From: Acidovorax sp. T1
Lineage (GTDB): Bacteria > Pseudomonadota > Gammaproteobacteria > Burkholderiales > Burkholderiaceae_C
Direction of reading: 5' to 3'
Length of the DNA stretch: 64,000 nucleotides
Assembly (NCBI RefSeq): GCF_002176815.1
Contig: NZ_CP021648.1
Coordinates: 1,240,001-1,304,000 of the forward strand
A program made the translations under genes and the position numbers. The stretch's first letter is position 1, and every line of letters starts with the position of its first letter. The notes under the pieces are model-generated. The model had not been told where the DNA came from and ran no database searches. It saw only the letters and a list, made by a program, of their open reading frames with translations. Shown one piece after another: positions 1-64,000 of this stretch.

Positions 1-704
1 GCATTGCCTTCCAGACCAACATCTTGGCGCTCAATGCCGCAGTGGAGGCCGCGCGCGCTGGTGAGCAGGGGCGCGGTTTTGCCGTGGTGGCCAGCGAAGT
101 GCGCAGCCTGGCGCAGCGCAGCGCCGAGGCCGCCAAGGAGATCAAGCAGCTGATCAATGCCTCGGTGGAAAAGGTGGACACCGGCTCCCGGCTCGTGGCG
201 GATGCCGGCGGCACCATGGCCGACATCGTGCAGTCCGTCCAGCGCGTGACCGACATGATTGGCGAGATCACCGCCGCATCCACCGAGCAAAGTGTGGGTG
301 TTGCCCAGGTCAACCAGGCGGTGGGCAACCTGGATCAGATGACGCAGCAAAACGCCGCGCTGGTCGAAGAAAGTGCCTCTGCCGCGCAAAGCCTGCGCGA
401 GCAGGCCGAGCAGCTGGCGCAGATGGTGTCGGTGTTCAAGGTCAACGCGGCCGCTTATGGCGTGCAGGCCCCCATGGCCCGCGCCGTGCCGGCGCCGGTG
501 GCCGGCGTTGCTGGAACCGCAGCCCGGGCGCAACGCACTGTGGTGGTGAGCAAGCCTTCCGCACAGCAGCTGGCGGGCGCTGGAACCAAGCCCACTGCAG
601 CAGCGCCGTCTGCCCCACAGCCGCGCAAGTCATCCGCACCCGTGCCAGCGCCCCGTGTGGCCGCCGTGGCGCAGGGTGGAGATGACGACTGGGAAACTTT
701 TTAA
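1..704 (+). CDS. Methyl-accepting chemotaxis protein, C-terminal part
   Basis: The 5' end lies outside the window; the reading frame enters at base 3. The visible part is the cytoplasmic signalling hairpin of a chemoreceptor, with the highly conserved tip ([16 protein letters not shown]) followed by [16 protein letters not shown], which binds CheA and CheW. After it come the descending coiled coil, a long Ala/Pro-rich linker (about the last 80 residues) and a C-terminal DWETF. That ending matches the pentapeptide that docks CheR/CheB adaptation enzymes in Tsr and Tar, so this receptor probably recruits its own methyltransferase. Ligand specificity cannot be judged because the sensory domain is missing. 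Confidence 0.95.
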
Positions 705-725
705 AAAGCGGGTGCCGGTCGGCTT

Positions 726-1184
726 TCAGGCCAGCTCGGCGATCAATTCGATTTCCACGCACGCACCCATGGGAATCTGTGCCACGCCAAAGGCGCTGCG
801 TGCGTGCACGCCCTTCTCGCCAAACACCTGGCCCAGCAGTTCGCTGGCGCCATTGGTCACCAGGTGTTGCTCGGTGAAGTCGCCGGTGGAGTTGACGAGG
901 CTCATTACCTTCACGATGCGCTGGACGCGGTTCAGGTCGCCGCCGCAAGCCGCGTGCAGCGTGCCCATCAGGTCAATGGCCACCGCGCGGGCGGCGGCCT
1001 TGCCTTCTTCGGTGGTGATATCGCGGCCAAACTGGGCGGCCCAGGGCTTGCCGTCCTTGCGTGCGATGTGGCCGCTCAGGAACACCAGATTGCCAGTCTG
1101 CACATACGGCACATAGGCGGCGGCCGGCACGGACACGGGCGGCAGGGTGATGTTCAGTTCTTTCAGCTTGTCGTAAACGCTCAT
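726..1184 (-). CDS. RidA family protein (YjgF/YER057c/UK114)
   Basis: 152 residues, starting at ATG 1184 with AAGGA six bases upstream. The C-terminal segment ARSAFGVAQIPMGACVEIE is the RidA signature; Arg in ARS aligns with the arginine that binds the carboxylate of imine/enamine intermediates in RidA. It is slightly longer than classical RidA (about 128 aa) and resembles the subfamily of uncharacterised RidA-like proteins. Likely a cytosolic reactive-enamine deaminase or small-molecule-binding protein. It is convergent with the chemoreceptor gene and divergent from comEC, so no operon partner hints at the substrate. Older annotations call this family endoribonuclease L-PSP. Confidence 0.9.
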   Translation of the reverse strand: MSVYDKLKELNITLPPVSVPAAAYVPYVQTGNLVFLSGHIARKDGKPWAAQFGRDITTEEGKAAARAVAIDLMGTLHAACGGDLNRVQRIVKVMSLVNSTGDFTEQHLVTNGASELLGQVFGEKGVHARSAFGVAQIPMGACVEIELIAELA

Positions 1185-1325
1185 GGTTTCCTTGAAGGGG
1201 ATAGAGAAATTTCCGGTCAGGCGCGGGCAAAAGCGCCGCGCCCGGGTGCCGGTGCAGAGGTCGCCAGTGTTACACATGCACGCGCGCGAGTTGCCCATTT
1301 CGGCATCGCGGGGTGGGTTTAGCAT

Positions 1326-3884
1326 GTGCCCATGCCGCCCATAGCCTCCAGCGCATTCCATCCTGCCGCGTCGGACCCGCACGAGGAGCGGGCCGTGCTG
1401 GGTGCATGGCGCATGCCGGCGTGTTTGTTGGGGACCCTGGTGGGGGCGGCGCTGCAGCTGCAGCAGCCCGTGCTGTGGCCTTGGCCGGTTTATGGCGTGT
1501 TGCTGGCCTTGGGGGGCGTCGCGTGGCTGGCCAGCGGCTGGTGTCGGGCGTGGGTGGCGCATCGCTCTCAGGCTGCCGGGCGACGCTGGCGCCATGTCGG
1601 GGCCCTGGGCTTTGCTGCCTGCGCCGGGGCCATGGCCTTGTTTGCCTTGTGCGGGCTGCGCGCCGGTGCCTATGCGTCCCATGCGCTGTCGCCGGGGCTG
1701 GAGGGGCGCGACCTGCGCGTGACCGGCGTGATCGCCGCCATGCCGCAGGTGAACGAAGCGGGCGTGCGCCTGCGTCTGGAGATCGAGTCTGCGTTGTGGC
1801 AAGGCACTGCGGTGGCGTTGCCCCCGTTGGTGGATGTGTCGTGGTACGGCGATGCGGCGCTCGACATGGCCCAGCCTGCCGACGCATCGCGGCAACCGCC
1901 CACGCTGCGGGCCGGCGAGCGCTGGGAGATGACGGTTCGCCTCAAGGCGCCCCATGGTGCGCGCAACCCCCATGGCTTCGATTTCGAACTCTGGATGTGG
2001 GAGCAGGGCGTGCAGGCCACGGGCTATGTGCGCACCGGCGCCAACGATGCACCCCCGGTGCGGCTTGCCAGCACCTGGCGTCACCCCGTCGAGCGTGCGC
2101 GCCAGGCGGTGCGGGACGCCATCGTGGCCCGCCTCGCCGGCAGGGCCGCAGTCGGCGAGGATGGCCCGGCGCGTGTTGCCGGCGTGGTGGTGGCCCTGGT
2201 CACGGGCGACCAGCGTGCGATTGACCGCGCCGACTGGGACGTGTTCCGCGCCACCGGCGTGGCACACCTGATGAGCATCTCGGGCCTGCATATCACACTG
2301 TTTGCCTGGCTGGCCGCGCTGGTGGTTCGGCGGCTGTGGTGCCGTTCGGCGCGGTTGTGCCTGGCGCTGCCGGCGCCCACTGCAGCCTTGCTTGCAGGCG
2401 TCTTGCTGGCCGGCTTGTATGCGCTTTTCAGTGGCTGGGGCGTGCCCGCACAGCGCACCGTGCTGATGCTGGCAACCATCGCCGCACTGCAGCTCAGCGG
2501 GCGCCGCTGGCCTTGGCCGCAGGTGTGGTTGTTGGCCTGCGCCGTGGTGGTGGCGGTGGACCCGTGGGCGCTGTGGCAGGCGGGATTTTGGTTGAGTTTT
2601 GTGGCGGTGGCGGTGTTATTTGCTACCAATAACATAGCTGGTAGCGCTTATGGGATAAGCGCTAAAGCCCATTTTTATGCACTTTTGAGAGAGCAATGGG
2701 TGGTCACGCTGGCGTTGACGCCGCTCACCCTGCTGCTGTTTGGTCAGGTGTCTCTGGTGGGGTTTGCGGCCAATCTGTTGGCGATTCCGTGGGTCACGCT
2801 GGTGGTCACACCATTGGCGCTGGCGGGTGTTCTGTGGGCGCCGCTATGGAGCCTGGCGGCATGGGCAGTGCAGCCCCTGGTCGTTTTGCTGCAGTGGCTT
2901 GCGGCCTGGCCTCTGGCCGTGGCGTTTGTTCCGATGGCGCCGTTGTGGGCGGGGGTGGCGGCGGTGGTGGGCGGCGCGCTGCTGGCCATGCGCGTGCCCT
3001 GGGCGGTGCGTGCGCTGGCGTTGCCTTTGCTGCTGCCCGCGCTGTGGTGGCAGCCGGCGCGGCCTGTGCCGGGCCAGTTCGAGCTGCTGGCGGCCGACAT
3101 TGGCCAGGGCAACGCCGTGCTGGTGCGCACCGCCACGCATGCGCTGCTGTACGACGCGGGCCCACGCTTCAGCCGCGAAAGCGATGCAGGCCACCGCGTG
3201 CTGGTGCCCCTGCTGCGCGCTTTGGGCGAGCGGGTGGATCTGCTCATGCTGAGCCACCGGGATTCCGACCACACCGGTGGCGCGGCCGCCGTGCTGGCAC
3301 AGCAACCCCAGGCGGCCCTGACGGGATCGATCGAAGCAGCGCATGAACTGCAGGTGCTGCGCCCGGCCACGCCCTGCGTGGCGGGGCAGCGCTGGGTTTG
3401 GGATGGCGTGGCCTTCGAGGTGCTGCACCCGGCAGCGGGCGATGGCGCAGGCACCGCACGCCCCGCGCCCGCCACACACACCAATGCCGCCAGCTGCGTC
3501 TTGCGCATTGCAACCCAGGGGCCTGCGCCCGCGGTGGCCTTGCTGGCGGGGGATATCGAGCAGGTGCAGGAGCAGGCTTTGGTGGCGGGTGCGGCACCGC
3601 TGGCCGCCGATGTGATGCTGGTGCCACACCACGGCAGCAAGACTTCATCGAGCGCGCCGTTTTTGGATGCCGTGCAACCACGCACCGCCTTGGTGCAGGC
3701 CGGTTACCGCAATCGTTTTGGGCACCCGGCGCCCGAGGTACTGGGGCGCTACCAGGAGCGGCAGATTCGGGTGGTGGAGTCCGCGCGCTGCGGCGCGGCC
3801 ACCTGGCGTTCGGCGCAGCCCCTGCAGGTGCGTTGCGAGCGGGAAGCCGGGCAGCGCTACTGGCAGCACCACATGGCGCCATAG
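1326..3884 (+). CDS. comEC: DNA internalization competence protein ComEC/Rec2
   Basis: 852 residues from GTG 1326 (ATG 1332 is an alternative). Order of parts: N-terminal membrane and DUF4131 region, the Competence domain with multiple membrane segments and the conserved SISGLHI (about residue 319), then a C-terminal metallo-beta-lactamase-like domain from about residue 585. That domain has HRDSDH (644-649), a GD metal ligand near 743 and PHHGS near 767. ComEC forms the inner-membrane channel for single-stranded DNA during transformation. Residues about 433-457 (NNIAGSAYGISAK and flanks) are encoded by a copy of the dispersed palindromic repeat; the frame stays open. Stands alone, divergent from ridA. 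Confidence 0.95.
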   Translation: MPMPPIASSAFHPAASDPHEERAVLGAWRMPACLLGTLVGAALQLQQPVLWPWPVYGVLLALGGVAWLASGWCRAWVAHRSQAAGRRWRHVGALGFAACAGAMALFALCGLRAGAYASHALSPGLEGRDLRVTGVIAAMPQVNEAGVRLRLEIESALWQGTAVALPPLVDVSWYGDAALDMAQPADASRQPPTLRAGERWEMTVRLKAPHGARNPHGFDFELWMWEQGVQATGYVRTGANDAPPVRLASTWRHPVERARQAVRDAIVARLAGRAAVGEDGPARVAGVVVALVTGDQRAIDRADWDVFRATGVAHLMSISGLHITLFAWLAALVVRRLWCRSARLCLALPAPTAALLAGVLLAGLYALFSGWGVPAQRTVLMLATIAALQLSGRRWPWPQVWLLACAVVVAVDPWALWQAGFWLSFVAVAVLFATNNIAGSAYGISAKAHFYALLREQWVVTLALTPLTLLLFGQVSLVGFAANLLAIPWVTLVVTPLALAGVLWAPLWSLAAWAVQPLVVLLQWLAAWPLAVAFVPMAPLWAGVAAVVGGALLAMRVPWAVRALALPLLLPALWWQPARPVPGQFELLAADIGQGNAVLVRTATHALLYDAGPRFSRESDAGHRVLVPLLRALGERVDLLMLSHRDSDHTGGAAAVLAQQPQAALTGSIEAAHELQVLRPATPCVAGQRWVWDGVAFEVLHPAAGDGAGTARPAPATHTNAASCVLRIATQGPAPAVALLAGDIEQVQEQALVAGAAPLAADVMLVPHHGSKTSSSAPFLDAVQPRTALVQAGYRNRFGHPAPEVLGRYQERQIRVVESARCGAATWRSAQPLQVRCEREAGQRYWQHHMAP
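2621..2686 (+). repeat. Dispersed palindromic repeat copy inside comEC
   Basis: The core at 2634-2676 reads ATAGCTGGTAGCGCTTAT, a GGGA turn and TAAGCGCTAAAGCCCATTTT, the same consensus seen between genes elsewhere in the window. It is lower in GC than the surrounding gene and is read in frame by comEC. Confidence 0.8.
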
Positions 3885-3982
3885 CGGGCGCTGGTGCCGG
3901 GGTCTGTGGCCCGGGTTGTTGCTTGCCATGGAACAAGACGGTGGGCGCGCAACTTGCTATCCTGATCCCAGGAGGCCCGCTC

Positions 3983-5446
3983 ATGCAGAAATTCGACGAG
4001 ATGTACGCCATGCTGCCCTTTGATGGCAGCAATGTGCGCGAGCACTACAAGCGCTACGGTCAGTGGCTTGCGCGCCAGCCCGCTGATGCCATGCAGGCCC
4101 GACGGGCCCAAGCCGAGATGATCTTTCGGCGCGTGGGCATCACGTTTGCGGTCTATGGCGCCAAGGACGAAGGCGGGGCCGGCAACGAGCGGCTCATTCC
4201 GTTCGACCTGATTCCCCGCATCATCCCCGGCCATGAGTGGGCGCAAATGCAGCGCGGCCTGGTGCAGCGGGTCACGGCGCTCAACCGCTTCATCCATGAT
4301 GTCTATCACGGGCAGGACATTTTGCGTGCGGGCATTGTTCCGTCCGATCTGGTGCTGAACAACGCGCAGTACCGCCCCGAGATGGCCGGCGTGCAGGTGC
4401 CCAGAGACATCTATGCGCACATCGCCGGCATCGACATCGTGCGGGCCGCAAATGCGCAGGGGGAGGGCGTTTACTACGTGCTGGAAGACAACCTGCGCGT
4501 GCCCTCGGGGGTTTCCTACATGCTGGAAAACCGCAAGATGATGATGCGGCTTTTCCCCGAGCTGTTCAGCGCGCATGCGGTGGCGCCCGTGGCGCATTAC
4601 CCCGACCTGCTGCTCGAAACCCTGCGCGCCAGTGCCCCGGCCACGGTGGCTGAACCCACAGTGGTGGTGCTCACGCCCGGCATGCACAACAGCGCCTATT
4701 TCGAGCACGCCTTTCTCGCACAGCAGATGGGGGTGGAGCTGGTGGAGGGGCAGGACCTGGTGGTCAAGGACCGCTTTGTGTACATGCGCACCACGCGCGG
4801 CTTGCGGCGGGTGCATGTGATCTATCGGCGGGTGGACGATGACTTCCTCGATCCGCAAGTGTTTCGCCGCACGTCCACGCTGGGCTGCGCGGGCCTCATG
4901 GACGCCTACCGCGCGGGCAATGTGGGCATCTGCAACGCCGTGGGGACGGGCGTGGCCGATGATAAATCGGTGTACCCCTATGTGCCCGAGATGATCCGTT
5001 TTTACCTCGGTGAAGAGCCGATCCTGCACAACGTGCCCACCTGGATGTGCCGCAAGCCCGACGACCTGCAGTATGTGCTGGCGCACCTGTCTGAACTGGT
5101 GGTGAATGAAGTGCACGGCGCCGGCGGTTACGGCATGCTCATCGGCCCGGCCGCCACGCGGGCCGAAATCGAAGAATTCCGCCGCGCCTTGCTGGCCAAT
5201 CCGGCGGGCTACATCGCCCAGCCCACGCTCAGCCTGTCCACCTGCCCGACCTTTGTGGACAGCGGCATCGCCCCGCGCCATATTGACCTGCGCCCCTTCG
5301 TGCTCAGCGGCCGCGAGGTGCAGATGGTGGCAGGCGGCCTCACGCGCGTGGCCTTGCAGGAGGGCTCGCTGGTCGTCAACTCGTCGCAAGGCGGCGGCAC
5401 CAAGGACACCTGGGTGCTGGGACAAGAAGGAGGTGAACCATGCTGA
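3983..5446 (+). CDS. Circularly permuted ATP-grasp protein (DUF404/DUF407)
   Basis: 487 residues from ATG 3983, preceded by AGGAGG at good spacing. The sequence is typical of the circularly permuted ATP-grasp type 2 family: YVLEDNLRVPSGVSYMLENR near the middle and an N-terminal GNERLIPFDLIPRII block. These are predicted ATP-dependent carboxylate-amine ligases of unknown substrate, encoded with alpha-E proteins and often with a transglutaminase-like protease. Here the stop overlaps the start of the alpha-E gene (ATGCTGA), so the two are translationally coupled. Function is inferred from family genomics only. Confidence 0.92.
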   Translation: MQKFDEMYAMLPFDGSNVREHYKRYGQWLARQPADAMQARRAQAEMIFRRVGITFAVYGAKDEGGAGNERLIPFDLIPRIIPGHEWAQMQRGLVQRVTALNRFIHDVYHGQDILRAGIVPSDLVLNNAQYRPEMAGVQVPRDIYAHIAGIDIVRAANAQGEGVYYVLEDNLRVPSGVSYMLENRKMMMRLFPELFSAHAVAPVAHYPDLLLETLRASAPATVAEPTVVVLTPGMHNSAYFEHAFLAQQMGVELVEGQDLVVKDRFVYMRTTRGLRRVHVIYRRVDDDFLDPQVFRRTSTLGCAGLMDAYRAGNVGICNAVGTGVADDKSVYPYVPEMIRFYLGEEPILHNVPTWMCRKPDDLQYVLAHLSELVVNEVHGAGGYGMLIGPAATRAEIEEFRRALLANPAGYIAQPTLSLSTCPTFVDSGIAPRHIDLRPFVLSGREVQMVAGGLTRVALQEGSLVVNSSQGGGTKDTWVLGQEGGEPC

Positions 5447-6408
5447 GCCGCACTGCCGATCATCTGTTCTGGATGTCACGATATACGGAAAGGGCAGAGA
5501 ACACCGCCCGCATGCTCAACGTGAGCTATGAGACATCGCTGCTGCCGCAGTCGGCCGCCATGGCCCAGGAGGGCTGGCTGGGGCTGTTGTCGATCAGCGA
5601 GCTGATTCCCGCCTACACCGCAAAGCACGGGGATGTCACCCCTGCCAAGGTGCTCGAATTCATGGTGCGCGATGGCGACAATCCGTCCTCCATCCTGTCG
5701 TGCCTGCGGGCTGCGCGGGAGAACGCGCGGGCGGTGCGCGGTGCGCTGACCACCGAAGTCTGGGAAACGCAGAACCAAACCTGGCTGGAGCTGGCCCGGC
5801 AGCTCGAAGGCCTCGAAGGTGGCTCCTTCGAGCGCGATCCAGGCCAGTTCTTTGAATGGGTCAAGTACCGCTCGCACTTGTCACGCGGGGTCACGCTGGG
5901 CACCATGCTGCAGGACGAAGCCTTTCATTTTTTGCGGCTGGGCACTTTTCTGGAGCGCAGCGACAACACGGCGCGCCTGCTGGATGTGAAGTTCCATGCC
6001 GTGAACAACGACTTTTTTGGCCGCTCCAGCGAGCGCAACCAGGAGAACGACTTCTACCACTGGAGCGCCATCTTGCGCAGCGTTTCAGCGTTCGAGGTGT
6101 ACCGCAAGGTGTACCGCGACGTGATCACCCCGGGGCGCGTGGCCGACCTGCTGATCCTGCGCCGCGACATGCCCCGCTCGCTGCACGCCAGCCTGCGCGA
6201 GGTGGTGGACAACCTGGCGGTTGTGGCCAACGAGCAGTCGGCCGAGACGCAGCGCTGCGCCGGTCGCTTGCTGTCGGAGCTGCAATATGGGCGCATCGAT
6301 GAAATCCTGGCCACAGGTTTGCACGCCTATCTGACGCAGTTTCTCGACCGGGTGAACGAACTGGGCGGGGGGATCAGCCGCGACTTCCTGGTGGCTGCGG
6401 GCGACTGA
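5440..6408 (+). CDS. Alpha-E domain protein (DUF403)
   Basis: 322 residues, starting MLSRTADHLFWMSRYTERAE, the hallmark N-terminus of alpha-E proteins, and mostly helical throughout. It overlaps the ATP-grasp gene by 7 bases. Alpha-E proteins nearly always accompany circularly permuted ATP-grasp ligases and are thought to form part of the same peptide-modifying complex; their biochemical role is not established. The transglutaminase-like gene that commonly follows in other bacteria is absent here: the next gene is on the opposite strand. Confidence 0.92.
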   Translation: MLSRTADHLFWMSRYTERAENTARMLNVSYETSLLPQSAAMAQEGWLGLLSISELIPAYTAKHGDVTPAKVLEFMVRDGDNPSSILSCLRAARENARAVRGALTTEVWETQNQTWLELARQLEGLEGGSFERDPGQFFEWVKYRSHLSRGVTLGTMLQDEAFHFLRLGTFLERSDNTARLLDVKFHAVNNDFFGRSSERNQENDFYHWSAILRSVSAFEVYRKVYRDVITPGRVADLLILRRDMPRSLHASLREVVDNLAVVANEQSAETQRCAGRLLSELQYGRIDEILATGLHAYLTQFLDRVNELGGGISRDFLVAAGD

Positions 6409-6493
6409 AGCACCTGGTTTTTGCACCCGGATGTGAGCGCTGGCGCAAGAGGCTGAACGTTTTTTGCCGTGGCCGAAAGGCTCTCGGCCCGCT

Positions 6494-6817
6494 TCAGTTG
6501 GAGTCCTGGGCGTTGCGCCGCTGGTCGCGCAGCATGAACAGATAGAGGCTCTCGACCTTTTCGCGCGCCCAGGGCGTCTTGCGCAGGAATTTCAGGCTCG
6601 ATGACACGCTGGGGTCGCTTTGAAAGCAGCGCACCGGGATGCGCTCGCCCAGCCCTTGCCAGCCAAAATAGTCGGCCAGGCCCACCACCATGGCCTCCAG
6701 CGTCACTCCGTGCAAGGGGTTGTGGGGTTGCGCGGGGCGGGCAGCGGGGGGCGCCTTGTCGTTCTGGGTTGCTGGGTTTTCAGGGGCTGGGGTGGGGCGG
6801 GGCTCTTGGGCGTTCAT
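6494..6817 (-). CDS. VF530 family (DUF2132) DNA-binding protein
   Basis: 107 residues from ATG 6817; in-frame ATG 6829 and TTG 6847 are alternatives, and none has a strong ribosome binding site. After a Pro/Ala-rich N-terminal tail of about 35 residues comes the complete VF530 module, NPLHGVTLEAMV... RCF.SDPSV.SSLKFLRKTPWAR. The family (type protein VF530 of Vibrio fischeri) has a small double-stranded-DNA-binding fold; cellular function is unknown. It is convergent with the alpha-E gene and divergent from the radical-SAM gene. Confidence 0.85.
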   Translation of the reverse strand: MNAQEPRPTPAPENPATQNDKAPPAARPAQPHNPLHGVTLEAMVVGLADYFGWQGLGERIPVRCFQSDPSVSSSLKFLRKTPWAREKVESLYLFMLRDQRRNAQDSN

Positions 6818-6941
6818 GGCCGCAAGCATAAGGCGATTGCGGGCCAAGGCAGCGCCGTTGGGAGCGGGCGCCCATAATCACGACCCGTCAGCATCCGCCT
6901 CAGCACCCGCCTTGCATTGGCGGTCACCCTGTCCATTTCCC

Positions 6942-8879
6942 ATGCCCGCCCAGCCTCCTCTTCGCGTCCTGTCCGTCATCCCACCGATGACGCAGCTCAA
7001 CACCCCTTATCCGTCCACTGCGTACCTCACGGGGTTTTTGCGCTCGCGCGGGGTTGCTGCGATGCAGGAAGACCTGGCGCTGGCGCTGGTGCTGCAATTG
7101 CTGTCGCCCGCAGGCCTTCGCGCCGTGGCGGCACGGGTGGATGCGGTGCCCGCCAAAAAGCACAGCCCCGCCATGCAGGAGTTTACGGCGCAGCGCGATC
7201 GCTACCTGGCCACCATTGGGCCCGCCATTGCCTTTTTGCAGGGGCGCGATTCGACGCTGGCGCACCGCATCGTGGGACGCAACTTTTTGCCGGAGGGGCC
7301 GCGCTTTGCATCGCTGGATGTCTATGTGGATGACGAGGGTGGCGACCCGCTGGGCTGGGCCTTTGGCGCACTGGGCCTGCACGACCGCGCCAAGCACCTG
7401 GCCACGCTGTACCTGAACGACCTGGCCGATGTGCTGCGCGACGCGGTCGATCCGCGCTTTGAATTTGTGCGGTACGCCGAATCGCTGGCTGGCAGCCAGC
7501 CCACCTTCGAGCCGCTGGCCCAGGCGCTGGCGGCGCCGCCCAATCTGGTGGACGACACGCTGCGCGATTTGACGCTGGCCGCGGTAGAGCGCCATGCGCC
7601 CACCGTGGTGCTGCTGTCGGTGCCGTTCCCGGGCGCGGCCTATGCGGCGTTTCGCATTGCGCAGACCCTCAAGGCGCAGCACCCGCACATCGTCACGGTG
7701 CTGGGCGGTGGCTTTGTCAACACCGAGCTGCGCGAGCTGACCGAGCCGCGCGTGTTCGACTACTTTGACTACGTCACGCTGGACGCCGGCGAGCGCCCTT
7801 TACTGGCGCTGCTGGAGCACCTGCAGGGCCAGCGCAGCCGCCAGCGGCTGGTGCGCACCTTTGTGCGCGCTGAAGATGGCGCTGAGGGTGGCGATGGTGC
7901 GGGCGCCGTGCAGTACATCAACATGATGGAGGCCGACATCGCCTTTGCCGAGGTGGGCACGCCCACCTGGGATGGCCTGCCGCTGGGCAGCTACCTGTCG
8001 CTGCTGGACATGCTCAACCCCATGCACCGGCTGTGGAGCGACGGGCGCTGGAACAAGCTCACCGTGGCCCATGGCTGCTACTGGAAGAAGTGCAGTTTTT
8101 GCGACGTGAGCCTGGACTACATCGGCCGCTACGAAGGCGCGTCAGCCACCGTGCTGGCCGACCGCATCGCACAAATAGTGCACGAAACCGGGCAGACCGG
8201 GTTTCACTTTGTCGATGAAGCCGCGCCGCCCAAGGCCCTGAAGGCGCTGGCCACCGAACTGATCGCGCGCAATGCCGGCATATCGTGGTGGGGCAACATC
8301 CGCTTTGAAAAAACCTTCAGCCCCGCGCTGTGCAACCTGCTGGCCGACAGCGGCTGCATCGCCATCTCGGGCGGGCTCGAAGTCGCCTCTGACCGGCTGC
8401 TCACGCTGATGAAAAAAGGCGTGTCGGTGGACCAGGTGGCGCGCGTGACGCGGGCCTTCACCGATGCGGGCATTCTGGTGCACGCCTACCTCATGTATGG
8501 CTTTCCCACGCAGACCGTGCAAGACACCGTGGACGCGCTCGAATACGTGCGCCAGCTGTTTGCCAATGGCTGCATCCAGAGCGGGTTTTTCCACCGCTTT
8601 GCCTGCACCGTGCACTCGCCCGTAGGCCAGCACCCCGAAGACTACGGTGTCACCCTGCAGCCCCTGCCGCCCGTGAGCTTTGCCAAGAACGACATCGGCT
8701 TTCACGACCCCACGGGCGTGGACCACGACGCGCTGGGCGGAGCGCTCAAGAAAGCCATCTACAACTACATGCACGGCATCGGGCTGGAAGAAGACGTGCG
8801 CAGCTGGTTCCCCTTCAAGGTGCCCAAGACCACCGTGCAGCGCAACCGCATCGAGCGGGCGCTGCGCGAGCGCAGCTGA
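6942..8879 (+). CDS. B12-binding-type radical SAM protein of unknown function
   Basis: 645 residues from ATG 6942. The N-terminal third looks like a cobalamin-binding-type Rossmann region (VLSVIPPMTQLNTPYPSTAY at the start, VLGGGFVNTELRE and DAGERPLL near residues 250-285). The radical-SAM core follows, with the cluster cysteines at 379, 384 and 387. Their spacing is CX4CX2C (CYWKKCSFC), not the usual CX3CX2C. A GG(L)E-type segment (ISGGLEVASDRLL) and a C-terminal helical tail complete it. It probably generates a 5'-deoxyadenosyl radical for a methylation, cyclisation or rearrangement; the substrate is unknown and the single-gene context gives no clue. Confidence 0.85.
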   Translation: MPAQPPLRVLSVIPPMTQLNTPYPSTAYLTGFLRSRGVAAMQEDLALALVLQLLSPAGLRAVAARVDAVPAKKHSPAMQEFTAQRDRYLATIGPAIAFLQGRDSTLAHRIVGRNFLPEGPRFASLDVYVDDEGGDPLGWAFGALGLHDRAKHLATLYLNDLADVLRDAVDPRFEFVRYAESLAGSQPTFEPLAQALAAPPNLVDDTLRDLTLAAVERHAPTVVLLSVPFPGAAYAAFRIAQTLKAQHPHIVTVLGGGFVNTELRELTEPRVFDYFDYVTLDAGERPLLALLEHLQGQRSRQRLVRTFVRAEDGAEGGDGAGAVQYINMMEADIAFAEVGTPTWDGLPLGSYLSLLDMLNPMHRLWSDGRWNKLTVAHGCYWKKCSFCDVSLDYIGRYEGASATVLADRIAQIVHETGQTGFHFVDEAAPPKALKALATELIARNAGISWWGNIRFEKTFSPALCNLLADSGCIAISGGLEVASDRLLTLMKKGVSVDQVARVTRAFTDAGILVHAYLMYGFPTQTVQDTVDALEYVRQLFANGCIQSGFFHRFACTVHSPVGQHPEDYGVTLQPLPPVSFAKNDIGFHDPTGVDHDALGGALKKAIYNYMHGIGLEEDVRSWFPFKVPKTTVQRNRIERALRERS

Positions 8880-8960
8880 GCGCGCGGGTGACTTTGCGGG
8901 CGGGTGCATGGGCCGCTGGGCGCTGGATCTGCGCGCTCCACGGCCGGCACCCTGCTGTAG

Positions 8961-9029
8961 AAATGCTCTTTTTTTAATAGCTACTGGCGCTTGCTGTGTA
9001 TGCGCTAGAGGCCTAAAACACTTAAAAAT
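8961..9029 (+). repeat. Dispersed palindromic repeat, intergenic copy
   Basis: Forward-oriented copy with TTTTTTTAATAGCTACTGGC, then GCTTG, a TGTGTATG turn and CGCTAGAGGCCTAAAA. It lies just downstream of the radical-SAM gene and may serve as a 3' hairpin for it. Confidence 0.8.
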
Positions 9030-9068
9030 CGACGCGCCGCATCAGTCATGCAGTCGCCGCGTTACCGT

Positions 9069-9182
9069 TAGAAACGGCAGGTGCATAGCGCTCTCATCCA
9101 CCCGGTGAGCGCCATCGAAGCCATCCAGCGTCGATTTCATGCGGCTTTGCCAAGGATGCAAAGCGGTCAATTGCCGTTTCTA
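9069..9182. repeat. Inverted-repeat element with three internal hairpins
   Basis: A perfect 11-bp inverted repeat (TAGAAACGGCA at 9069-9079, TGCCGTTTCTA at 9172-9182) encloses three further stems: GCGCTC/GAGCGC (9088-9093 with 9107-9112), ATCGA/TCGAT (9114-9118 with 9131-9135) and GCTTTGC/GCAAAGC (9144-9150 with 9158-9164). On the reverse strand it would be the immediate 3' untranslated region of bfr. It could be a structured RNA, a small MITE-like element or a terminator complex. Confidence 0.5.
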
Positions 9183-9185
9183 GGG

Positions 9186-9662
9186 TTACTCCACTTCGCC
9201 CATCTGCGACTGCAGGTAGTTCTGCAGCCCCACCTTGGCGATCAGGTCGATCTGGGTTTCGAGGAAGTCGATGTGCTCCTCGGTGTCGTCCAGAATCTTT
9301 TGCAGCAGATCGCGCGAGACATAGTCGCGCACGGTTTCGCAGTGGGCAATGCCGTCTTTGATGGTGGCCTGGGCGCCTTGTTCGGCGCGCAGGTCGCATG
9401 CCAGGATCTCGGGCACGTCTTCACCCACCTGGATCTTGGCCAGGTCCTGCAGGTTGGGCAGGCCGTCGAGCATGAAGATGCGGTCCATCAGCCAGTCGGC
9501 GTGCTTCATCTCGCCGATCGACTCGGAATATTCCTTCTTGGCCAGCTTGTCGAAGCCCCAGTGCTTGAGCATGCGGTAGTGCAAAAAGTACTGGTTGATG
9601 GCCGTGAGTTCGTTCTTGAGTTGGGCCTGCAGATGGCCAATGACTTGTGCGTCACCCTTCAT
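9186..9662 (-). CDS. bfr: Bacterioferritin
   Basis: 158 residues, exactly the usual length, from ATG 9662 with AAGGA at good spacing. It stores iron as a 24-subunit haem-containing shell. Seen residues: haem ligand Met52 and ferroxidase ligands Glu18, Glu51, His54, Glu94 and His130. The remaining ligand position 127 is Thr in an ungapped alignment with E. coli Bfr (DDTEEHID against RDEEGHID), so the di-iron site may be altered. Divergent from ahpC, which fits a joint role in limiting iron-driven oxidative stress. Confidence 0.93.
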
Positions 9663-9790
9663 GGTGGATTCCTTGGTGTGTTGGTTCGGCTGTGATTGTC
9701 GTTGCCCCACACCGCTTGCGCAACGCAAGCCCTTGCGGGCTGGTGCCAGGCGGCGAAGCGGGTCTGCGGCCTTGTCATAAAATAGTAATG

Positions 9791-9835
9791 TTCAATTGAT
9801 TCAATGAATTCAATTAATTGGATTGATTGGTTTGA
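9791..9835 (+). promoter_or_regulatory. 9-bp periodic AT-rich array upstream of ahpC
   Basis: Five consecutive 9-base units (TTCAATTGA, TTCAATGAA, TTCAATTAA, TTGGATTGA, TTGGTTTGA) lie between bfr and ahpC. The first three share TTCAAT exactly and the last two share TTGG. The array is strikingly AT-rich for this genome and sits where the ahpC promoter is expected. No clear OxyR half-site pattern was recognised. Confidence 0.6.
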
Positions 9836-9886
9836 AAAGCCTAAACTTCAGTCCTGTTCAGTCAACCAACCACAAAGGAAACAGCA

Positions 9887-10450
9887 ATGTCCCTGATCAA
9901 CACGCAAGTTCAGCCTTTCAAGACCCAGGCTTTCCACAACGGCAAATTCATCGAAGTGACGGAACAGTCCCTCAAGGGCAAGTGGTCCGTGGTGATCTTC
10001 ATGCCCGCCGCCTTCACCTTCAACTGCCCCACCGAAGTGGAAGACGCTGCCGACAACTACCCCGAGTTCCAGAAGGCCAATACCGAGGTCTACATCGTCA
10101 CCACCGACACGCATTTCTCGCACAAGGTCTGGCACGAAACGTCTCCTGCCGTGGGCAAGGCCAAGTTCCCACTGGTTGGCGACCCAACGCACCAGCTGAC
10201 CCGCGCCTTTGACGTGCACATCGACGAGGAAGGCCTTGCACTGCGCGGCACCTTCATCATCAACCCCGATGGCGTGATCAAGACCATGGAAGTGCATTCC
10301 AACGAAATCGCCCGCGACGTGAAGGAAACCCTGCGCAAGCTCAAGGCTGCCCAGTACACCGCCGCTCACCCTGGCGAAGTGTGCCCCGCCAAGTGGAACG
10401 AAGGCTCCAAGACCATCGCTCCCTCGCTGGACCTGGTCGGCAAGATCTAA
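9887..10450 (+). CDS. ahpC: Alkyl hydroperoxide reductase peroxiredoxin subunit
   Basis: 187 residues from ATG 9887, preceded by AAAGGAAA. A 2-Cys peroxiredoxin: peroxidatic Cys47 in FTFNCPTE and resolving Cys166 in GEVCPAKW, matching E. coli AhpC positions. It reduces hydrogen peroxide, organic peroxides and peroxynitrite and is recycled by AhpF, encoded next. A rho-independent terminator lies between ahpC and ahpF, as in other bacteria where ahpC is made in excess. The AT-rich array at 9791-9835 probably contains its promoter. Confidence 0.97.
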   Translation: MSLINTQVQPFKTQAFHNGKFIEVTEQSLKGKWSVVIFMPAAFTFNCPTEVEDAADNYPEFQKANTEVYIVTTDTHFSHKVWHETSPAVGKAKFPLVGDPTHQLTRAFDVHIDEEGLALRGTFIINPDGVIKTMEVHSNEIARDVKETLRKLKAAQYTAAHPGEVCPAKWNEGSKTIAPSLDLVGKI

Positions 10451-10493
10451 GCCGCAAAGCCGTCATACGGCGGAGCGCCCTCCAGGCGCTCCC

Positions 10494-10540
10494 AAGCCGG
10501 ACCACGCTGTGGCGCCCGCGCCATGCCGTCCGGCTTTTTT
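10494..10540 (+). terminator. Rho-independent terminator between ahpC and ahpF
   Basis: AAGCCGGAC at 10494-10502 pairs with GTCCGGCTT around 10528-10536 and is followed by a run of six T. It would cause partial termination after ahpC and so reduce ahpF transcription. Confidence 0.8.
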
Positions 10541-10622
10541 ACGCCTGCTTTTTTTGTGCTGACTGCGTCAAAAGCGCCCACAGCACCCATCCCACACAAC
10601 TCGAATCTACAAGGACACCACC

Positions 10623-12191
10623 ATGCTCGACGAACAACTCAAGACCCAACTTTCGGCATACCTGGAACGCGTGCAGCAGCCGTTCGAGCTGGTGGCATCC
10701 CTGGACGACAGCGACACCGCCCGCGAAATGCTGGACCTGTTGCAAACCATCCAGTCGCTGCGCAGTGACAAGATCACCCTGCGCACCGATGGCAACGACG
10801 CGCGCAAGCCCTCGTTCACGCTGCAGCGCGTGGGCAGCACCAGCCAGTTGCGTTTTGCCGGCCTGCCGCTGGGCCATGAGTTCACGTCCCTCGTGCTGGC
10901 ACTGCTCTGGACGGGCGGCCATCCGCCCAAGGCCGAACAGGACGTTCTGGACCAGATCGACGCGCTCGAAGGCGATTTCAACTTCGAGGTCTACATGAGC
11001 CTGAGCTGCCACAACTGCCCCGACGTGGTGCAGGCGCTGAGCCTCATGGCCATCCGCAACCCGCGCATCAAGACCACGGTGATCGAAGGCGGCGCCTTCC
11101 AGGAGGAAGTGAACCGCCGCGAAGTCATGGCCGTGCCCATGGTGTTCCTGAACGGCGAAGTGTTCGGCTCGGGCCGCATGTTGCTCGAAGAAATCGTTGC
11201 CAAGCTGGACACCGGCGCCGCCGCCAAAGAGGCCGCCAAGCTCAGCGCCAAAGACGCTTTTGACGTACTCATCATCGGTGGCGGCCCCGCAGGCGCTGCC
11301 GCTGCCGTGTATGCCGCCCGCAAGGGCATCCGCACCGGCGTGGCCGCCGAGCGCTTTGGCGGCCAGGTCAACGACACCCTGGGTATCGAAAACTACATCT
11401 CGGTGCTGGAGACGGATGGCCCCAAGTTTGCCGCCGCCCTCGAAGCCCACACCCGCGCCTACGACGTGGACATCATGAACCTGCAGCGCGCTGAAGCGCT
11501 GGTTCCCGCCACCGAACCTGGCGGCCTGATCGAGGTGAAGCTGGCCAACGGCGGCTCGCTCAAGTCCAAGAGCGTGATCCTGTCCACCGGCGCGCGCTGG
11601 CGCAATGTGAATGTGCCCGGCGAAGCCGAGTACAAGAACAAGGGCGTGGCCTATTGCCCCCATTGCGACGGCCCGCTGTTCAAGGGCAAGCGCGTGTCGG
11701 TCATCGGCGGCGGCAACTCGGGTGTTGAGGCCGCTATTGACCTGGCCGGTGTGGTGCAGCACGTCACGCTGGTGGAGTTTGCCGACCAGCTCAAGGCCGA
11801 CGCCGTGCTGGTGAGCAAGCTCAAGAGCCTGCCCAACGTCACCATCCACACCAACGCGCAGACCACCGAAATCACCGGTGCCGACGGCAAGGTGAACGGC
11901 ATGAAGTTCAAGGACCGCGCCACGGGCCAAGAGCACCTGGTGCCCCTGGAAGGCGTGTTCGTGCAGATCGGCCTGGTGCCCAACACCGACTGGCTCAAGG
12001 GCACGGTGGCGCTGAGCAAGTTTGGCGAGATCGAGATCGACGCCAAGGGCCACACCAACGTGCCCGGCGTGTTTGCTGCCGGCGACTGCACCACCGTGCC
12101 CTACAAGCAGATCGTGATTGCCGCCGGCGCCGGCGCCACGGCCGCGCTGAGCGCGTTTGATCACCTGATCCGCAGCGGCGTAGCGGCTTGA
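10623..12191 (+). CDS. ahpF: Alkyl hydroperoxide reductase subunit F
   Basis: 522 residues from ATG 10623, preceded by AAGGA. It has two N-terminal thioredoxin-like folds with the CHNC redox pair (Cys129, Cys132), then a thioredoxin-reductase-like part with FAD motif GGGPAG near residue 220 and the second redox pair CPHC (Cys345, Cys348), followed by the NAD(P)H motif VIGGGNSG. These positions match E. coli AhpF. It passes electrons from NADH to AhpC. Followed by a dispersed repeat and a strong terminator. Confidence 0.97.
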
Positions 12192-12250
12192 TTTTTTAAG
12201 CCAAATAGGGCGATAGCGCTTATAGAACAAGCGCTAGCAGCTATCAAATT
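12191..12250 (-). repeat. Dispersed palindromic repeat after ahpF
   Basis: Reverse-oriented copy. On the forward strand it reads ATAGCGCTTAT, AGAACA, AGCGCTAGCAGCTAT, flanked by short A/T-rich arms. It begins at the ahpF stop codon. Confidence 0.85.
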
Positions 12251-12296
12251 GAAAGCGGCGGGGCTGTGGAAAGCAGCTCCGCCGCTTTTGTTTTGT
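12251..12296 (+). terminator. Rho-independent terminator of ahpF
   Basis: AAAGCGGCGG near 12252-12261 pairs with CCGCCGCTTT near 12279-12288, with an additional inner CTG/CAG pairing, followed by TTTGTTTTG. Confidence 0.8.
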
Positions 12297-12420
12297 ATTC
12301 AGAAAAGGCTAGGTTTCGGCCAGAAGCGGAATTCGTTTCCACGGAAAGTACCAAGCATAATTTGTCTTCTGCGAGCTCAGGCTTGCTAATCATGCACTTG
12401 CAACTCGGAGGTAAACAGAC

Positions 12421-13134
12421 TTGGCGAATTCAGATGCTCCACGGCTAGCGGTGCTCATTGACGCCGACAACGCTTCTGCGACCGTGGCGAAGGAGTTGCT
12501 AGAGGAAGTGGCGAAGTACGGGACGGCCACTGTGAAGCGAGCTTTCGGCGACTGGACCACTCAGAATTTGGTGGGGTGGAAAGCATGCCTTCATCGCCAT
12601 GCGATCCAGCCTGTGCAGCAGTTTTCTTACACCACTGGCAAGAACTCGACGGACTCGGCATTCATCATCGACGCGATGGATTTGTTGTATGGAGGAAATG
12701 TGGATGGGTTTTGCTTGGTTTCGAGCGACAGTGATTTCACGAGGCTAGCGACTCGGTTGCGCGAGGCCGGTAAGACGGTTTTCGGTCTTGGTGAACGAAA
12801 AACACCAGAGCCATTCATTGCAGCATGCGACAAGTTCATATTCTTTGAGGTTCTGAAGAAGCCGACAGGCGCTGCAGCGCCCGCACTGCAGTTACCAGAT
12901 GTGCCTGACTTGAAGGAGCTACTTTCGCATGCGATCCGCGAGACCGCTCGAGAGAGCGGGTGGTCGCGCCTGGCCACGGTAGGTAGTCTGATTGGCAAAA
13001 CACACAGTTCGTTTGATCCTCGGAACTATGGGTTCAAGAAACTCAATGAGCTTGTACGCGCTCAGCCGTTTGTTGAGGTAGCCGACACGGCGGACTCCAC
13101 AGGCTTCGTCCACGTCGAGGTGCGGTTGAAGTAG
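12421..13134 (+). CDS. NYN domain protein with C-terminal OST-HTH/LOTUS domain
   Basis: 237 residues from TTG 12421, with GGAGG upstream. Residues 9-135 form a NYN (PIN-like) ribonuclease domain with conserved acidic positions in LIDADNA (Asp14, Asp16), TDSAFIIDAMDLL and SSDSDFTRL. Residues about 160-237 resemble an OST-HTH/LOTUS winged helix, which binds RNA (including G-quadruplex RNA in some eukaryotic cases). The whole predicts an RNA-processing or RNA-binding nuclease. Its GC content looks lower than that of its neighbours and it is flanked by repeats on both sides, which suggests acquisition by transfer. Targets are unknown. Confidence 0.85.
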   Translation: MANSDAPRLAVLIDADNASATVAKELLEEVAKYGTATVKRAFGDWTTQNLVGWKACLHRHAIQPVQQFSYTTGKNSTDSAFIIDAMDLLYGGNVDGFCLVSSDSDFTRLATRLREAGKTVFGLGERKTPEPFIAACDKFIFFEVLKKPTGAAAPALQLPDVPDLKELLSHAIRETARESGWSRLATVGSLIGKTHSSFDPRNYGFKKLNELVRAQPFVEVADTADSTGFVHVEVRLK

Positions 13135-13441
13135 AGCGCGCTTTCCCAAAGCAGTTCCACATCCGGCAACGCTTGATTTGGGTCGAAAGCAGCGCTACAG
13201 CCGATTGACCAACATGTCACCCTCATCACCTGATTTCGCAATAACGCTGCGTCAGGAGCAGGCGCGGAGTATTAAAAATGCTCCTCTATTGATAGCTGGT
13301 GACGCTTAAAGGATTTTGGCTAGGGCCGAATTCGATCCAAATTCTCCAGAGTTTTCACAGGGGGCGCCTCACACGCGCAGCAAGCTGTTTTTTCGCACCA
13401 CGCCCCCTCGTCAGCCGGCGCCCCTCCGAGGTGCAAATGCA
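13135..13441. other. Gene-free stretch between NYN gene and ppsR
   Basis: About 300 bases with no convincing gene. It includes a degraded copy of the dispersed repeat at 13271-13325 (ATTGATAGCTGGTGACGCTT, with the second arm eroded). Nothing else is recognisable. Confidence 0.6.
13271..13325 (+). repeat. Degraded dispersed palindromic repeat
   Basis: The left arm TTGATAGCTGGTGACGCTTA is recognisable, but the second arm (GGATTTTGGCTAGGGCC) has lost the palindromic core. Confidence 0.5.
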
Positions 13442-14263
13442 TCAATACACCAGCCGGTCCGGCTGCAGCTCCTGCAGGATGGTGGTGGCGATTTCTTCGA
13501 TGGATTTGGTGGTGGTGGACAGCCAGCGGATGCCCGCGCGGCGCATCATGGCCTCGGCTTCGGCCACTTCGTGGCGGCAGTTCTGCAGGCTGGCGTAGCG
13601 TGAGTCGGGCCGGCGTTCGGTGCGGATCTCGGACAGCCGCTCAGGGCTGATCGTCAGGCCAAAAATCTTTTTTCGAAACTCCATCAGTGCGGGTGGCAGC
13701 TGGCGGCGGTCGAAGTCTTCGGGGATCAGCGGGTAGTTGGCGGCTTTGAGGCCATGCTGCATGGCCAGGTAGAGGCTGGTGGGGGTCTTGCCGCTGCGGC
13801 TTACGCCGACCAGGATCACGTCGGCGCCCGCCAGGTCACGATGGCTTTGACCATCGTCGTGCGCCAGGCTGAAATTGATGGCCTCGATGCGGTCGGTGTA
13901 TTCCTTGCTGCGGCTCACGTCGCTGAAACGACCAACCCGGTGGTGCGACTTGACCCCCAGCTCTTGTTCCAGCGGGTGCACGAAGGTGCCAAACATGTCG
14001 AGCAGCATGCCTTTGCAGCCCTCCTGGATGACCTTGAGTACCTCCATGTTCACCAGCGTGGTGAAAACGATGGGTTTCTTGCCCTCCAGCTCGGCGGTGT
14101 GGTTGATCTGGCGCACGGCCTGGTGGGCCTTGTCCTCGGTGTCCACGAACGGCAGGCGAACGCGCCGCGGTGCCAGTTCGAACTGGGCCAGGATGGCGTT
14201 GCCGAAGGTTTCGGCGGTGATGCCGGTGCCGTCTGACACAAAGAATACGGTGCGTGAGTGCAT
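13442..14263 (-). CDS. ppsR: PEP synthase regulatory protein (kinase/pyrophosphorylase)
   Basis: 273 residues from ATG 14263, the standard length for the DUF299 family. The N-terminus [14 protein letters not shown] and the P-loop GVSRSGKT (153-160) are diagnostic. It is a bifunctional enzyme that inactivates PEP synthase by ADP-dependent phosphorylation of a threonine near the catalytic histidine, and reactivates it by phosphate-dependent removal. It is divergent from ppsA, its target, with about 190 bases of shared promoter region, which is the usual arrangement. Confidence 0.95.
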
Positions 14264-14454
14264 GGGGGCCTTTTCAAGAGCGTGTGCCTGTCGCTACAGC
14301 GGCAAGCCTACAATTGTGTCAATTATCCAATTCTCACCATGCACCCGGTCGGCCTACAACCACAACCACAAAGCTGCAGCCCGTGCATGGCCGCTCGCCC
14401 CTTGCTCCTCTCGGGCGGGCGCGCAGACCCGGTTTTAACTTCTGGAGCTTTCCC

Positions 14455-16845
<2,391 letters not shown>

Positions 16846-16892
16846 GTGCGCAGGGGCCGCCCTTGTCCAACCCACGGTAGTGAGCACCCTGG

Positions 16893-17219
16893 ATGCGGCC
16901 CCTGACAAAAAACCACGAGCCCGAACTGGCGGGCCCCTTCCCGCCCGACCTGCACGATGTGCGCCACCTCTGGCTCAAGGCGGGGCTACTGCTGGTGTGG
17001 GCGCTGGTGTCTTTTGTGGCCATGTTCTTTGCCCGCGATCTGCAAGCGTTCGTCGTGGCGGGCTGGCCCCTGGGTTACTGGATCGCCGCCCAGGGAGCCA
17101 TGTTGATGTTCATTGCCATCGTGGTGGCCTACTGCTGGGCCATGAACCGGTTTGAACGCCAGGATGCCGCACGGGCGACTGCTGCGCTGGCCACCGCACA
17201 GGCCCAACCCCATGGCTGA
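16893..17219 (+). CDS. Small subunit of sodium/solute symporter (DUF4212)
   Basis: 108 residues from ATG 16893. Two hydrophobic segments (about 27-46 and 58-82) with the short connector WPLGYWIAAQG match the DUF4212 family of small membrane partners encoded directly before VC_2705-type symporters. The stop overlaps the start of the large subunit by 8 bases, so the two are translationally coupled. It probably assists assembly or stability of the transporter. Confidence 0.88.
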   Translation: MRPLTKNHEPELAGPFPPDLHDVRHLWLKAGLLLVWALVSFVAMFFARDLQAFVVAGWPLGYWIAAQGAMLMFIAIVVAYCWAMNRFERQDAARATAALATAQAQPHG

Positions 17220-19311
17220 GCCCGGGGCTGCTGGCCACGGAACGGATGACCAGGCCTACCTTTGGCGCCTGCACCGCATCTTTGCCCTTTATGTGGTGGG
17301 GGTGGTGGCGTTTCTGGCACTGATGGCCTGGGCCGAGCAGCAGGGGCTGTCGCGGCACTGGATCGGCCCGATCTTTCTGTTTCTCACGGTGATGGTCTAT
17401 GCCGGTATCGGTGTGTATGGCCGCACCACCGATCCTGAAGAGTATTACGTGGCGGGGCGCCGCATTCCGCCCATGTACAACGGCATGGCGGCGGCAGCCG
17501 ACTGGATGAGCGCGGCCTCGTTCATCAGCCTGTCGGGTGCGCTGTATCTGCAGGGTTTTTCTGGCGCCCGTGGGCAGGCCGGCGGGCTGGCCTACCTGCT
17601 GGGCTGGACCGGCGGCTTTTGCCTCGTGGCGATGCTGATCGCCCCGCATCTGCGTGCCATGGGTCTCTACACGGTGCCAGACTTCTTTCATGTGCGCTTT
17701 GGCGGACGCTGGCCGCGCATCATTGCCGCGCTGGCGGCGGTGCTGTGCTCCTTCACCTATGTGGTGGCCCAGATCTATGGCGTGGGCCTGATTGCGTCCC
17801 GTCTGACCGGTGTGCAGTTCGAGATCGGCATCATGCTGGGGCTGGGCGGCGTGCTGCTGTGCTCGTTCCTCGGGGGCATGCGCGCGATCACCTGGACGCA
17901 GGTGGCGCAGTATGTGGTGCTGCTGCTGGCGTTTCTGATTCCGGTGTCGTGGCTGGCCTACAAACAGCTGGGCAATCCGCTGGCGCCCCTGGTTTATGGC
18001 ACGCAACTGAGCAAAATTGCCGATCTGGAAGAGCATTTGCTCGATTCGCCGGCAGAGCACCAGGTGGTGGGGGCCTACCTGCGGCGCGCTCAGGACTATG
18101 AGGCGCGCCTGCAGGACGTGGAAGGCGCACTCGAACGCGAGCGCGAGAAGGGGCGCGAACGCGTCCGCACTCTGCGCGCCCAGAATGCCGATGTGGGCCT
18201 CATCGTTTCCGCCAGCCGCGAGCTGGTTGCGCTGCCCAGGGATGCGGCATCCGCACGCGAGCGCTGGACGCGCGAAATGCGCGAGAACTACGAACGAGCC
18301 AAGCCCCTGGGCGGCCTGCCGCTGCACAGCCAGGCCTTCGCAGGCAACCCTGACGGCACGCCCCATGAGCGGCAGGAGTACGAGCTGACGCGGCGCAATT
18401 TTCTGGCGCTCATGTTCTGCCTGATGGTGGGCACGGCGGGGCTGCCGCATCTGCTGACCCGTTACTACACCGCACCCTCGGTGGCTGCGGCGCGGTCTTC
18501 GGTGGCGTGGTCGCTGTTTTTCATCGCCTTGCTGTACCTCAGCGCGCCGGCGCTGGCGGTGCTGGTGAAGTTCGAGGTCATGCAGAACCTGGTGGGCAGC
18601 AGTTTCGAGAACCTGCCCCACTGGATGGCCCAATGGGCCCGGGTGGACGCCTCGCTGCTGTCGGTGGAGGATGTGAATGGCGACGGCCTGGTGCAGTTTG
18701 GCGAGATCCGCTTGGGCGCCGACCTCATCATGCTGGCCACGCCAGAGCTGGGGGGCTTGCCTTACGTGGTCTCGGGACTGGTGGCCGCGGGCGGGCTGGC
18801 GGCGGCGTTGTCCACGGCCGACGGGCTGCTGCTGACCATCAGCAATGCGCTGGTGCGCGACCTCTATTACCGCGGTGGTCCGCGGGAGGCGTCGCCCGAG
18901 CAGCGCGTGATTCTGACCAAGTTCACCTTGCTGGCCGTGGCGCTGGCGGCGGCATTCGTGGCCGCGCTCAAGCCGGCCGAGATTTTGCCGCTGGTGTCGG
19001 CGTCGTTTTCCCTCGCCGCGTCGGCCTTTGTGCCGGTGATGGTGCTGGGCATTTTCTGGCGCGGCACCACGCGCCAGGGGGCCGTGGCGGGCATGCTGGC
19101 GGGGCTGGGCGTTGCGGTGTACTACATGCTTTCCCATACGCCGGTCTTGCGCGCCTGGGCGGGCTGGCTGCTGGCGGATGGCCTGTGGTTCGGCATTCAG
19201 CCCATTTCTGCAGGGGTGTTCGGAGTGCCGGTGGGGCTGATCGTGGCCGCCGTGGTGAGCCGCATCACCCGGCCGGCGCCCGCGCTGCCCCGGGTGCGCT
19301 CCGAGATGTGA
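17212..19311 (+). CDS. Sodium:solute symporter family protein, VC_2705-type, with EF-hand loop
   Basis: 699 residues from ATG 17212. It belongs to the SSSF family (ActP/PutP relatives): multiple membrane segments, TTDPEEYYVAGRRIPP at the first helices, and AAALSTADGLLLTISNAL in a later helix. It is longer than typical ActP because of a soluble, charged, probably coiled-coil insertion at about residues 265-390. A second hydrophilic loop contains DVNGDGLVQFGE (487-498), a canonical 12-residue EF-hand calcium loop. Related transporters carry acetate or other small carboxylates; the substrate here is not determinable. Confidence 0.9.
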   Translation: MAEPGAAGHGTDDQAYLWRLHRIFALYVVGVVAFLALMAWAEQQGLSRHWIGPIFLFLTVMVYAGIGVYGRTTDPEEYYVAGRRIPPMYNGMAAAADWMSAASFISLSGALYLQGFSGARGQAGGLAYLLGWTGGFCLVAMLIAPHLRAMGLYTVPDFFHVRFGGRWPRIIAALAAVLCSFTYVVAQIYGVGLIASRLTGVQFEIGIMLGLGGVLLCSFLGGMRAITWTQVAQYVVLLLAFLIPVSWLAYKQLGNPLAPLVYGTQLSKIADLEEHLLDSPAEHQVVGAYLRRAQDYEARLQDVEGALEREREKGRERVRTLRAQNADVGLIVSASRELVALPRDAASARERWTREMRENYERAKPLGGLPLHSQAFAGNPDGTPHERQEYELTRRNFLALMFCLMVGTAGLPHLLTRYYTAPSVAAARSSVAWSLFFIALLYLSAPALAVLVKFEVMQNLVGSSFENLPHWMAQWARVDASLLSVEDVNGDGLVQFGEIRLGADLIMLATPELGGLPYVVSGLVAAGGLAAALSTADGLLLTISNALVRDLYYRGGPREASPEQRVILTKFTLLAVALAAAFVAALKPAEILPLVSASFSLAASAFVPVMVLGIFWRGTTRQGAVAGMLAGLGVAVYYMLSHTPVLRAWAGWLLADGLWFGIQPISAGVFGVPVGLIVAAVVSRITRPAPALPRVRSEM

Positions 19312-19492
19312 GCGCCTGCTGCGTTGGCTCGGTGAAGGAGTGACCGGCTGGCCACGGCAGGTTTGTCAAGGCGTTCTGACTTGGGTGATGTGGAAAAACC
19401 CGAATACCCAGCGCCCGGCATACCTGCGAGACTGTTTCGAAAAGTTGCGTACACCGCTGGTGCCGCGTAGCTCCCACTTTTGGAGTAGGAAC

Positions 19493-19972
19493 ATGTTACT
19501 GGTCAAGACGCAAGCCGGACAAGAGGCGCTCAAGGATCGGCAACGGGGGTTGACGTCCCGCCAGCGTACGGCATTCATTCTGTTTGATGGCAAACGATCG
19601 ACCGCCGAAGTGCTTGCAGCCACCGCTGCGATGGGGATCACGCAGGACGACGTGCAGGCCATGCTGGTGCAGGGTTTGCTGGCGCCTGCTGCCGGGCAGA
19701 CTGCTGCGCGCTTGTCAACGGGTGGGGGTGATGGTTTGTCGTCGCTGGAGCTGTCGGAAGAGATCAGCGGTCGGTCGGACGTGGAGCGCTACCAGAGCGC
19801 CTATCTCATCGCCACCGAGCTGACCTCTGGCTTGGGTCTGCGTGGCTTTCGCCTGAATCTGGCCCTGGAAGGTGCGGGTAGTTTTGACGACCTCGCGGCC
19901 TTGGCCCCGAAGATCAGGGATGCCGTGGGCGATGCCAAATTCGCCCGACTGGAAAAGGCCTTGTTCAGCTGA
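19493..19972 (+). CDS. Conserved hypothetical protein
   Basis: 159 residues from ATG 19493, preceded by GGAGTAGGA. I do not recognise a family. It is soluble, without signal peptide or membrane segment. The N-terminal half (RQRTAFILFDGKRSTAEVL, ITQDDVQAMLVQGLL) looks like a small helical winged-helix-like unit of the kind used as an effector-presenting module. The C-terminal half is helical (SAYLIATELTSGLGLRGFRL). A single gene, between the symporter operon and an inward-facing FKBP gene. Function unknown. Confidence 0.75.
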   Translation: MLLVKTQAGQEALKDRQRGLTSRQRTAFILFDGKRSTAEVLAATAAMGITQDDVQAMLVQGLLAPAAGQTAARLSTGGGDGLSSLELSEEISGRSDVERYQSAYLIATELTSGLGLRGFRLNLALEGAGSFDDLAALAPKIRDAVGDAKFARLEKALFS

Positions 19973-20022
19973 CGCTGTATTTCTTGGCTGGCCCGCTGGC
20001 CTGGTTTCAACCAGGCGGGATC

Positions 20023-20054
20023 AAAAAACAAAAAAGCGGCCCCGCAGGCCGCTT
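20023..20054 (-). terminator. Rho-independent terminator of the FKBP gene
   Basis: On the reverse strand AGCGGCC (20047-20053) pairs with GGCCGCT (20035-20041), followed by TTTTTTGTTTTTTG. It lies about 30 bases past the FKBP stop codon. Confidence 0.85.
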
Positions 20055-20081
20055 GCTGAAAAGGAAGGGTGGGGTGCTGTT

Positions 20082-20438
20082 TCAGCGCACGCCCAGCAAT
20101 TCCACATCGAACTTCAGCGTGGCGTTCGGGGGAATCACGCCACCGGCGCCGCGCGCGCCATAGCCCAATGCCGCCGGGATGATCAGGGTGCGCTGGCCGC
20201 CGATCTTCATGCCTTGCACACCTTCGTCCCAGCCCTTGATGACCATGCCAGCGCCCAGCGAGAAAGCGAAGGGGTCGTTGCGATCGTGGCTGGAGTCGAA
20301 CTTGGCGCCTTGTTCGCCGTTGTTGTAGAGCCAGCCGGTGTAATGCACCGTTACCTGGCTGCCCTTGGTGGCTTCAGCGCCATCGCCCACGTTGGTGTCT
20401 TCGTATTGCAGGCCGGATGCGGTGGTGGTCAATGCCAT
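20082..20438 (-). CDS. FKBP-type peptidyl-prolyl cis-trans isomerase
   Basis: 118 residues from ATG 20438. A single minimal FKBP domain: [47 protein letters not shown] and [18 protein letters not shown] are all present, including the aromatic pocket residues. No signal peptide, so it probably assists protein folding in the cytosol. Monocistronic, with its own terminator and a dispersed repeat in its upstream region (20453-20520). Confidence 0.95.
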
Positions 20439-20452
20439 GGGAATTCCTTGAT

Positions 20453-20520
20453 TGCTATTAAAAATATAGCTTCTGGCGCTTTACTGTAGCGCGCTAGAAG
20501 CTATTTAGATAAAGATTTTA
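20453..20520 (+). repeat. Dispersed palindromic repeat upstream of FKBP gene
   Basis: Reads ATTAAAAATATAGCTTCTGG, CGCTTTACTGTAGCGCGCTA, GAAGCTATTTAG. Both arms are well preserved. It lies between the FKBP gene start and the end of the HxlR-like gene. Confidence 0.85.
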
Positions 20521-20565
20521 TCCGGCATCCCGGGCGGGGCCGGTGCAGGCACGGCGTGCCGCTTT

Positions 20566-20871
20566 TTATTTCTTGGCGCGGCCAGCCACCCAGCGTGTGG
20601 CGAAAGCTTGCACGTCGCTCAGGCGCTTGAGCAGGTCGGAGCCCGAGGGGGTGACGGTGTAGCCGTCACTGCCATGGTCGACAAAGCCGGCCTCGCGCAA
20701 TTCCTTGATGCGGGTGTTCAGCGTGTTGGGTGTGATGCCGCCGACGCTGTCTTGCAGCAGCCGGAAGGTCTGGGGATGGCCATCGCGCAGGGCCCAGAGC
20801 ACGCGCAGTGCGTAACGGCATTCGAGCCGTTCAAACAGCTGGTTGATGGCGGCATTTTCTTTGGAGCTCAT
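20566..20871 (-). CDS. HxlR-type winged-helix transcriptional regulator
   Basis: 101 residues from ATG 20871. The pattern CRYALRVLWALRDGHPQTF, then GGITPNTLNTRIKELREAG and a wing YTVTPSGSDLL is that of small HxlR/MarR-like winged-helix proteins. The conserved N-terminal cysteine typical of redox-sensing HxlR members aligns near Cys18. It probably binds DNA as a dimer; the target is unknown. The dispersed repeat separates it from the FKBP gene, so co-transcription is uncertain. Confidence 0.8.
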   Translation of the reverse strand: MSSKENAAINQLFERLECRYALRVLWALRDGHPQTFRLLQDSVGGITPNTLNTRIKELREAGFVDHGSDGYTVTPSGSDLLKRLSDVQAFATRWVAGRAKK

Positions 20872-21178
20872 GGATGCTTCTCCTCGCGCGAGTGTTGGGT
20901 CAAAGTTCGGGGTGGCGCCACAGGCACCATGTCCGAGGGGCGCTGCGACTATAGCGCGGAACCTGTTTTGCTACAAGTTTGGTAGCTCTTAAGGCACGGT
21001 ACACATGCGCCTGACTCTTAAAAAGCCCTAAATCAATTCAAAGTGTTGCATGCGGGCCACGAACGCGATGGATGTCGGGAAGGGCACTTTCAGCGCACCC
21101 ATCAGTGCCTGCAAGAGGCATTTTTTCGGGGTTCCCCAGGGCTGTGCCAGCTGGCGCTACTCAGACCGTGAACACGTC
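20872..21178. other. Gene-free stretch upstream of the HxlR-like gene
   Basis: About 300 bases with the HxlR-like promoter region and a very degraded copy of the dispersed repeat (about 20968-21035: TTTGGTAGCTCTTAAGG and AAAAAGCCCTAAAT). No gene is supported. Confidence 0.5.
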
Positions 21179-21361
21179 TCAGCCGCCAGCAGGCAGACCG
21201 GCGCGTGCCAGGTGGTCCACCAGCAGCCGCGCGCAGGGCGGTAGCGCATGGCTGCTGCGAAAGCACACGGCAAAGCGCCGCTGGGCCCAGGCATCGCTCA
21301 GGGGGACGATGCGTACCGGCGCCGTCAGGGCAAAAGGCTCGGCCACTTCGCGCGGGAATTT
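21179..21361 (-). pseudogene. Remnant of a LysR-type regulator, C-terminal 60 codons
   Basis: On the reverse strand the frame ending in TGA at 21179-21181 reads VRIVPLSDAWAQRRFAVCFR, then SSHALPPCARLLVDHLARAG. This is the typical C-terminal end of a LysR-family effector domain. The frame is closed by TAG at 21362-21364, just before the lyase gene begins, so about 240 N-terminal residues including the helix-turn-helix are missing. The orientation is that of a regulator divergent from the operon to its right. Confidence 0.7.
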
Positions 21362-21395
21362 CTAAAATCGGGCAAACGCACCCTGGAGACATTCC

Positions 21396-22391
21396 GTGAG
21401 CCACGCCCCGTCATCCCCCCCGCCATTGGTTCGCGGCCCCTCGCGGGCTGTTGTCCGCGAGGTCGGTTTGCGCGACGGCTTGCAGAGCATTGCCACCGCG
21501 CTGCCCACCGAGCGCAAACTGGAATGGATCGATGCGGCCTACGCCGCTGGCCAGCGCGAGATCGAGGTGGGCTCGTTCGTGCCCGCGCGTCTGCTGCCGC
21601 AGCTGGCCGACACCGCCGAGGTGCTGGCCCATGCGAAAACCCTGCCTGGGTTGTTCGCCTCGGTGCTGGTGCCCAACTTCAAGGGCGCCGAGCGGGCGTT
21701 GGAGTGCGGGGCCGACTTGATGATCGTGCCGCTGTCGGCCAGCCACGCCCACAGCCTGGCCAACTTGCGCAAGACGCCCGACGAGGTAGTGGCCGAGGTG
21801 GCGCGCATCCGTGCCCAGCGCGACGCCTTGGGTCGCAAGACCCTGATCGAGGGCGGTGTGGGCACGGCCTTTGGCTGCACGCTGCAAGGCGAAGTGGCCG
21901 AGAGCGAGGTGCTGCGCCTGATGCAGGCCTTGCTCGACGCCGGCGCCGACCGCGTGAGCCTGGCTGACACCGTGGGTTATGCCGACCCGGCCAGCGTGCA
22001 GAGCCTGTTTGAAAAAGCCCGCGCCCTGGTGGGTGAGTGCCTGTGGTGCGCCCACTTTCACGACACCCGTGGCATGGGGCTGGCCAATGCCTATGCGGCC
22101 TGGCAGACCGGCATCGAGCGCTTCGATGCCTGTCTGGCCGGCATTGGCGGCTGCCCGCATGCCCCCGGCGCCAGTGGCAACGTGGCTATCGAAGACCTGG
22201 TCTTCATGCTCGAACGCATGGGCGTCCACACCGGCCTTGATGTGCCCGCGCTGCTGGCCCTGCGCCAGCGCGTGGCCGGCTGGCTGGCCGGTGAAACCCT
22301 GCATGGCACGCTGTGGCAGGCCGGCTTGCCCAAACCGCAGGCGGCCGCTGCTGCCTGTGTGCCCGCTGGCGTGGCAGCTTGGCCCCTCTGA
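21396..22391 (+). CDS. Hydroxymethylglutaryl-CoA lyase family protein
   Basis: 331 residues from GTG 21396 with GGAG upstream. It has the HMG-CoA lyase/DRE-TIM metallolyase layout: VREVGLRDGLQSI at the N-terminus, VSLADTVGYADP, HFHDTRGMGLANAYAAW metal-binding histidines, and GGCPHAPGASGN containing the catalytic cysteine loop. It probably cleaves an HMG-CoA-like 3-hydroxy-3-methyl acyl-CoA. It is immediately followed by a CaiB-type CoA transferase, so the pair likely activates and cleaves a branched organic acid. Its former divergent LysR regulator is a remnant. Confidence 0.9.
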   Translation: MSHAPSSPPPLVRGPSRAVVREVGLRDGLQSIATALPTERKLEWIDAAYAAGQREIEVGSFVPARLLPQLADTAEVLAHAKTLPGLFASVLVPNFKGAERALECGADLMIVPLSASHAHSLANLRKTPDEVVAEVARIRAQRDALGRKTLIEGGVGTAFGCTLQGEVAESEVLRLMQALLDAGADRVSLADTVGYADPASVQSLFEKARALVGECLWCAHFHDTRGMGLANAYAAWQTGIERFDACLAGIGGCPHAPGASGNVAIEDLVFMLERMGVHTGLDVPALLALRQRVAGWLAGETLHGTLWQAGLPKPQAAAAACVPAGVAAWPL

Positions 22392-22410
22392 ATCCCTTAT
22401 CGTGAGCCCC

Positions 22411-23655
22411 ATGACTTCTGCCCCTGCTTCTTTTGCCCCCGATTCTTCTGCCACCCCCGATCCCGCATCGCGCCCCTTGCCCCTGGCGGGCTTGCGCGTG
22501 GTCGAGTTCACCCACATGGTCATGGGCCCTACCTGCGGCATGGTGCTGGCCGATCTGGGGGCCGAAGTCATCAAGGTCGAACCGGTGGATGGCGACCGCA
22601 CGCGCCACCTGCTGGGCGCAGGCGCGGGCTTTTTCCCCATGTTCAACCGCAACAAGAAGAGCATTGCGCTCGACCTGCGCAGCCCCGATGGGCTGGAGGT
22701 GGCGCGCCGGCTGGCAGCCTCGGCCGACGTGGTGGCGCAGAACTTCAAACCCGGCGTGATGGGCAAATACGGCCTCGACTACGCCGCGCTCAGCCCGCTC
22801 AATCCGCGCCTGATCTATGTGAACCACACCGGTTTTCTGCCCGGCCCCTACGAGCACCGCACCGCGCTCGACGAGGTGGTGCAGATGATGGGCGGCCTGG
22901 CCTACATGACCGGCCGCCCCGGCGACCCGCTGCGCGCGGGCACCAGCGTGAACGACATCATGGGCGGCATGTTTGGCGCCATCGGGGCCATGGCGGCACT
23001 GATGCAGCGCGGCATCACCGGGCGCGGGCAAGAGGTGGATTCGGCCCTGTTCGAGAACAACGTGTTTCTGGTGGGCCAGCACATGATGCAGTTCGCCGTC
23101 ACCGGCCAGCCCGCCGCGCCCATGCCCGACCGCATCTCGTCCTGGGCGCTGTACGACGTGTTCAGTGTGAAGGATGGCGAGCAGATTTTTCTGGCCGCTG
23201 TGAGCGATGCGCAGTGGATCACCTTCTGCGATGCCATGGGCTATGCCGACCTCAAGGCCGACCCGCTGCTGGCCACCAACAACGACCGGGTGCGCGCGCG
23301 GGCCACGATGCTGCCCGAACTGCGCCAGCGGCTGGCCCGTCACAGCGCTGCCGAGCTGGCCGCTATCTTCGAGAAAAATGGCTTGCCCTTTGCACCCATC
23401 CTGCGGCCCGAGCAGCTGTTTGACGACCCGCACCTCAACGCCACCGGCGGCCTGGCCGACATCACGCTGCCCGATGGCGAGCGCGCCGGCCAGACCGCGC
23501 GCACCACGCTGTTCCCCTTGCGCATGGATGGCCAGCGGCTGGGTGTGCGGCTGCAGCCCCCGGTGCTGGGCCAGCACACCGCCGAACTCATGGAGCAGCT
23601 GGGCTACAGCCTTGAGCAGGTGCAGGCCCTGCAGGCGCAAGGCGCCGTGGCCTGA
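22411..23655 (+). CDS. CaiB/BaiF family CoA transferase
   Basis: 414 residues from ATG 22411; GTG 22402 in frame is an alternative. A class III CoA transferase: LRVVEFTHMVMGPTCGMVLA, DLGAEVIKVEP, NRNKKSIALDLRS near the N-terminus and the catalytic aspartate in GQEVDSALFEN. It moves CoA between carboxylic acids. It starts 19 bases after the lyase gene, so they form an operon, and it probably makes the CoA thioester that the lyase cleaves. A deleted Bug-type receptor gene follows it, suggesting that uptake of the same acid was once encoded here. Confidence 0.92.
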   Translation: MTSAPASFAPDSSATPDPASRPLPLAGLRVVEFTHMVMGPTCGMVLADLGAEVIKVEPVDGDRTRHLLGAGAGFFPMFNRNKKSIALDLRSPDGLEVARRLAASADVVAQNFKPGVMGKYGLDYAALSPLNPRLIYVNHTGFLPGPYEHRTALDEVVQMMGGLAYMTGRPGDPLRAGTSVNDIMGGMFGAIGAMAALMQRGITGRGQEVDSALFENNVFLVGQHMMQFAVTGQPAAPMPDRISSWALYDVFSVKDGEQIFLAAVSDAQWITFCDAMGYADLKADPLLATNNDRVRARATMLPELRQRLARHSAAELAAIFEKNGLPFAPILRPEQLFDDPHLNATGGLADITLPDGERAGQTARTTLFPLRMDGQRLGVRLQPPVLGQHTAELMEQLGYSLEQVQALQAQGAVA

Positions 23656-23693
23656 GAGGCTGAGAGTCTTTGATCCATGCCCGCCTTGCACGC

Positions 23694-23754
23694 CAAAACA
23701 CACCGGCTCGTCGTTGCAAATACTCGCCATAGCCCGAGCTATGGCTGTGTTTTG
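23694..23754. repeat. Nested palindrome after the CoA transferase gene
   Basis: CAAAACACA (23694-23702) pairs with TGTGTTTTG (23746-23754), and inside it CCATAGC (23727-23733) pairs with GCTATGG (23738-23744) around a CCGA loop. A nested stem-loop distinct from the TAGCGCTT repeat family; origin unknown. Confidence 0.65.
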
Positions 23755-23797
23755 CGCCTAGACCCGGCGCGTTTTGACGCGCCTTTCGGGCACGGCC

Positions 23798-23822
23798 GAA
23801 AAACGCTCAGCCTCTGAGCGCT
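23798..23822 (-). terminator. Hairpin with T-run on the reverse strand
   Basis: CGCTCAG (23804-23810) pairs with CTGAGCG (23814-23820); read leftward it is followed by TTTTT. It could end reverse-strand transcription arriving from rpoD, although it is about 440 bases past the rpoD stop. Confidence 0.4.
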
Positions 23823-23849
23823 CCGGTTTGGGGGCTTCGCACGGCGCCC

Positions 23850-24078
23850 ATGGAACAACGACCCAATGACAACGATGGAGACAAGGCGCCCCAGGACGGC
23901 TTGGTGCTCGGCATGGTCTCCAGCAACCATGTGGTCAACCCCAGTGTGTTCAAGAACATTGCTGGCACAGGGCTACCCGTTGCAAAGCCCGCCGCCCGAT
24001 GCCACGGCTGCCTTCTTTCGCAGCGAAGCCAGCCGCATGGCCCGGCTGGTGAAGCAGGCCGGGCTCAAGCTGGACTGA
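23850..24078 (+). pseudogene. Internally deleted Bug/TctC-type solute receptor gene
   Basis: Two pieces of a tripartite tricarboxylate receptor are recognisable in different frames. The frame starting at 23850 reads QDGLVLGMVSSNHVVNPSVF, matching the N-terminal DGYTL...NPS region of Bug proteins. The frame ending with TGA at 24078 reads DATAAFFRSEASRMARLVKQ then AGLKLD, matching the C-terminal end. About 200 internal residues and the signal peptide are missing. It follows the CoA transferase gene on the same strand, as intact Bug genes commonly do. Confidence 0.65.
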
Positions 24079-24146
24079 ATGCTCATTTTTAAATAGCATG
24101 TCGCGCTTATCCATCAAGCGCTTGAGGCCTATTTCGCGCAATTTTT
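24079..24146 (+). repeat. Dispersed palindromic repeat after the Bug remnant
   Basis: Reads TTTTTAAATAGCATGTCGCG, CTTATCCATCAAGCGCTTGA, GGCCTATTTCGCG. It begins at the stop codon of the Bug remnant. Confidence 0.85.
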
Positions 24147-24186
24147 TGACAGAACCGAGCTCCATCGTGTCTCCCCCAAAGCACGA

Positions 24187-24216
24187 CGCCCCAGCACCGT
24201 GAGGGTGGCTGGGGCG
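24187..24216 (-). terminator. GC-rich stem-loop downstream of rpoD
   Basis: CGCCCCAGC and GCTGGGGCG form a 9-bp stem about 40 bases past the rpoD stop codon. There is no clear T-run, so the assignment as an rpoD terminator is tentative. Confidence 0.35.
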
Positions 24217-24256
24217 CCTGCGGCAGGCCCTGTTGCCAGGGGCCGAGCGATGCGGT

Positions 24257-26629
<2,373 letters not shown>

Positions 26630-26864
26630 GGAACAACCTCGGAGTCAAAAACGGACACAAAGAAAACGCAAGCGCCACAGATCCCGGCGCGGGTGGCACT
26701 GCAAAAGCAAAGCTGCTGCAGTTGGAGGAGTGATCCTCAGGGGCAAGATGTCTGGGCGAACATTTGGTGTGCAGTCCTTGCGATAAGTGGGCCCATCAGC
26801 GCATAGGTGCGCGGCTGTATGCGTGGCCCGGCTCGGAGGTGCTGCTGTCGCTCTTGCCGAAAAA

Positions 26865-26899
26865 CCCTACATTATACCGACGGCACGGGATTTCAAGGG
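26865..26899 (-). promoter_or_regulatory. Possible rpoD promoter
   Basis: A perfect TATAAT on the reverse strand at 26871-26876, with TTGAAA at 26891-26896 giving a short 14-base spacer. It overlaps the dnaG stop codon and would start transcription about 230 bases before rpoD. The short spacing lowers confidence. Confidence 0.4.
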
Positions 26900-28869
26900 G
26901 CGCGCGGCAATATGCCCTGCAGCGCGTTGCGCCGCTGTTCCAGGGCGCGGTAGCGTTCCAGCGCCGTGGGGTCTTGTGCCGCCAGCAGGATCAGGGCCTT
27001 TTGCTGGGCGTTGATGTCTTCGATCAGCATGCGGTTCAGAAGATCGCGCAGCTCCAGCCGCAATTCGTGCAGATCGCCCTCGGTCTGCGCGTGCGCGCCG
27101 GTCATCACTTTCACCGCCAGGGCCTCACAGGGGTGGCCGCGCAGGCTTTCCCGCAGCAGGGCCCAGGCCAGCGGGCCGTGCTCGTGAAACTGCCCTTCCA
27201 GCCAGCTGAACAGCGGGCCATGCGGGGCGGGCAGGGCGCACAGCGCGGCTTGGTCGTCGTGCGTCAGGTCGTCCAGGAATGCCATATGCGACAACAGCAG
27301 CCGTGCGGCGTGGTCTGCGCGGCTGGCGGTGGGCGTGCGCGGCAGGCGCGGCTGGGGCGGCCAGGGCGCGGCGTCCTTCTTTTTCCAGCTGCCGCCCTTC
27401 CAGTCGCCGCTTTTGCGGTAGGGCGGCTTTTGGGGCGAGGCGTATGCGCCGCCGCCGGGTGTCTGCCAGCCGGGTTCGGCAGGCACGCCCCACGGAGGTT
27501 CATCCGCTGGGGCGGCAGCATGGCGCTGCGAGGCGCTGGCGCCGGTTTGGCGCGCTGCCTCCTGGGAGGCGGTCTTGCTCCAGAGGTCGGCCAGGTCGTG
27601 GGCGTCGAGTTGGGCCAGCTGGGCCAGCTCGGTGAGCACCTGGCGCCTCAGCACGCCTTCGGGCAGGGCGCTCCACAGCGGCCGGGCATTGCTGGCCATG
27701 TGCGCGCGGCCCTCTGCCGTGCCCAGGTCGCAGCTTTCGCTGGCGGCTTCGATCAGGAAGCGGCTCAGCGGAACGGCATCGCGAATGTGGCGGCCAAAGG
27801 CGTCGGCGCCATGGGCGCGCACAAAGCTGTCGGGGTCGTGCTCGGGTGGCAGGAACAGAAACTTGATGCTGCGCGTGTCGCTGGCATGGGGCAGGGCGCC
27901 GTCAAGTGCCTTGCGGGCTGCCCGGCGGCCGGCGGCGTCGCCATCAAAGCTGAACACCACCGATTCGGTGAAGCGCAGCAGTTTTTGCACATGTTCGGGC
28001 GTGCAGGCCGTGCCCAGCGTGGCCACGGCGTTCGGGAAACCCAGTTGCGCCAGCGCCACCACGTCCATGTAGCCCTCGGTCACCAGTGCAAAGCCCTGCT
28101 CGCGGATGGCGGTGCGCGCCTCGAACAGGCCATAGAGCTCGCGGCCCTTGTGGAACACCGGGGTTTCGGGCGAGTTGAGGTATTTGGGCTTGTCATCGCC
28201 CAGCACCCGGCCGCCAAAGCCGATGCACTCGCCCTTGACGTTGCGGATGGGAAACATCACCCGGTCGCGGAAACGGTCGTAGCGTTTGCCGCCGTCATCG
28301 TCATTGACGATGACCAGCCCGCTTTCTTCGAGCAGCGGGTCGTCGTAGTGCGGAAAAACGCTGGCCAGGCTGCGCCAGCCTTCGGGCGCATAGCCCAGCC
28401 CATAGCGCTTGGCTACCGCACCCGACACGCCCCGGCCCTTGAAATACGCCACGGCGCGGGGCGATATGCGCAACTGCTGGCGATAGGCCTCGGCGGCCTT
28501 TTCGAGCACATCGGTCAGCGTGGCCTGCTTTTGCCGGGCGGCGGCGGCGCGCTCTTTTTCCTGGGGGGAAATGTCATCGTCGGGCACCTGCAGGCCCACC
28601 TGCTGGGCCAGATCCTGCACGGCCTCGACGAAGCCCATGCCGGCATGCTCCATCAGAAAGCTGATGGCGTTGCCGTTCTTGCCACAGCCAAAGCAGTGAT
28701 AGAACTGCTTGGCGGGGCTGACGCTGAAGGAAGGCGATTTTTCGCCATGAAAGGGGCACAGCCCCATGAAATTGGCGCCGCCTTTCTTGAGCTGAACGTA
28801 GCGGCCCACGATGTCCACCACGTCAACGCGGGCGAGCAGTTCCTGGATGAAAGATTGGGGGATGGACAC
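26893..28869 (-). CDS. dnaG: DNA primase
   Basis: 658 residues from GTG 28869; this start gives the conserved primase N-terminus IPQSFIQELLARVDVVDIVG. The CHC2 zinc finger is CPFHGEK...YHCFGCG (about 40-64). The catalytic core has the Toprim motifs VTEGYMDVVAL and FSFDGDAAGR. A Pro/Gly/Lys-rich linker (about 430-510) precedes the C-terminal helical domain that contacts DnaB helicase. It makes RNA primers for DNA replication. It is divergent from an acyl-CoA synthetase gene and upstream of rpoD. Confidence 0.97.
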   Translation of the reverse strand: MSIPQSFIQELLARVDVVDIVGRYVQLKKGGANFMGLCPFHGEKSPSFSVSPAKQFYHCFGCGKNGNAISFLMEHAGMGFVEAVQDLAQQVGLQVPDDDISPQEKERAAAARQKQATLTDVLEKAAEAYRQQLRISPRAVAYFKGRGVSGAVAKRYGLGYAPEGWRSLASVFPHYDDPLLEESGLVIVNDDDGGKRYDRFRDRVMFPIRNVKGECIGFGGRVLGDDKPKYLNSPETPVFHKGRELYGLFEARTAIREQGFALVTEGYMDVVALAQLGFPNAVATLGTACTPEHVQKLLRFTESVVFSFDGDAAGRRAARKALDGALPHASDTRSIKFLFLPPEHDPDSFVRAHGADAFGRHIRDAVPLSRFLIEAASESCDLGTAEGRAHMASNARPLWSALPEGVLRRQVLTELAQLAQLDAHDLADLWSKTASQEAARQTGASASQRHAAAPADEPPWGVPAEPGWQTPGGGAYASPQKPPYRKSGDWKGGSWKKKDAAPWPPQPRLPRTPTASRADHAARLLLSHMAFLDDLTHDDQAALCALPAPHGPLFSWLEGQFHEHGPLAWALLRESLRGHPCEALAVKVMTGAHAQTEGDLHELRLELRDLLNRMLIEDINAQQKALILLAAQDPTALERYRALEQRRNALQGILPRAP

Positions 28870-29028
28870 CCGGGTATTTTGAACGATCCGGCCCGCGCGC
28901 CTCAGCCGCAGGGTCTGCGACGGCGCACGCGCACGATAGCGTCCATATCCGTGGTCTCGAGGTCTTCCCCAGCGCCGGCCGATCAGAGGGCGGATACAGT
29001 GCGAGGGTTCCGAATCGGAGAGCCCATC

Positions 29029-30675
29029 ATGACCAGCATCTACGACCAGCACCTGCCCCGCACGGAGGCCAACTTCGCGCCCCTGTCGCCCCTGGGCTTC
29101 ATCGAGCGCACCGCCGAGGTCTACCCCGACCGCCTGGCCATCGTGCATGGCGATCTGCGCCAGACCTGGGCCCAGACCTACGCGCGCTGCCGCCAGCTGG
29201 CCAGCGCGCTGGCACGCTCGGGCATTGGCAAGAACGACACCGTGGCCGTGATGCTGCCCAACACCCCGCCCATGGTGGAGGCGCACTTTGGCGTGCCTAT
29301 GGCGGGGGCCGTGCTCAACGCGTTGAACACCCGGCTCGACCCTGAGGCCATCGCCTTCATGCTCGACCACGGCGAGGCCAAGGCCGTGATCGTGGACCCC
29401 GAGTTCGCGGGCACCATGGCCAAGGCCCTGGCGCTGCGCCAGAGCCAGGTGCCGCTGCTGCTGATTGATGTGGAAGACGCGCTGTATGGCCCCGCCAGCC
29501 AGCGCCTGGGTCAGCGCACGTATGAAGAATTTCTGGCCGGCGGCGATCCGCAATTCGCCTGGCAGCTGCCCGCCGACGAATGGGATGCCATTGCCCTCAA
29601 CTACACGTCCGGCACCACCGGCAACCCCAAGGGCGTGGTCTACCACCACCGGGGCGCGGCCACCAACGCCATCAGCAACGTGCTGGAGTGGGACATGCCC
29701 AAGCACGCCGTCTATCTGTGGACGCTGCCCATGTTCCACTGCAACGGCTGGTGTTTTCCGTGGACGGTGGCGGCGCGCGCCGGTGTCAACGTCTGCCTGC
29801 GCCGGGTGGAGGCGCAGGCGATTTTTGATGCCATCCGCAACCATGGCGTCACGCACTACTGCGGCGCGCCCATCGTGCACGGCCTGCTGGTCAACGCGCC
29901 CGCCGCCCTGAAAGTGGGCCTGCCCTCGGGCGTGAAAGCCATGGTGGCCGGTGCCGCGCCGCCGGCTTCGATGATCGAGGGCATGGAAAAACTGGGGTTC
30001 GATCTGACCCATGTCTATGGCCTGACCGAGGTGTATGGCCCCGCCACGGTGTGCGCCCAGCACGGTGCGTGGAACGACCTTGACATCGGCGAGCGCGCCC
30101 GCCTCAATGCCCGCCAGGGCGTGCGCTACCACCTGCAGCGTGATGTGCAGGTGCTCGACCCCGAAACCCTGCACCCCGTGCCTTGGGACGGCGAAACCAT
30201 GGGCGAGATCATGTTCAAGGGCAACATTGCCATGAAGGGTTACCTCAAGAACCCCAAGGCCACCGAAGAAGCCTTTGCCGGCGGCTGGTTCCACAGCGGT
30301 GATCTGGCCGTGCAGTACCCCGACGGCTACATCAAGATCAAGGACCGTAGCAAGGACATCATCATCTCGGGCGGCGAGAACATCTCGTCCATCGAGGTCG
30401 AAGACGTGCTCTACCGCCATCCCGACGTGCTGGCCGCCGCCGTGGTGGCCAAGCCCGACGCGAAGTGGGGCGAAACCCCCTGCGCCTTCGTTGAGCTGAA
30501 AGCCGGCGCGCAGACCACCGCCGATGACATCGTGCAGCACTGCAAAAAGCACCTGGCCGGCTTCAAGGTGCCGCGCGCCGTGGTGTTTGGCGAAATCCCC
30601 AAAACCGCCACGGGCAAGATCCAGAAGTTCGAGCTGCGCAAGCAGGCCGGCTCGGCCACGGCGATCAACGTCTGA
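29029..30675 (+). CDS. Acyl-CoA synthetase (AMP-dependent)
   Basis: 548 residues from ATG 29029 with GGAG upstream. Of the ANL adenylating superfamily: P-loop YTSGTTGNPKGV (residues about 187-198), VYGLTEVYGP (motif A5), FHSGDLAV and the hinge KDRSKDIIISGGENISS, with the C-terminal lysine in KTATGKIQK. The sequence resembles medium- or long-chain fatty acid CoA ligases of the AlkK type. Activates an acid with ATP and CoA for beta-oxidation; chain length is not deducible. Monocistronic, ending in a strong terminator. Confidence 0.93.
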   Translation: MTSIYDQHLPRTEANFAPLSPLGFIERTAEVYPDRLAIVHGDLRQTWAQTYARCRQLASALARSGIGKNDTVAVMLPNTPPMVEAHFGVPMAGAVLNALNTRLDPEAIAFMLDHGEAKAVIVDPEFAGTMAKALALRQSQVPLLLIDVEDALYGPASQRLGQRTYEEFLAGGDPQFAWQLPADEWDAIALNYTSGTTGNPKGVVYHHRGAATNAISNVLEWDMPKHAVYLWTLPMFHCNGWCFPWTVAARAGVNVCLRRVEAQAIFDAIRNHGVTHYCGAPIVHGLLVNAPAALKVGLPSGVKAMVAGAAPPASMIEGMEKLGFDLTHVYGLTEVYGPATVCAQHGAWNDLDIGERARLNARQGVRYHLQRDVQVLDPETLHPVPWDGETMGEIMFKGNIAMKGYLKNPKATEEAFAGGWFHSGDLAVQYPDGYIKIKDRSKDIIISGGENISSIEVEDVLYRHPDVLAAAVVAKPDAKWGETPCAFVELKAGAQTTADDIVQHCKKHLAGFKVPRAVVFGEIPKTATGKIQKFELRKQAGSATAINV

Positions 30676-30699
30676 CCGAGCCAGCTCGGTCGACCTCGC

Positions 30700-30727
30700 A
30701 AAGAGCACCGTTGGGTGCTCTTTTTTA
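30700..30727 (+). terminator. Rho-independent terminator of the acyl-CoA synthetase gene
   Basis: AAGAGCACC and GGGTGCTCTT form a stem around GTT, followed by TTTTTT, about 25 bases past the stop codon. Confidence 0.88.
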
Positions 30728-30782
30728 TATAGCTGTCAGCGCTTTATGCATAAGGGCTATAGCCCTATTTCGTTCAAATTTT
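30728..30782 (+). repeat. Dispersed palindromic repeat before bioA
   Basis: Directly abuts the preceding terminator: TATAGCTGTCAGCGCTTTAT, GCATAAGGGCTATAGCCCTA, TTTCG. The second arm is partly diverged. Confidence 0.8.
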
Positions 30783-30929
30783 GCCCCGCCTGCCCGGGTG
30801 CTCGGATCACGCTGCGCAAGCACCGTGAAGACCGGGTGCGATACTTGCCGCGGTTTTTCATCCCCCTGCGCCCATGGGTTGCGCCTGCCCTCCATCCGTG
30901 CCCGGTTGCCCGGGCGAGTGAGTTGTTGA

Positions 30930-32249
30930 TTGAAGTCCCTGAACTCCCCTGAACTGGCTGCCCGCAGCCTGGCTGCGGTCTGGCACCCCTGCACCCAGAT
31001 GGCGCGCGCCGCCGTCACCCCGCCGCTGGCCATTGCCCGGGGCGAGGGCCCCTGGCTTTTCGATCTGGAAGGCCGGCGCTATTTCGACGCCAACAGCTCC
31101 TGGTGGGTCAACCTGTTCGGGCACTCGGATGCCGGCATCCGCGCCGCCATCACGCAGCAGCTCGAAACCCTGCCCCATGTGATGCTGGCCGGTTGCACCC
31201 ATGCGCCCGCGGTCGAGTTGGCGGAAAAGCTCTCGGCCCTGACTGGCGGCGCGCTGGGCCACGCCTTCTTTGCCAGCGACGGCGCCTCGGCCGTCGAGAT
31301 CGCGCTGAAGATGAGCTTTCACTCGTGGTGCAACCGGGGCCAGGCGGACAAGCGCGAGTTTGTCTGCCTGCGCAACGGCTACCACGGCGAAACCATCGGC
31401 GCGCTGGCCGTGACCGACGTGGCGGTGTTCCGCGATGCCTACGACCCGTTGCTGATGCGCGCTCACATCGTCGATTCGCCCGACACGCGCCAGGGCCCGG
31501 ACGCCGAGGCCCGCGCGCTGGCCGACCTGCGCCGCGTGCTGACCGAGCGGCGCGGCCAGGTGGCCGCCCTCATCATCGAGCCGCTGGTGCAGTGCGCCGC
31601 CGGCATGGCGATGCACGAGCCCTCGTACCTGCGCGCCGTGCGGGCCTTGTGCGACGAGTTCGGCATCCACCTCATCGCCGACGAGATCGCGGTGGGCTGC
31701 GGGCGCAGCGGCAGCTTCTTTGCGTTTGAGCAGGGCGCGTGCGGCTGGCCCGACTTCATCACGCTGTCCAAGGGCATCAGCGGCGGCACGCTGCCGCTGT
31801 CGCTGGTGCTGACCACCGAAACGGTGTACCAGAGCTTCTGGAGCGAGCAGGTCGGGCGCGGCTTTCTGCACTCGCATTCCTACACCGGCAATGCCCTGGC
31901 CTGCGCGGCGGCCAATGCCGTGCTCGACCGCTTTGCCGCCGACCAGGTGCTGGAGAAGAACCGTGTGCAGGCCCGGCTGCTGGCCGAGGCCTTCGCGCCG
32001 CTGGCCACCGACCCGCGCGTGCACCACCTGCGCCAGCGCGGCATGATCCTGGCGTTCGATGTGCGCGAGCCTGGTGAGCGGTTTGCCGAGCGCTTTCACC
32101 TGGCGGCCCGTGCGCACGAACTGCTGATCCGTCCCATCGGCGCCACCGTTTACCTGATGCCGCCTTATCTCATCGATGCGCCCACGGCGCAGTTCCTTTT
32201 TCAGGCCGTGATGGCCACGCTGGCGGAGGTAATCGACCATGCTGCTTGA
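30930..32249 (+). CDS. bioA: Adenosylmethionine-8-amino-7-oxononanoate aminotransferase
   Basis: 439 residues if TTG 30930 is the start; no good ribosome binding site is visible, but conserved sequence ([11 protein letters not shown]) begins by residue 14, so the start must be close. A class III PLP aminotransferase with [34 protein letters not shown] and the PLP lysine in TLSKGISGG. It uses S-adenosylmethionine as amino donor to form 7,8-diaminopelargonate in biotin synthesis. First gene of bioA-bioF-bioD; it overlaps bioF by 11 bases. bioB is not in the window. Confidence 0.95.
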
Positions 32250-33456
32250 CCACCTGAACTACAAACTGCAGGCCATCGCCGCCAAGGACCTGACACGCGT
32301 GCTGCGCGAAGCCGAAAGCGCCACCGCGCCGGTGCAGCGTGTGCGCGGTGCCGATGGGCAATCGCGCGAGCTGCTGATGTTCTGCAGCAACGACTACCTG
32401 GGCCTGGCCGCCCACCCCGCGCTGGCCGAGGCGCTGGCCGAGGGCGCGCGCCTGTATGGTGCTGGCTCGGGCTCGTCGCACCTCATCAGCGGGCATTCGA
32501 GTGCGCATGCGGCGCTGGAGCGTGCCCTGGCGGCCACGGTGGCGCCCGCCATTCCGAACGCCGAGGCGCTGTTTTTTTGCACCGGCTTCATGGCCAACCT
32601 GGCGGTGCTGACGGCCCTGGGCGATGCCGATGCGGTGATTTTTTCGGAAGAACTCAACCACGCCTCGCTGATCGACGGCGCGCGCCTGGCCAAGGCGCCG
32701 GTGCAGCGCTACGCCCACTGCGACGTGGCGCAGCTTGACGCGCTGCTGGGCGCGTGCACGGCCCGCATCAAGTTGATCGTCACCGATGCGGTGTTCAGCA
32801 TGGATGGCGACGTGGCCCCGCTCAATGCCCTGCTGGCGCTGGCCGAACGGCACGACGCCTGGCTGGTGGTGGACGATGCCCATGGCTTTGGCGTGCTGGG
32901 GCCGCAGGGGCGCGGCACGCTGGCGCACTTTGGCCTGCGCAGTGAGCGGCTGATCATGGTGGGCACGCTGGGCAAGGCCGCCGGGGTGGCCGGGGCCTTT
33001 GTGGCGGCGCACCCCACCGTCATCCAATACCTGATCCAGGCCGCGCGGGCCTACATCTTCACCACCGCCGCGCCGCCCGCCGTGGCCCATGCGCTGCTGC
33101 AAAGCCTGGCGCTGATGGCGGGCGACGAGGGCGCGCAGCGCCGCGCCAACCTCGTGCACCTGCAGGCGCAGCTGCGCGCTGGCGTGGACGAATTGCTGGC
33201 GCGCCATCCGCGCCTGGGCTGGCGGCTGGTGGCGTCGGACACGCCCATCCAGCCACTCATCATTGGCGAAAACGCCGCCGCGCTGCGGGTGGCCGCCATC
33301 CTCGACCGCGCCGGCCTGCGCGTGCCGGCCATCCGCCCGCCCACCGTGGCCCCGGGCACGGCGCGCCTGCGCATCACGCTGTGCGGCACGCACAGCGCGG
33401 CCGACATCGACCGCCTGCTGGCCGCACTGGCCGATGCGGCGCAGGAGCTGGCATGA
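32239..33456 (+). CDS. bioF: 8-amino-7-oxononanoate synthase
   Basis: 405 residues from ATG 32239, overlapping bioA and ending in an ATGA overlap with bioD. PLP-dependent alpha-oxoamine synthase: [42 protein letters not shown] and the PLP lysine in VGTLGKAAG. It condenses pimeloyl thioester with alanine, the first committed step of biotin ring assembly. The tight overlaps imply coupled translation of the three bio genes. Confidence 0.97.
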
Positions 33457-34310
33457 CAAACGGCTTTTTCAGCGCCGGGCCGCCCCAAGATGAAAAGCAA
33501 CCCCCTCGGGGGGGCAGCGACCCGCGAAGCGGCGGAGCGTGGGGGGCCTTTCCCATCGCCGGGCCGCCCCAAGATGAAAAGCAACCCCCTCGGGGGGGCA
33601 GCGACCCGCGAAGCGGCGGAGCGTGGGGGGCATTTTTCATCACCGGCACCGACACCGAGATCGGCAAGACCGCCATCACCGCCGCGCTCACGCACCTGGC
33701 AGCGCAGTCGGGCCTGCGTGCGGCCGCCATCAAGCCGCTGGCGGCGGGGCAGGACTGCGTGGACGGCCGCTGGGTCAACGAAGACGTGCTGCGCCTGCGC
33801 GCGGCCAGCAACATGGACCTGCGCGACGACGAGGTCGGCCCGCTGCAGCTGCGCACGCCCTGCGCGCCGCACATCGCCGCGCGCCTGGAGGGCCGCGCTA
33901 TCGTGCGCGAGACGCTGCTGGCCGCCGTGCGCGGCGTGGCCGCGCGGGCCGACATGGCGTTCGTCGAAGGCGTGGGCGGCTTTCGCGTGCCGCTCATTCC
34001 GGGCTGGGACACCGCCGACCTGGCGGTGGACCTGGGGCTGCCGGTGGTGCTGGTGGTGGGCCTGCGCCTGGGCTGCATCAACCATGCGCTGCTCACCGCC
34101 GAAGCCGTGCGTGCGCGCGGCCTGCGCCTGGCCGGCTGGGTGGCCAACACCGTCGATGCCGCCATGCCGCATGTGGCGGACAACCTGGCTGCGCTGGAGG
34201 CCGGCCTGCAAGCGCCCTTCCTGGGCCATGTGCCCCGCCTGCCAGAGCCGCACCCCGCCGCCATTGCCGCCCATTTGCCGCAGGCGCTGGCGTTGCTGCA
34301 AGCCGCATAA
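33453..34310 (+). CDS. bioD: Dethiobiotin synthetase with repeat-encoded N-terminal insertion
   Basis: 285 residues from ATG 33453. ATP-dependent carboxylation of diaminopelargonate to dethiobiotin. The catalytic P-loop GTDTEIGKT appears only at about residues 65-73, whereas in normal BioD it starts around residue 8-10. The extra 56 residues come from two tandem copies of an 84-bp repeat that encodes [20 protein letters not shown] and GAWGAF each time. Removing them rejoins MTNGFF to [11 protein letters not shown], a normal BioD start. No in-frame start codon exists after the insertion, so the extension is presumably translated. The rest of the protein is intact. Confidence 0.9.
33474..33641 (+). 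repeat. Tandem 84-bp repeat (two units) within bioD
   Basis: Units at 33474-33557 and 33558-33641 are almost identical and differ only in their last dozen bases (GGCCTTTCCCATC against GGCATTTTTCATC). Each is GC-rich with a CCCCCTCGGGGGGG palindromic core. The period, 84, is a multiple of three, so bioD stays in frame. TTTTTCA occurs both just before the first unit and near the end of the second. Confidence 0.92.
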
Positions 34311-34370
34311 GGGGCGGGGTTGTCGCCCCCGGTGCGTTCTGGTGACTTTGGTGGGGTGGTTGCGGGTTTT

Positions 34371-34437
34371 GCTATTTTTTCAATAGCTTCTAGCGCTTGC
34401 TCTGAAAGCGCTGGAGCCTCATTTGCCTTAAAAAAAC
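34371..34437 (+). repeat. Dispersed palindromic repeat between bioD and ggt
   Basis: Reads TTTTTTCAATAGCTTCTAGC, GCTTGCTCTGAAAGCGCTGG, AGCCTCATTTGCC. It lies between two convergent genes, where it may serve as a bidirectional 3' hairpin. Confidence 0.85.
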
Positions 34438-34441
34438 TCGC

Positions 34442-36277
34442 TCAGTCGCCCATCACCACGCCTTCGCGCCGTGGGTCGGCGCCGCCCAGCCAGATCTTTT
34501 GGCCATGGGCCTGGCCGCGGGTGATGGCCTGCAGGCCGCTGGTCATGTTCATCTCGCGTACCTCGGCGCCGCGTGCGCGCAGGGCCTGCACCGTGGCGGG
34601 CGGAAAGCGGTTTTCTTCCAGCAGCGTGGGGCCGTTCATGGAGCCGAAGTTGGGCAGGTTGATGGCCTGCTGGGGCATCAGGCCCCAGTTGAAAACGCCA
34701 TACAGTGTCTTGGCCGTGTAGTGGATGATGGCCGCGCCGCCGGGGCTGCCGCCGCTCATCAAGAGCTCGCCGCTGGCCTGGTCGAACACCAGCGTGGGCG
34801 CCATCGACGAGCGCGGGCGCTTGCCCGGCTGCACGCGGTTGGCAATGGGCTGGCCCTGCGCGTCGGTGGGGGCAAAGCTGAAGTCGGTGAGTTCGTTGTT
34901 GAGCAAAAAGCCCCCGCTGCGCGCGGCGTTGGTGGTCACCATCTGGCGCGAGCCGAACTGGTCCTCGATGGTGGTCGTCATGGCCACCGCATTGCCGAAG
35001 GCGTCCACGATGCTGATGTGGCTGGTGCCGTACTCGGGCTGGTCGGGCATGGGGGCCAAGCTGGTGCGCACGGCGCCCGGTGTGCCGGGTTGCGCCACCT
35101 TCATGCTTTGCGCGCCGATCAGCTGGGCGCGGCTGGCCAGATAGGCGGGCTCCAGCAGGCTCATCCAGCTGCCAGCGGGGGGCTGCACGAAATCGGGGTC
35201 GGCCACGTAGAGCGCGCGGTCGGCAAAGGCCAGGCGCGCGGCCTCGGTGTAGAGGTGCAGCCAGTCGGCGCCGGGCGCGGGGCCGTTCAGGCCGTCCTGC
35301 AGCGGCAGGGTGGCCGCGTTGGTGTGCTTGAGGATGCCCAGGATCTGGCCGATGGCAATGGCGCCCGAGCTCGGTGGCGGAAAGCCGCACACGCGGTAGT
35401 TGTGGGGCGCGACCTGGTAGCTGCTGCACAGGGCTTCGCGTTTTTTCGGCTGGTAGCCCGCCAGGTCGGCCAGGCTGAGCTGGCCCGGGTTGGTGGGGTG
35501 CGTGCGCACCTTGGCCACGATGGCCTGGGCCACGTCGCCCTCGAGCAGCGCCTTGGAGCCCTGCCGGGCGATGGCCCGCAGCACCGCAGCCAGCTCGGGG
35601 TTCTTCAGCACATGGCCCACGGGCCAGGGTTTGCCGGCGGCGTCGTAGAAGTAGGCGGCGGCCACCGGGTCTTGCGACAGGAATTTGTCGTTGGCCAACA
35701 GGGTGTTGAGCCGGGCGCTGACCTTGAAGCCGCCCTCGGCCAGCTGGATCGCGGGCTGGAACAGTTGCGCCCAGGCCAGCTTGCCGTGCTCGCGGTGCGC
35801 CAGCTCCAGCATGCGCACCGTGCCTGGCACGCCCACCGAGCGGCCGCCCACCACGGCGTCGTTGAAGGGCAGGGGCTTGCCGTCTGCGCCGATGAACAGT
35901 TTTTCGGTGGCCGCGGCAGGCGCTGTTTCGCGCCCGTCATAGGCCTCGACCCGCGCGCCTGCGGCATGCAGCAGGAAGGCGCCGCCGCCAATGCCGCTGG
36001 ACTGGGGCTCCACCAGCGTCAGCACCATCTGCACGGCAATGGCCGCGTCGATGGCCGAGCCGCCGGCCTTGAGCACTTGGTAGCCTGCGTCGGTGGCCAG
36101 CGGGTTGGCGGCGGCCACGGCAAACTTCTCGGTGGCCCAGCCCGGCTTTTCGGTGGTACCCGACGAGCCCTCGGGCTGACTGGGCACGGTGTAGGCCAGC
36201 GGCGGGGCGCTGTTGCAGCCGGCCAGCAGGGCGGCTGCAGCGATCAGCGCAATGCGAAGGGGTGTGGTCTTGGGCAT
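34442..36277 (-). CDS. ggt: Gamma-glutamyltranspeptidase, lipoprotein
   Basis: 611 residues from ATG 36277 with GGAG upstream. It starts with a lipoprotein signal peptide whose lipobox is LLAGC, so the enzyme is lipid-anchored after export. The Ntn-hydrolase GGT fold is clear: GIGGGAFLLH, the autocleavage and catalytic threonine in PEYGTSHISIVD, and SMAPTLVF with LMSGGSPGG. It splits the gamma-glutamyl bond of glutathione or transfers the glutamyl group. Stand-alone gene, convergent with bioD. It is a full-length precursor that should mature into large and small subunits. Confidence 0.93.
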   Translation of the reverse strand: MPKTTPLRIALIAAAALLAGCNSAPPLAYTVPSQPEGSSGTTEKPGWATEKFAVAAANPLATDAGYQVLKAGGSAIDAAIAVQMVLTLVEPQSSGIGGGAFLLHAAGARVEAYDGRETAPAAATEKLFIGADGKPLPFNDAVVGGRSVGVPGTVRMLELAHREHGKLAWAQLFQPAIQLAEGGFKVSARLNTLLANDKFLSQDPVAAAYFYDAAGKPWPVGHVLKNPELAAVLRAIARQGSKALLEGDVAQAIVAKVRTHPTNPGQLSLADLAGYQPKKREALCSSYQVAPHNYRVCGFPPPSSGAIAIGQILGILKHTNAATLPLQDGLNGPAPGADWLHLYTEAARLAFADRALYVADPDFVQPPAGSWMSLLEPAYLASRAQLIGAQSMKVAQPGTPGAVRTSLAPMPDQPEYGTSHISIVDAFGNAVAMTTTIEDQFGSRQMVTTNAARSGGFLLNNELTDFSFAPTDAQGQPIANRVQPGKRPRSSMAPTLVFDQASGELLMSGGSPGGAAIIHYTAKTLYGVFNWGLMPQQAINLPNFGSMNGPTLLEENRFPPATVQALRARGAEVREMNMTSGLQAITRGQAHGQKIWLGGADPRREGVVMGD

Positions 36278-36370
36278 CCTGCGTTCTCCATGGGGTGGGC
36301 GGGAACCCATGGTAGCGGGCGGGCGGCTGGCCCCCGGTGTTTGTTACATCGCGGAACAGTGCTGCTGGTT

Positions 36371-36427
36371 TTGAGGCTTTTTGGCCTCCGGCGCTTTACC
36401 GATAAGCGCTGATAGCTATCAATGAGT
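36371..36427 (-). repeat. Dispersed palindromic repeat upstream of ggt
   Basis: Reverse-oriented copy: GGCCTCCGGCGCTTTACC, GATAAGCGCTGATAGCTATC. It lies between ggt and the phosphatase gene and close to the phosphatase stop codon. Confidence 0.8.
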
Positions 36428-36439
36428 GAGCTAATCGGT

Positions 36440-38017
36440 TCATGCCGGCACGGGCCCGGCCTGCCCGTCTTCCACCACGAAGCGCGCCAGGGTGGACGCG
36501 CCACTGTCGGCGCGCAAGGGGTCGTTCACCACGCGCAAGGTGGTGGTCCAGCGCTGCGGCGTGATGTCGGCCAGGCCGTAGCCGCGCTGGTCGCTGCGCG
36601 CCAGCAGCACATGCGGGTTGTGGCGGGCGATGGCATCGACCTTGTCCTGCGTGGTGCCCGCGCGCGAACTGATCGAGGTGCCGCAGAACTCGCTGGCGAT
36701 CACCGGCCCGGCAGGCGGCTGGCCGTCTGAGCCGGCATCGGCGAGCACCTGGCAGACGTAATTTTGGTGGATGTCGCCGCCCAGCAGCACGCTGTTGCGC
36801 GGCGCATGGCGGGCCAGCGACTGCAGCAGGCGCGCGCGGGCGCCGGGGTAGCCGTCCCAGCTGTCGGTGGCGACCACGCCCGAGGGGTAGCGGCGGGGCG
36901 AAAACAGGGTTTGCTGCGCGATCACGCTCCAGCGGGTGCGGTCGTGCTGGGCATCGGCGGCCAGGCCCGCATCAAGCCACTGCTCCTGGGCGGCGCCCAG
37001 CAGGGTGCGTTGCGGGTCGGCCAGGGCTGCGCAGTCGTGCGGGCGCACGGCCGCGGCCCCGCCCGCGTCAACCGGGCGGCAGGCCTGCCACTGGCGGTGC
37101 TGGCGGGTGTCGAGCAGGTGCACCTGGGCCAGACGGCCCCAGCGCAGGCGCCGGTACACCTGCAGGGCGCCAAAGCCGGGCGCCACCAGGCTGGCGGCGC
37201 GCAGGGGCATGTTTTCGTAAAACGCCTGCCAGGCCGCGCTGCGCAGGGCCAGGAAAGCCGCCGGGTCGCCCTGGCTGCCTTTGCCTTGCCCGCCGGCGTA
37301 GTCGTTCTGCGCCTCATGGTCGTCCCAGGTCACGGCCCAGGGGCAGGCGGCATGGGCGGCCTGCAGGGCGGGGTCGCTCTTGTGCAGCGCGTAGCGGTCG
37401 CGAAAGTCGGCCAGGGTGCTGGCGTGGCGCAGCGCGTGCACGCGGGCCAGGCCCGTGCTGGCTGGCGGTGATGCGTATTCATAGATGTAATCGCCCAAAA
37501 ACAGCACCAGATCGGGTTGGTCGGCGCGCAGGTGGCGCCACGCGGCGTAGTGGCCGTGTTCCCAGCGCTGGCACGAGGCAAAGGCCAGGCGCAGATGGCT
37601 GTCCAGGGCATCGGCTGCGGGCGTGGTGCGGGTGCGGCCCGTGGCGCTAACCGCGTCGCCCAGCATGAAGCGGTAGTGGTACCAGCGGGCCGGGGCCAAC
37701 CCGGTCAGCTCGACATGCACGCTGTGGCCCAGGGCTGGCAGCGCCGTGGCCTGCCCGCGCTGCACGATGCGCCGGAAGGCCGGGTCGTCGGCCAGCTCCC
37801 AGTGCACCGTGAGCGGTGTGGTGAGTGGGCCGGACGGCGTGGGCAGCAGCCGCGTCCAGAGCACCACGCCGTCGGGTGTGGGGTCGCCGCTGGCCACGCC
37901 CAGGGCAAAAGGGTCGTGCTGCAGCGGGCTGGTGCTCCAGGCCCAGCGGGGCAGGGCGCCGGCAGTGGCCACCAGGGCTGCACGCTGCAGGAAGGCGCGG
38001 CGTTGCAGGGGTGTCAC
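36440..38017 (-). CDS. PhoD-like alkaline phosphatase/phosphodiesterase
   Basis: 525 residues from ATG 38017. The N-terminus MTPLQRRAFLQRAALVATAG is a twin-arginine export signal. A PhoD N-terminal fibronectin-like domain (PFALGVASGDPTPDGVVLWT) precedes the metallophosphatase domain with FASCQRWEHG, FLGDYIYEY, WDDHEAQNDYAGG and LLGGDIHQNYV, which together supply the iron/calcium ligands. It probably releases phosphate from phosphodiesters or teichoic-acid-like polymers in the periplasm. No Pho box was recognised. Its start lies 38 bases from the end of the diguanylate cyclase gene, so both may be co-transcribed. Confidence 0.9.
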   Translation of the reverse strand: MTPLQRRAFLQRAALVATAGALPRWAWSTSPLQHDPFALGVASGDPTPDGVVLWTRLLPTPSGPLTTPLTVHWELADDPAFRRIVQRGQATALPALGHSVHVELTGLAPARWYHYRFMLGDAVSATGRTRTTPAADALDSHLRLAFASCQRWEHGHYAAWRHLRADQPDLVLFLGDYIYEYASPPASTGLARVHALRHASTLADFRDRYALHKSDPALQAAHAACPWAVTWDDHEAQNDYAGGQGKGSQGDPAAFLALRSAAWQAFYENMPLRAASLVAPGFGALQVYRRLRWGRLAQVHLLDTRQHRQWQACRPVDAGGAAAVRPHDCAALADPQRTLLGAAQEQWLDAGLAADAQHDRTRWSVIAQQTLFSPRRYPSGVVATDSWDGYPGARARLLQSLARHAPRNSVLLGGDIHQNYVCQVLADAGSDGQPPAGPVIASEFCGTSISSRAGTTQDKVDAIARHNPHVLLARSDQRGYGLADITPQRWTTTLRVVNDPLRADSGASTLARFVVEDGQAGPVPA

Positions 38018-38055
38018 GGTGCGGGGGCGGGGCAGGTGGGTGGATCAGGCGGCCA

Positions 38056-39582
38056 TCACGCGGCCATGACGCGGTTCTTGCCCGAGCGCTTGGCCAGGTA
38101 CATGCTTTTGTCGGCCCGGCGGATGGCATCGGCACTGGTTTCGCCTTCGCCCAGCTGGGCCACGCCGGCGCTGAAGGTGATCAGCACTTTTTCTTTGCCC
38201 TGTAAAAAGAAGCGGGTGGTCAGCTCGCGCTGCAGGCGCGTCATGGCGGCGACGCCGTTGGCAGCGGTGGTGTCGGGCAAGACCAGCACGAATTCTTCGC
38301 CGCCATAGCGGGCCAGCAGGTCCTGGGGGCGCATGACTTCGCGGGTGACCTGGGTCAGGTGCAGCAGCGCCGCATCGCCGGCATTGTGGCCAAGCCGGTC
38401 GTTGATGGTTTTGAAGTTGTCGATATCGGGCAAAGCCACGCACAGCGGCGCACCGGTGCGGGTTGCTCGGGCCAGCTCGCGTTCCATGGCCTCTTCCAGT
38501 CCCTTGCGGTTGAGCGAGCCGGTAAGCGGGTCGTGGCGTGCCTGGGCGCTGGCGCGGTCAAGCTCCTGCTGCAGCTGCGCGACCTGTGCGCGCTTGAGTT
38601 CGGTGCGCTCCCGCAATTCGTGCAGCTCATCGTGGGCGGCCCGGCTGTCCAGTGCCATGGAGCGGGTGGCCTGCATCACTTCCTGCAGGACGGGGGCAAT
38701 TTCTTCGAGGGTGCTGGCCTTGCCGATGAGGTCGGCGCAGCGCTCCATCGTGTCCTGGTAGGTGGTGCTGGAGTCGGTGATCTTTGCCAGGCGCTCGATG
38801 AAGGTGGACAGCATGTCCTTCATCTGCTCCTGGGCCTCCATGGCGCGGGCGTGGGCCTCGGTCTGCTTGAAGATGACGTCCTTCAGGCGCCGCTGCACGT
38901 CGTCCAGCCGGCGCAGGGTGAGCGGCGGTGTGGCGGCCGCCATGAGGGCCTCGGCCTGGCCGTTGAGCCAGCGGTCTTCCACGCTCAGCGCGGCGATGTT
39001 CTCGAACACCATGTGCAGCAGCTCAAGCAGGCTGGCGCGTATGGCGGCCTGGTCCTCGGTGGCAAACGACAGGCGGTAGGTGAAGTTGCTCAGCATCAGT
39101 TGCACGGTGGAGGCGGGCGGTGCGGGTTCGCGCAGCAATTGGGTCAGCTGCCGGGCCATTTCATGCACGCGGGCATCTTCTTCGCCCAGCGCCGGCAGGG
39201 TGTTGTCGATCAGGCGGGCCAGCAGCTCTGCCAGGTCTTCGGGCAGGATGGTTAACACAGTGGTTTGGGCCACCACGGGTTCGGCGGTGGCCGGGTTGAG
39301 CCCCAGATTGGCGTAGCCCACCAGAACGCTTTGCAGGGCGGACCAGTCCTTGTTTTCCACGGCCCGCTCCAGCTGGCCCAGCAGCCGCTTTTGCGCCGGC
39401 GTCTGGCCCGGCAGCACTCTCAGAATGTGCTGTAGCGGCCCCTCTGGGAAAGCCGGCGGGGTGCGGACGCCGGCGATTTCTTCGTACAGCGCCAGATAGT
39501 TGTCTGGTGTGGGAGCGAGCCGGCGGACAGCCAGTTGCTTGAGCGTTTCACGGGCAATTTCAGAGGGTTGTCGGTCCGCCAT
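38056..39582 (-). CDS. Diguanylate cyclase (GGDEF domain)
   Basis: 508 residues from ATG 39582. The N-terminal about 330 residues are a long, helical, cytosolic sensor region without membrane segments or a recognisable PAS or GAF domain; a coiled coil (about 310-350) links it to the GGDEF domain. The active-site motif is GGEEF and an RxxD inhibitory site (RPQD) sits five residues before it, so product inhibition is expected. It makes cyclic di-GMP, which favours sessile growth. The sensory signal is unknown. Confidence 0.92.
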   Translation of the reverse strand: MADRQPSEIARETLKQLAVRRLAPTPDNYLALYEEIAGVRTPPAFPEGPLQHILRVLPGQTPAQKRLLGQLERAVENKDWSALQSVLVGYANLGLNPATAEPVVAQTTVLTILPEDLAELLARLIDNTLPALGEEDARVHEMARQLTQLLREPAPPASTVQLMLSNFTYRLSFATEDQAAIRASLLELLHMVFENIAALSVEDRWLNGQAEALMAAATPPLTLRRLDDVQRRLKDVIFKQTEAHARAMEAQEQMKDMLSTFIERLAKITDSSTTYQDTMERCADLIGKASTLEEIAPVLQEVMQATRSMALDSRAAHDELHELRERTELKRAQVAQLQQELDRASAQARHDPLTGSLNRKGLEEAMERELARATRTGAPLCVALPDIDNFKTINDRLGHNAGDAALLHLTQVTREVMRPQDLLARYGGEEFVLVLPDTTAANGVAAMTRLQRELTTRFFLQGKEKVLITFSAGVAQLGEGETSADAIRRADKSMYLAKRSGKNRVMAA

Positions 39583-39677
39583 GTGCGAGCATCCGTGTCA
39601 GGGGGCTGTGGTGCACGAGTGTGACACAGCGTGGCGGGCGCCAGGCAACGCGCACCCGCCGCCCTTGCGGCGCGATT

Positions 39678-40652
39678 TCAGTTGACCATGACCAGCTTGC
39701 CCATCACCCCGCGCGAGCCCATGTGGGTGTAGGCCGCGTGCAGTTGCGCCATGGGCATGGTGCGGTCGATCACGGGCTTGACCTTGCCCTGGCCATACCA
39801 CTGGGCCAGCTCGGCCATCATGGCGGCATTGGCCTTGGGCTCGCGCTTGGCAAAGTCGCCCCAGAACACACCCACGATGGACGCGCCCTTGAGCAGTGCC
39901 AGGTTGAACGGCAGCGCCGGGATGGGCCCCGAGGCAAAGCCCACCACCAGATAGCGGCCGCGCCACGCAATGGAGCGGAAGGCCGGCTCGGCAAAGTCGC
40001 CGCCCACGGGGTCGTAAATGACGTCCGGCCCCTTGCCATTGGTCAGGGTCTTGATGGCTTCGCGCAGGTTTTCCTGGCTGTAGTTGATGGTGGCGTCGGC
40101 GCCAATCGAGGTGCACAGCGCGCATTTCTCGGCGCTGGAGGCGGCGGCAATCACCCGCGCCCCCATGGCCTTGGCGATCTGGATGGCTGCCGTGCCTACG
40201 CCACCGGCGGCGCCCAGCACCAGCACGGTTTCTCCGGCCTTGAGCTGGGCGCGGTCCACCAGCGCGTGGTACGAGGTGGCGTAGATCATGATGAAGGCCG
40301 CCGCATCCACGAACGAGAACCCCTCGGGCAGCGGCATGCATAAGGCCGCCGGAGCAATGGTGTGGGTGGCAAAGCCGCCGGTGCCAGACAGGCAGGCCAC
40401 GCGCTGCCCCACCTGCAGGTGCGTGACGCCTTCGCCCACCGCCTGCACCACGCCGGCATATTCCGAGCCGGGCACAAAGGGCAGGGGCGGCTTCATCTGG
40501 TACTTGTTCTGCACGATCAGCAGGTCCGGAAAATTCAGGCTGGCGGCCTTGATCGCGATGAGCACCTCGCCCGCTTGGGGCGTGGGCGTGGGTAGTTCGG
40601 TCCAGGTGAGTGCGTCAACGCCGGTGGGGTTGGTGCAAAGCCAAGCGTGCAT
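39678..40652 (-). CDS. NADPH:quinone oxidoreductase family (zinc-free MDR)
   Basis: 324 residues from ATG 40652 with AGGAGA upstream. A quinone-oxidoreductase-like member of the medium-chain dehydrogenase/reductase superfamily: LNFPDLLIVQNKYQ, PFVPGSEYAGVVQAVGEGV, and the nucleotide-binding VLVLGAAGGVGTAAIQIAK. The structural and catalytic zinc ligands of alcohol dehydrogenases are missing, as expected for this branch. Probably reduces quinones or enones with NADPH. Divergent from surE. Confidence 0.9.
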   Translation of the reverse strand: MHAWLCTNPTGVDALTWTELPTPTPQAGEVLIAIKAASLNFPDLLIVQNKYQMKPPLPFVPGSEYAGVVQAVGEGVTHLQVGQRVACLSGTGGFATHTIAPAALCMPLPEGFSFVDAAAFIMIYATSYHALVDRAQLKAGETVLVLGAAGGVGTAAIQIAKAMGARVIAAASSAEKCALCTSIGADATINYSQENLREAIKTLTNGKGPDVIYDPVGGDFAEPAFRSIAWRGRYLVVGFASGPIPALPFNLALLKGASIVGVFWGDFAKREPKANAAMMAELAQWYGQGKVKPVIDRTMPMAQLHAAYTHMGSRGVMGKLVMVN

Positions 40653-40777
40653 GGGGTGTCTCCTGTCAATGGTGGCCTGCATGATAGGGGTGGCCCCCGG
40701 GCGCCCGATGTCCCACGAGCGACGGGCAGGTTGCGGCCGGCGGGCCCCTACAATCGGTTGCAATCCGCACAGTGACC

Positions 40778-41560
40778 ATGAAGATCCTCTTATCCAACGA
40801 TGATGGCTACCAGGCCCCGGGCATCGTGGCCATATACGAAGCGCTCAAGACCATCGCCGACGTGGAGGTGGTGGCGCCCGAGCACAACAACAGTGCCAAG
40901 TCGAACGCCCTGACCCTGCATTCGCCCCTGTATGTGCACCAGGCCGCCAACGGCTTTCGCTATGTGAACGGCACGCCGGCCGACTGCGTGCACATTGCCC
41001 TCACGGGGCTGCTCGGATACCGCCCCGATCTGGTGGTGTCCGGCATCAACAATGGCGCCAACATGGGCGATGACACCATCTATTCGGGCACGGTGGGCGC
41101 TGCCATGGAGGGGTATCTTTTCGGCATTCCGGCCATGGCGATTTCCCAGGTGGACAAAGGCTGGGGCGAAATCGAGGCCGCGGCGCTCAAGACGCGCGAA
41201 ATCGTTGCGCAGATGATGGCGCAGAACCTGGTGGCCGACGCGCCCTGGCTGCTTAACGTCAACATTCCGAACATGCCGCTGGACGCGTTGCGCCCGCTGA
41301 AGCTGTGTCGGCTGGGGCGCCGCCATGCGGCCGAGCGAGTGATCGTGCAGGAAAGCCCGCGCGGTGATGTGATGTACTGGATTGGCGGCGCCGGTGCGGC
41401 CAAGGACGATGCTGAAGGCACCGATTTTCACGCCACGGCCCAGGGACATGTGTCTGTCACCCCTTTGAAGGTGGACCTCACGGACCACGACAATCTTGGC
41501 TATTGGGCGCAGACCGCGTCCCGCCTGGTGGCAGCAGGTTCAGTGCCTGCGCAGCGGTGA
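40778..41560 (+). CDS. surE: 5'-nucleotidase SurE
   Basis: 260 residues from ATG 40778 (GTG 40772 also possible). MKILLSNDDG carries the metal-binding Asp8 and Asp9, and SGINNGANMGDDTIYSGTVG is the second active-site block. It removes phosphate from nucleoside monophosphates and short polyphosphate. First gene of surE-pcm-nlpD, with a TGATG overlap into pcm; in many proteobacteria this stationary-phase cluster ends with rpoS. Confidence 0.97.
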   Translation: MKILLSNDDGYQAPGIVAIYEALKTIADVEVVAPEHNNSAKSNALTLHSPLYVHQAANGFRYVNGTPADCVHIALTGLLGYRPDLVVSGINNGANMGDDTIYSGTVGAAMEGYLFGIPAMAISQVDKGWGEIEAAALKTREIVAQMMAQNLVADAPWLLNVNIPNMPLDALRPLKLCRLGRRHAAERVIVQESPRGDVMYWIGGAGAAKDDAEGTDFHATAQGHVSVTPLKVDLTDHDNLGYWAQTASRLVAAGSVPAQR

Positions 41561-42327
41561 TGCAGCGTAGGCCCGGTTTTCCTGCTCGTCTGGATGTTCC
41601 GGCAGGCGCCACCTCCAGGGTGGCTCCGCTGTCCGTGCGCTCGGCGGCGGTGCCTGCAGTCCCCCAGGGGGTCGGGCTGGATTCGGCGGCGGTGCGCGCC
41701 CGCATGGTGCAAAAACTGGCTGCAGGGGGTATTTCCTCGCCGGCGGTGTTGCACGCCATGGCGGCGGTGGAAAGGCATCGCTTTGTTGACAGCGCGCTGG
41801 TGAACCAGGCGTATGAAGACACCAGCTTGCCCATCGGGCTGGCGCAGACCATCTCCAAGCCGAGCGTGGTGGCGCGCATGTGCGAATTGCTGCTGGGTGC
41901 CGACGGCGCGCGCGCTGCCGGGCTGGGCCGGGTGCTGGAAATCGGCACCGGTTGCGGCTACCAGGCCGCGGTGCTCAGTCATATTGCACGCGAGGTGTAT
42001 TCGGTCGAACGTCTGCGCGGTCTGCACGAAAAGGCGCGCGACAACCTGCGCCATCTGCGGCTGGCCAATGTGCATTTGCTGTTTGGCGATGGCATGCAAG
42101 GCTATGCCAAGGGCGCACCCTATGCAGCCATCATCGCAGCCGCCGGTGGCGAAGCCGTGCCGCAGGCCTGGTGCGATCAGCTGGCACCTGGGGGGCGTCT
42201 CGTGGCGCCCATGGCGCTTGCGGGCGGGCAACAAGTGTTGCTTGTAATCGACAAAACCGCGCACGGATTGAAACAAAGCGTTCTCGAGCCGGTTCATTTT
42301 GTCCCTCTAAAATCGGGGATTGCCTGA
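41560..42327 (+). CDS. pcm: Protein-L-isoaspartate O-methyltransferase
   Basis: 255 residues from ATG 41560, whose first base is the last base of the surE stop codon. An N-terminal extension of about 45 residues precedes the conserved MVQKLAAGGISSPAVLHAM. SAM binding is at VLEIGTGCGYQAAVL, and LPIGLAQTISKPSVVARM binds the isoaspartyl peptide. It repairs isomerised aspartate residues in ageing proteins. Co-operonic with surE and nlpD. Confidence 0.95.
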   Translation: MQRRPGFPARLDVPAGATSRVAPLSVRSAAVPAVPQGVGLDSAAVRARMVQKLAAGGISSPAVLHAMAAVERHRFVDSALVNQAYEDTSLPIGLAQTISKPSVVARMCELLLGADGARAAGLGRVLEIGTGCGYQAAVLSHIAREVYSVERLRGLHEKARDNLRHLRLANVHLLFGDGMQGYAKGAPYAAIIAAAGGEAVPQAWCDQLAPGGRLVAPMALAGGQQVLLVIDKTAHGLKQSVLEPVHFVPLKSGIA

Positions 42328-42338
42328 AGGGATTGCTT

Positions 42339-43223
42339 ATGTTGGTATCGCGTAGTCTTGTTGTTGGGATTTCCGTCACGTTGACGGCGCTGGTGTTGGC
42401 CGGCTGCGGAACCCGGATGACGAAGGCTCCCGTGGAGGATCGTGGAACATCTTCGGCGCCTTCATCGTCTCTCGGGGGGGGGGCACCTATCAAGCCACTG
42501 CCGGGCGCCGAGAACGCTGGAAAACCGGGTTACTACACTGTCAAGGCCGGAGATACGCTGATTCGCATCGGCCTCGAACATGGTCAGGGCTGGAAGGACA
42601 TTGCGCGCTGGAACAATCTCGACAATGCCAACCTGATCGAAGTGGGGCAGGTACTGCGCGTGGTGTCACCCTCGGCCACTGCCGTAGCGTCCGCCACGGA
42701 AACGGGCGTGGTGACGCGTCCTGTCGCCTCGTCGGCCGTCAGCCCTTCGTCGGCCGCCAGTGCGCCCAAACCGGTCGCCAGCGCGGCGGCTGCGTCACCT
42801 GTGCCCGCGCCCATCCCGGCCCCTACACCCGCTCCAGCAACTGCTTCATCGGAAGATGAAGTGCCTTTCATCTGGCCCGCCTCCGGTACCTTGCTGGCGG
42901 GGTTTGACGAGGCCCGCAACAAGGGCTACGACATTGCAGGCAAGGCCGGTGACCCTGTCCTTGCGGCCGCCGATGGGCGGGTGGTCTATGCAGGCGCCGG
43001 TTTGCGGGGCTATGGCAATCTGGTCATCCTGAAGCACAACAACACCTTTTTGACCGCCTACGCGCACAACCAGGCGTTGCTGGTCAAAGAAGACCAGACT
43101 GTGCGGCGGGGGCAGAAAATTGCGGAAATGGGCAGTACGGACGCGGATCGCGTCAAGCTCCACTTCGAGATTCGCCGCCAGGGCAAACCCGTTGACCCTG
43201 TCCGTTACTTGCCGGCGCGTTGA
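42339..43223 (+). CDS. nlpD: Murein hydrolase activator NlpD, lipoprotein
   Basis: 294 residues from ATG 42339. Lipoprotein signal with lipobox LVLAGC; LysM domain (YYTVKAGDTLIRIGLEHGQG, residues about 67-110), a Pro/Ala linker and a C-terminal LytM (M23) domain. The metal-binding His expected in HxGxD is replaced (NKGYD), so it should be a non-catalytic activator of the amidase AmiC in daughter-cell separation. Ten consecutive G bases (42474-42483) encode Gly-Gly-Gly near residue 46 and are a potential slippage site. Confidence 0.94.
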   Translation: MLVSRSLVVGISVTLTALVLAGCGTRMTKAPVEDRGTSSAPSSSLGGGAPIKPLPGAENAGKPGYYTVKAGDTLIRIGLEHGQGWKDIARWNNLDNANLIEVGQVLRVVSPSATAVASATETGVVTRPVASSAVSPSSAASAPKPVASAAAASPVPAPIPAPTPAPATASSEDEVPFIWPASGTLLAGFDEARNKGYDIAGKAGDPVLAAADGRVVYAGAGLRGYGNLVILKHNNTFLTAYAHNQALLVKEDQTVRRGQKIAEMGSTDADRVKLHFEIRRQGKPVDPVRYLPAR

Positions 43224-44314
43224 GCGTGCGCACTGCCGCGCTGCCCGCCGTGCCTGGTGCTTCCCATAAGGGCCGTCCCGACGAAAGACCAGCACTCGAG
43301 GCAGGTCAGGATGTGGGCTCGGCAGACGGTGCTGACGGCTTAGACCTGGCGGACGAATTCAGTGGCCCCGCCGAGGCGGAATCCGAACTGCGGCAAGTGG
43401 AGGTGGGTGTAGCCCAACATGGGGCCCGCCTGGACCGCGCACTGGTCGAACTCGTGCCCGAATTTTCCCGCAACTATTTGCAGCAGCTTTTGTTGCAGGG
43501 GCTGGTATCGCTGAATGGTCGTCCTGCGACCAAGGCATCTGTCCGGGTGAAGGCAGGCGAAGTTGTGGTGATCGAAATGCGCCCGACGCTACAAAGCCAG
43601 GCTTTTCGTCCCGAGTCGTTGCCCATCAACGTGGTTTACGAGGACGAACATCTGCTGGTCATCAACAAGCCGGCGGGTCTGGTCGTCCATCCCGCGCCGG
43701 GCAACTGGGGTGGAACGCTGCTGAACGGGCTTTTGGCGCGCGACGAAAAGGCGCAGTTGGTGCCCCGCGCGGGCATCGTGCACCGCCTGGATAAGGACAC
43801 CAGTGGTTTGATGGTGGTCGCCAGGGACCGGTCCACGATGGACACACTGGTGCGCATGATCGCCGCGCGATCTGTGCACCGGCAATACCTGGCGCTGGCG
43901 CACCGGCCGTGGACAGGGCCTCGCAGCCGCACGGTGCAGGCGCCCATCGGACGCGACCCGCGCAACCGATTGCGCATGGCCGTGGTCAATCTCGACAGCC
44001 AGGCTGGCAAACCCGCGCGCACGGATGTGCGCTGGCTCGTGGGCAACGACCTCGGTTGCTGGGTGGAGTGCACGCTGCACACGGGACGCACCCATCAGAT
44101 TCGCGTGCACATGGCATCCCTGGGGCATCCGCTGGTGTCCGATGTCCTTTACGGGGGGGCTGTCGCCGCTGGAATGGAGCGCCAGGCGCTTCACGCGTAC
44201 CGGCTGTCTTTTGCGCACCCGGTCTCGGGTCAGGCGCTCGAGTTCCATGCGCCAGTGCCAGGCGATATGAGGCAAGCGCTGTCTGAGTGGGGCCTGGGCT
44301 ACAATCCGCCCTGA
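43220..44314 (+). CDS. rluD: 23S rRNA pseudouridine synthase RluD
   Basis: Up to 364 residues from TTG 43220, which overlaps the nlpD stop; GTG 43226 is an alternative and the first 55 residues are not conserved. S4 RNA-binding domain (LDRALVELVPEFSRNYLQQL...) then the synthase domain with catalytic Asp in HRLDKDTSGLMVVA (about residue 191) and HTGRTHQIRVHM. It makes pseudouridines in helix 69 of 23S rRNA. It takes the place after nlpD where rpoS stands in Burkholderia and gammaproteobacteria. RluA/RluC-type specificity cannot be fully excluded. Confidence 0.9.
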   Translation: MSVRTAALPAVPGASHKGRPDERPALEAGQDVGSADGADGLDLADEFSGPAEAESELRQVEVGVAQHGARLDRALVELVPEFSRNYLQQLLLQGLVSLNGRPATKASVRVKAGEVVVIEMRPTLQSQAFRPESLPINVVYEDEHLLVINKPAGLVVHPAPGNWGGTLLNGLLARDEKAQLVPRAGIVHRLDKDTSGLMVVARDRSTMDTLVRMIAARSVHRQYLALAHRPWTGPRSRTVQAPIGRDPRNRLRMAVVNLDSQAGKPARTDVRWLVGNDLGCWVECTLHTGRTHQIRVHMASLGHPLVSDVLYGGAVAAGMERQALHAYRLSFAHPVSGQALEFHAPVPGDMRQALSEWGLGYNPP

Positions 44315-44330
44315 CGGTCTGCCAGACCGT
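44314..44330 (+). other. Palindrome at the rluD stop codon
   Basis: ACGGTCT and AGACCGT flank GCC, starting at the last base of the rluD stop codon. No T-run follows, so its role as a terminator is uncertain. Confidence 0.4.
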
Positions 44331-44467
44331 GTTCGCCCGAAGGCGGTTTCCCGCCAGCCGGTGCGTCGCTCCAGAGTTTCTTCCTGGTGCGCCATGGATT
44401 GACTCCTGCAGTTGGTGTAGTGCCCGCAATCGACGCGTGGCCCAATTTTTCCCGGAATCGCTGAACC

Positions 44468-45208
44468 ATGAATACGGTGGATGCCAAACGGGTCCTCGAA
44501 ACCGCCCTGATCTGCGCTGCGCAGCCCATGGCTGTGCGGGAGCTGCGTGTACTTTTTGATGATGCGCTGGGGTCGGACACGCTGAAAGTCCTTTTGCAGG
44601 AACTCCAGCAGGACTGGGCTTTGCGGGGTGTCGAACTGGTCCAGGTGGCTTCCGGGTGGCGATTTCAAAGCCGCCCCGAAATGCGCGAATACCTGGACAA
44701 ACTTCACCCGGAGAAGCCGCCACGCTACTCCAGGGCCACGCTCGAAACCTTGGCCATCATTGCGTACCGCCAGCCGGTGACGCGTGGGGATATTGAAGAT
44801 ATCCGGGGGGTCACGGTTAATAGCCTGATCGTGAAGCAGTTGGAGGACCGGGGTTGGGTCGAGGTTATCGGGCATCGCGAAACAGTGGGCCGGCCCGCGT
44901 TGTTTGCCACCACGCGACAGTTTCTGGACGATCTGGGGTTGCAGTCGCTGGACCAGTTGCCGGTGCTGGATGACCCCGCGGGCAGTGCCATGGTTCTGGA
45001 TGCCATGGCATCGGTCGCAAGCCGGCAGGGTGCCTTGGAGATGCACGCAAGCGATACCCCGGACATTCTTGCCTCGGTGAGCGAAGGGTTGCCGGGGTTG
45101 GCCCCCCAAGCGGTGCCGCAGGAGATGCGGGCCAAGCAAAGTGCGGAGAAGGATCTCCGTGATGAACAAGAGGATGCTCCAGGGGGTGTCCCGGGAAATA
45201 ATTTATGA
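44468..45208 (+). CDS. scpB: Segregation and condensation protein B
   Basis: 246 residues from ATG 44468. Two winged-helix modules with [20 protein letters not shown] and [20 protein letters not shown] are diagnostic. ScpB dimers join ScpA and SMC in the condensin that organises the chromosome. A C-terminal tail of about 70 residues is poorly conserved. scpA is not adjacent. The stop overlaps the start of the rluB-like gene by 4 bases, a common scpB-rluB pairing. Confidence 0.94.
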
Positions 45209-46776
45209 ACGATTCCACTTCCGATCCTCAGAACATACCGCACGCGGCGGTGAATTCCGAAGGCGCGGTGCCCGCAAAAAAACCTGCGGCACGCAAAACC
45301 CCGCGCAAGAAAGCCGAGCCAATGGCTGGTGCCGTCGGGGAAGTGGCGCCCCAGCTTTCGGCGGTGTTGCCCGGAGATGGCGAGGCATTGGATGCGCTGG
45401 CGAATCTGCCGACGGATCCCGTGCCCGCTGTGGCATTCACGGATTCATCGAACGGTGCCGACTTGCCATCGGACACCGGCAGCGCACAGTCGCCGTCGAC
45501 GGATGACCATCGCGAGCCCGGCGCCAGGCCCCAGGCGAAGCCACGCCACGCCGAGGGCGCTGGGCGTGGCAAGCGATCCCCACCTGCCGCAGGTGGCTAC
45601 CAATTCGAAGACGTCATTTCGGGCCGTTTTGATGCCGATGAAGTCAGCGCCGAGGCAGTGCCCCCCAAGCGCGTCTTGTTGCCCCAGGTGGAAACGCCCA
45701 AGCTTCACAAGGTCCTTGCGCAGGCAGGACTGGGCTCTCGTCTGGAGATGGAGCAGTTGATTCTGGAGGGCAGGATCTCGGTGAACAACGAGCCTGCGCA
45801 CATCGGTCAGCGCGTGCAGTTTGGCGATCAGGTGAAGGTGAATGGCAAGCCGATTCGCTATCGCATCGATCCACCGCCAGCGCGTGTCATCGCGTACCAC
45901 AAGCCCGTCGGCGAAGTGGTTTCCCACGATGACCCGCAGAACCGGCCGACGGTGTTTCGCAAGCTCCCCCGCTTGCAGCAGGGCAAATGGCAGTCGGTCG
46001 GGCGGCTCGATCTGAACACCGAGGGCTTGCTGCTGTTCACCAGCTCGGGCGAGTTGGCCAACCAGCTGATGCACCCCCGTTTTGGGCTGGAGCGGGAATA
46101 TGCCGTGCGTGTCCTGGGCGCCTTGAGCAACGAAGAAAAGCAGCAACTGCTGGACGGCGTCCGGCTGGACGATGGCATGGCTGCGTTTGGCTCCATCGAG
46201 GACGGCGGCGGCGAGGGTTCCAATTGCTGGTATCGCGTCACCATTTCCGAAGGCCGCAATCGCGAGGTCCGGCGCATGCTGGAGGCCGTGGGCCACGCCG
46301 TCAGCCGTCTGATTCGCATCCGTTATGGTGCAATGGTCTTGCCCCGTGGCCTGAAGCGGGGTGCCTGGCTGGAGCTCGATGACAGCGATATCCGCGCACT
46401 GGTGCAGGCCGCCGGCGCCGGGCGCCCGCAAGCCACTGAAGTCCGCGGCGAGGAGGGTTCTGCCAGCGCAGACCGGGGCAATCGATATCGCGGTCGCGGC
46501 GGTCAACGCATGGGCGATGGCCGCAAGCGTCCGCCGGGCGCCAGCGGTGGTGGGGTGGGTGGGCCCCGTGGCCAGGCACCTCGCCGATCCGATGCTTCAG
46601 GTGCGCGAAGCGGCAATCCGGATCGCCAGCGCGGCACCGCACAGCCTGATCCCATGAAAACATCGGTGGGCTACATTGGTGTGGACAGCCTCTCGCGCCA
46701 CCGCCAGGATCAGCGCCGCACGGGCGGCGGCGGGCGTGCCGGGGGGGGCGGGCCGCGTCGCGGAGGAAATCGCTAA
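45205..46776 (+). CDS. rluB: 23S rRNA pseudouridine synthase RluB, with long tails
   Basis: 523 residues from ATG 45205. The core (about residues 165-400) has an S4 domain ([20 protein letters not shown]) and a RsuA/RluB-type synthase domain ([20 protein letters not shown] with the catalytic Asp, and [20 protein letters not shown]). It modifies U2605-equivalent in 23S rRNA. Unusual are the acidic/Ala-rich N-terminal tail of about 160 residues and a Gly/Arg-rich C-terminal tail of about 110 residues, probably disordered and RNA-binding. Coupled to scpB. Confidence 0.92.
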
Positions 46777-46862
46777 GGCGGCCGGGGATTGCTTGCCCGG
46801 TTAGAATCAAAAGCTTTGCCCGACGGGCAAAAAATACAGCAACATCACACCAGGAAATCAAC

Positions 46863-47288
46863 ATGGCTATCGAACGTACTCTCTCCATCATCAAGCCCGA
46901 CGCAGTGGCCAAGAATGTCATCGGCCAGATTTATGCCCGCTTTGAAGCCGCTGGCCTGAAAGTGGTCGCTGCCCGCATGGCGCACCTCTCTCGTCTGGAA
47001 GCAGAGCAGTTCTATGCTGTGCACAAGGCGCGTCCATTCTTCAAGGATCTGGTGGATTTCATGATCTCCGGCCCCGTCATGATCCAGGCGCTGGAAGGTG
47101 AAAACGCTATTTTGAAGAATCGCGAGCTGATGGGCGCAACGGATCCGAAGAAGGCCGAGGCCGGCACCATTCGCGCCGATTTTGCAGACAGCATTGATGC
47201 CAATGCCGTGCACGGCTCCGACGCCCCTGAAACCGCTGCAGTGGAAATCGCCTTCTTCTTCGCCGGCATGAACGTTTACGCGCGCTGA
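46863..47288 (+). CDS. ndk: Nucleoside diphosphate kinase
   Basis: 141 residues from ATG 46863 with AGGAAA upstream. [15 protein letters not shown] at the start and the phosphohistidine in NAVHGSD (His117) are diagnostic. It balances nucleoside triphosphate pools by transferring the gamma phosphate from ATP. Start of the ndk-rlmN-pilF-rodZ-ispG-hisS run, a conserved betaproteobacterial order. Confidence 0.98.
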
Positions 47289-47372
47289 CATGATCGTCCC
47301 CACGCTCGTTCCAATCTCCTTGGAGAAAGCAAGTGCTGGGGACGGCTGCGACCTGTTCCGGGCGCGGCAACC

Positions 47373-48494
47373 ATGACAACCAATCTTCTCGATTTTGACC
47401 TCGACGGGCTGGCCGAATTTTGTGGGCAGCTCGGGGAAAAGCGTTTTCGTGCCACGCAGCTTTTCCGCTGGATTCACCAGCGGGGCGCCAGCGATTTCGA
47501 TGACATGAGCGATCTGGCCGTTGCCTTGCGCGCCAAGCTCAAGGGCTGTGCGCATGTGCAGGCCCTGCCCGTCATCAGTGAACATGTGTCCGCCGATGGC
47601 ACCGTCAAATGGCTGTTCGATGTGGGTGGCGGCAATGCCGTCGAATCCGTGTTCATCCCCGAAGATGACCGGGGAACCCTGTGCGTATCGTCTCAGGCAG
47701 GCTGCGCGGTCGGTTGCCGGTTTTGTTCAACGGGGCACCAGGGTTTCAGCCGCAACCTCACCACGGGTGAAATTGTGGCGCAGCTGTGGTTTGCCGAGCA
47801 CGCCTTGCGCAAGCGCCTTGGAACATCGTCCCGCATCATTTCCAACGTGGTGATGATGGGCATGGGTGAGCCGCTGCAGAACTATTCAGCCCTGGTGCCG
47901 GCGCTCAAGGTGATGCTGGATGACCATGGTTACGGCTTGTCGCGCAGGCGCGTTACGGTGTCTACTTCGGGTGTCGTTCCCATGATGGACCGCCTGGCAC
48001 AAGACTGTCCGGTGGCGCTGGCCGTTTCCTTGCATGCGCCCAACGATACCTTGCGCGATTACCTGGTTCCGCTCAACCGCAAATACCCGATCCGGGAATT
48101 GCTGGATGCCTGCCACCGCTATCTCGAGCATGCGCCACGGGACTTCATTACCTTCGAATACTGCATGCTGGATGGTGTGAACGACCAGATCGAGCACGCC
48201 CACCAGCTGATCGAGCTGGTCAAGCCATCGCGCGGCAGCGGGATTCGCTGCAAATTCAATCTGATTCCGTTCAATCCATTTCCCGCATCGGGTCTCACGC
48301 GCTCTTCCCAGGTGCAAGTGGCAACTTTTGCAAAAGTGCTGAGCGACGCGGGAATTGTCACGACAGTGCGCAAGACGCGCGGGGATGATATCGATGCCGC
48401 CTGCGGCCAGTTGGCGGGCGATGTGAAAGACCGCACGCGTGCGGTGGAGCGCATGGCAAAGCAACGCACAATCGTGCTCAAACAGGTGACTTAG
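47373..48494 (+). CDS. rlmN: Dual-specificity RNA methyltransferase RlmN
   Basis: 373 residues from ATG 47373. Radical-SAM cluster motif CAVGCRFC with Cys111, Cys115 and Cys118, and further conserved MGMGEPL and [10 protein letters not shown]. It methylates C2 of adenosine 2503 in 23S rRNA and of A37 in some tRNAs, using two SAM molecules and a methylcysteine intermediate. N-terminal accessory domain and C-terminal cysteine region are both present. Confidence 0.97.
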
Positions 48495-48520
48495 GTCGCC
48501 ACTTTTGAAGGAGGCGCTAC

Positions 48521-49354
48521 ATGGTGGGATCGACTGGACGCTGGCGGCAATATGGCCGCTGGACGCTCATGGCATGTGGTGCCCTGGCTTGTTTTTTTGC
48601 GCTGGGTGGATGTGCGGCGAACGGCGGGGCTTCTGCGACGGAGTCATCGGCAGACCTGGTCACACCATCCGACGAGCCCGAGGCGCGGCGCCGCGCCCGA
48701 ATCCGCCTGGAACTGGCAGCGAACTATTTCGAGATGGGGCAAACCGCGGTGGCCCTGGACGAGGTCAAGCAGTCGCTGGCATCCGATGCGACCTATGCCG
48801 ACGCCCATAACCTGCGCGGCCTTATCTATTTGCGCCTCAATGATTTTGCGCAGGCAGAAGAAAGCTTTCGCCGGGCGCTGGCATTGCGTCCTGGTGACTC
48901 CAATGTGTTGCACAACTTTGGCTGGCTTTTGTGTCAGCAGAAAAAGTATGCAGAAGCGGATCAGCAATTTGTCCGTGCGCTGAACAATCCCGCTTACCTT
49001 GCCCGCAGTAAGACGCTAATGGCAAAGGGGCTTTGCCAAGTCAGCGCTGCGCAGTATGCCGAGGCCGAGCAATCCCTGATCAAGGCCTACGAGCTGGACG
49101 CTGCCAACCCCGTGGTGGGGTACCACCTGGCGTCATTGCTGCTCCGACGCAATGAATGGAGTCGGGCGCAGTTTTATATCCGGCGCCTTAATAACAGCGA
49201 ATACGCCAATTCCGAGTCCCTGTGGTTGGGGATCAAAGTAGAGCGTGCCTTGGGTGACACCGTGGCTTTGAGGCAGCTTGCCGATCAGTTGCGCAAGCGG
49301 TTTCCTGATTCACGGGAGTGGGGTGCTTTTGAACGTGGGGCATTCAATGAGTGA
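48521..49354 (+). CDS. pilF: Type IV pilus biogenesis/stability lipoprotein PilF (PilW)
   Basis: 277 residues from ATG 48521, with AAGGAGG upstream. Lipoprotein signal peptide with lipobox ALGGC, then about six TPR repeats (ANYFEMGQTAVALDEVKQSL, GLIYLRLNDFAQAEESFRRA and so on). It is the pilotin that brings the PilQ secretin to the outer membrane for type IV pili, consistent with the natural-transformation gene comEC in the same window. It overlaps rodZ by 8 bases. Confidence 0.92.
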   Translation: MVGSTGRWRQYGRWTLMACGALACFFALGGCAANGGASATESSADLVTPSDEPEARRRARIRLELAANYFEMGQTAVALDEVKQSLASDATYADAHNLRGLIYLRLNDFAQAEESFRRALALRPGDSNVLHNFGWLLCQQKKYAEADQQFVRALNNPAYLARSKTLMAKGLCQVSAAQYAEAEQSLIKAYELDAANPVVGYHLASLLLRRNEWSRAQFYIRRLNNSEYANSESLWLGIKVERALGDTVALRQLADQLRKRFPDSREWGAFERGAFNE

Positions 49355-50291
49355 GTCGATGGTTGCGCAACTGGTGGCGGAATCGCCTGGCCCATCGGTG
49401 CAGGGAGTGACTGCGGGCGCGTTGTTGCGAGATGCCCGAGAGGCCGCAGGCTTGCACATTGCCGCTCTGGCCGCTGCCTTGAAGGTTCCTGTGGGCAAGC
49501 TCGAAGCCTTGGAGTCGGACGATTTTTCGGCACTGCCGGACATCGTCTTTGTGCGCGCGCTGGCATCCAGTGTCTGCCGCACCCTGAAGATCGACCCCCA
49601 GCCGGTTTTGGCACTGCTTCCCCAAGGAGAAGGTCCGAGACTTTCCAGTGGGGATACGAGCCTGAGTGCGCCTGTCAAGGGATTCACGGGTAAATCATCG
49701 TCTGCGCCGTTTGCCGTTGCCGGGCCGAGACCGCTGGTGTGGGCGGTGGGCCTGCTCTTGGTGGGGGTGGCGCTGATGATTTTCCTGCCCCGCAGCCTGG
49801 ATGCTGATTTGTCGGCCTGGTTCAAGCAGGCAGAGACCCGCACAACGATTTCGACGCCCGTTGCAGATGGGGCGCAGGACCGTCCTGCAGCCGTGGCTCC
49901 AGCGCCGGCGCCGGTGAACCCTGCTTCTGCACCGGGTGTGGAAGCCGCGGTTGCTGCCAGTGAGCCGACGGAGCCCGCTTTGGGCGCTGCGCCTGTCGCT
50001 GCTTTGCCGTTCGTCGCGGCATCGACTGCCGAGTTGCCGGCTGCCGATGCGCCCGCCGGTGTTCTCGCTTTCAAGGCGCGCGGCGAGTCGTGGATACAGG
50101 TCCGTGAGGCGACGGGGGCCGTGGTGTTGCAGCGCAATTTGGCACCCAATGAGACGGTTTCTGTGTCTGGCGCGTTACCGTTGGCGGTAGTGGTTGGGCG
50201 CGCCGATGCTACCGAAGTTTTTGTGCACGGCAAGCCCTTTGCGCTCGGCCCCGTGTCCCGTGAAAACGTCGCTCGCTTCGAGGTGAAATAG
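49347..50291 (+). CDS. rodZ: Cytoskeleton protein RodZ
   Basis: 314 residues from ATG 49347. N-terminal cytoplasmic helix-turn-helix ([20 protein letters not shown], residues about 24-100), one membrane segment (about 128-148, [18 protein letters not shown]), a Pro/Ala-rich periplasmic linker and a C-terminal DUF4115 domain. It links MreB to the cell-wall elongation machinery. The stop codon overlaps the GTG start of ispG by one base. The same pilF-rodZ-ispG-hisS order occurs in E. coli. Confidence 0.93.
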
Positions 50292-51571
50292 TGGAAAACA
50301 TGGTTTGCGATAACGCTCCGATCAATGTGGCAAAACCGGCACCTCGCCGCTCCAGGCAAGCGCAGGTGGTGTGGGGATCCCGCATTGTCACGGTAGGGGG
50401 TGATGCGCCTGTGCGGGTCCAGTCCATGACCAATACGGACACGGTGGACGCCATCGGCACGGCCATCCAGGTGAAGGAGCTTGCCCAGGCGGGGTCGGAG
50501 TTTGTCCGGATCACCGTCAACACGCCGGAGGCTGCAGCGGCGGTTCCCTACATTCGGGAGCAACTGGACCGCATGGGGGAAAGCGTCCCCCTGGTCGGTG
50601 ATTTCCATTACAACGGACACCGGCTTCTGACGGATTTTCCGGATTGTGCGCAGGCATTGTCGAAATACCGCATCAATCCGGGCAACGTCGGCAAGGGTGA
50701 CAAGCGGGATCGACAGTTCGGTCAGATGATCGAAGCGGCCATGCGCTGGAACAAGCCGGTTCGCATCGGCGTCAATTGGGGTAGCCTGGACCAGGAGCTT
50801 CTGGCCAGCCTGATGGATGCCAACAGCCGCCGCTCCACTCCGTGGGATGCGCGCCAGGTGATGTACGAGGCGTTGATTACCTCCGCGGTCGAGTCGGCCC
50901 GTCGCGCCGAAGATATGGGCATGGATGGCAATCAGATCATCCTGTCGTGCAAGGTCAGTGGCGTTCAGGACCTGGTTTCGGTTTACCGTGAACTGGCGCG
51001 CCGCTGCGACTATGCGCTGCATCTGGGGCTCACGGAGGCCGGCATGGGGACCAAGGGAACGGTTGCTTCGGCGGTGGCCTTGTCCATACTGCTGCAAGAG
51101 GGCATCGGCGACACCATTCGCGTGTCGCTCACGCCCCAACCCGGTGAAGCGCGGACGCAGGAAGTGGTGGTCGCCTCGGAGATTTTGCAGTCGCTGGGGT
51201 TGCGGATTTTCGTGCCCAGCGTGACGGCCTGCCCAGGCTGTGGCCGCACCACCAGCACCACGTTCCAGGACCTTGCCAAACAGATTGATGATTTCCTTCG
51301 TGCGCAGATGCCCGTGTGGCGTGTGCGCTATCCCGGTGTGGAAAGCCTCAAGGTGGCGGTCATGGGGTGCATCGTGAATGGCCCGGGTGAAAGCAAGCAC
51401 GCGGATATCGGCATCAGCCTGCCTGGAACCGGTGAAGCGCCGGCTGCCCCTGTTTTCATTGATGGTGAAAAAGCCCTCACCCTGCGGGGCGACAACATCG
51501 CCAATGAATTCCACCAGATCGTTGAAAACTACATAGAAAAGCGATTCGGTGCAGTTTCTGCAACTGCCTAG
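50291..51571 (+). CDS. ispG: 4-hydroxy-3-methylbut-2-en-1-yl diphosphate synthase (GcpE)
   Basis: 426 residues from GTG 50291. TIM-barrel N-terminal part ([13 protein letters not shown]) and an iron-sulfur C-terminal part with cluster ligands in ACPGCGRT (Cys314, Cys317) and GCIVNGPGE (Cys360). It converts methylerythritol cyclodiphosphate to HMBPP in the non-mevalonate isoprenoid pathway. Co-operonic with rodZ and hisS. Confidence 0.97.
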
Positions 51572-51686
51572 GACTGGCCATATCCCCTATTCAGGGCGCC
51601 GCTGTCTTTCATGGGGGCGCCCTATTTTTTGTCTTCCCCTGTCCATAAAGAAAAATATCGCAGTGAGTACTGAAAAAGGAACCCCT

Positions 51687-52988
51687 GTGGCGAGGCTTGA
51701 GAAGCTGACCGCCGTCAAAGGCATGAACGATATATTGCCGCCCGAATCCGCGCGGTGGGAGTGGCTTGAAAGCAAGGTGCGGGCGCTGATGGAGCGATAC
51801 GCCTATCGCAACATCCGCACCCCCATCGTCGAGCCGACGCCGTTGTTTGTGCGCGGGCTGGGCGAGGTGACTGACATCGTCGAGAAGGAGATGTATTCCT
51901 TTGAGGACCGTCTCAATGGCGAGCAGCTGACCTTGCGGCCGGAGGCGACGGCGGGCGTGGTGCGTGCGGTGGCTGAACACTCCATGCTGTACGACGGTGG
52001 TAAACGCTTGTACTACATGGGGCCCATGTTCCGGCATGAGCGTCCGCAACGCGGACGGTACCGCCAGTTCCACCAGATTGGTGCGGAAGCGCTCGGATTT
52101 CCGGGCGCGGAACTGGATGCGGAATTGATTTTGCTGGCCAATGCGTTATGGAAAGAACTGGGCCTTCAAAATGTGCGCCTTGAACTCAATAGCCTCGGGC
52201 AGCCAGACGAGCGCAAGGCGCACCGCGCTGCCTTGATTGCCTATCTGGAGCGTCATGTGGATGCTCTGGATGAGGAGGCGCGTCGGCGCCTGCACAGCAA
52301 TCCCCTGCGGATTCTGGATACCAAGAATCCGGCCATGCAGGCGATTGTCGAGGCGGCGCCGCGATTGATCGATTTCCTGGGTGAGGCATCCCTGGGCCAC
52401 TTCAATGCAGTGAAGGCCATCCTGGATGCCAACGGAGTTTCCTGGCAGGTCAATCCACGGTTGGTTCGTGGCATGGATTACTACAATCTCACCGTGTTTG
52501 AGTTTGTCACCGACCAGCTGGGCTCCCAGGGCACCATTTGCGGCGGTGGGCGGTATGACTACCTGATTGAACAGATTGGTGGCAAGGCCGCGCCTGCAGT
52601 AGGTTGGGCGCTCGGGGTGGAGCGCGTGCTGGAGCTTCTGAAAGAGCAGGGCAGCGCCATTCCCCCAGTATCACCAGATGTTTATGCCGTCATCCCGGAT
52701 GTGACCACTTTGCCTGTGGCCGTTGCAACGCTGGAGAAGTTGCGGGCGCATGGCGTCAGCGTCCAGATGCATGGTGCCCCAGCGTCGGGTGAAGGCATGG
52801 GTAGCATGAAATCCCAGTTCAAAAAAGCGGACGCCAGTGGTGCCCGGCACGCGCTGATTTTTGGATCCGATGAATTGGCGCGTGGCATGGTCTTGTGCAA
52901 ATCGTTGCGAGACGGCAGTGGTTCGCAGATTGAGCACCGCCTTGATAATGTTTCCGAGTGGGCCAGCACCCTCCAAATTTCCCGTTAA
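51687..52988 (+). CDS. hisS: Histidyl-tRNA synthetase
   Basis: 433 residues from GTG 51687, chosen because AAAAAGGA precedes it at good spacing; GTG 51663 is a longer alternative. Class II synthetase: [15 protein letters not shown], motif 2 [20 protein letters not shown], histidine A motif [14 protein letters not shown] and motif 3 region WALGVERVL, followed by the anticodon-binding domain. It charges tRNA-His. The catalytic paralogue hisZ lies 7.5 kb downstream. Confidence 0.96.
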
Positions 52989-53002
52989 TCCCCAGCATAT
53001 TC

Positions 53003-53689
53003 ATGGCCAATCATCTCGATCTCGAAGAACAAGAGCAGCTTGATCAACTCAAGCATTTCTGGAATACCTGGGGCACATTGATCAGTAGCTTGGCGCTGCT
53101 GGTATTTGGTTCAGTAGCAGCGTGGAATGGCTACCAGTATTGGCAAAATCGCCAGGCAACGCAGGCTGCGGCACTTTTTGATGCCGTGGATGTGGCTTCA
53201 AGCACTGGTGACCAGGCGCGCATGGAACAGGCATTCGGTGACCTTCGCTCCAAATATTCAGGAACGACCCAGGCAGCCCAAGCCGGGCTGATTCTTGCCA
53301 AAACCATGTTCGACACCGGCAATATCAAGGGTGCCAGGGAAGCTTTGGCTTGGGTTGCTGAAAAGGCCAATGATGATGGCTACAAGGCGCTTGCCAGCTT
53401 GCGTCTGTCCAGTGTGCTGATGGATCTGAATGAGCTGGATGAAGCGCTCAAACAGGTCTCGGGATCATTTCCTGCAGAGTTCGAGGCGGTGGTCGCTGAT
53501 CGCAAGGGCGACATATTGATGCTGCAGGGGAAGCAGGACCAAGCCGTCGCTGAGTACAGGCGCGCATTCAAGGCGTTAGATGACCGTGTGGAGTATCGCC
53601 GCCTGGTAGAGGTCAAGCTCAACGCATTGGGAGTCCATCCACAAGGCGCTGCCATGGCTGTTGTTGTATCCGATGAGGTCAAGAAATGA
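53003..53689 (+). CDS. yfgM: YfgM-like tetratricopeptide membrane protein
   Basis: 228 residues from ATG 53003, 14 bases after hisS. An N-terminal cytoplasmic piece (EEQEQLDQLKHFWNTWG), one membrane segment (about 24-46) and a periplasmic TPR domain match YfgM, the ancillary subunit of the SecYEG translocon that hands proteins to periplasmic chaperones. Overlaps bamB by ATGA. The order hisS-yfgM-bamB-der is the same as in E. coli. Confidence 0.92.
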   Translation: MANHLDLEEQEQLDQLKHFWNTWGTLISSLALLVFGSVAAWNGYQYWQNRQATQAAALFDAVDVASSTGDQARMEQAFGDLRSKYSGTTQAAQAGLILAKTMFDTGNIKGAREALAWVAEKANDDGYKALASLRLSSVLMDLNELDEALKQVSGSFPAEFEAVVADRKGDILMLQGKQDQAVAEYRRAFKALDDRVEYRRLVEVKLNALGVHPQGAAMAVVVSDEVKK

Positions 53690-54852
53690 GATTCGCCCTA
53701 GCCCCGTTTCCCCCACAGTGGATATCGCGTGCGAAGCATGTGGTGTCTGTACTTTTGATTGGGGTTGTTCTGAGTGGCTGCTCTCTCTGGGGTGGGAGTT
53801 CCAAGCCAGTGCCTGCGGATCTTGGGCCTAATGTTCCCGTTCTGGGTGTCCGCCAGGTTTGGACAGCGCGTATCGGGAGCGTTGCAGGGTTGCCGCTGGA
53901 TATTCACGCCGCGGGCCACGTCGTGACACTAGCCTCGGCGGATGGCGTTGTGGTCGCTCTGGATGCCCGCTCGGGGGCGGATCTATGGCGCACATCGCTG
54001 GGTGAACCCTTGTCGGCAGGTGTTGGCAGTGACGGCAAGTGGACTGCCGTTGTTTCCCGCAGCAATATGCTGGTGGCTATGGAGGCCGGGCGTGAGCTGT
54101 GGCGCAAGCCGTTGCAGACGCAGACCTTCACCGCCCCGCTGGTTGCAGGAAACCGCATTTTTGTGCTGTCAGCTGATCGGTCGGTTTCTGCCTATGATGC
54201 GGCGACGGGGCGGCGTTTGTGGATTCAGTCCCGCCCAGGTGAGCCGCTGGTATTGCGTCAGTCCGGGGTGCTCTTGGCGGTTGGTGATACGCTGGTGGTC
54301 GGCTTGTCGGGCCGATTGGTAGGTTTCAATCCTGACAATGGCAGCGTGCGATGGGAAGCACCCCTGGCCAGTGCTCGGGGCACGAACGATGTAGAGCGCC
54401 TGGTGGATCTGGTGGGACGTGTTTCGCGTGTCGGCGACAGTGTTTGTGCGCGTTCATTCCAGGCAGCGGTCGGATGCGTGAATACGGCGCGCGGCACCGT
54501 GGCATGGACGCAGCTTGCCGCGGGAATCGAGGGCATCCACGGCGACGGCGAACTTATTTTCGGGGCTGAGAGCAATGGGTCGCTGCTGGCCTGGAGACGA
54601 GCCGATGGCACGCGCGCCTGGACATCGGATCGGCTCAAATTTCGAAAGCTCACGGCGCCATTGCTGTTGGGGCGGTCGGTCGTCGTGGGGGATGATGCCG
54701 GGCTCGTGCATCTGCTGTCCCGCGAGGATGGCAGTCCCTTGAACCGCTTGACCACAGATGCCTCCGGCATCGCCGCCGCGCCGGTTGTCGCTGCAGATAC
54801 TTTGGTGGCTGTCACCCGCAATGGCGGGATATACGGCTTCCGTCCTGATTGA
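53686..54852 (+). CDS. bamB: Outer membrane protein assembly factor BamB
   Basis: 388 residues from ATG 53686. Lipoprotein signal peptide with lipobox VLSGC, then an eight-bladed PQQ-type beta-propeller with blade motifs such as [14 protein letters not shown] and [15 protein letters not shown]. It is the BamA-associated scaffold of the outer-membrane beta-barrel assembly machine. It overlaps yfgM by 4 bases and lies 13 bases before der. Confidence 0.94.
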
Positions 54853-54865
54853 TGGGTTGTTTTCA

Positions 54866-56209
54866 ATGAAGCCAGTTATCGCCCTCGTGGGGCGTCCGAA
54901 CGTCGGAAAATCCACGTTGTTCAACCGCCTCACAAAGTCGAGGGATGCCATCGTGGCCGACTTTGCCGGGTTGACGCGCGACAGGCACTACGGCAACGGC
55001 AAGCAAGGCAAGCACGAGTACATCGTGATTGACACCGGGGGGTTTGAGCCGGACGCATCCAGTGGCATCTACCGCGAGATGGCCAAACAGACACAGCAGG
55101 CTGTGGCGGAAGCCGATGTGGTGATTTTTGTGGTGGATGCCCGTGCGGGTGTTTCGGCGCAGGACCACGATATTGCGAACTACCTGCGCCGCCTTGGCAA
55201 GCCCTGTGTTCTGGTCGCGAACAAGGCGGAGGGCATGCTGCAGGGTATCCAACTGGCTGAGTTCTACGAACTGGGCCTGGGTGACGTTTACCCCGTGTCC
55301 GCTGCCCACGGGCAGGGAATTCGCGGGCTGGTCGATCTTGCCCTGGAACCGCTGCATCTGCCAGAGCCGGACGATGCCGAGCAGGACATCGACAAGGGCG
55401 TGATCAAGTTGGCTGTGGCTGGCCGCCCCAATGTGGGCAAATCAACGCTGATCAACACCTGGCTGGGTGAAGAGCGCCTGGTGGCTTTCGATATGCCGGG
55501 CACCACCCGCGATGCCATCACGGTGCCTTTTGAGCGCAATGGCCAACGTTTTGAGCTGGTCGACACGGCCGGCTTGCGTCGCAAGGGGAAAGTGTTTGAG
55601 GCCATCGAGAAGTTCTCGGTGGTCAAGACCCTGCAGGCCATCGAGTCCGCCAATGTGGTCTTGCTGTTGCTGGATGCCACCCAGGGTGTCACGGACCAGG
55701 ACGCGCATATTGCCGGATACATCCTTGAGAGTGGGCGCGCGGTGGTTCTGGCCGTCAACAAATGGGATGCCGTGGATGACTACCAGCGCCAATTGCTGGA
55801 GCGGTCTATTGAAACCCGGCTGGCATTTCTGAAGTTTGCGGCCATGCATTTCATTTCCGCAAAAAAGAGGCAAGGTCTGGGTCCACTTTGGACCTCGATC
55901 GCCCAGGCGCACAAGGCGGCCACCTGCAAGATGTCTACGCCAGTGCTCACGCGCGTGCTGCTGGAGGCGGTGCAGTTTCAAGCACCCAAGCGTGCAGGCA
56001 TGTTCCGACCCAAGATGCGCTACGCCCACCAGGGCGGCATGAATCCACCGGTCATCGTGATCCACGGTAATTCTCTGGAACATGTGACGGATGCCTACAA
56101 GCGTTTTCTGGAAGGGCGTTTCCGCAAGGAATTCGATCTGGTGGGAACCCCCCTGCGTATCGAAATGAAGACCTCTCACAACCCCTTTGCCGACAAAGAC
56201 GACAGTTGA
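54866..56209 (+). CDS. der: GTPase Der (EngA)
   Basis: 447 residues from ATG 54866. Two tandem GTPase domains, each with a [10 protein letters not shown]-loop (residues about 9-17 and 188-196), DTGGFEP and DTAGLRRKG switch regions, NKAEG and NKWDA specificity motifs, and a C-terminal KH-like domain. Needed for assembly of the 50S ribosomal subunit. Last gene of the hisS-yfgM-bamB-der group. Confidence 0.97.
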
Positions 56210-56315
56210 ATCAAGAGCGTGAATTCCGGAGGGATTTGGCGGGGGTGTGCCCTGACTGCGGCGCACGCTGTGGTAAGGTGCTGGTTTACAACAACACTTG
56301 AACACGGAGAATATC

Positions 56316-56570
56316 GTGAGCAATAAAGGTCAACTTCTGCAAGACCCCTTCCTTAACGCCCTGCGCAAGGAACATGTGCCGGTTTCCATTTATCTCGTAA
56401 ACGGTATCAAGCTGCAGGGGCAAATTGAATCATTTGACCAGTATGTCGTGCTACTTCGTAACACGGTGACTCAGATGGTCTACAAACACGCCATTTCCAC
56501 CATTGTGCCGGGTCGTGCGGTCAATTTCTCGACAGCTGATACCCCGGATGCTGACAACAGCGGCGCCTGA
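56316..56570 (+). CDS. hfq: RNA chaperone Hfq
   Basis: 84 residues from GTG 56316, with GGAGA seven bases upstream; TTG 56298 would add six non-conserved residues. Sm1 motif [20 protein letters not shown], Sm2 motif with YKHAIST. Hexameric protein that pairs small RNAs with mRNAs. The C-terminal tail is short. Start of the hfq-hflX-hflK-hflC-hisZ-purA cluster, conserved in betaproteobacteria. Confidence 0.97.
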
Positions 56571-56576
56571 TTTGCG

Positions 56577-57806
56577 GTGTCACTGCACGGCTGGCCTGCA
56601 ACGGCCCGCCAAGAAGATGGGCCGGTTCATTTGAGTTCCTCTGATTCGATCAACGCTCCCCGCGCTCCAGTGCTGTTGGTGGGAGTCGATTTTGGTCTTC
56701 CTCATTTCGACTCCAATCTTGAAGAATTGGGGCTGCTCGCGCAGACCGCTGGTCTGGAGCCTGTCGCACGCCTGACGTGCAAGCGCAAGGCACCGGACGC
56801 GGCGCTGTTCGTCGGCTCTGGCAAGGCAGATGAAATCCGCACGCTTGCGCAGATGCACGGTGCTGTGGAGGTGCTTTTTGACCAGTCATTGAGTCCGGCA
56901 CAGCAACGCAATCTTGAGCGCCATCTGGAGTTGCCGGTCAACGACCGCACGCTGTTGATCCTGGAAATATTTGCCCAGCGCGCCCGCAGCCACGAAGGCA
57001 AGCTGCAGGTGGAGTTGGCGCGTCTGCAGTATCTGAGCACACGCCTTGTTCGTCGGTGGTCGCACCTGGAGCGCCAGCGCGGCGGGATTGGTGCGCGCGG
57101 AGGGCCGGGCGAAACCCAGATCGAGCTGGATCGCCGCATGATCAGCGACGCTGTCAAGCGCACCAAGGAGCGCCTGGTCAAGGTGAAGCGCCAGCGCTCG
57201 ACGCAACGGCGTCAGCGTGAGAGGCGGGATACTTTCAACATTTCTTTGGTGGGCTACACCAACGCGGGCAAATCTACCCTGTTCAACGCCTTGGTAAAGG
57301 CCAGGGCGTATGCCGCCGACCAGCTGTTTGCCACCCTGGACACCACGACGCGGCAGCTTTATCTCGGGGAGGCCGGTAGATCCGTGTCGCTGTCAGACAC
57401 CGTCGGTTTTATTCGTGACTTGCCGCACGGATTGGTGGATGCCTTCCAGGCCACACTGCAAGAGGCCGTAGATGCCGATTTGCTGCTGCATGTCGTGGAT
57501 GCGTCCAACCCCAACTTTCCCGAGCAGATCGATCAAGTTCAACGCGTGCTGCACGAAATCGGCGCCGCAGATATCGCCCAGTTGCTGGTATTCAACAAGC
57601 TGGATGCGGTGCCACCGGAGCAGCGTCCCGCCATGTTGCAGGATGTTTACGAGCTGGATGGACGACCGGTCGACCGCCTGTTTGTCAGTGCGCGGACCGG
57701 GGAGGGGCTGGATGTGCTGCGGCAGAAATTGGCCCAGACCGTGTTGGCGGCGCAGTCCGACATGACCCCAGGCACTCTCGCTGAATTCCCGATCCAGGCG
57801 CCTTGA
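56577..57806 (+). CDS. hflX: Ribosome-associated GTPase HflX
   Basis: 409 residues from GTG 56577; TTG 56631, just before a Ser-rich stretch, is an alternative and neither has a strong ribosome binding site. N-terminal HflX domain (FVGSGKADEI, NLERHLELPVNDRT, GGIGARGGPGETQIELDRR) and GTPase domain (GYTNAGKSTLFNAL, SDTVGFIRDLP, NKLDAV). It splits stalled or stressed ribosomes. Six bases after hfq, therefore likely co-transcribed. Confidence 0.95.
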   Translation: MSLHGWPATARQEDGPVHLSSSDSINAPRAPVLLVGVDFGLPHFDSNLEELGLLAQTAGLEPVARLTCKRKAPDAALFVGSGKADEIRTLAQMHGAVEVLFDQSLSPAQQRNLERHLELPVNDRTLLILEIFAQRARSHEGKLQVELARLQYLSTRLVRRWSHLERQRGGIGARGGPGETQIELDRRMISDAVKRTKERLVKVKRQRSTQRRQRERRDTFNISLVGYTNAGKSTLFNALVKARAYAADQLFATLDTTTRQLYLGEAGRSVSLSDTVGFIRDLPHGLVDAFQATLQEAVDADLLLHVVDASNPNFPEQIDQVQRVLHEIGAADIAQLLVFNKLDAVPPEQRPAMLQDVYELDGRPVDRLFVSARTGEGLDVLRQKLAQTVLAAQSDMTPGTLAEFPIQAP

Positions 57807-57859
57807 TTGGGCACAATGCCGGTTGAATCGATGTCACCAGAGAACCAGAGACTTTGCGC

Positions 57860-59224
57860 ATGAATTTCCAAGACCGTAACCCACGCTGGGCCATGTTGCC
57901 GGAACGCATCCGTGGAATGTTCAACCTGAACGATCCACGTTGGGGGCGCGGCGAGGACAAGCCCGAGGATGGCAATCGTCCTGAACCGGAGCGTCCACCA
58001 ACGCAGCCCTCGGGAGGCCGCGGGCGTGATTCCGGCTCTTCCGGACAGCCCCCTGATCTGGACGAATTGTGGCGCGACCTGAATCGCAAACTGGCGGGGC
58101 TGTTCGGTAACAAAGGCGGCGGCTCGCGTGGTCCGAGTGGCGGCAATGGCGGCGGTTTTCAACCGGACATGAAGAATGCTGGCGTGGGCATCGGACTCAT
58201 CGCGGGTATCGTTTTTGTGATTTGGATGGGAACCGGCATTTTCATCGTTCAGGAAGGTCAGCAGGCCGTCATTACCCGGTTTGGCAAGTACCAAAGCACC
58301 AAGGGGGCGGGGTTCAACTGGCGCCTTCCTTATCCGATCGAACGCCATGAACTGGTCTTTGTGACCCAGATCCGGTCTGCCGACGTGGGGCGGGACAATG
58401 TCATCAAGAGCACGGGCCTGCGCGAGTCGGCCATGTTGACCGAAGATGAAAACATTGTCGAAATCAAGTTCGCCGTCCAGTACCGCCTGAGCGATGCCCG
58501 GGCCTGGCTTTTCGAAAGCAAGAATCCGGCAGATGCGGTGGTGCAGGCGGCAGAAACCGCCGTGCGCGAAGTGGTGGGCAAGATGCGCATGGACACGGCC
58601 CTGGCCGAAGAGCGTGACCAGATTGCTCCGCGGGTACGCGCACTGATGCAGACGATTCTCGACCGCTACAAGGTCGGGGTGGAGGTGGTCGGCATCAATC
58701 TGCAGCAAGGGGGCGTGCGTCCACCGGAGCAGGTGCAAGCGTCGTTTGACGATGTATTGAAGGCAGGGCAGGAGAGAGAGCGGGCCAAGAATGAAGCCGA
58801 GGCCTATGCCAACGATGTCATCCCCCGTGCCGTCGGTTCCGCATCCCGCTTGAAGGAAGAGGCGGATGCTTACAAGGCCCGCATCGTGGCCCAGGCCCAG
58901 GGCGATGCACAACGGTTTTCGTCTGTTCTGGCCGAATACCAGAAGGCCCCCCAGGTAACGCGCGACCGCATGTACCTCGAGTCCATGCAGCAGATTTACG
59001 GCAACGTCACCAAGGTGCTGGTGGAGTCGCGGCAGGGTTCCAACCTGCTCTACCTGCCGCTGGACAAGATCATGCAGAACGTCGCGCAATCACCTGGAGC
59101 CGTCGAAGCTCCTGTCAGTGGTGGTGCGGCGGCGGTCGTGCCGCCATTGGCGCCGGCTGGCAGTTCGTCGAACGATTCCCGTGCGCGTGACAGCAGTCGT
59201 ACGCGTGACCGCGAAACCCGCTAG
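57860..59224 (+). CDS. hflK: FtsH protease regulator HflK
   Basis: 454 residues from ATG 57860. Gly/Pro-rich cytoplasmic N-terminus, one membrane segment (about residues 110-132, IGLIAGIVFVIWMGTGIFIV), then the SPFH/band-7 domain (EGQQAVITRFGKYQSTKGAG...) and a helical region. With HflC it forms a large membrane complex around FtsH that limits degradation of membrane proteins. Located directly before hflC. Confidence 0.95.
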   Translation: MNFQDRNPRWAMLPERIRGMFNLNDPRWGRGEDKPEDGNRPEPERPPTQPSGGRGRDSGSSGQPPDLDELWRDLNRKLAGLFGNKGGGSRGPSGGNGGGFQPDMKNAGVGIGLIAGIVFVIWMGTGIFIVQEGQQAVITRFGKYQSTKGAGFNWRLPYPIERHELVFVTQIRSADVGRDNVIKSTGLRESAMLTEDENIVEIKFAVQYRLSDARAWLFESKNPADAVVQAAETAVREVVGKMRMDTALAEERDQIAPRVRALMQTILDRYKVGVEVVGINLQQGGVRPPEQVQASFDDVLKAGQERERAKNEAEAYANDVIPRAVGSASRLKEEADAYKARIVAQAQGDAQRFSSVLAEYQKAPQVTRDRMYLESMQQIYGNVTKVLVESRQGSNLLYLPLDKIMQNVAQSPGAVEAPVSGGAAAVVPPLAPAGSSSNDSRARDSSRTRDRETR

Positions 59225-59233
59225 GAGCAGCTT

Positions 59234-60142
59234 GTGAACAGAGTTGGATTTATTGCTTCTACCGTTTTGGTAGTGCTCGCATTGATGAGTTCGATGCTTT
59301 TTGTGGTGGACCAGCGCCAGTTCGGCGTCTTGTATGCCTTGGGGCAGATCAAGGAGGTCATCACGGAGCCCGGGCTGAATTTCAAGCTGCCGCCGCCTTT
59401 CCAGAATGTGTCTTATATCGACAAGCGGTTATTGACGCTCGACAGCACCGACACCGAGCCCATGCTGACGGCCGAAAAACAGCGCGTGGTCATTGATTGG
59501 TATGTGCGCTGGCGCATTTCCGAGCCCACTGAATACATCCGCAACGTTGGTCTGGATGAGAATGCTGGGGCAATGCAGCTCAATCGCGTGGTGCGCAATG
59601 CGTTTCAGGAAGAAGTCAACAAGCGAACCGTCAAGGAGCTGCTATCGCTCAAGCGAGAGGACTTGATGGCCGACGTGAAACGTGAGGTGCTGGAAACCGT
59701 CCGCGGTGCTAAGCCTTGGGGCGTGGACGTGGTGGATGTCCGCATCACCCGGGTGGACTATGTCGAGGCAATCACCGAATCCGTTTATCGCCGGATGGAG
59801 GCGGAGCGCAAGCGCGTGGCCAATGAGTTGCGCTCGACGGGGGGCGCGGAGGGGGAGAAGATCCGTGCCGATGCCGATCGCCAACGCGAGATCACCATCG
59901 CCAATGCCTACCGTGACGCACAGAAGGTCAAGGGTGAAGGGGATGCCGAGGCTGCGCGCATTTATGCCGAATCTTTTGGCCGCGACCCTCAATTTGCGCA
60001 GTTCTATCGCAGCCTGGAGGCTTACAAGGCAAGTTTCAGCAAGAAGAGCGACGTGATGGTGCTCGATCCTTCATCGTCTGATTTCTTCAAGGTTTTTCGG
60101 GGCGGCTCGGCTACCCCTGCTGCGCAGCCGACACGCAAATAA
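59234..60142 (+). CDS. hflC: FtsH protease regulator HflC
   Basis: 302 residues from GTG 59234, with AGGAG upstream and 9 bases after hflK. N-terminal membrane segment (about 7-26) and SPFH domain (VDQRQFGVLYALGQIKEVI, GLNFKLPPPFQNV). Partner of HflK in the FtsH-regulating complex. Length and order agree with family members. Confidence 0.96.
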   Translation: MNRVGFIASTVLVVLALMSSMLFVVDQRQFGVLYALGQIKEVITEPGLNFKLPPPFQNVSYIDKRLLTLDSTDTEPMLTAEKQRVVIDWYVRWRISEPTEYIRNVGLDENAGAMQLNRVVRNAFQEEVNKRTVKELLSLKREDLMADVKREVLETVRGAKPWGVDVVDVRITRVDYVEAITESVYRRMEAERKRVANELRSTGGAEGEKIRADADRQREITIANAYRDAQKVKGEGDAEAARIYAESFGRDPQFAQFYRSLEAYKASFSKKSDVMVLDPSSSDFFKVFRGGSATPAAQPTRK

Positions 60143-60152
60143 CGCCCCGGCA

Positions 60153-60344
60153 GTGAGCGTGGAATTGAACGATAGTCTCTGGACGGCGCTGGCTTTGGTG
60201 TTGGTGATTGAGGGGCTGCTGCCGTTCGTGTCACCCGCTGGCTGGCGCCGTGTCTTTACGCAGATGGTGCAGTTGCGCGATGGCCAGATTCGGTTTTTTG
60301 CGTTGCTGTGCATCGTGTCTGGCATAGCGATGCTGCTTGTCTGA
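60153..60344 (+). CDS. DUF2065 (YjeT) family small membrane protein
   Basis: 63 residues from GTG 60153. Two hydrophobic segments with the connecting PAGWRRVFTQMVQL motif are typical of DUF2065/YjeT. Function unknown; in many betaproteobacteria and in E. coli it follows hflC and precedes purA or hisZ, as here, which suggests a link to membrane-protein quality control. Confidence 0.9.
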   Translation: MSVELNDSLWTALALVLVIEGLLPFVSPAGWRRVFTQMVQLRDGQIRFFALLCIVSGIAMLLV

Positions 60345-60438
60345 TTCTGCCGGACGTCCCTCCTGAGCCTGAGCGGAGTTTCAGTGGGTTTCGTCCCTGC
60401 CGGTAGAATCGCGTTTTTAACAGCCTTCCCATTTTTCC

Positions 60439-61602
60439 ATGTCTGCTTGGGTCCTGCCGGATCACATTGCCGATGTCTTGCCGTCCGAAGCGCGGCACAT
60501 CGAAGAATTGCGTCGCGGGCTGCTTGATACGGCCCGCTGCTATGGCTATGAGCTTGTCATGCCGCCGTTGCTGGAGCACCTGGAGTCATTGCTGACCGGA
60601 ACCGGTGAGGCGCTTGGCCTGCAGACCTTCAAGTTGGTGGACCAGCTCTCTGGCCGTTCCTTGGGGCTGCGTGCCGACACTACACCCCAGGTGGCCCGCA
60701 TTGATGCCCACCTGCTCAACCGCAAGGGTGTCACTCGCCTGTGTTATTGCGGCCCGGTGGTGCACACACGGCCTGATCGTCCCCATGCGACGCGTGAGCC
60801 CCTGCAGTTTGGTGCGGAAATTTATGGCCATGCCGGGCTGGAGGCAGACCTTGAGGCGGCATTGCTGGCCCTGGATTGCTTGCGCGTGGCGAATGTGCAA
60901 GACGCCAGCGTGGACCTTGCCGATGTGCGCATTGTTCGCAGCTTGCTCGCAGGCGTTGCCGTGGATGCCCCGTTGCTTCAGGCCATCCATGCAGCATTGG
61001 CAACCAAGGATTCCGGCGAACTGGCGTTTTTGGCCCGCGATTTTCCCGTGGCATCCCGTGAGGGGCTGCTTGCACTGTTGCAGCTCTATGGGGATGACAG
61101 TGTTCTGATTGAGGCAGAAAAAGCCCTCAAACGTACGGCTGGCGTGCGTGAGGTGCTCTTGAATTTGAAGTGGCTGGCGTCCCGTCTGGAAGGCGTGCGC
61201 GTCAGTTTTGACCTGGCTGATTTGCGGGGCTACGCCTATTACAGCGGAGCGCGTTTTGCCATCTATGCGCCCGGAGCCAGTGACGCATTGGTGCGTGGCG
61301 GTCGCTATGACGAAGTGGGCGCCGTGTTTGGTCGCAACCGACCTGCGGCAGGTTTCAGCCTTGATATCAAGCAGGTGGTCAGCGTGGTGTCGCCGCGTGC
61401 GCTCAAGGCCGCCATCCGTGCGCCCTGGGGCGACTCGGGTGATGTGCATGCTGCCATTGCAGCTTTGCGTAGCCGCGGCGAGACCGTGGTCTGTGTACTG
61501 CCGGGGCATGAAAGTGAAGTTGATGAGTTCCATTGCGACCGAGAACTGATATCAGTCTCCGGTCAGTGGGTCGTGCAAGCTATTGAAGCAACTGACAATT
61601 GA
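60439..61602 (+). CDS. hisZ: ATP phosphoribosyltransferase regulatory subunit
   Basis: 387 residues from ATG 60439. A histidyl-tRNA-synthetase-like catalytic domain ([52 protein letters not shown]) without the anticodon-binding domain. HisZ supports the short form of HisG in the first step of histidine synthesis; hisG is not in the window. Commonly found between hflC and purA in this bacterial group. Confidence 0.95.
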
Positions 61603-62988
<1,386 letters not shown>

Positions 62989-63010
62989 CCTCTCTGCGTG
63001 CTCGATTACA

Positions 63011-63032
63011 GTGCGCTAGCAGCTATTAAATC
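63011..63032 (-). repeat. Half copy of the dispersed palindromic repeat
   Basis: GTGCGCTAGCAGCTATTAAA matches one arm of the repeat in reverse orientation, immediately upstream of the ribosome binding site of the phosphoribosyltransferase gene. Confidence 0.55.
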
Positions 63033-63042
63033 AGGAGCGAAC

Positions 63043-63567
63043 ATGTTGACGGAAGACGGCAAACACCTTTATGTGAGTTATGACGAGTACCACAGCCTTA
63101 TCGAGAAGCTGGCGCTGAAGGTGCATCAGTCGGGATGGGAGTTCGACACCATTCTCTGCTTGGCCCGCGGAGGGCTGCGTCCAGGGGATATCCTGAGTCG
63201 TATCTTTGACAAGCCTTTGGCAATCATGTCAACGAGTTCCTATCGGGCAGAAGCCGGAACGGTGCAGGGGCACCTAGATATCGCGCGCTTCATCACAACG
63301 CCCAAAGGTGAAATCGCTGGGCGAGTGTTGTTGGTGGATGACCTGGCGGACTCCGGCCACACGTTGCGCGCGGTGATCGACATGTTGAAGACGAGCTACG
63401 CTCCTATTTCAGAATTGCGCAGCGCCGTGATCTGGACCAAGGGGTTGTCAATGTTCACGCCGGACTACTCGGTGGAGTTTTTGCCTACCAATCCGTGGAT
63501 TCACCAGCCTTTCGAGGGGTATGACAGCCTGGGGCCCGACAAGTTGCTGGAGAAGTGGAAGGTTTGA
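63043..63567 (+). CDS. Phosphoribosyltransferase family protein
   Basis: 174 residues from ATG 63043 with AGGAG at good spacing; upstream in-frame codons run through a repeat fragment. Type I PRTase with the PRPP loop VLLVDDLADSGHTL and the pyrophosphate-binding LARGGLRPG. Resembles xanthine/hypoxanthine phosphoribosyltransferases found next to purA in Burkholderiales, so a purine-salvage role is likely; the base is not certain. Confidence 0.9.
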   Translation: MLTEDGKHLYVSYDEYHSLIEKLALKVHQSGWEFDTILCLARGGLRPGDILSRIFDKPLAIMSTSSYRAEAGTVQGHLDIARFITTPKGEIAGRVLLVDDLADSGHTLRAVIDMLKTSYAPISELRSAVIWTKGLSMFTPDYSVEFLPTNPWIHQPFEGYDSLGPDKLLEKWKV

Positions 63568-63624
63568 GCGAAGATAGTTCCGCAGGGGCTGGTTTCGCCA
63601 GAATTTCCATGCTATAGTCCCCGA

Positions 63625-63669
63625 TGGCCAGGTCAAATTCCCCCACCCTTGGCCACCCCAAATTCCCCC
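63625..63669. repeat. Direct repeats at the IS21-type element end
   Basis: TGGCCAGGTCAAATTCCCCC (63625-63644) and TGGCCACCCCAAATTCCCCC (63650-63669) are near-identical 20-mers 25 bases apart. Multiple terminal repeats of this kind are typical of IS21-family ends, where the transposase binds. Confidence 0.75.
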
Positions 63670-63685
63670 AGGCAGGACGGTCGGA

Positions 63686-64000
63686 TTATGACGACTCGGG
63701 TGTGATGGCGATGCGTGCAGCGGCCTCCTTGAGGCGGTAGCTCTTGCCCTCGAACTCCAGCATCGCGCAGCGGTGCATGAGGCGATCCAGGATGGTGCTG
63801 GCCATGGTGGCGTCGCCGAGGTATTTGCCCCAGTCCTGCACCACGCGGTTGGACGTGATGAGAACAGCGCGGCGCAGCTTGTAGCGCTGGTGCACGATGG
63901 CCTGTAGGACTTCAGCGGCATGCTCGCTGATGCGTCTGGCCAGGAACAGGTCATCGAGGACGAGCAGGTCCGGCGCGACCCAGTCCTTGAGCAGCTCGGT
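63686..64000 (-). CDS. istB: IS21-family helper ATPase IstB, C-terminal part
   Basis: 104 residues visible; the 5' end lies beyond the window. Walker B region DLLVLDDLFLARRISEHAA, then QAIVHQRYKLRRAVLITSNR (sensor 1) and WGKYLGDATMASTILDRLMH with a C-terminal arginine-rich tail, all typical of IstB/DnaC-like AAA+ proteins. It helps IstA select a target site. The stop is TAA at 63686-63688. Confidence 0.93.
   Translation of the reverse strand, partial: TELLKDWVAPDLLVLDDLFLARRISEHAAEVLQAIVHQRYKLRRAVLITSNRVVQDWGKYLGDATMASTILDRLMHRCAMLEFEGKSYRLKEAAARIAITPESS

Follow-up and report, generated by a model that had tools for sequence, protein, structure and literature searches.

A dispersed palindromic repeat in two tandem, apparently translated copies at the start of bioD in Acidovorax sp. 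T1

The bioD gene of Acidovorax sp. T1 carries 168 bp of additional DNA, in frame after codon 6, which adds 56 residues to the predicted protein, and the locus raises the question of what this DNA is and how the gene came to accommodate it. The window analysed (the whole stretch of 64 kb) contains a BioD ORF of 285 aa, with no interruption along 33453-34310, whose ATG begins at 33453 and overlaps the bioF TGA at 33454-33456. The identities of bioF and bioA are presumptive and were assigned by reading the sequence. Two near-identical 84-bp units between codon 6 of bioD and the P-loop had been described in an initial annotation of this DNA, and this description was borne out. TRF placed 2.1 copies of a repeat with period 84 at 33473-33646 (95% matches), and its score of 320 was the highest of the 7 TRF rows in the window, and a direct-repeat comparison matched units 33464-33547 and 33548-33631 at 96%. 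The two units were identical at 81 of 84 positions, with all 3 differences located inside the first 9 bases. A profile search found these two copies as the sole copies in the 64-kb window, and an Rfam search of 33300-33800 returned a single weak match, under the gathering score. The features of the locus are as follows.

32239..33456, plus strand: putative bioF, an ORF named from a reading of the sequence, with the ATG of bioD lying over its TGA (ATGA overlap)
33453..34310, plus strand: bioD (dethiobiotin synthetase) with a 56-residue N-terminal extension; Pfam PF13500 covers residues 61-265 and PDB 1a82 aligns from residue 61
33464..33547, plus strand: repeat unit 1, 84 bp, from TRF, the repeat finder and the profile search
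33548..33631, plus strand: repeat unit 2, 84 bp, from TRF, the repeat finder and the profile search
33465..33471, plus strand: left target copy TTTTTCA, from comparison with the empty site of genome G032 (TTCTTCATC) and with the flanks
33633..33641, plus strand: right (native) target copy TTTTTCATC, encoding Phe-Phe-Ile of strand 1, from the empty site, the flanks and AlphaFold
33465..33473, plus strand: left arm of the stem in unit 1, TTTTTCAGC, with one mismatch against the internal arm
33489..33496, plus strand: internal arm of unit 1, GATGAAAA
33549..33557, plus strand: left arm of unit 2, TTTCCCATC, imperfect
33573..33580, plus strand: internal arm of unit 2, GATGAAAA
33645..33671, plus strand: P-loop GTDTEIGKT, residues 65-73, in which G, T, D, T, G, K and T are invariant across a 61-protein alignment

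The organism's own genome contained 17 matches to the repeat at E <=1.6e-5, bioD's included, in 15 places, and the bioD repeat is therefore not due to chance. The repeat is ~75-84 bp long, 75% GC, palindromic and without a gene of its own. Of the 47 genus genomes, 46 carried it, with at most 17 candidates scored per genome, and a search of the 84-bp unit across the bacterial family, a check proposed in the initial annotation, detected it in 146 of 200 sampled genomes and 114 of 141 genera, with at most 4 candidates scored per genome. A plasmid search produced 2 records with the repeat. The 168-bp insert is thus very probably two tandem copies of a dispersed GC-rich palindromic repeat, which apparently form a translated tail on BioD.

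Detailed analyses were performed on a non-random set of 95 loci, consisting of the 15 own-genome places and 80 loci from the upper part of the genus list; copies were located by profile, and loci were sorted by a codon model trained on four window genes. Tandem arrays reached 9 units by profile in these loci, the nine-unit array of G004 being situated at the start of a TM2-domain gene (L131). A search with the insert peptide detected 30 proteins, comprising 5 BioD proteins (P0001, P0002, P0003, P0004 and P0123) and 25 others. Five of the latter had no Pfam domain, and the rest included RsmG, TruB, Mur ligase, arylformamidase, DTW proteins and ABC ATPases; several proteins matched by the insert peptide had at least two tandem units.

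The bioD gene proved to be one among many that were hit. In the own genome, 9 of 15 sites were in frame inside genes. Merging of the 95 loci by flank similarity gave 46 independent sites, of which 19 were in frame inside genes (bioD plus 13 others in sense, 5 in antisense), while 22 antisense and 2 sense sites were located beside codirectional genes and 3 were of other kinds. Both flanks exceeded 0.1 in the codon model at 76 of the 95 loci, and the 46 site classes use all 95 loci with the commonest class per site; bioD, for which the model gave a differing frame (its left flank is bioF), was counted in frame by hand. Pfam domains in the in-frame hosts scanned were those of an AMP-binding enzyme, cytochrome c, biotin protein ligase (birA), formyltransferase (fmt), AcrB-type transporters, P-type ATPases, RecJ, RecG, biotin carboxylase, CreD, SNF2 helicase, FemAB-like, Mur ligase, HI0933-like and ABC ATPase proteins. 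The AMP-binding host reads as a putative prpE. Three of the hosts handle biotin (BioD in the window, biotin protein ligase and biotin carboxylase; the latter two at L008 and L174), which is probably a coincidence.

In-frame copies used three sense and two antisense reading frames, and this use of several frames in both orientations fits mobility of DNA and not of a protein module. No excess openness of the element was detected, 112 of 138 frames being stop-free against a shuffled mean of 118, which gives no indication that coding capacity has been selected. The 75% GC content would leave few stops in any frame, and in-frame copies may survive at tolerant loops and termini. Among 59 tested sites beside genes, 41 were open across the element, and only 4 (L139, L143, L157 and L186) had an in-frame ATG with an upstream Shine-Dalgarno-like word; given these 59 gene-flanking sites, the in-frame tally is an incomplete census. 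At L126, L139, L143, L157 and L186, antisense copies lay directly after the start codon and read as in-frame N-terminal extensions, which may represent a second route to translation.

Empty and filled alleles were compared at three further genes, with 30 loci for each. At prpE, 22 loci were empty and 2 were unmatched by the motif; filled alleles exceeded empty ones by 84 bp in three cases, 78 in one and 66 in one, and by an out-of-frame 77 bp in G025. At fmt, 8 loci were empty and 11 were unmatched by the motif, with in-frame excesses of 45, 57, 75, 78, 78, 81, 81, 81 and 165 bp (two units) and out-of-frame excesses of 80 and 265 bp. At the start of the TM2-domain gene, 19 loci were empty, 7 were filled, 3 had a degenerate remnant by eye and 1 was unmatched. 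The native ATGAARAACAARAC or a near variant was present in all 29 matched TM2 loci, and a filled example read ATGAACAAT-element-ATGAAAAAC, an imperfect duplication of ~8 bp around the start codon. bioD shows a clear duplication of its target, the TM2 gene an imperfect one and prpE a less exact one; taken across 32 sites, the signal was only weakly above chance (53 of 2000 permutations reached it).

In most copies the bases immediately to the left of CGCCGGGCCGCCCCAA form pairs with an arm that lies directly inside it, and the sequence of this pair varies by locus. The pairs were TTTTCATC/GATGAAAA at start codons, TTTTCACC/GGTGAAAA at prpE, GTTTTCTCATC/GATGAGAAAAC at L192 and GCGTCGCC/GGCGACGC at recG. 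Both sides had changed together in the one-copy bioD of G007 (TTTTCAGC/GCTGAAAA), and pairing was imperfect in both units of the own bioD. The mean arm-flank match over 32 sites was 6.69, above all 2000 permutations (mean 4.49), with matches of at least 8 nt in 14 sites, 6 to 7 nt in 7 (bioD has 6) and 5 nt or fewer in 11, such that the internal arm pairs with the flank of that same copy at about two-thirds of sites. These 32 sites were obtained after 7 of the 95 loci had been skipped for want of an anchor and the other 88 had been reduced by a filter that also merged like-armed sites. At bioD and at the TM2 start, host DNA, either native or duplicated, makes up the outer half of the stem. The arm may be a guide, may have been copied from the target as a template, or may owe its match to the hairpin being corrected afterwards through template switching. 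That the arm acts, for each element or sub-family, as a guide pairing over 6-11 nt with the target, or that the target is copied into the arm on insertion, with host DNA forming half of the stem, is put forward tentatively and with low expectation, because 11 of the 32 arms match poorly.

Single units, whether taken as RNA or as DNA, did not fold better than shuffled sequences, and the stem is therefore argued from covariation alone. Among 23 chosen copies, nine pairs were 90.7% formed, compared to 43-53% when the arms were slid, and 42 cells were altered on both sides, compared to 13 in shuffles. Two of five stem measures were less striking, the numbers of double-change pairs and of further pair types being reached in 10 and 98 of 500 shuffles, respectively. 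This set of 21 other sites plus the two bioD copies was chosen with a bias towards the stem and omits two truncated copies, L153 and the poorly matching L001, L006, L011, L174, L178, L193 and L194.

Covariation over these chosen copies would also be expected if a hairpin past the bioD start tuned translation or mRNA stability and the repeat were retained for this role. A stem at a gene start would involve the AUG in pairing, and orientation differed by context, genic copies being sense at 14 of 19 sites and copies beside codirectional genes antisense at 22 of 24 (Fisher p 1.5e-5; the orientation classes are rough and the sample consists of high-scoring copies). However, the bioD units folded no better than shuffled RNA (z of 1.21 and 0.80 on the plus strand and -0.95 on the minus strand), and close relatives differ in unit number, from 0 to 3. 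Target choice could also explain the orientation bias, since TTTTTCAT is the complement of ATGAAAAA gene starts, and this would be its simplest reading. An RNA-level role is hence considered doubtful.

The repeat was compared with known mobile and tandem elements. PMC3733652 and PMC10969869 describe in-frame translated palindromic repeats in Rickettsia and GTAG/CGTC REPs in several genera; PMC10969869 gives a length of ~150 bp for the Rickettsia palindromic elements (RPE). The likeness to these elements drawn in the initial annotation seems apt in terms of what the element does. Both are dispersed palindromes within and between genes, many copies lie in frame in conserved enzymes and TruB is hit in both. 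Copies in frame in unrelated protein genes were found here at 19 of 46 independent sites. The bioD repeat differs in being ~75-84 bp, GC-rich and outside Rickettsia, in an arm that often matches the insertion site and in tandem units inside genes. REPs and REPINs are described in PMC3733652 as short and palindromic, sometimes intragenic and translated, and single or grouped, and to this extent the bioD repeat is like them. It is longer, often lies at gene starts and is without a constant GTAG/CGTC tag; counted at any position in the copy, the tag words occurred in 2 (GTAG), 0 (CTAC), 3 (CGTC) and 7 (GACG) of 23 copies.

Mobilisation of the element as a REP by a RAYT/Y1 transposase is improbable. 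Three Y1_Tnp matches were present in the own genome, and at least one was present in 17 of the 21 genomes searched, own included, but of the 30 Y1_Tnp matches listed, the 12 whose surroundings (4.5-5 kb) were examined, the own three among them, had no copy of the repeat nearby; by this measure of proximity, 0 of 12 Y1_Tnp loci were associated with a copy. The lack of a constant GTAG/CGTC tag also counts against this origin, as does the target duplication at some sites, which is not known to be a feature of the RAYT/Y1 mechanism.

MITEs, including ERIC (RU), are non-autonomous and capable of in-frame fusions according to PMC10969869. The bioD repeat is likewise non-autonomous and in frame, and target duplication is visible at some sites though weak overall, but its ends differ and no terminal inverted repeats were seen; a search for inverted repeat pairs of at least 12 in 33300-33800 detected none. 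In single-strand elements of the IS200/IS605 type, an internal stretch of 4-5 nt is complementary to the flanking target. An internal stretch of the bioD repeat similarly complements its flanking target, but the arm is 6-11 nt, target duplication occurs at some sites and the repeat contains no transposase. As in a translated intragenic VNTR, copy number varied among kin (0-3 units) with a unit of mostly 84 bp, a multiple of 3, the exceptions at bioD being the 82-bp unit of G003 and a frame break in G004.

Comparison of the bioD start among relatives, another check proposed at the outset, was performed by querying 47 genus genomes, own included, with the whole BioD protein. A close bioD (86-100% identity) was found in 7 of the 47, a distant bioD (43-51%) was the best match in 37, and G006, G008 and G012 matched the query via the repeat alone. 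The occurrence in one genus of 7 genomes with one bioD type and 37 with another only 43-51% identical to it suggests, at the level of sequence, replacement of the bioD gene within the genus. The seven close genes had 0, 1, 1, 1, 1, 2 and 3 units, giving empty (G032), single (G007, G013, G041 and G003), double (own genome) and triple (G004) alleles; units were mostly 84 bp, with the exception of the 82-bp unit of G003. Excision of 168 bases had been predicted to restore the expected BioD N terminus, and G032 has exactly such an arrangement. The earlier proposal of an inserted, later duplicated and translated mobile repeat was thereby upheld, by a dispersed family with 0-3 copies in seven genomes and in frame, translation being judged from sequence.

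In two of these seven genomes the frame is broken within the repeat, the start codon and P-loop of G003 and G004 being out of phase through differences in homopolymer length, as might be seen if the insert were untranslated, with BioD beginning downstream or the gene dying. Frame breaks were also present in repeat copies at fmt (G003 and G032) and prpE (G025), and the GC-rich runs at these breaks are either prone to sequencing error or genuine slippage sites. An untranslated insert is nevertheless highly improbable. Beyond codon 1, no in-frame ATG, GTG or TTG occurs before codon 103 (a GTG), which lies past the P-loop (65-73), and the only possible restart codons ahead of the P-loop are ATC at 35 and 63. 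The bioD core, with a dN/dS of 0.08-0.20 over 21 pairs of the seven cores (G003 and G004 included), is under purifying selection, and no second bioD was found in the own genome, where the runner-up of four matches (E 7.9e-8) was a repeat locus; bioB is present, away from bioD. Furthermore, a related BioD entry of the database, P0001, carries two in-frame units and represents 238 member sequences, the representative being the one examined. Copies of frame-breaking length were observed at bioD, fmt and prpE (L016, L020, L214, L216 and L244) and reflect either phase variation or sequencing error.

Assembly is difficult where GC-rich repeats stand in tandem. A false duplication of the second unit in the assembly is even so very unlikely on sequence grounds, because P0001 also has two units, with other junction residues; moreover, the units differ at 3 positions, and three units are present in G004 and up to 9 at other sites (likewise in assemblies).

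The extension is present in 6 of the 7 genomes with a close bioD, yet the notion of an ancestral BioD domain can be dismissed: alignments with all 9 matching PDB sequences start only at residue 57-62, the majority consensus of 61 BioD homologues starts at strand 1, as do the more distant BioD proteins P0007, P0016, P0017 and P0029, and the DNA is a dispersed repeat. An ancestral domain, which had been named at the outset as a finding that would overturn the insertion, was refuted by the empty site of G032 together with these shorter homologues. As the distant proteins begin at strand 1, the ancestral bioD site was therefore empty, and bioD is taken from these comparisons to have gained the insert in its own lineage. 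In a bioF+bioD tree, which retained 2 of 4 outgroups, G032 (a genome 72% complete) paired with the one-copy G007 (94/97) in a poorly resolved clade. Because it groups with a one-copy species, its empty site probably reflects a secondary, precise loss rather than the original condition, of a kind that recombination across the two TTTTTCA copies flanking the insert would produce.

The AlphaFold model, built on a 61-sequence alignment, had a mean pLDDT of 84, with 203 residues at or above 90 and 48 below 50, every one of the latter in residues 1-56. Strand 1 (residues 59-65) was present and the P-loop was intact in the model, because the insertion duplicated the Phe-Phe target, and Pfam AAA_26 (PF13500) begins at residue 61. 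The extension is thus predicted to be a disordered Pro/Gly-rich tail, added N-terminally before an intact strand 1 through target duplication, which leaves the predicted fold unsplit. Other BioD proteins (P0025, P0028 and P0107) have different Pro/Gly-rich N-terminal extensions ahead of strand 1, and this end of the protein therefore seems tolerant of additions. A BioD protein from another taxon (P0042) contains a different Pro/Gly-rich insert mid-protein after VPLI, perhaps another repeat family.

Under the preferred reading, that of tandem copies of a mobile repeat apparently translated as a tail on BioD, the ribosome would read through both units from the bioF-coupled ATG, and unit number would shift by slippage or unequal recombination between the direct repeats. 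Less certainly, insertion would occur at arm-like sequences (TTTTCATC, which is in many cases complementary to an ATGAAAA start codon) and duplicate ~8 bp.

No description of the bioD repeat family was recognised in the open-licence literature, which is weak evidence of absence. The repeat at bioD represents a genuine and well-supported mobile family, translated on the evidence of sequence and apparently new to the literature; it is separate from the Rickettsia and REP cases and widespread in another bacterial family (Comamonadaceae-type). If guiding or templating by the arm proved true, an element of <100 bp would have a novel means of selecting its insertion sites, start codons among them. 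Alleles with no, one, two or three units occur at a single enzyme in closely related species, so that what a translated insertion costs, and how such repeats pick their sites, can be examined directly.
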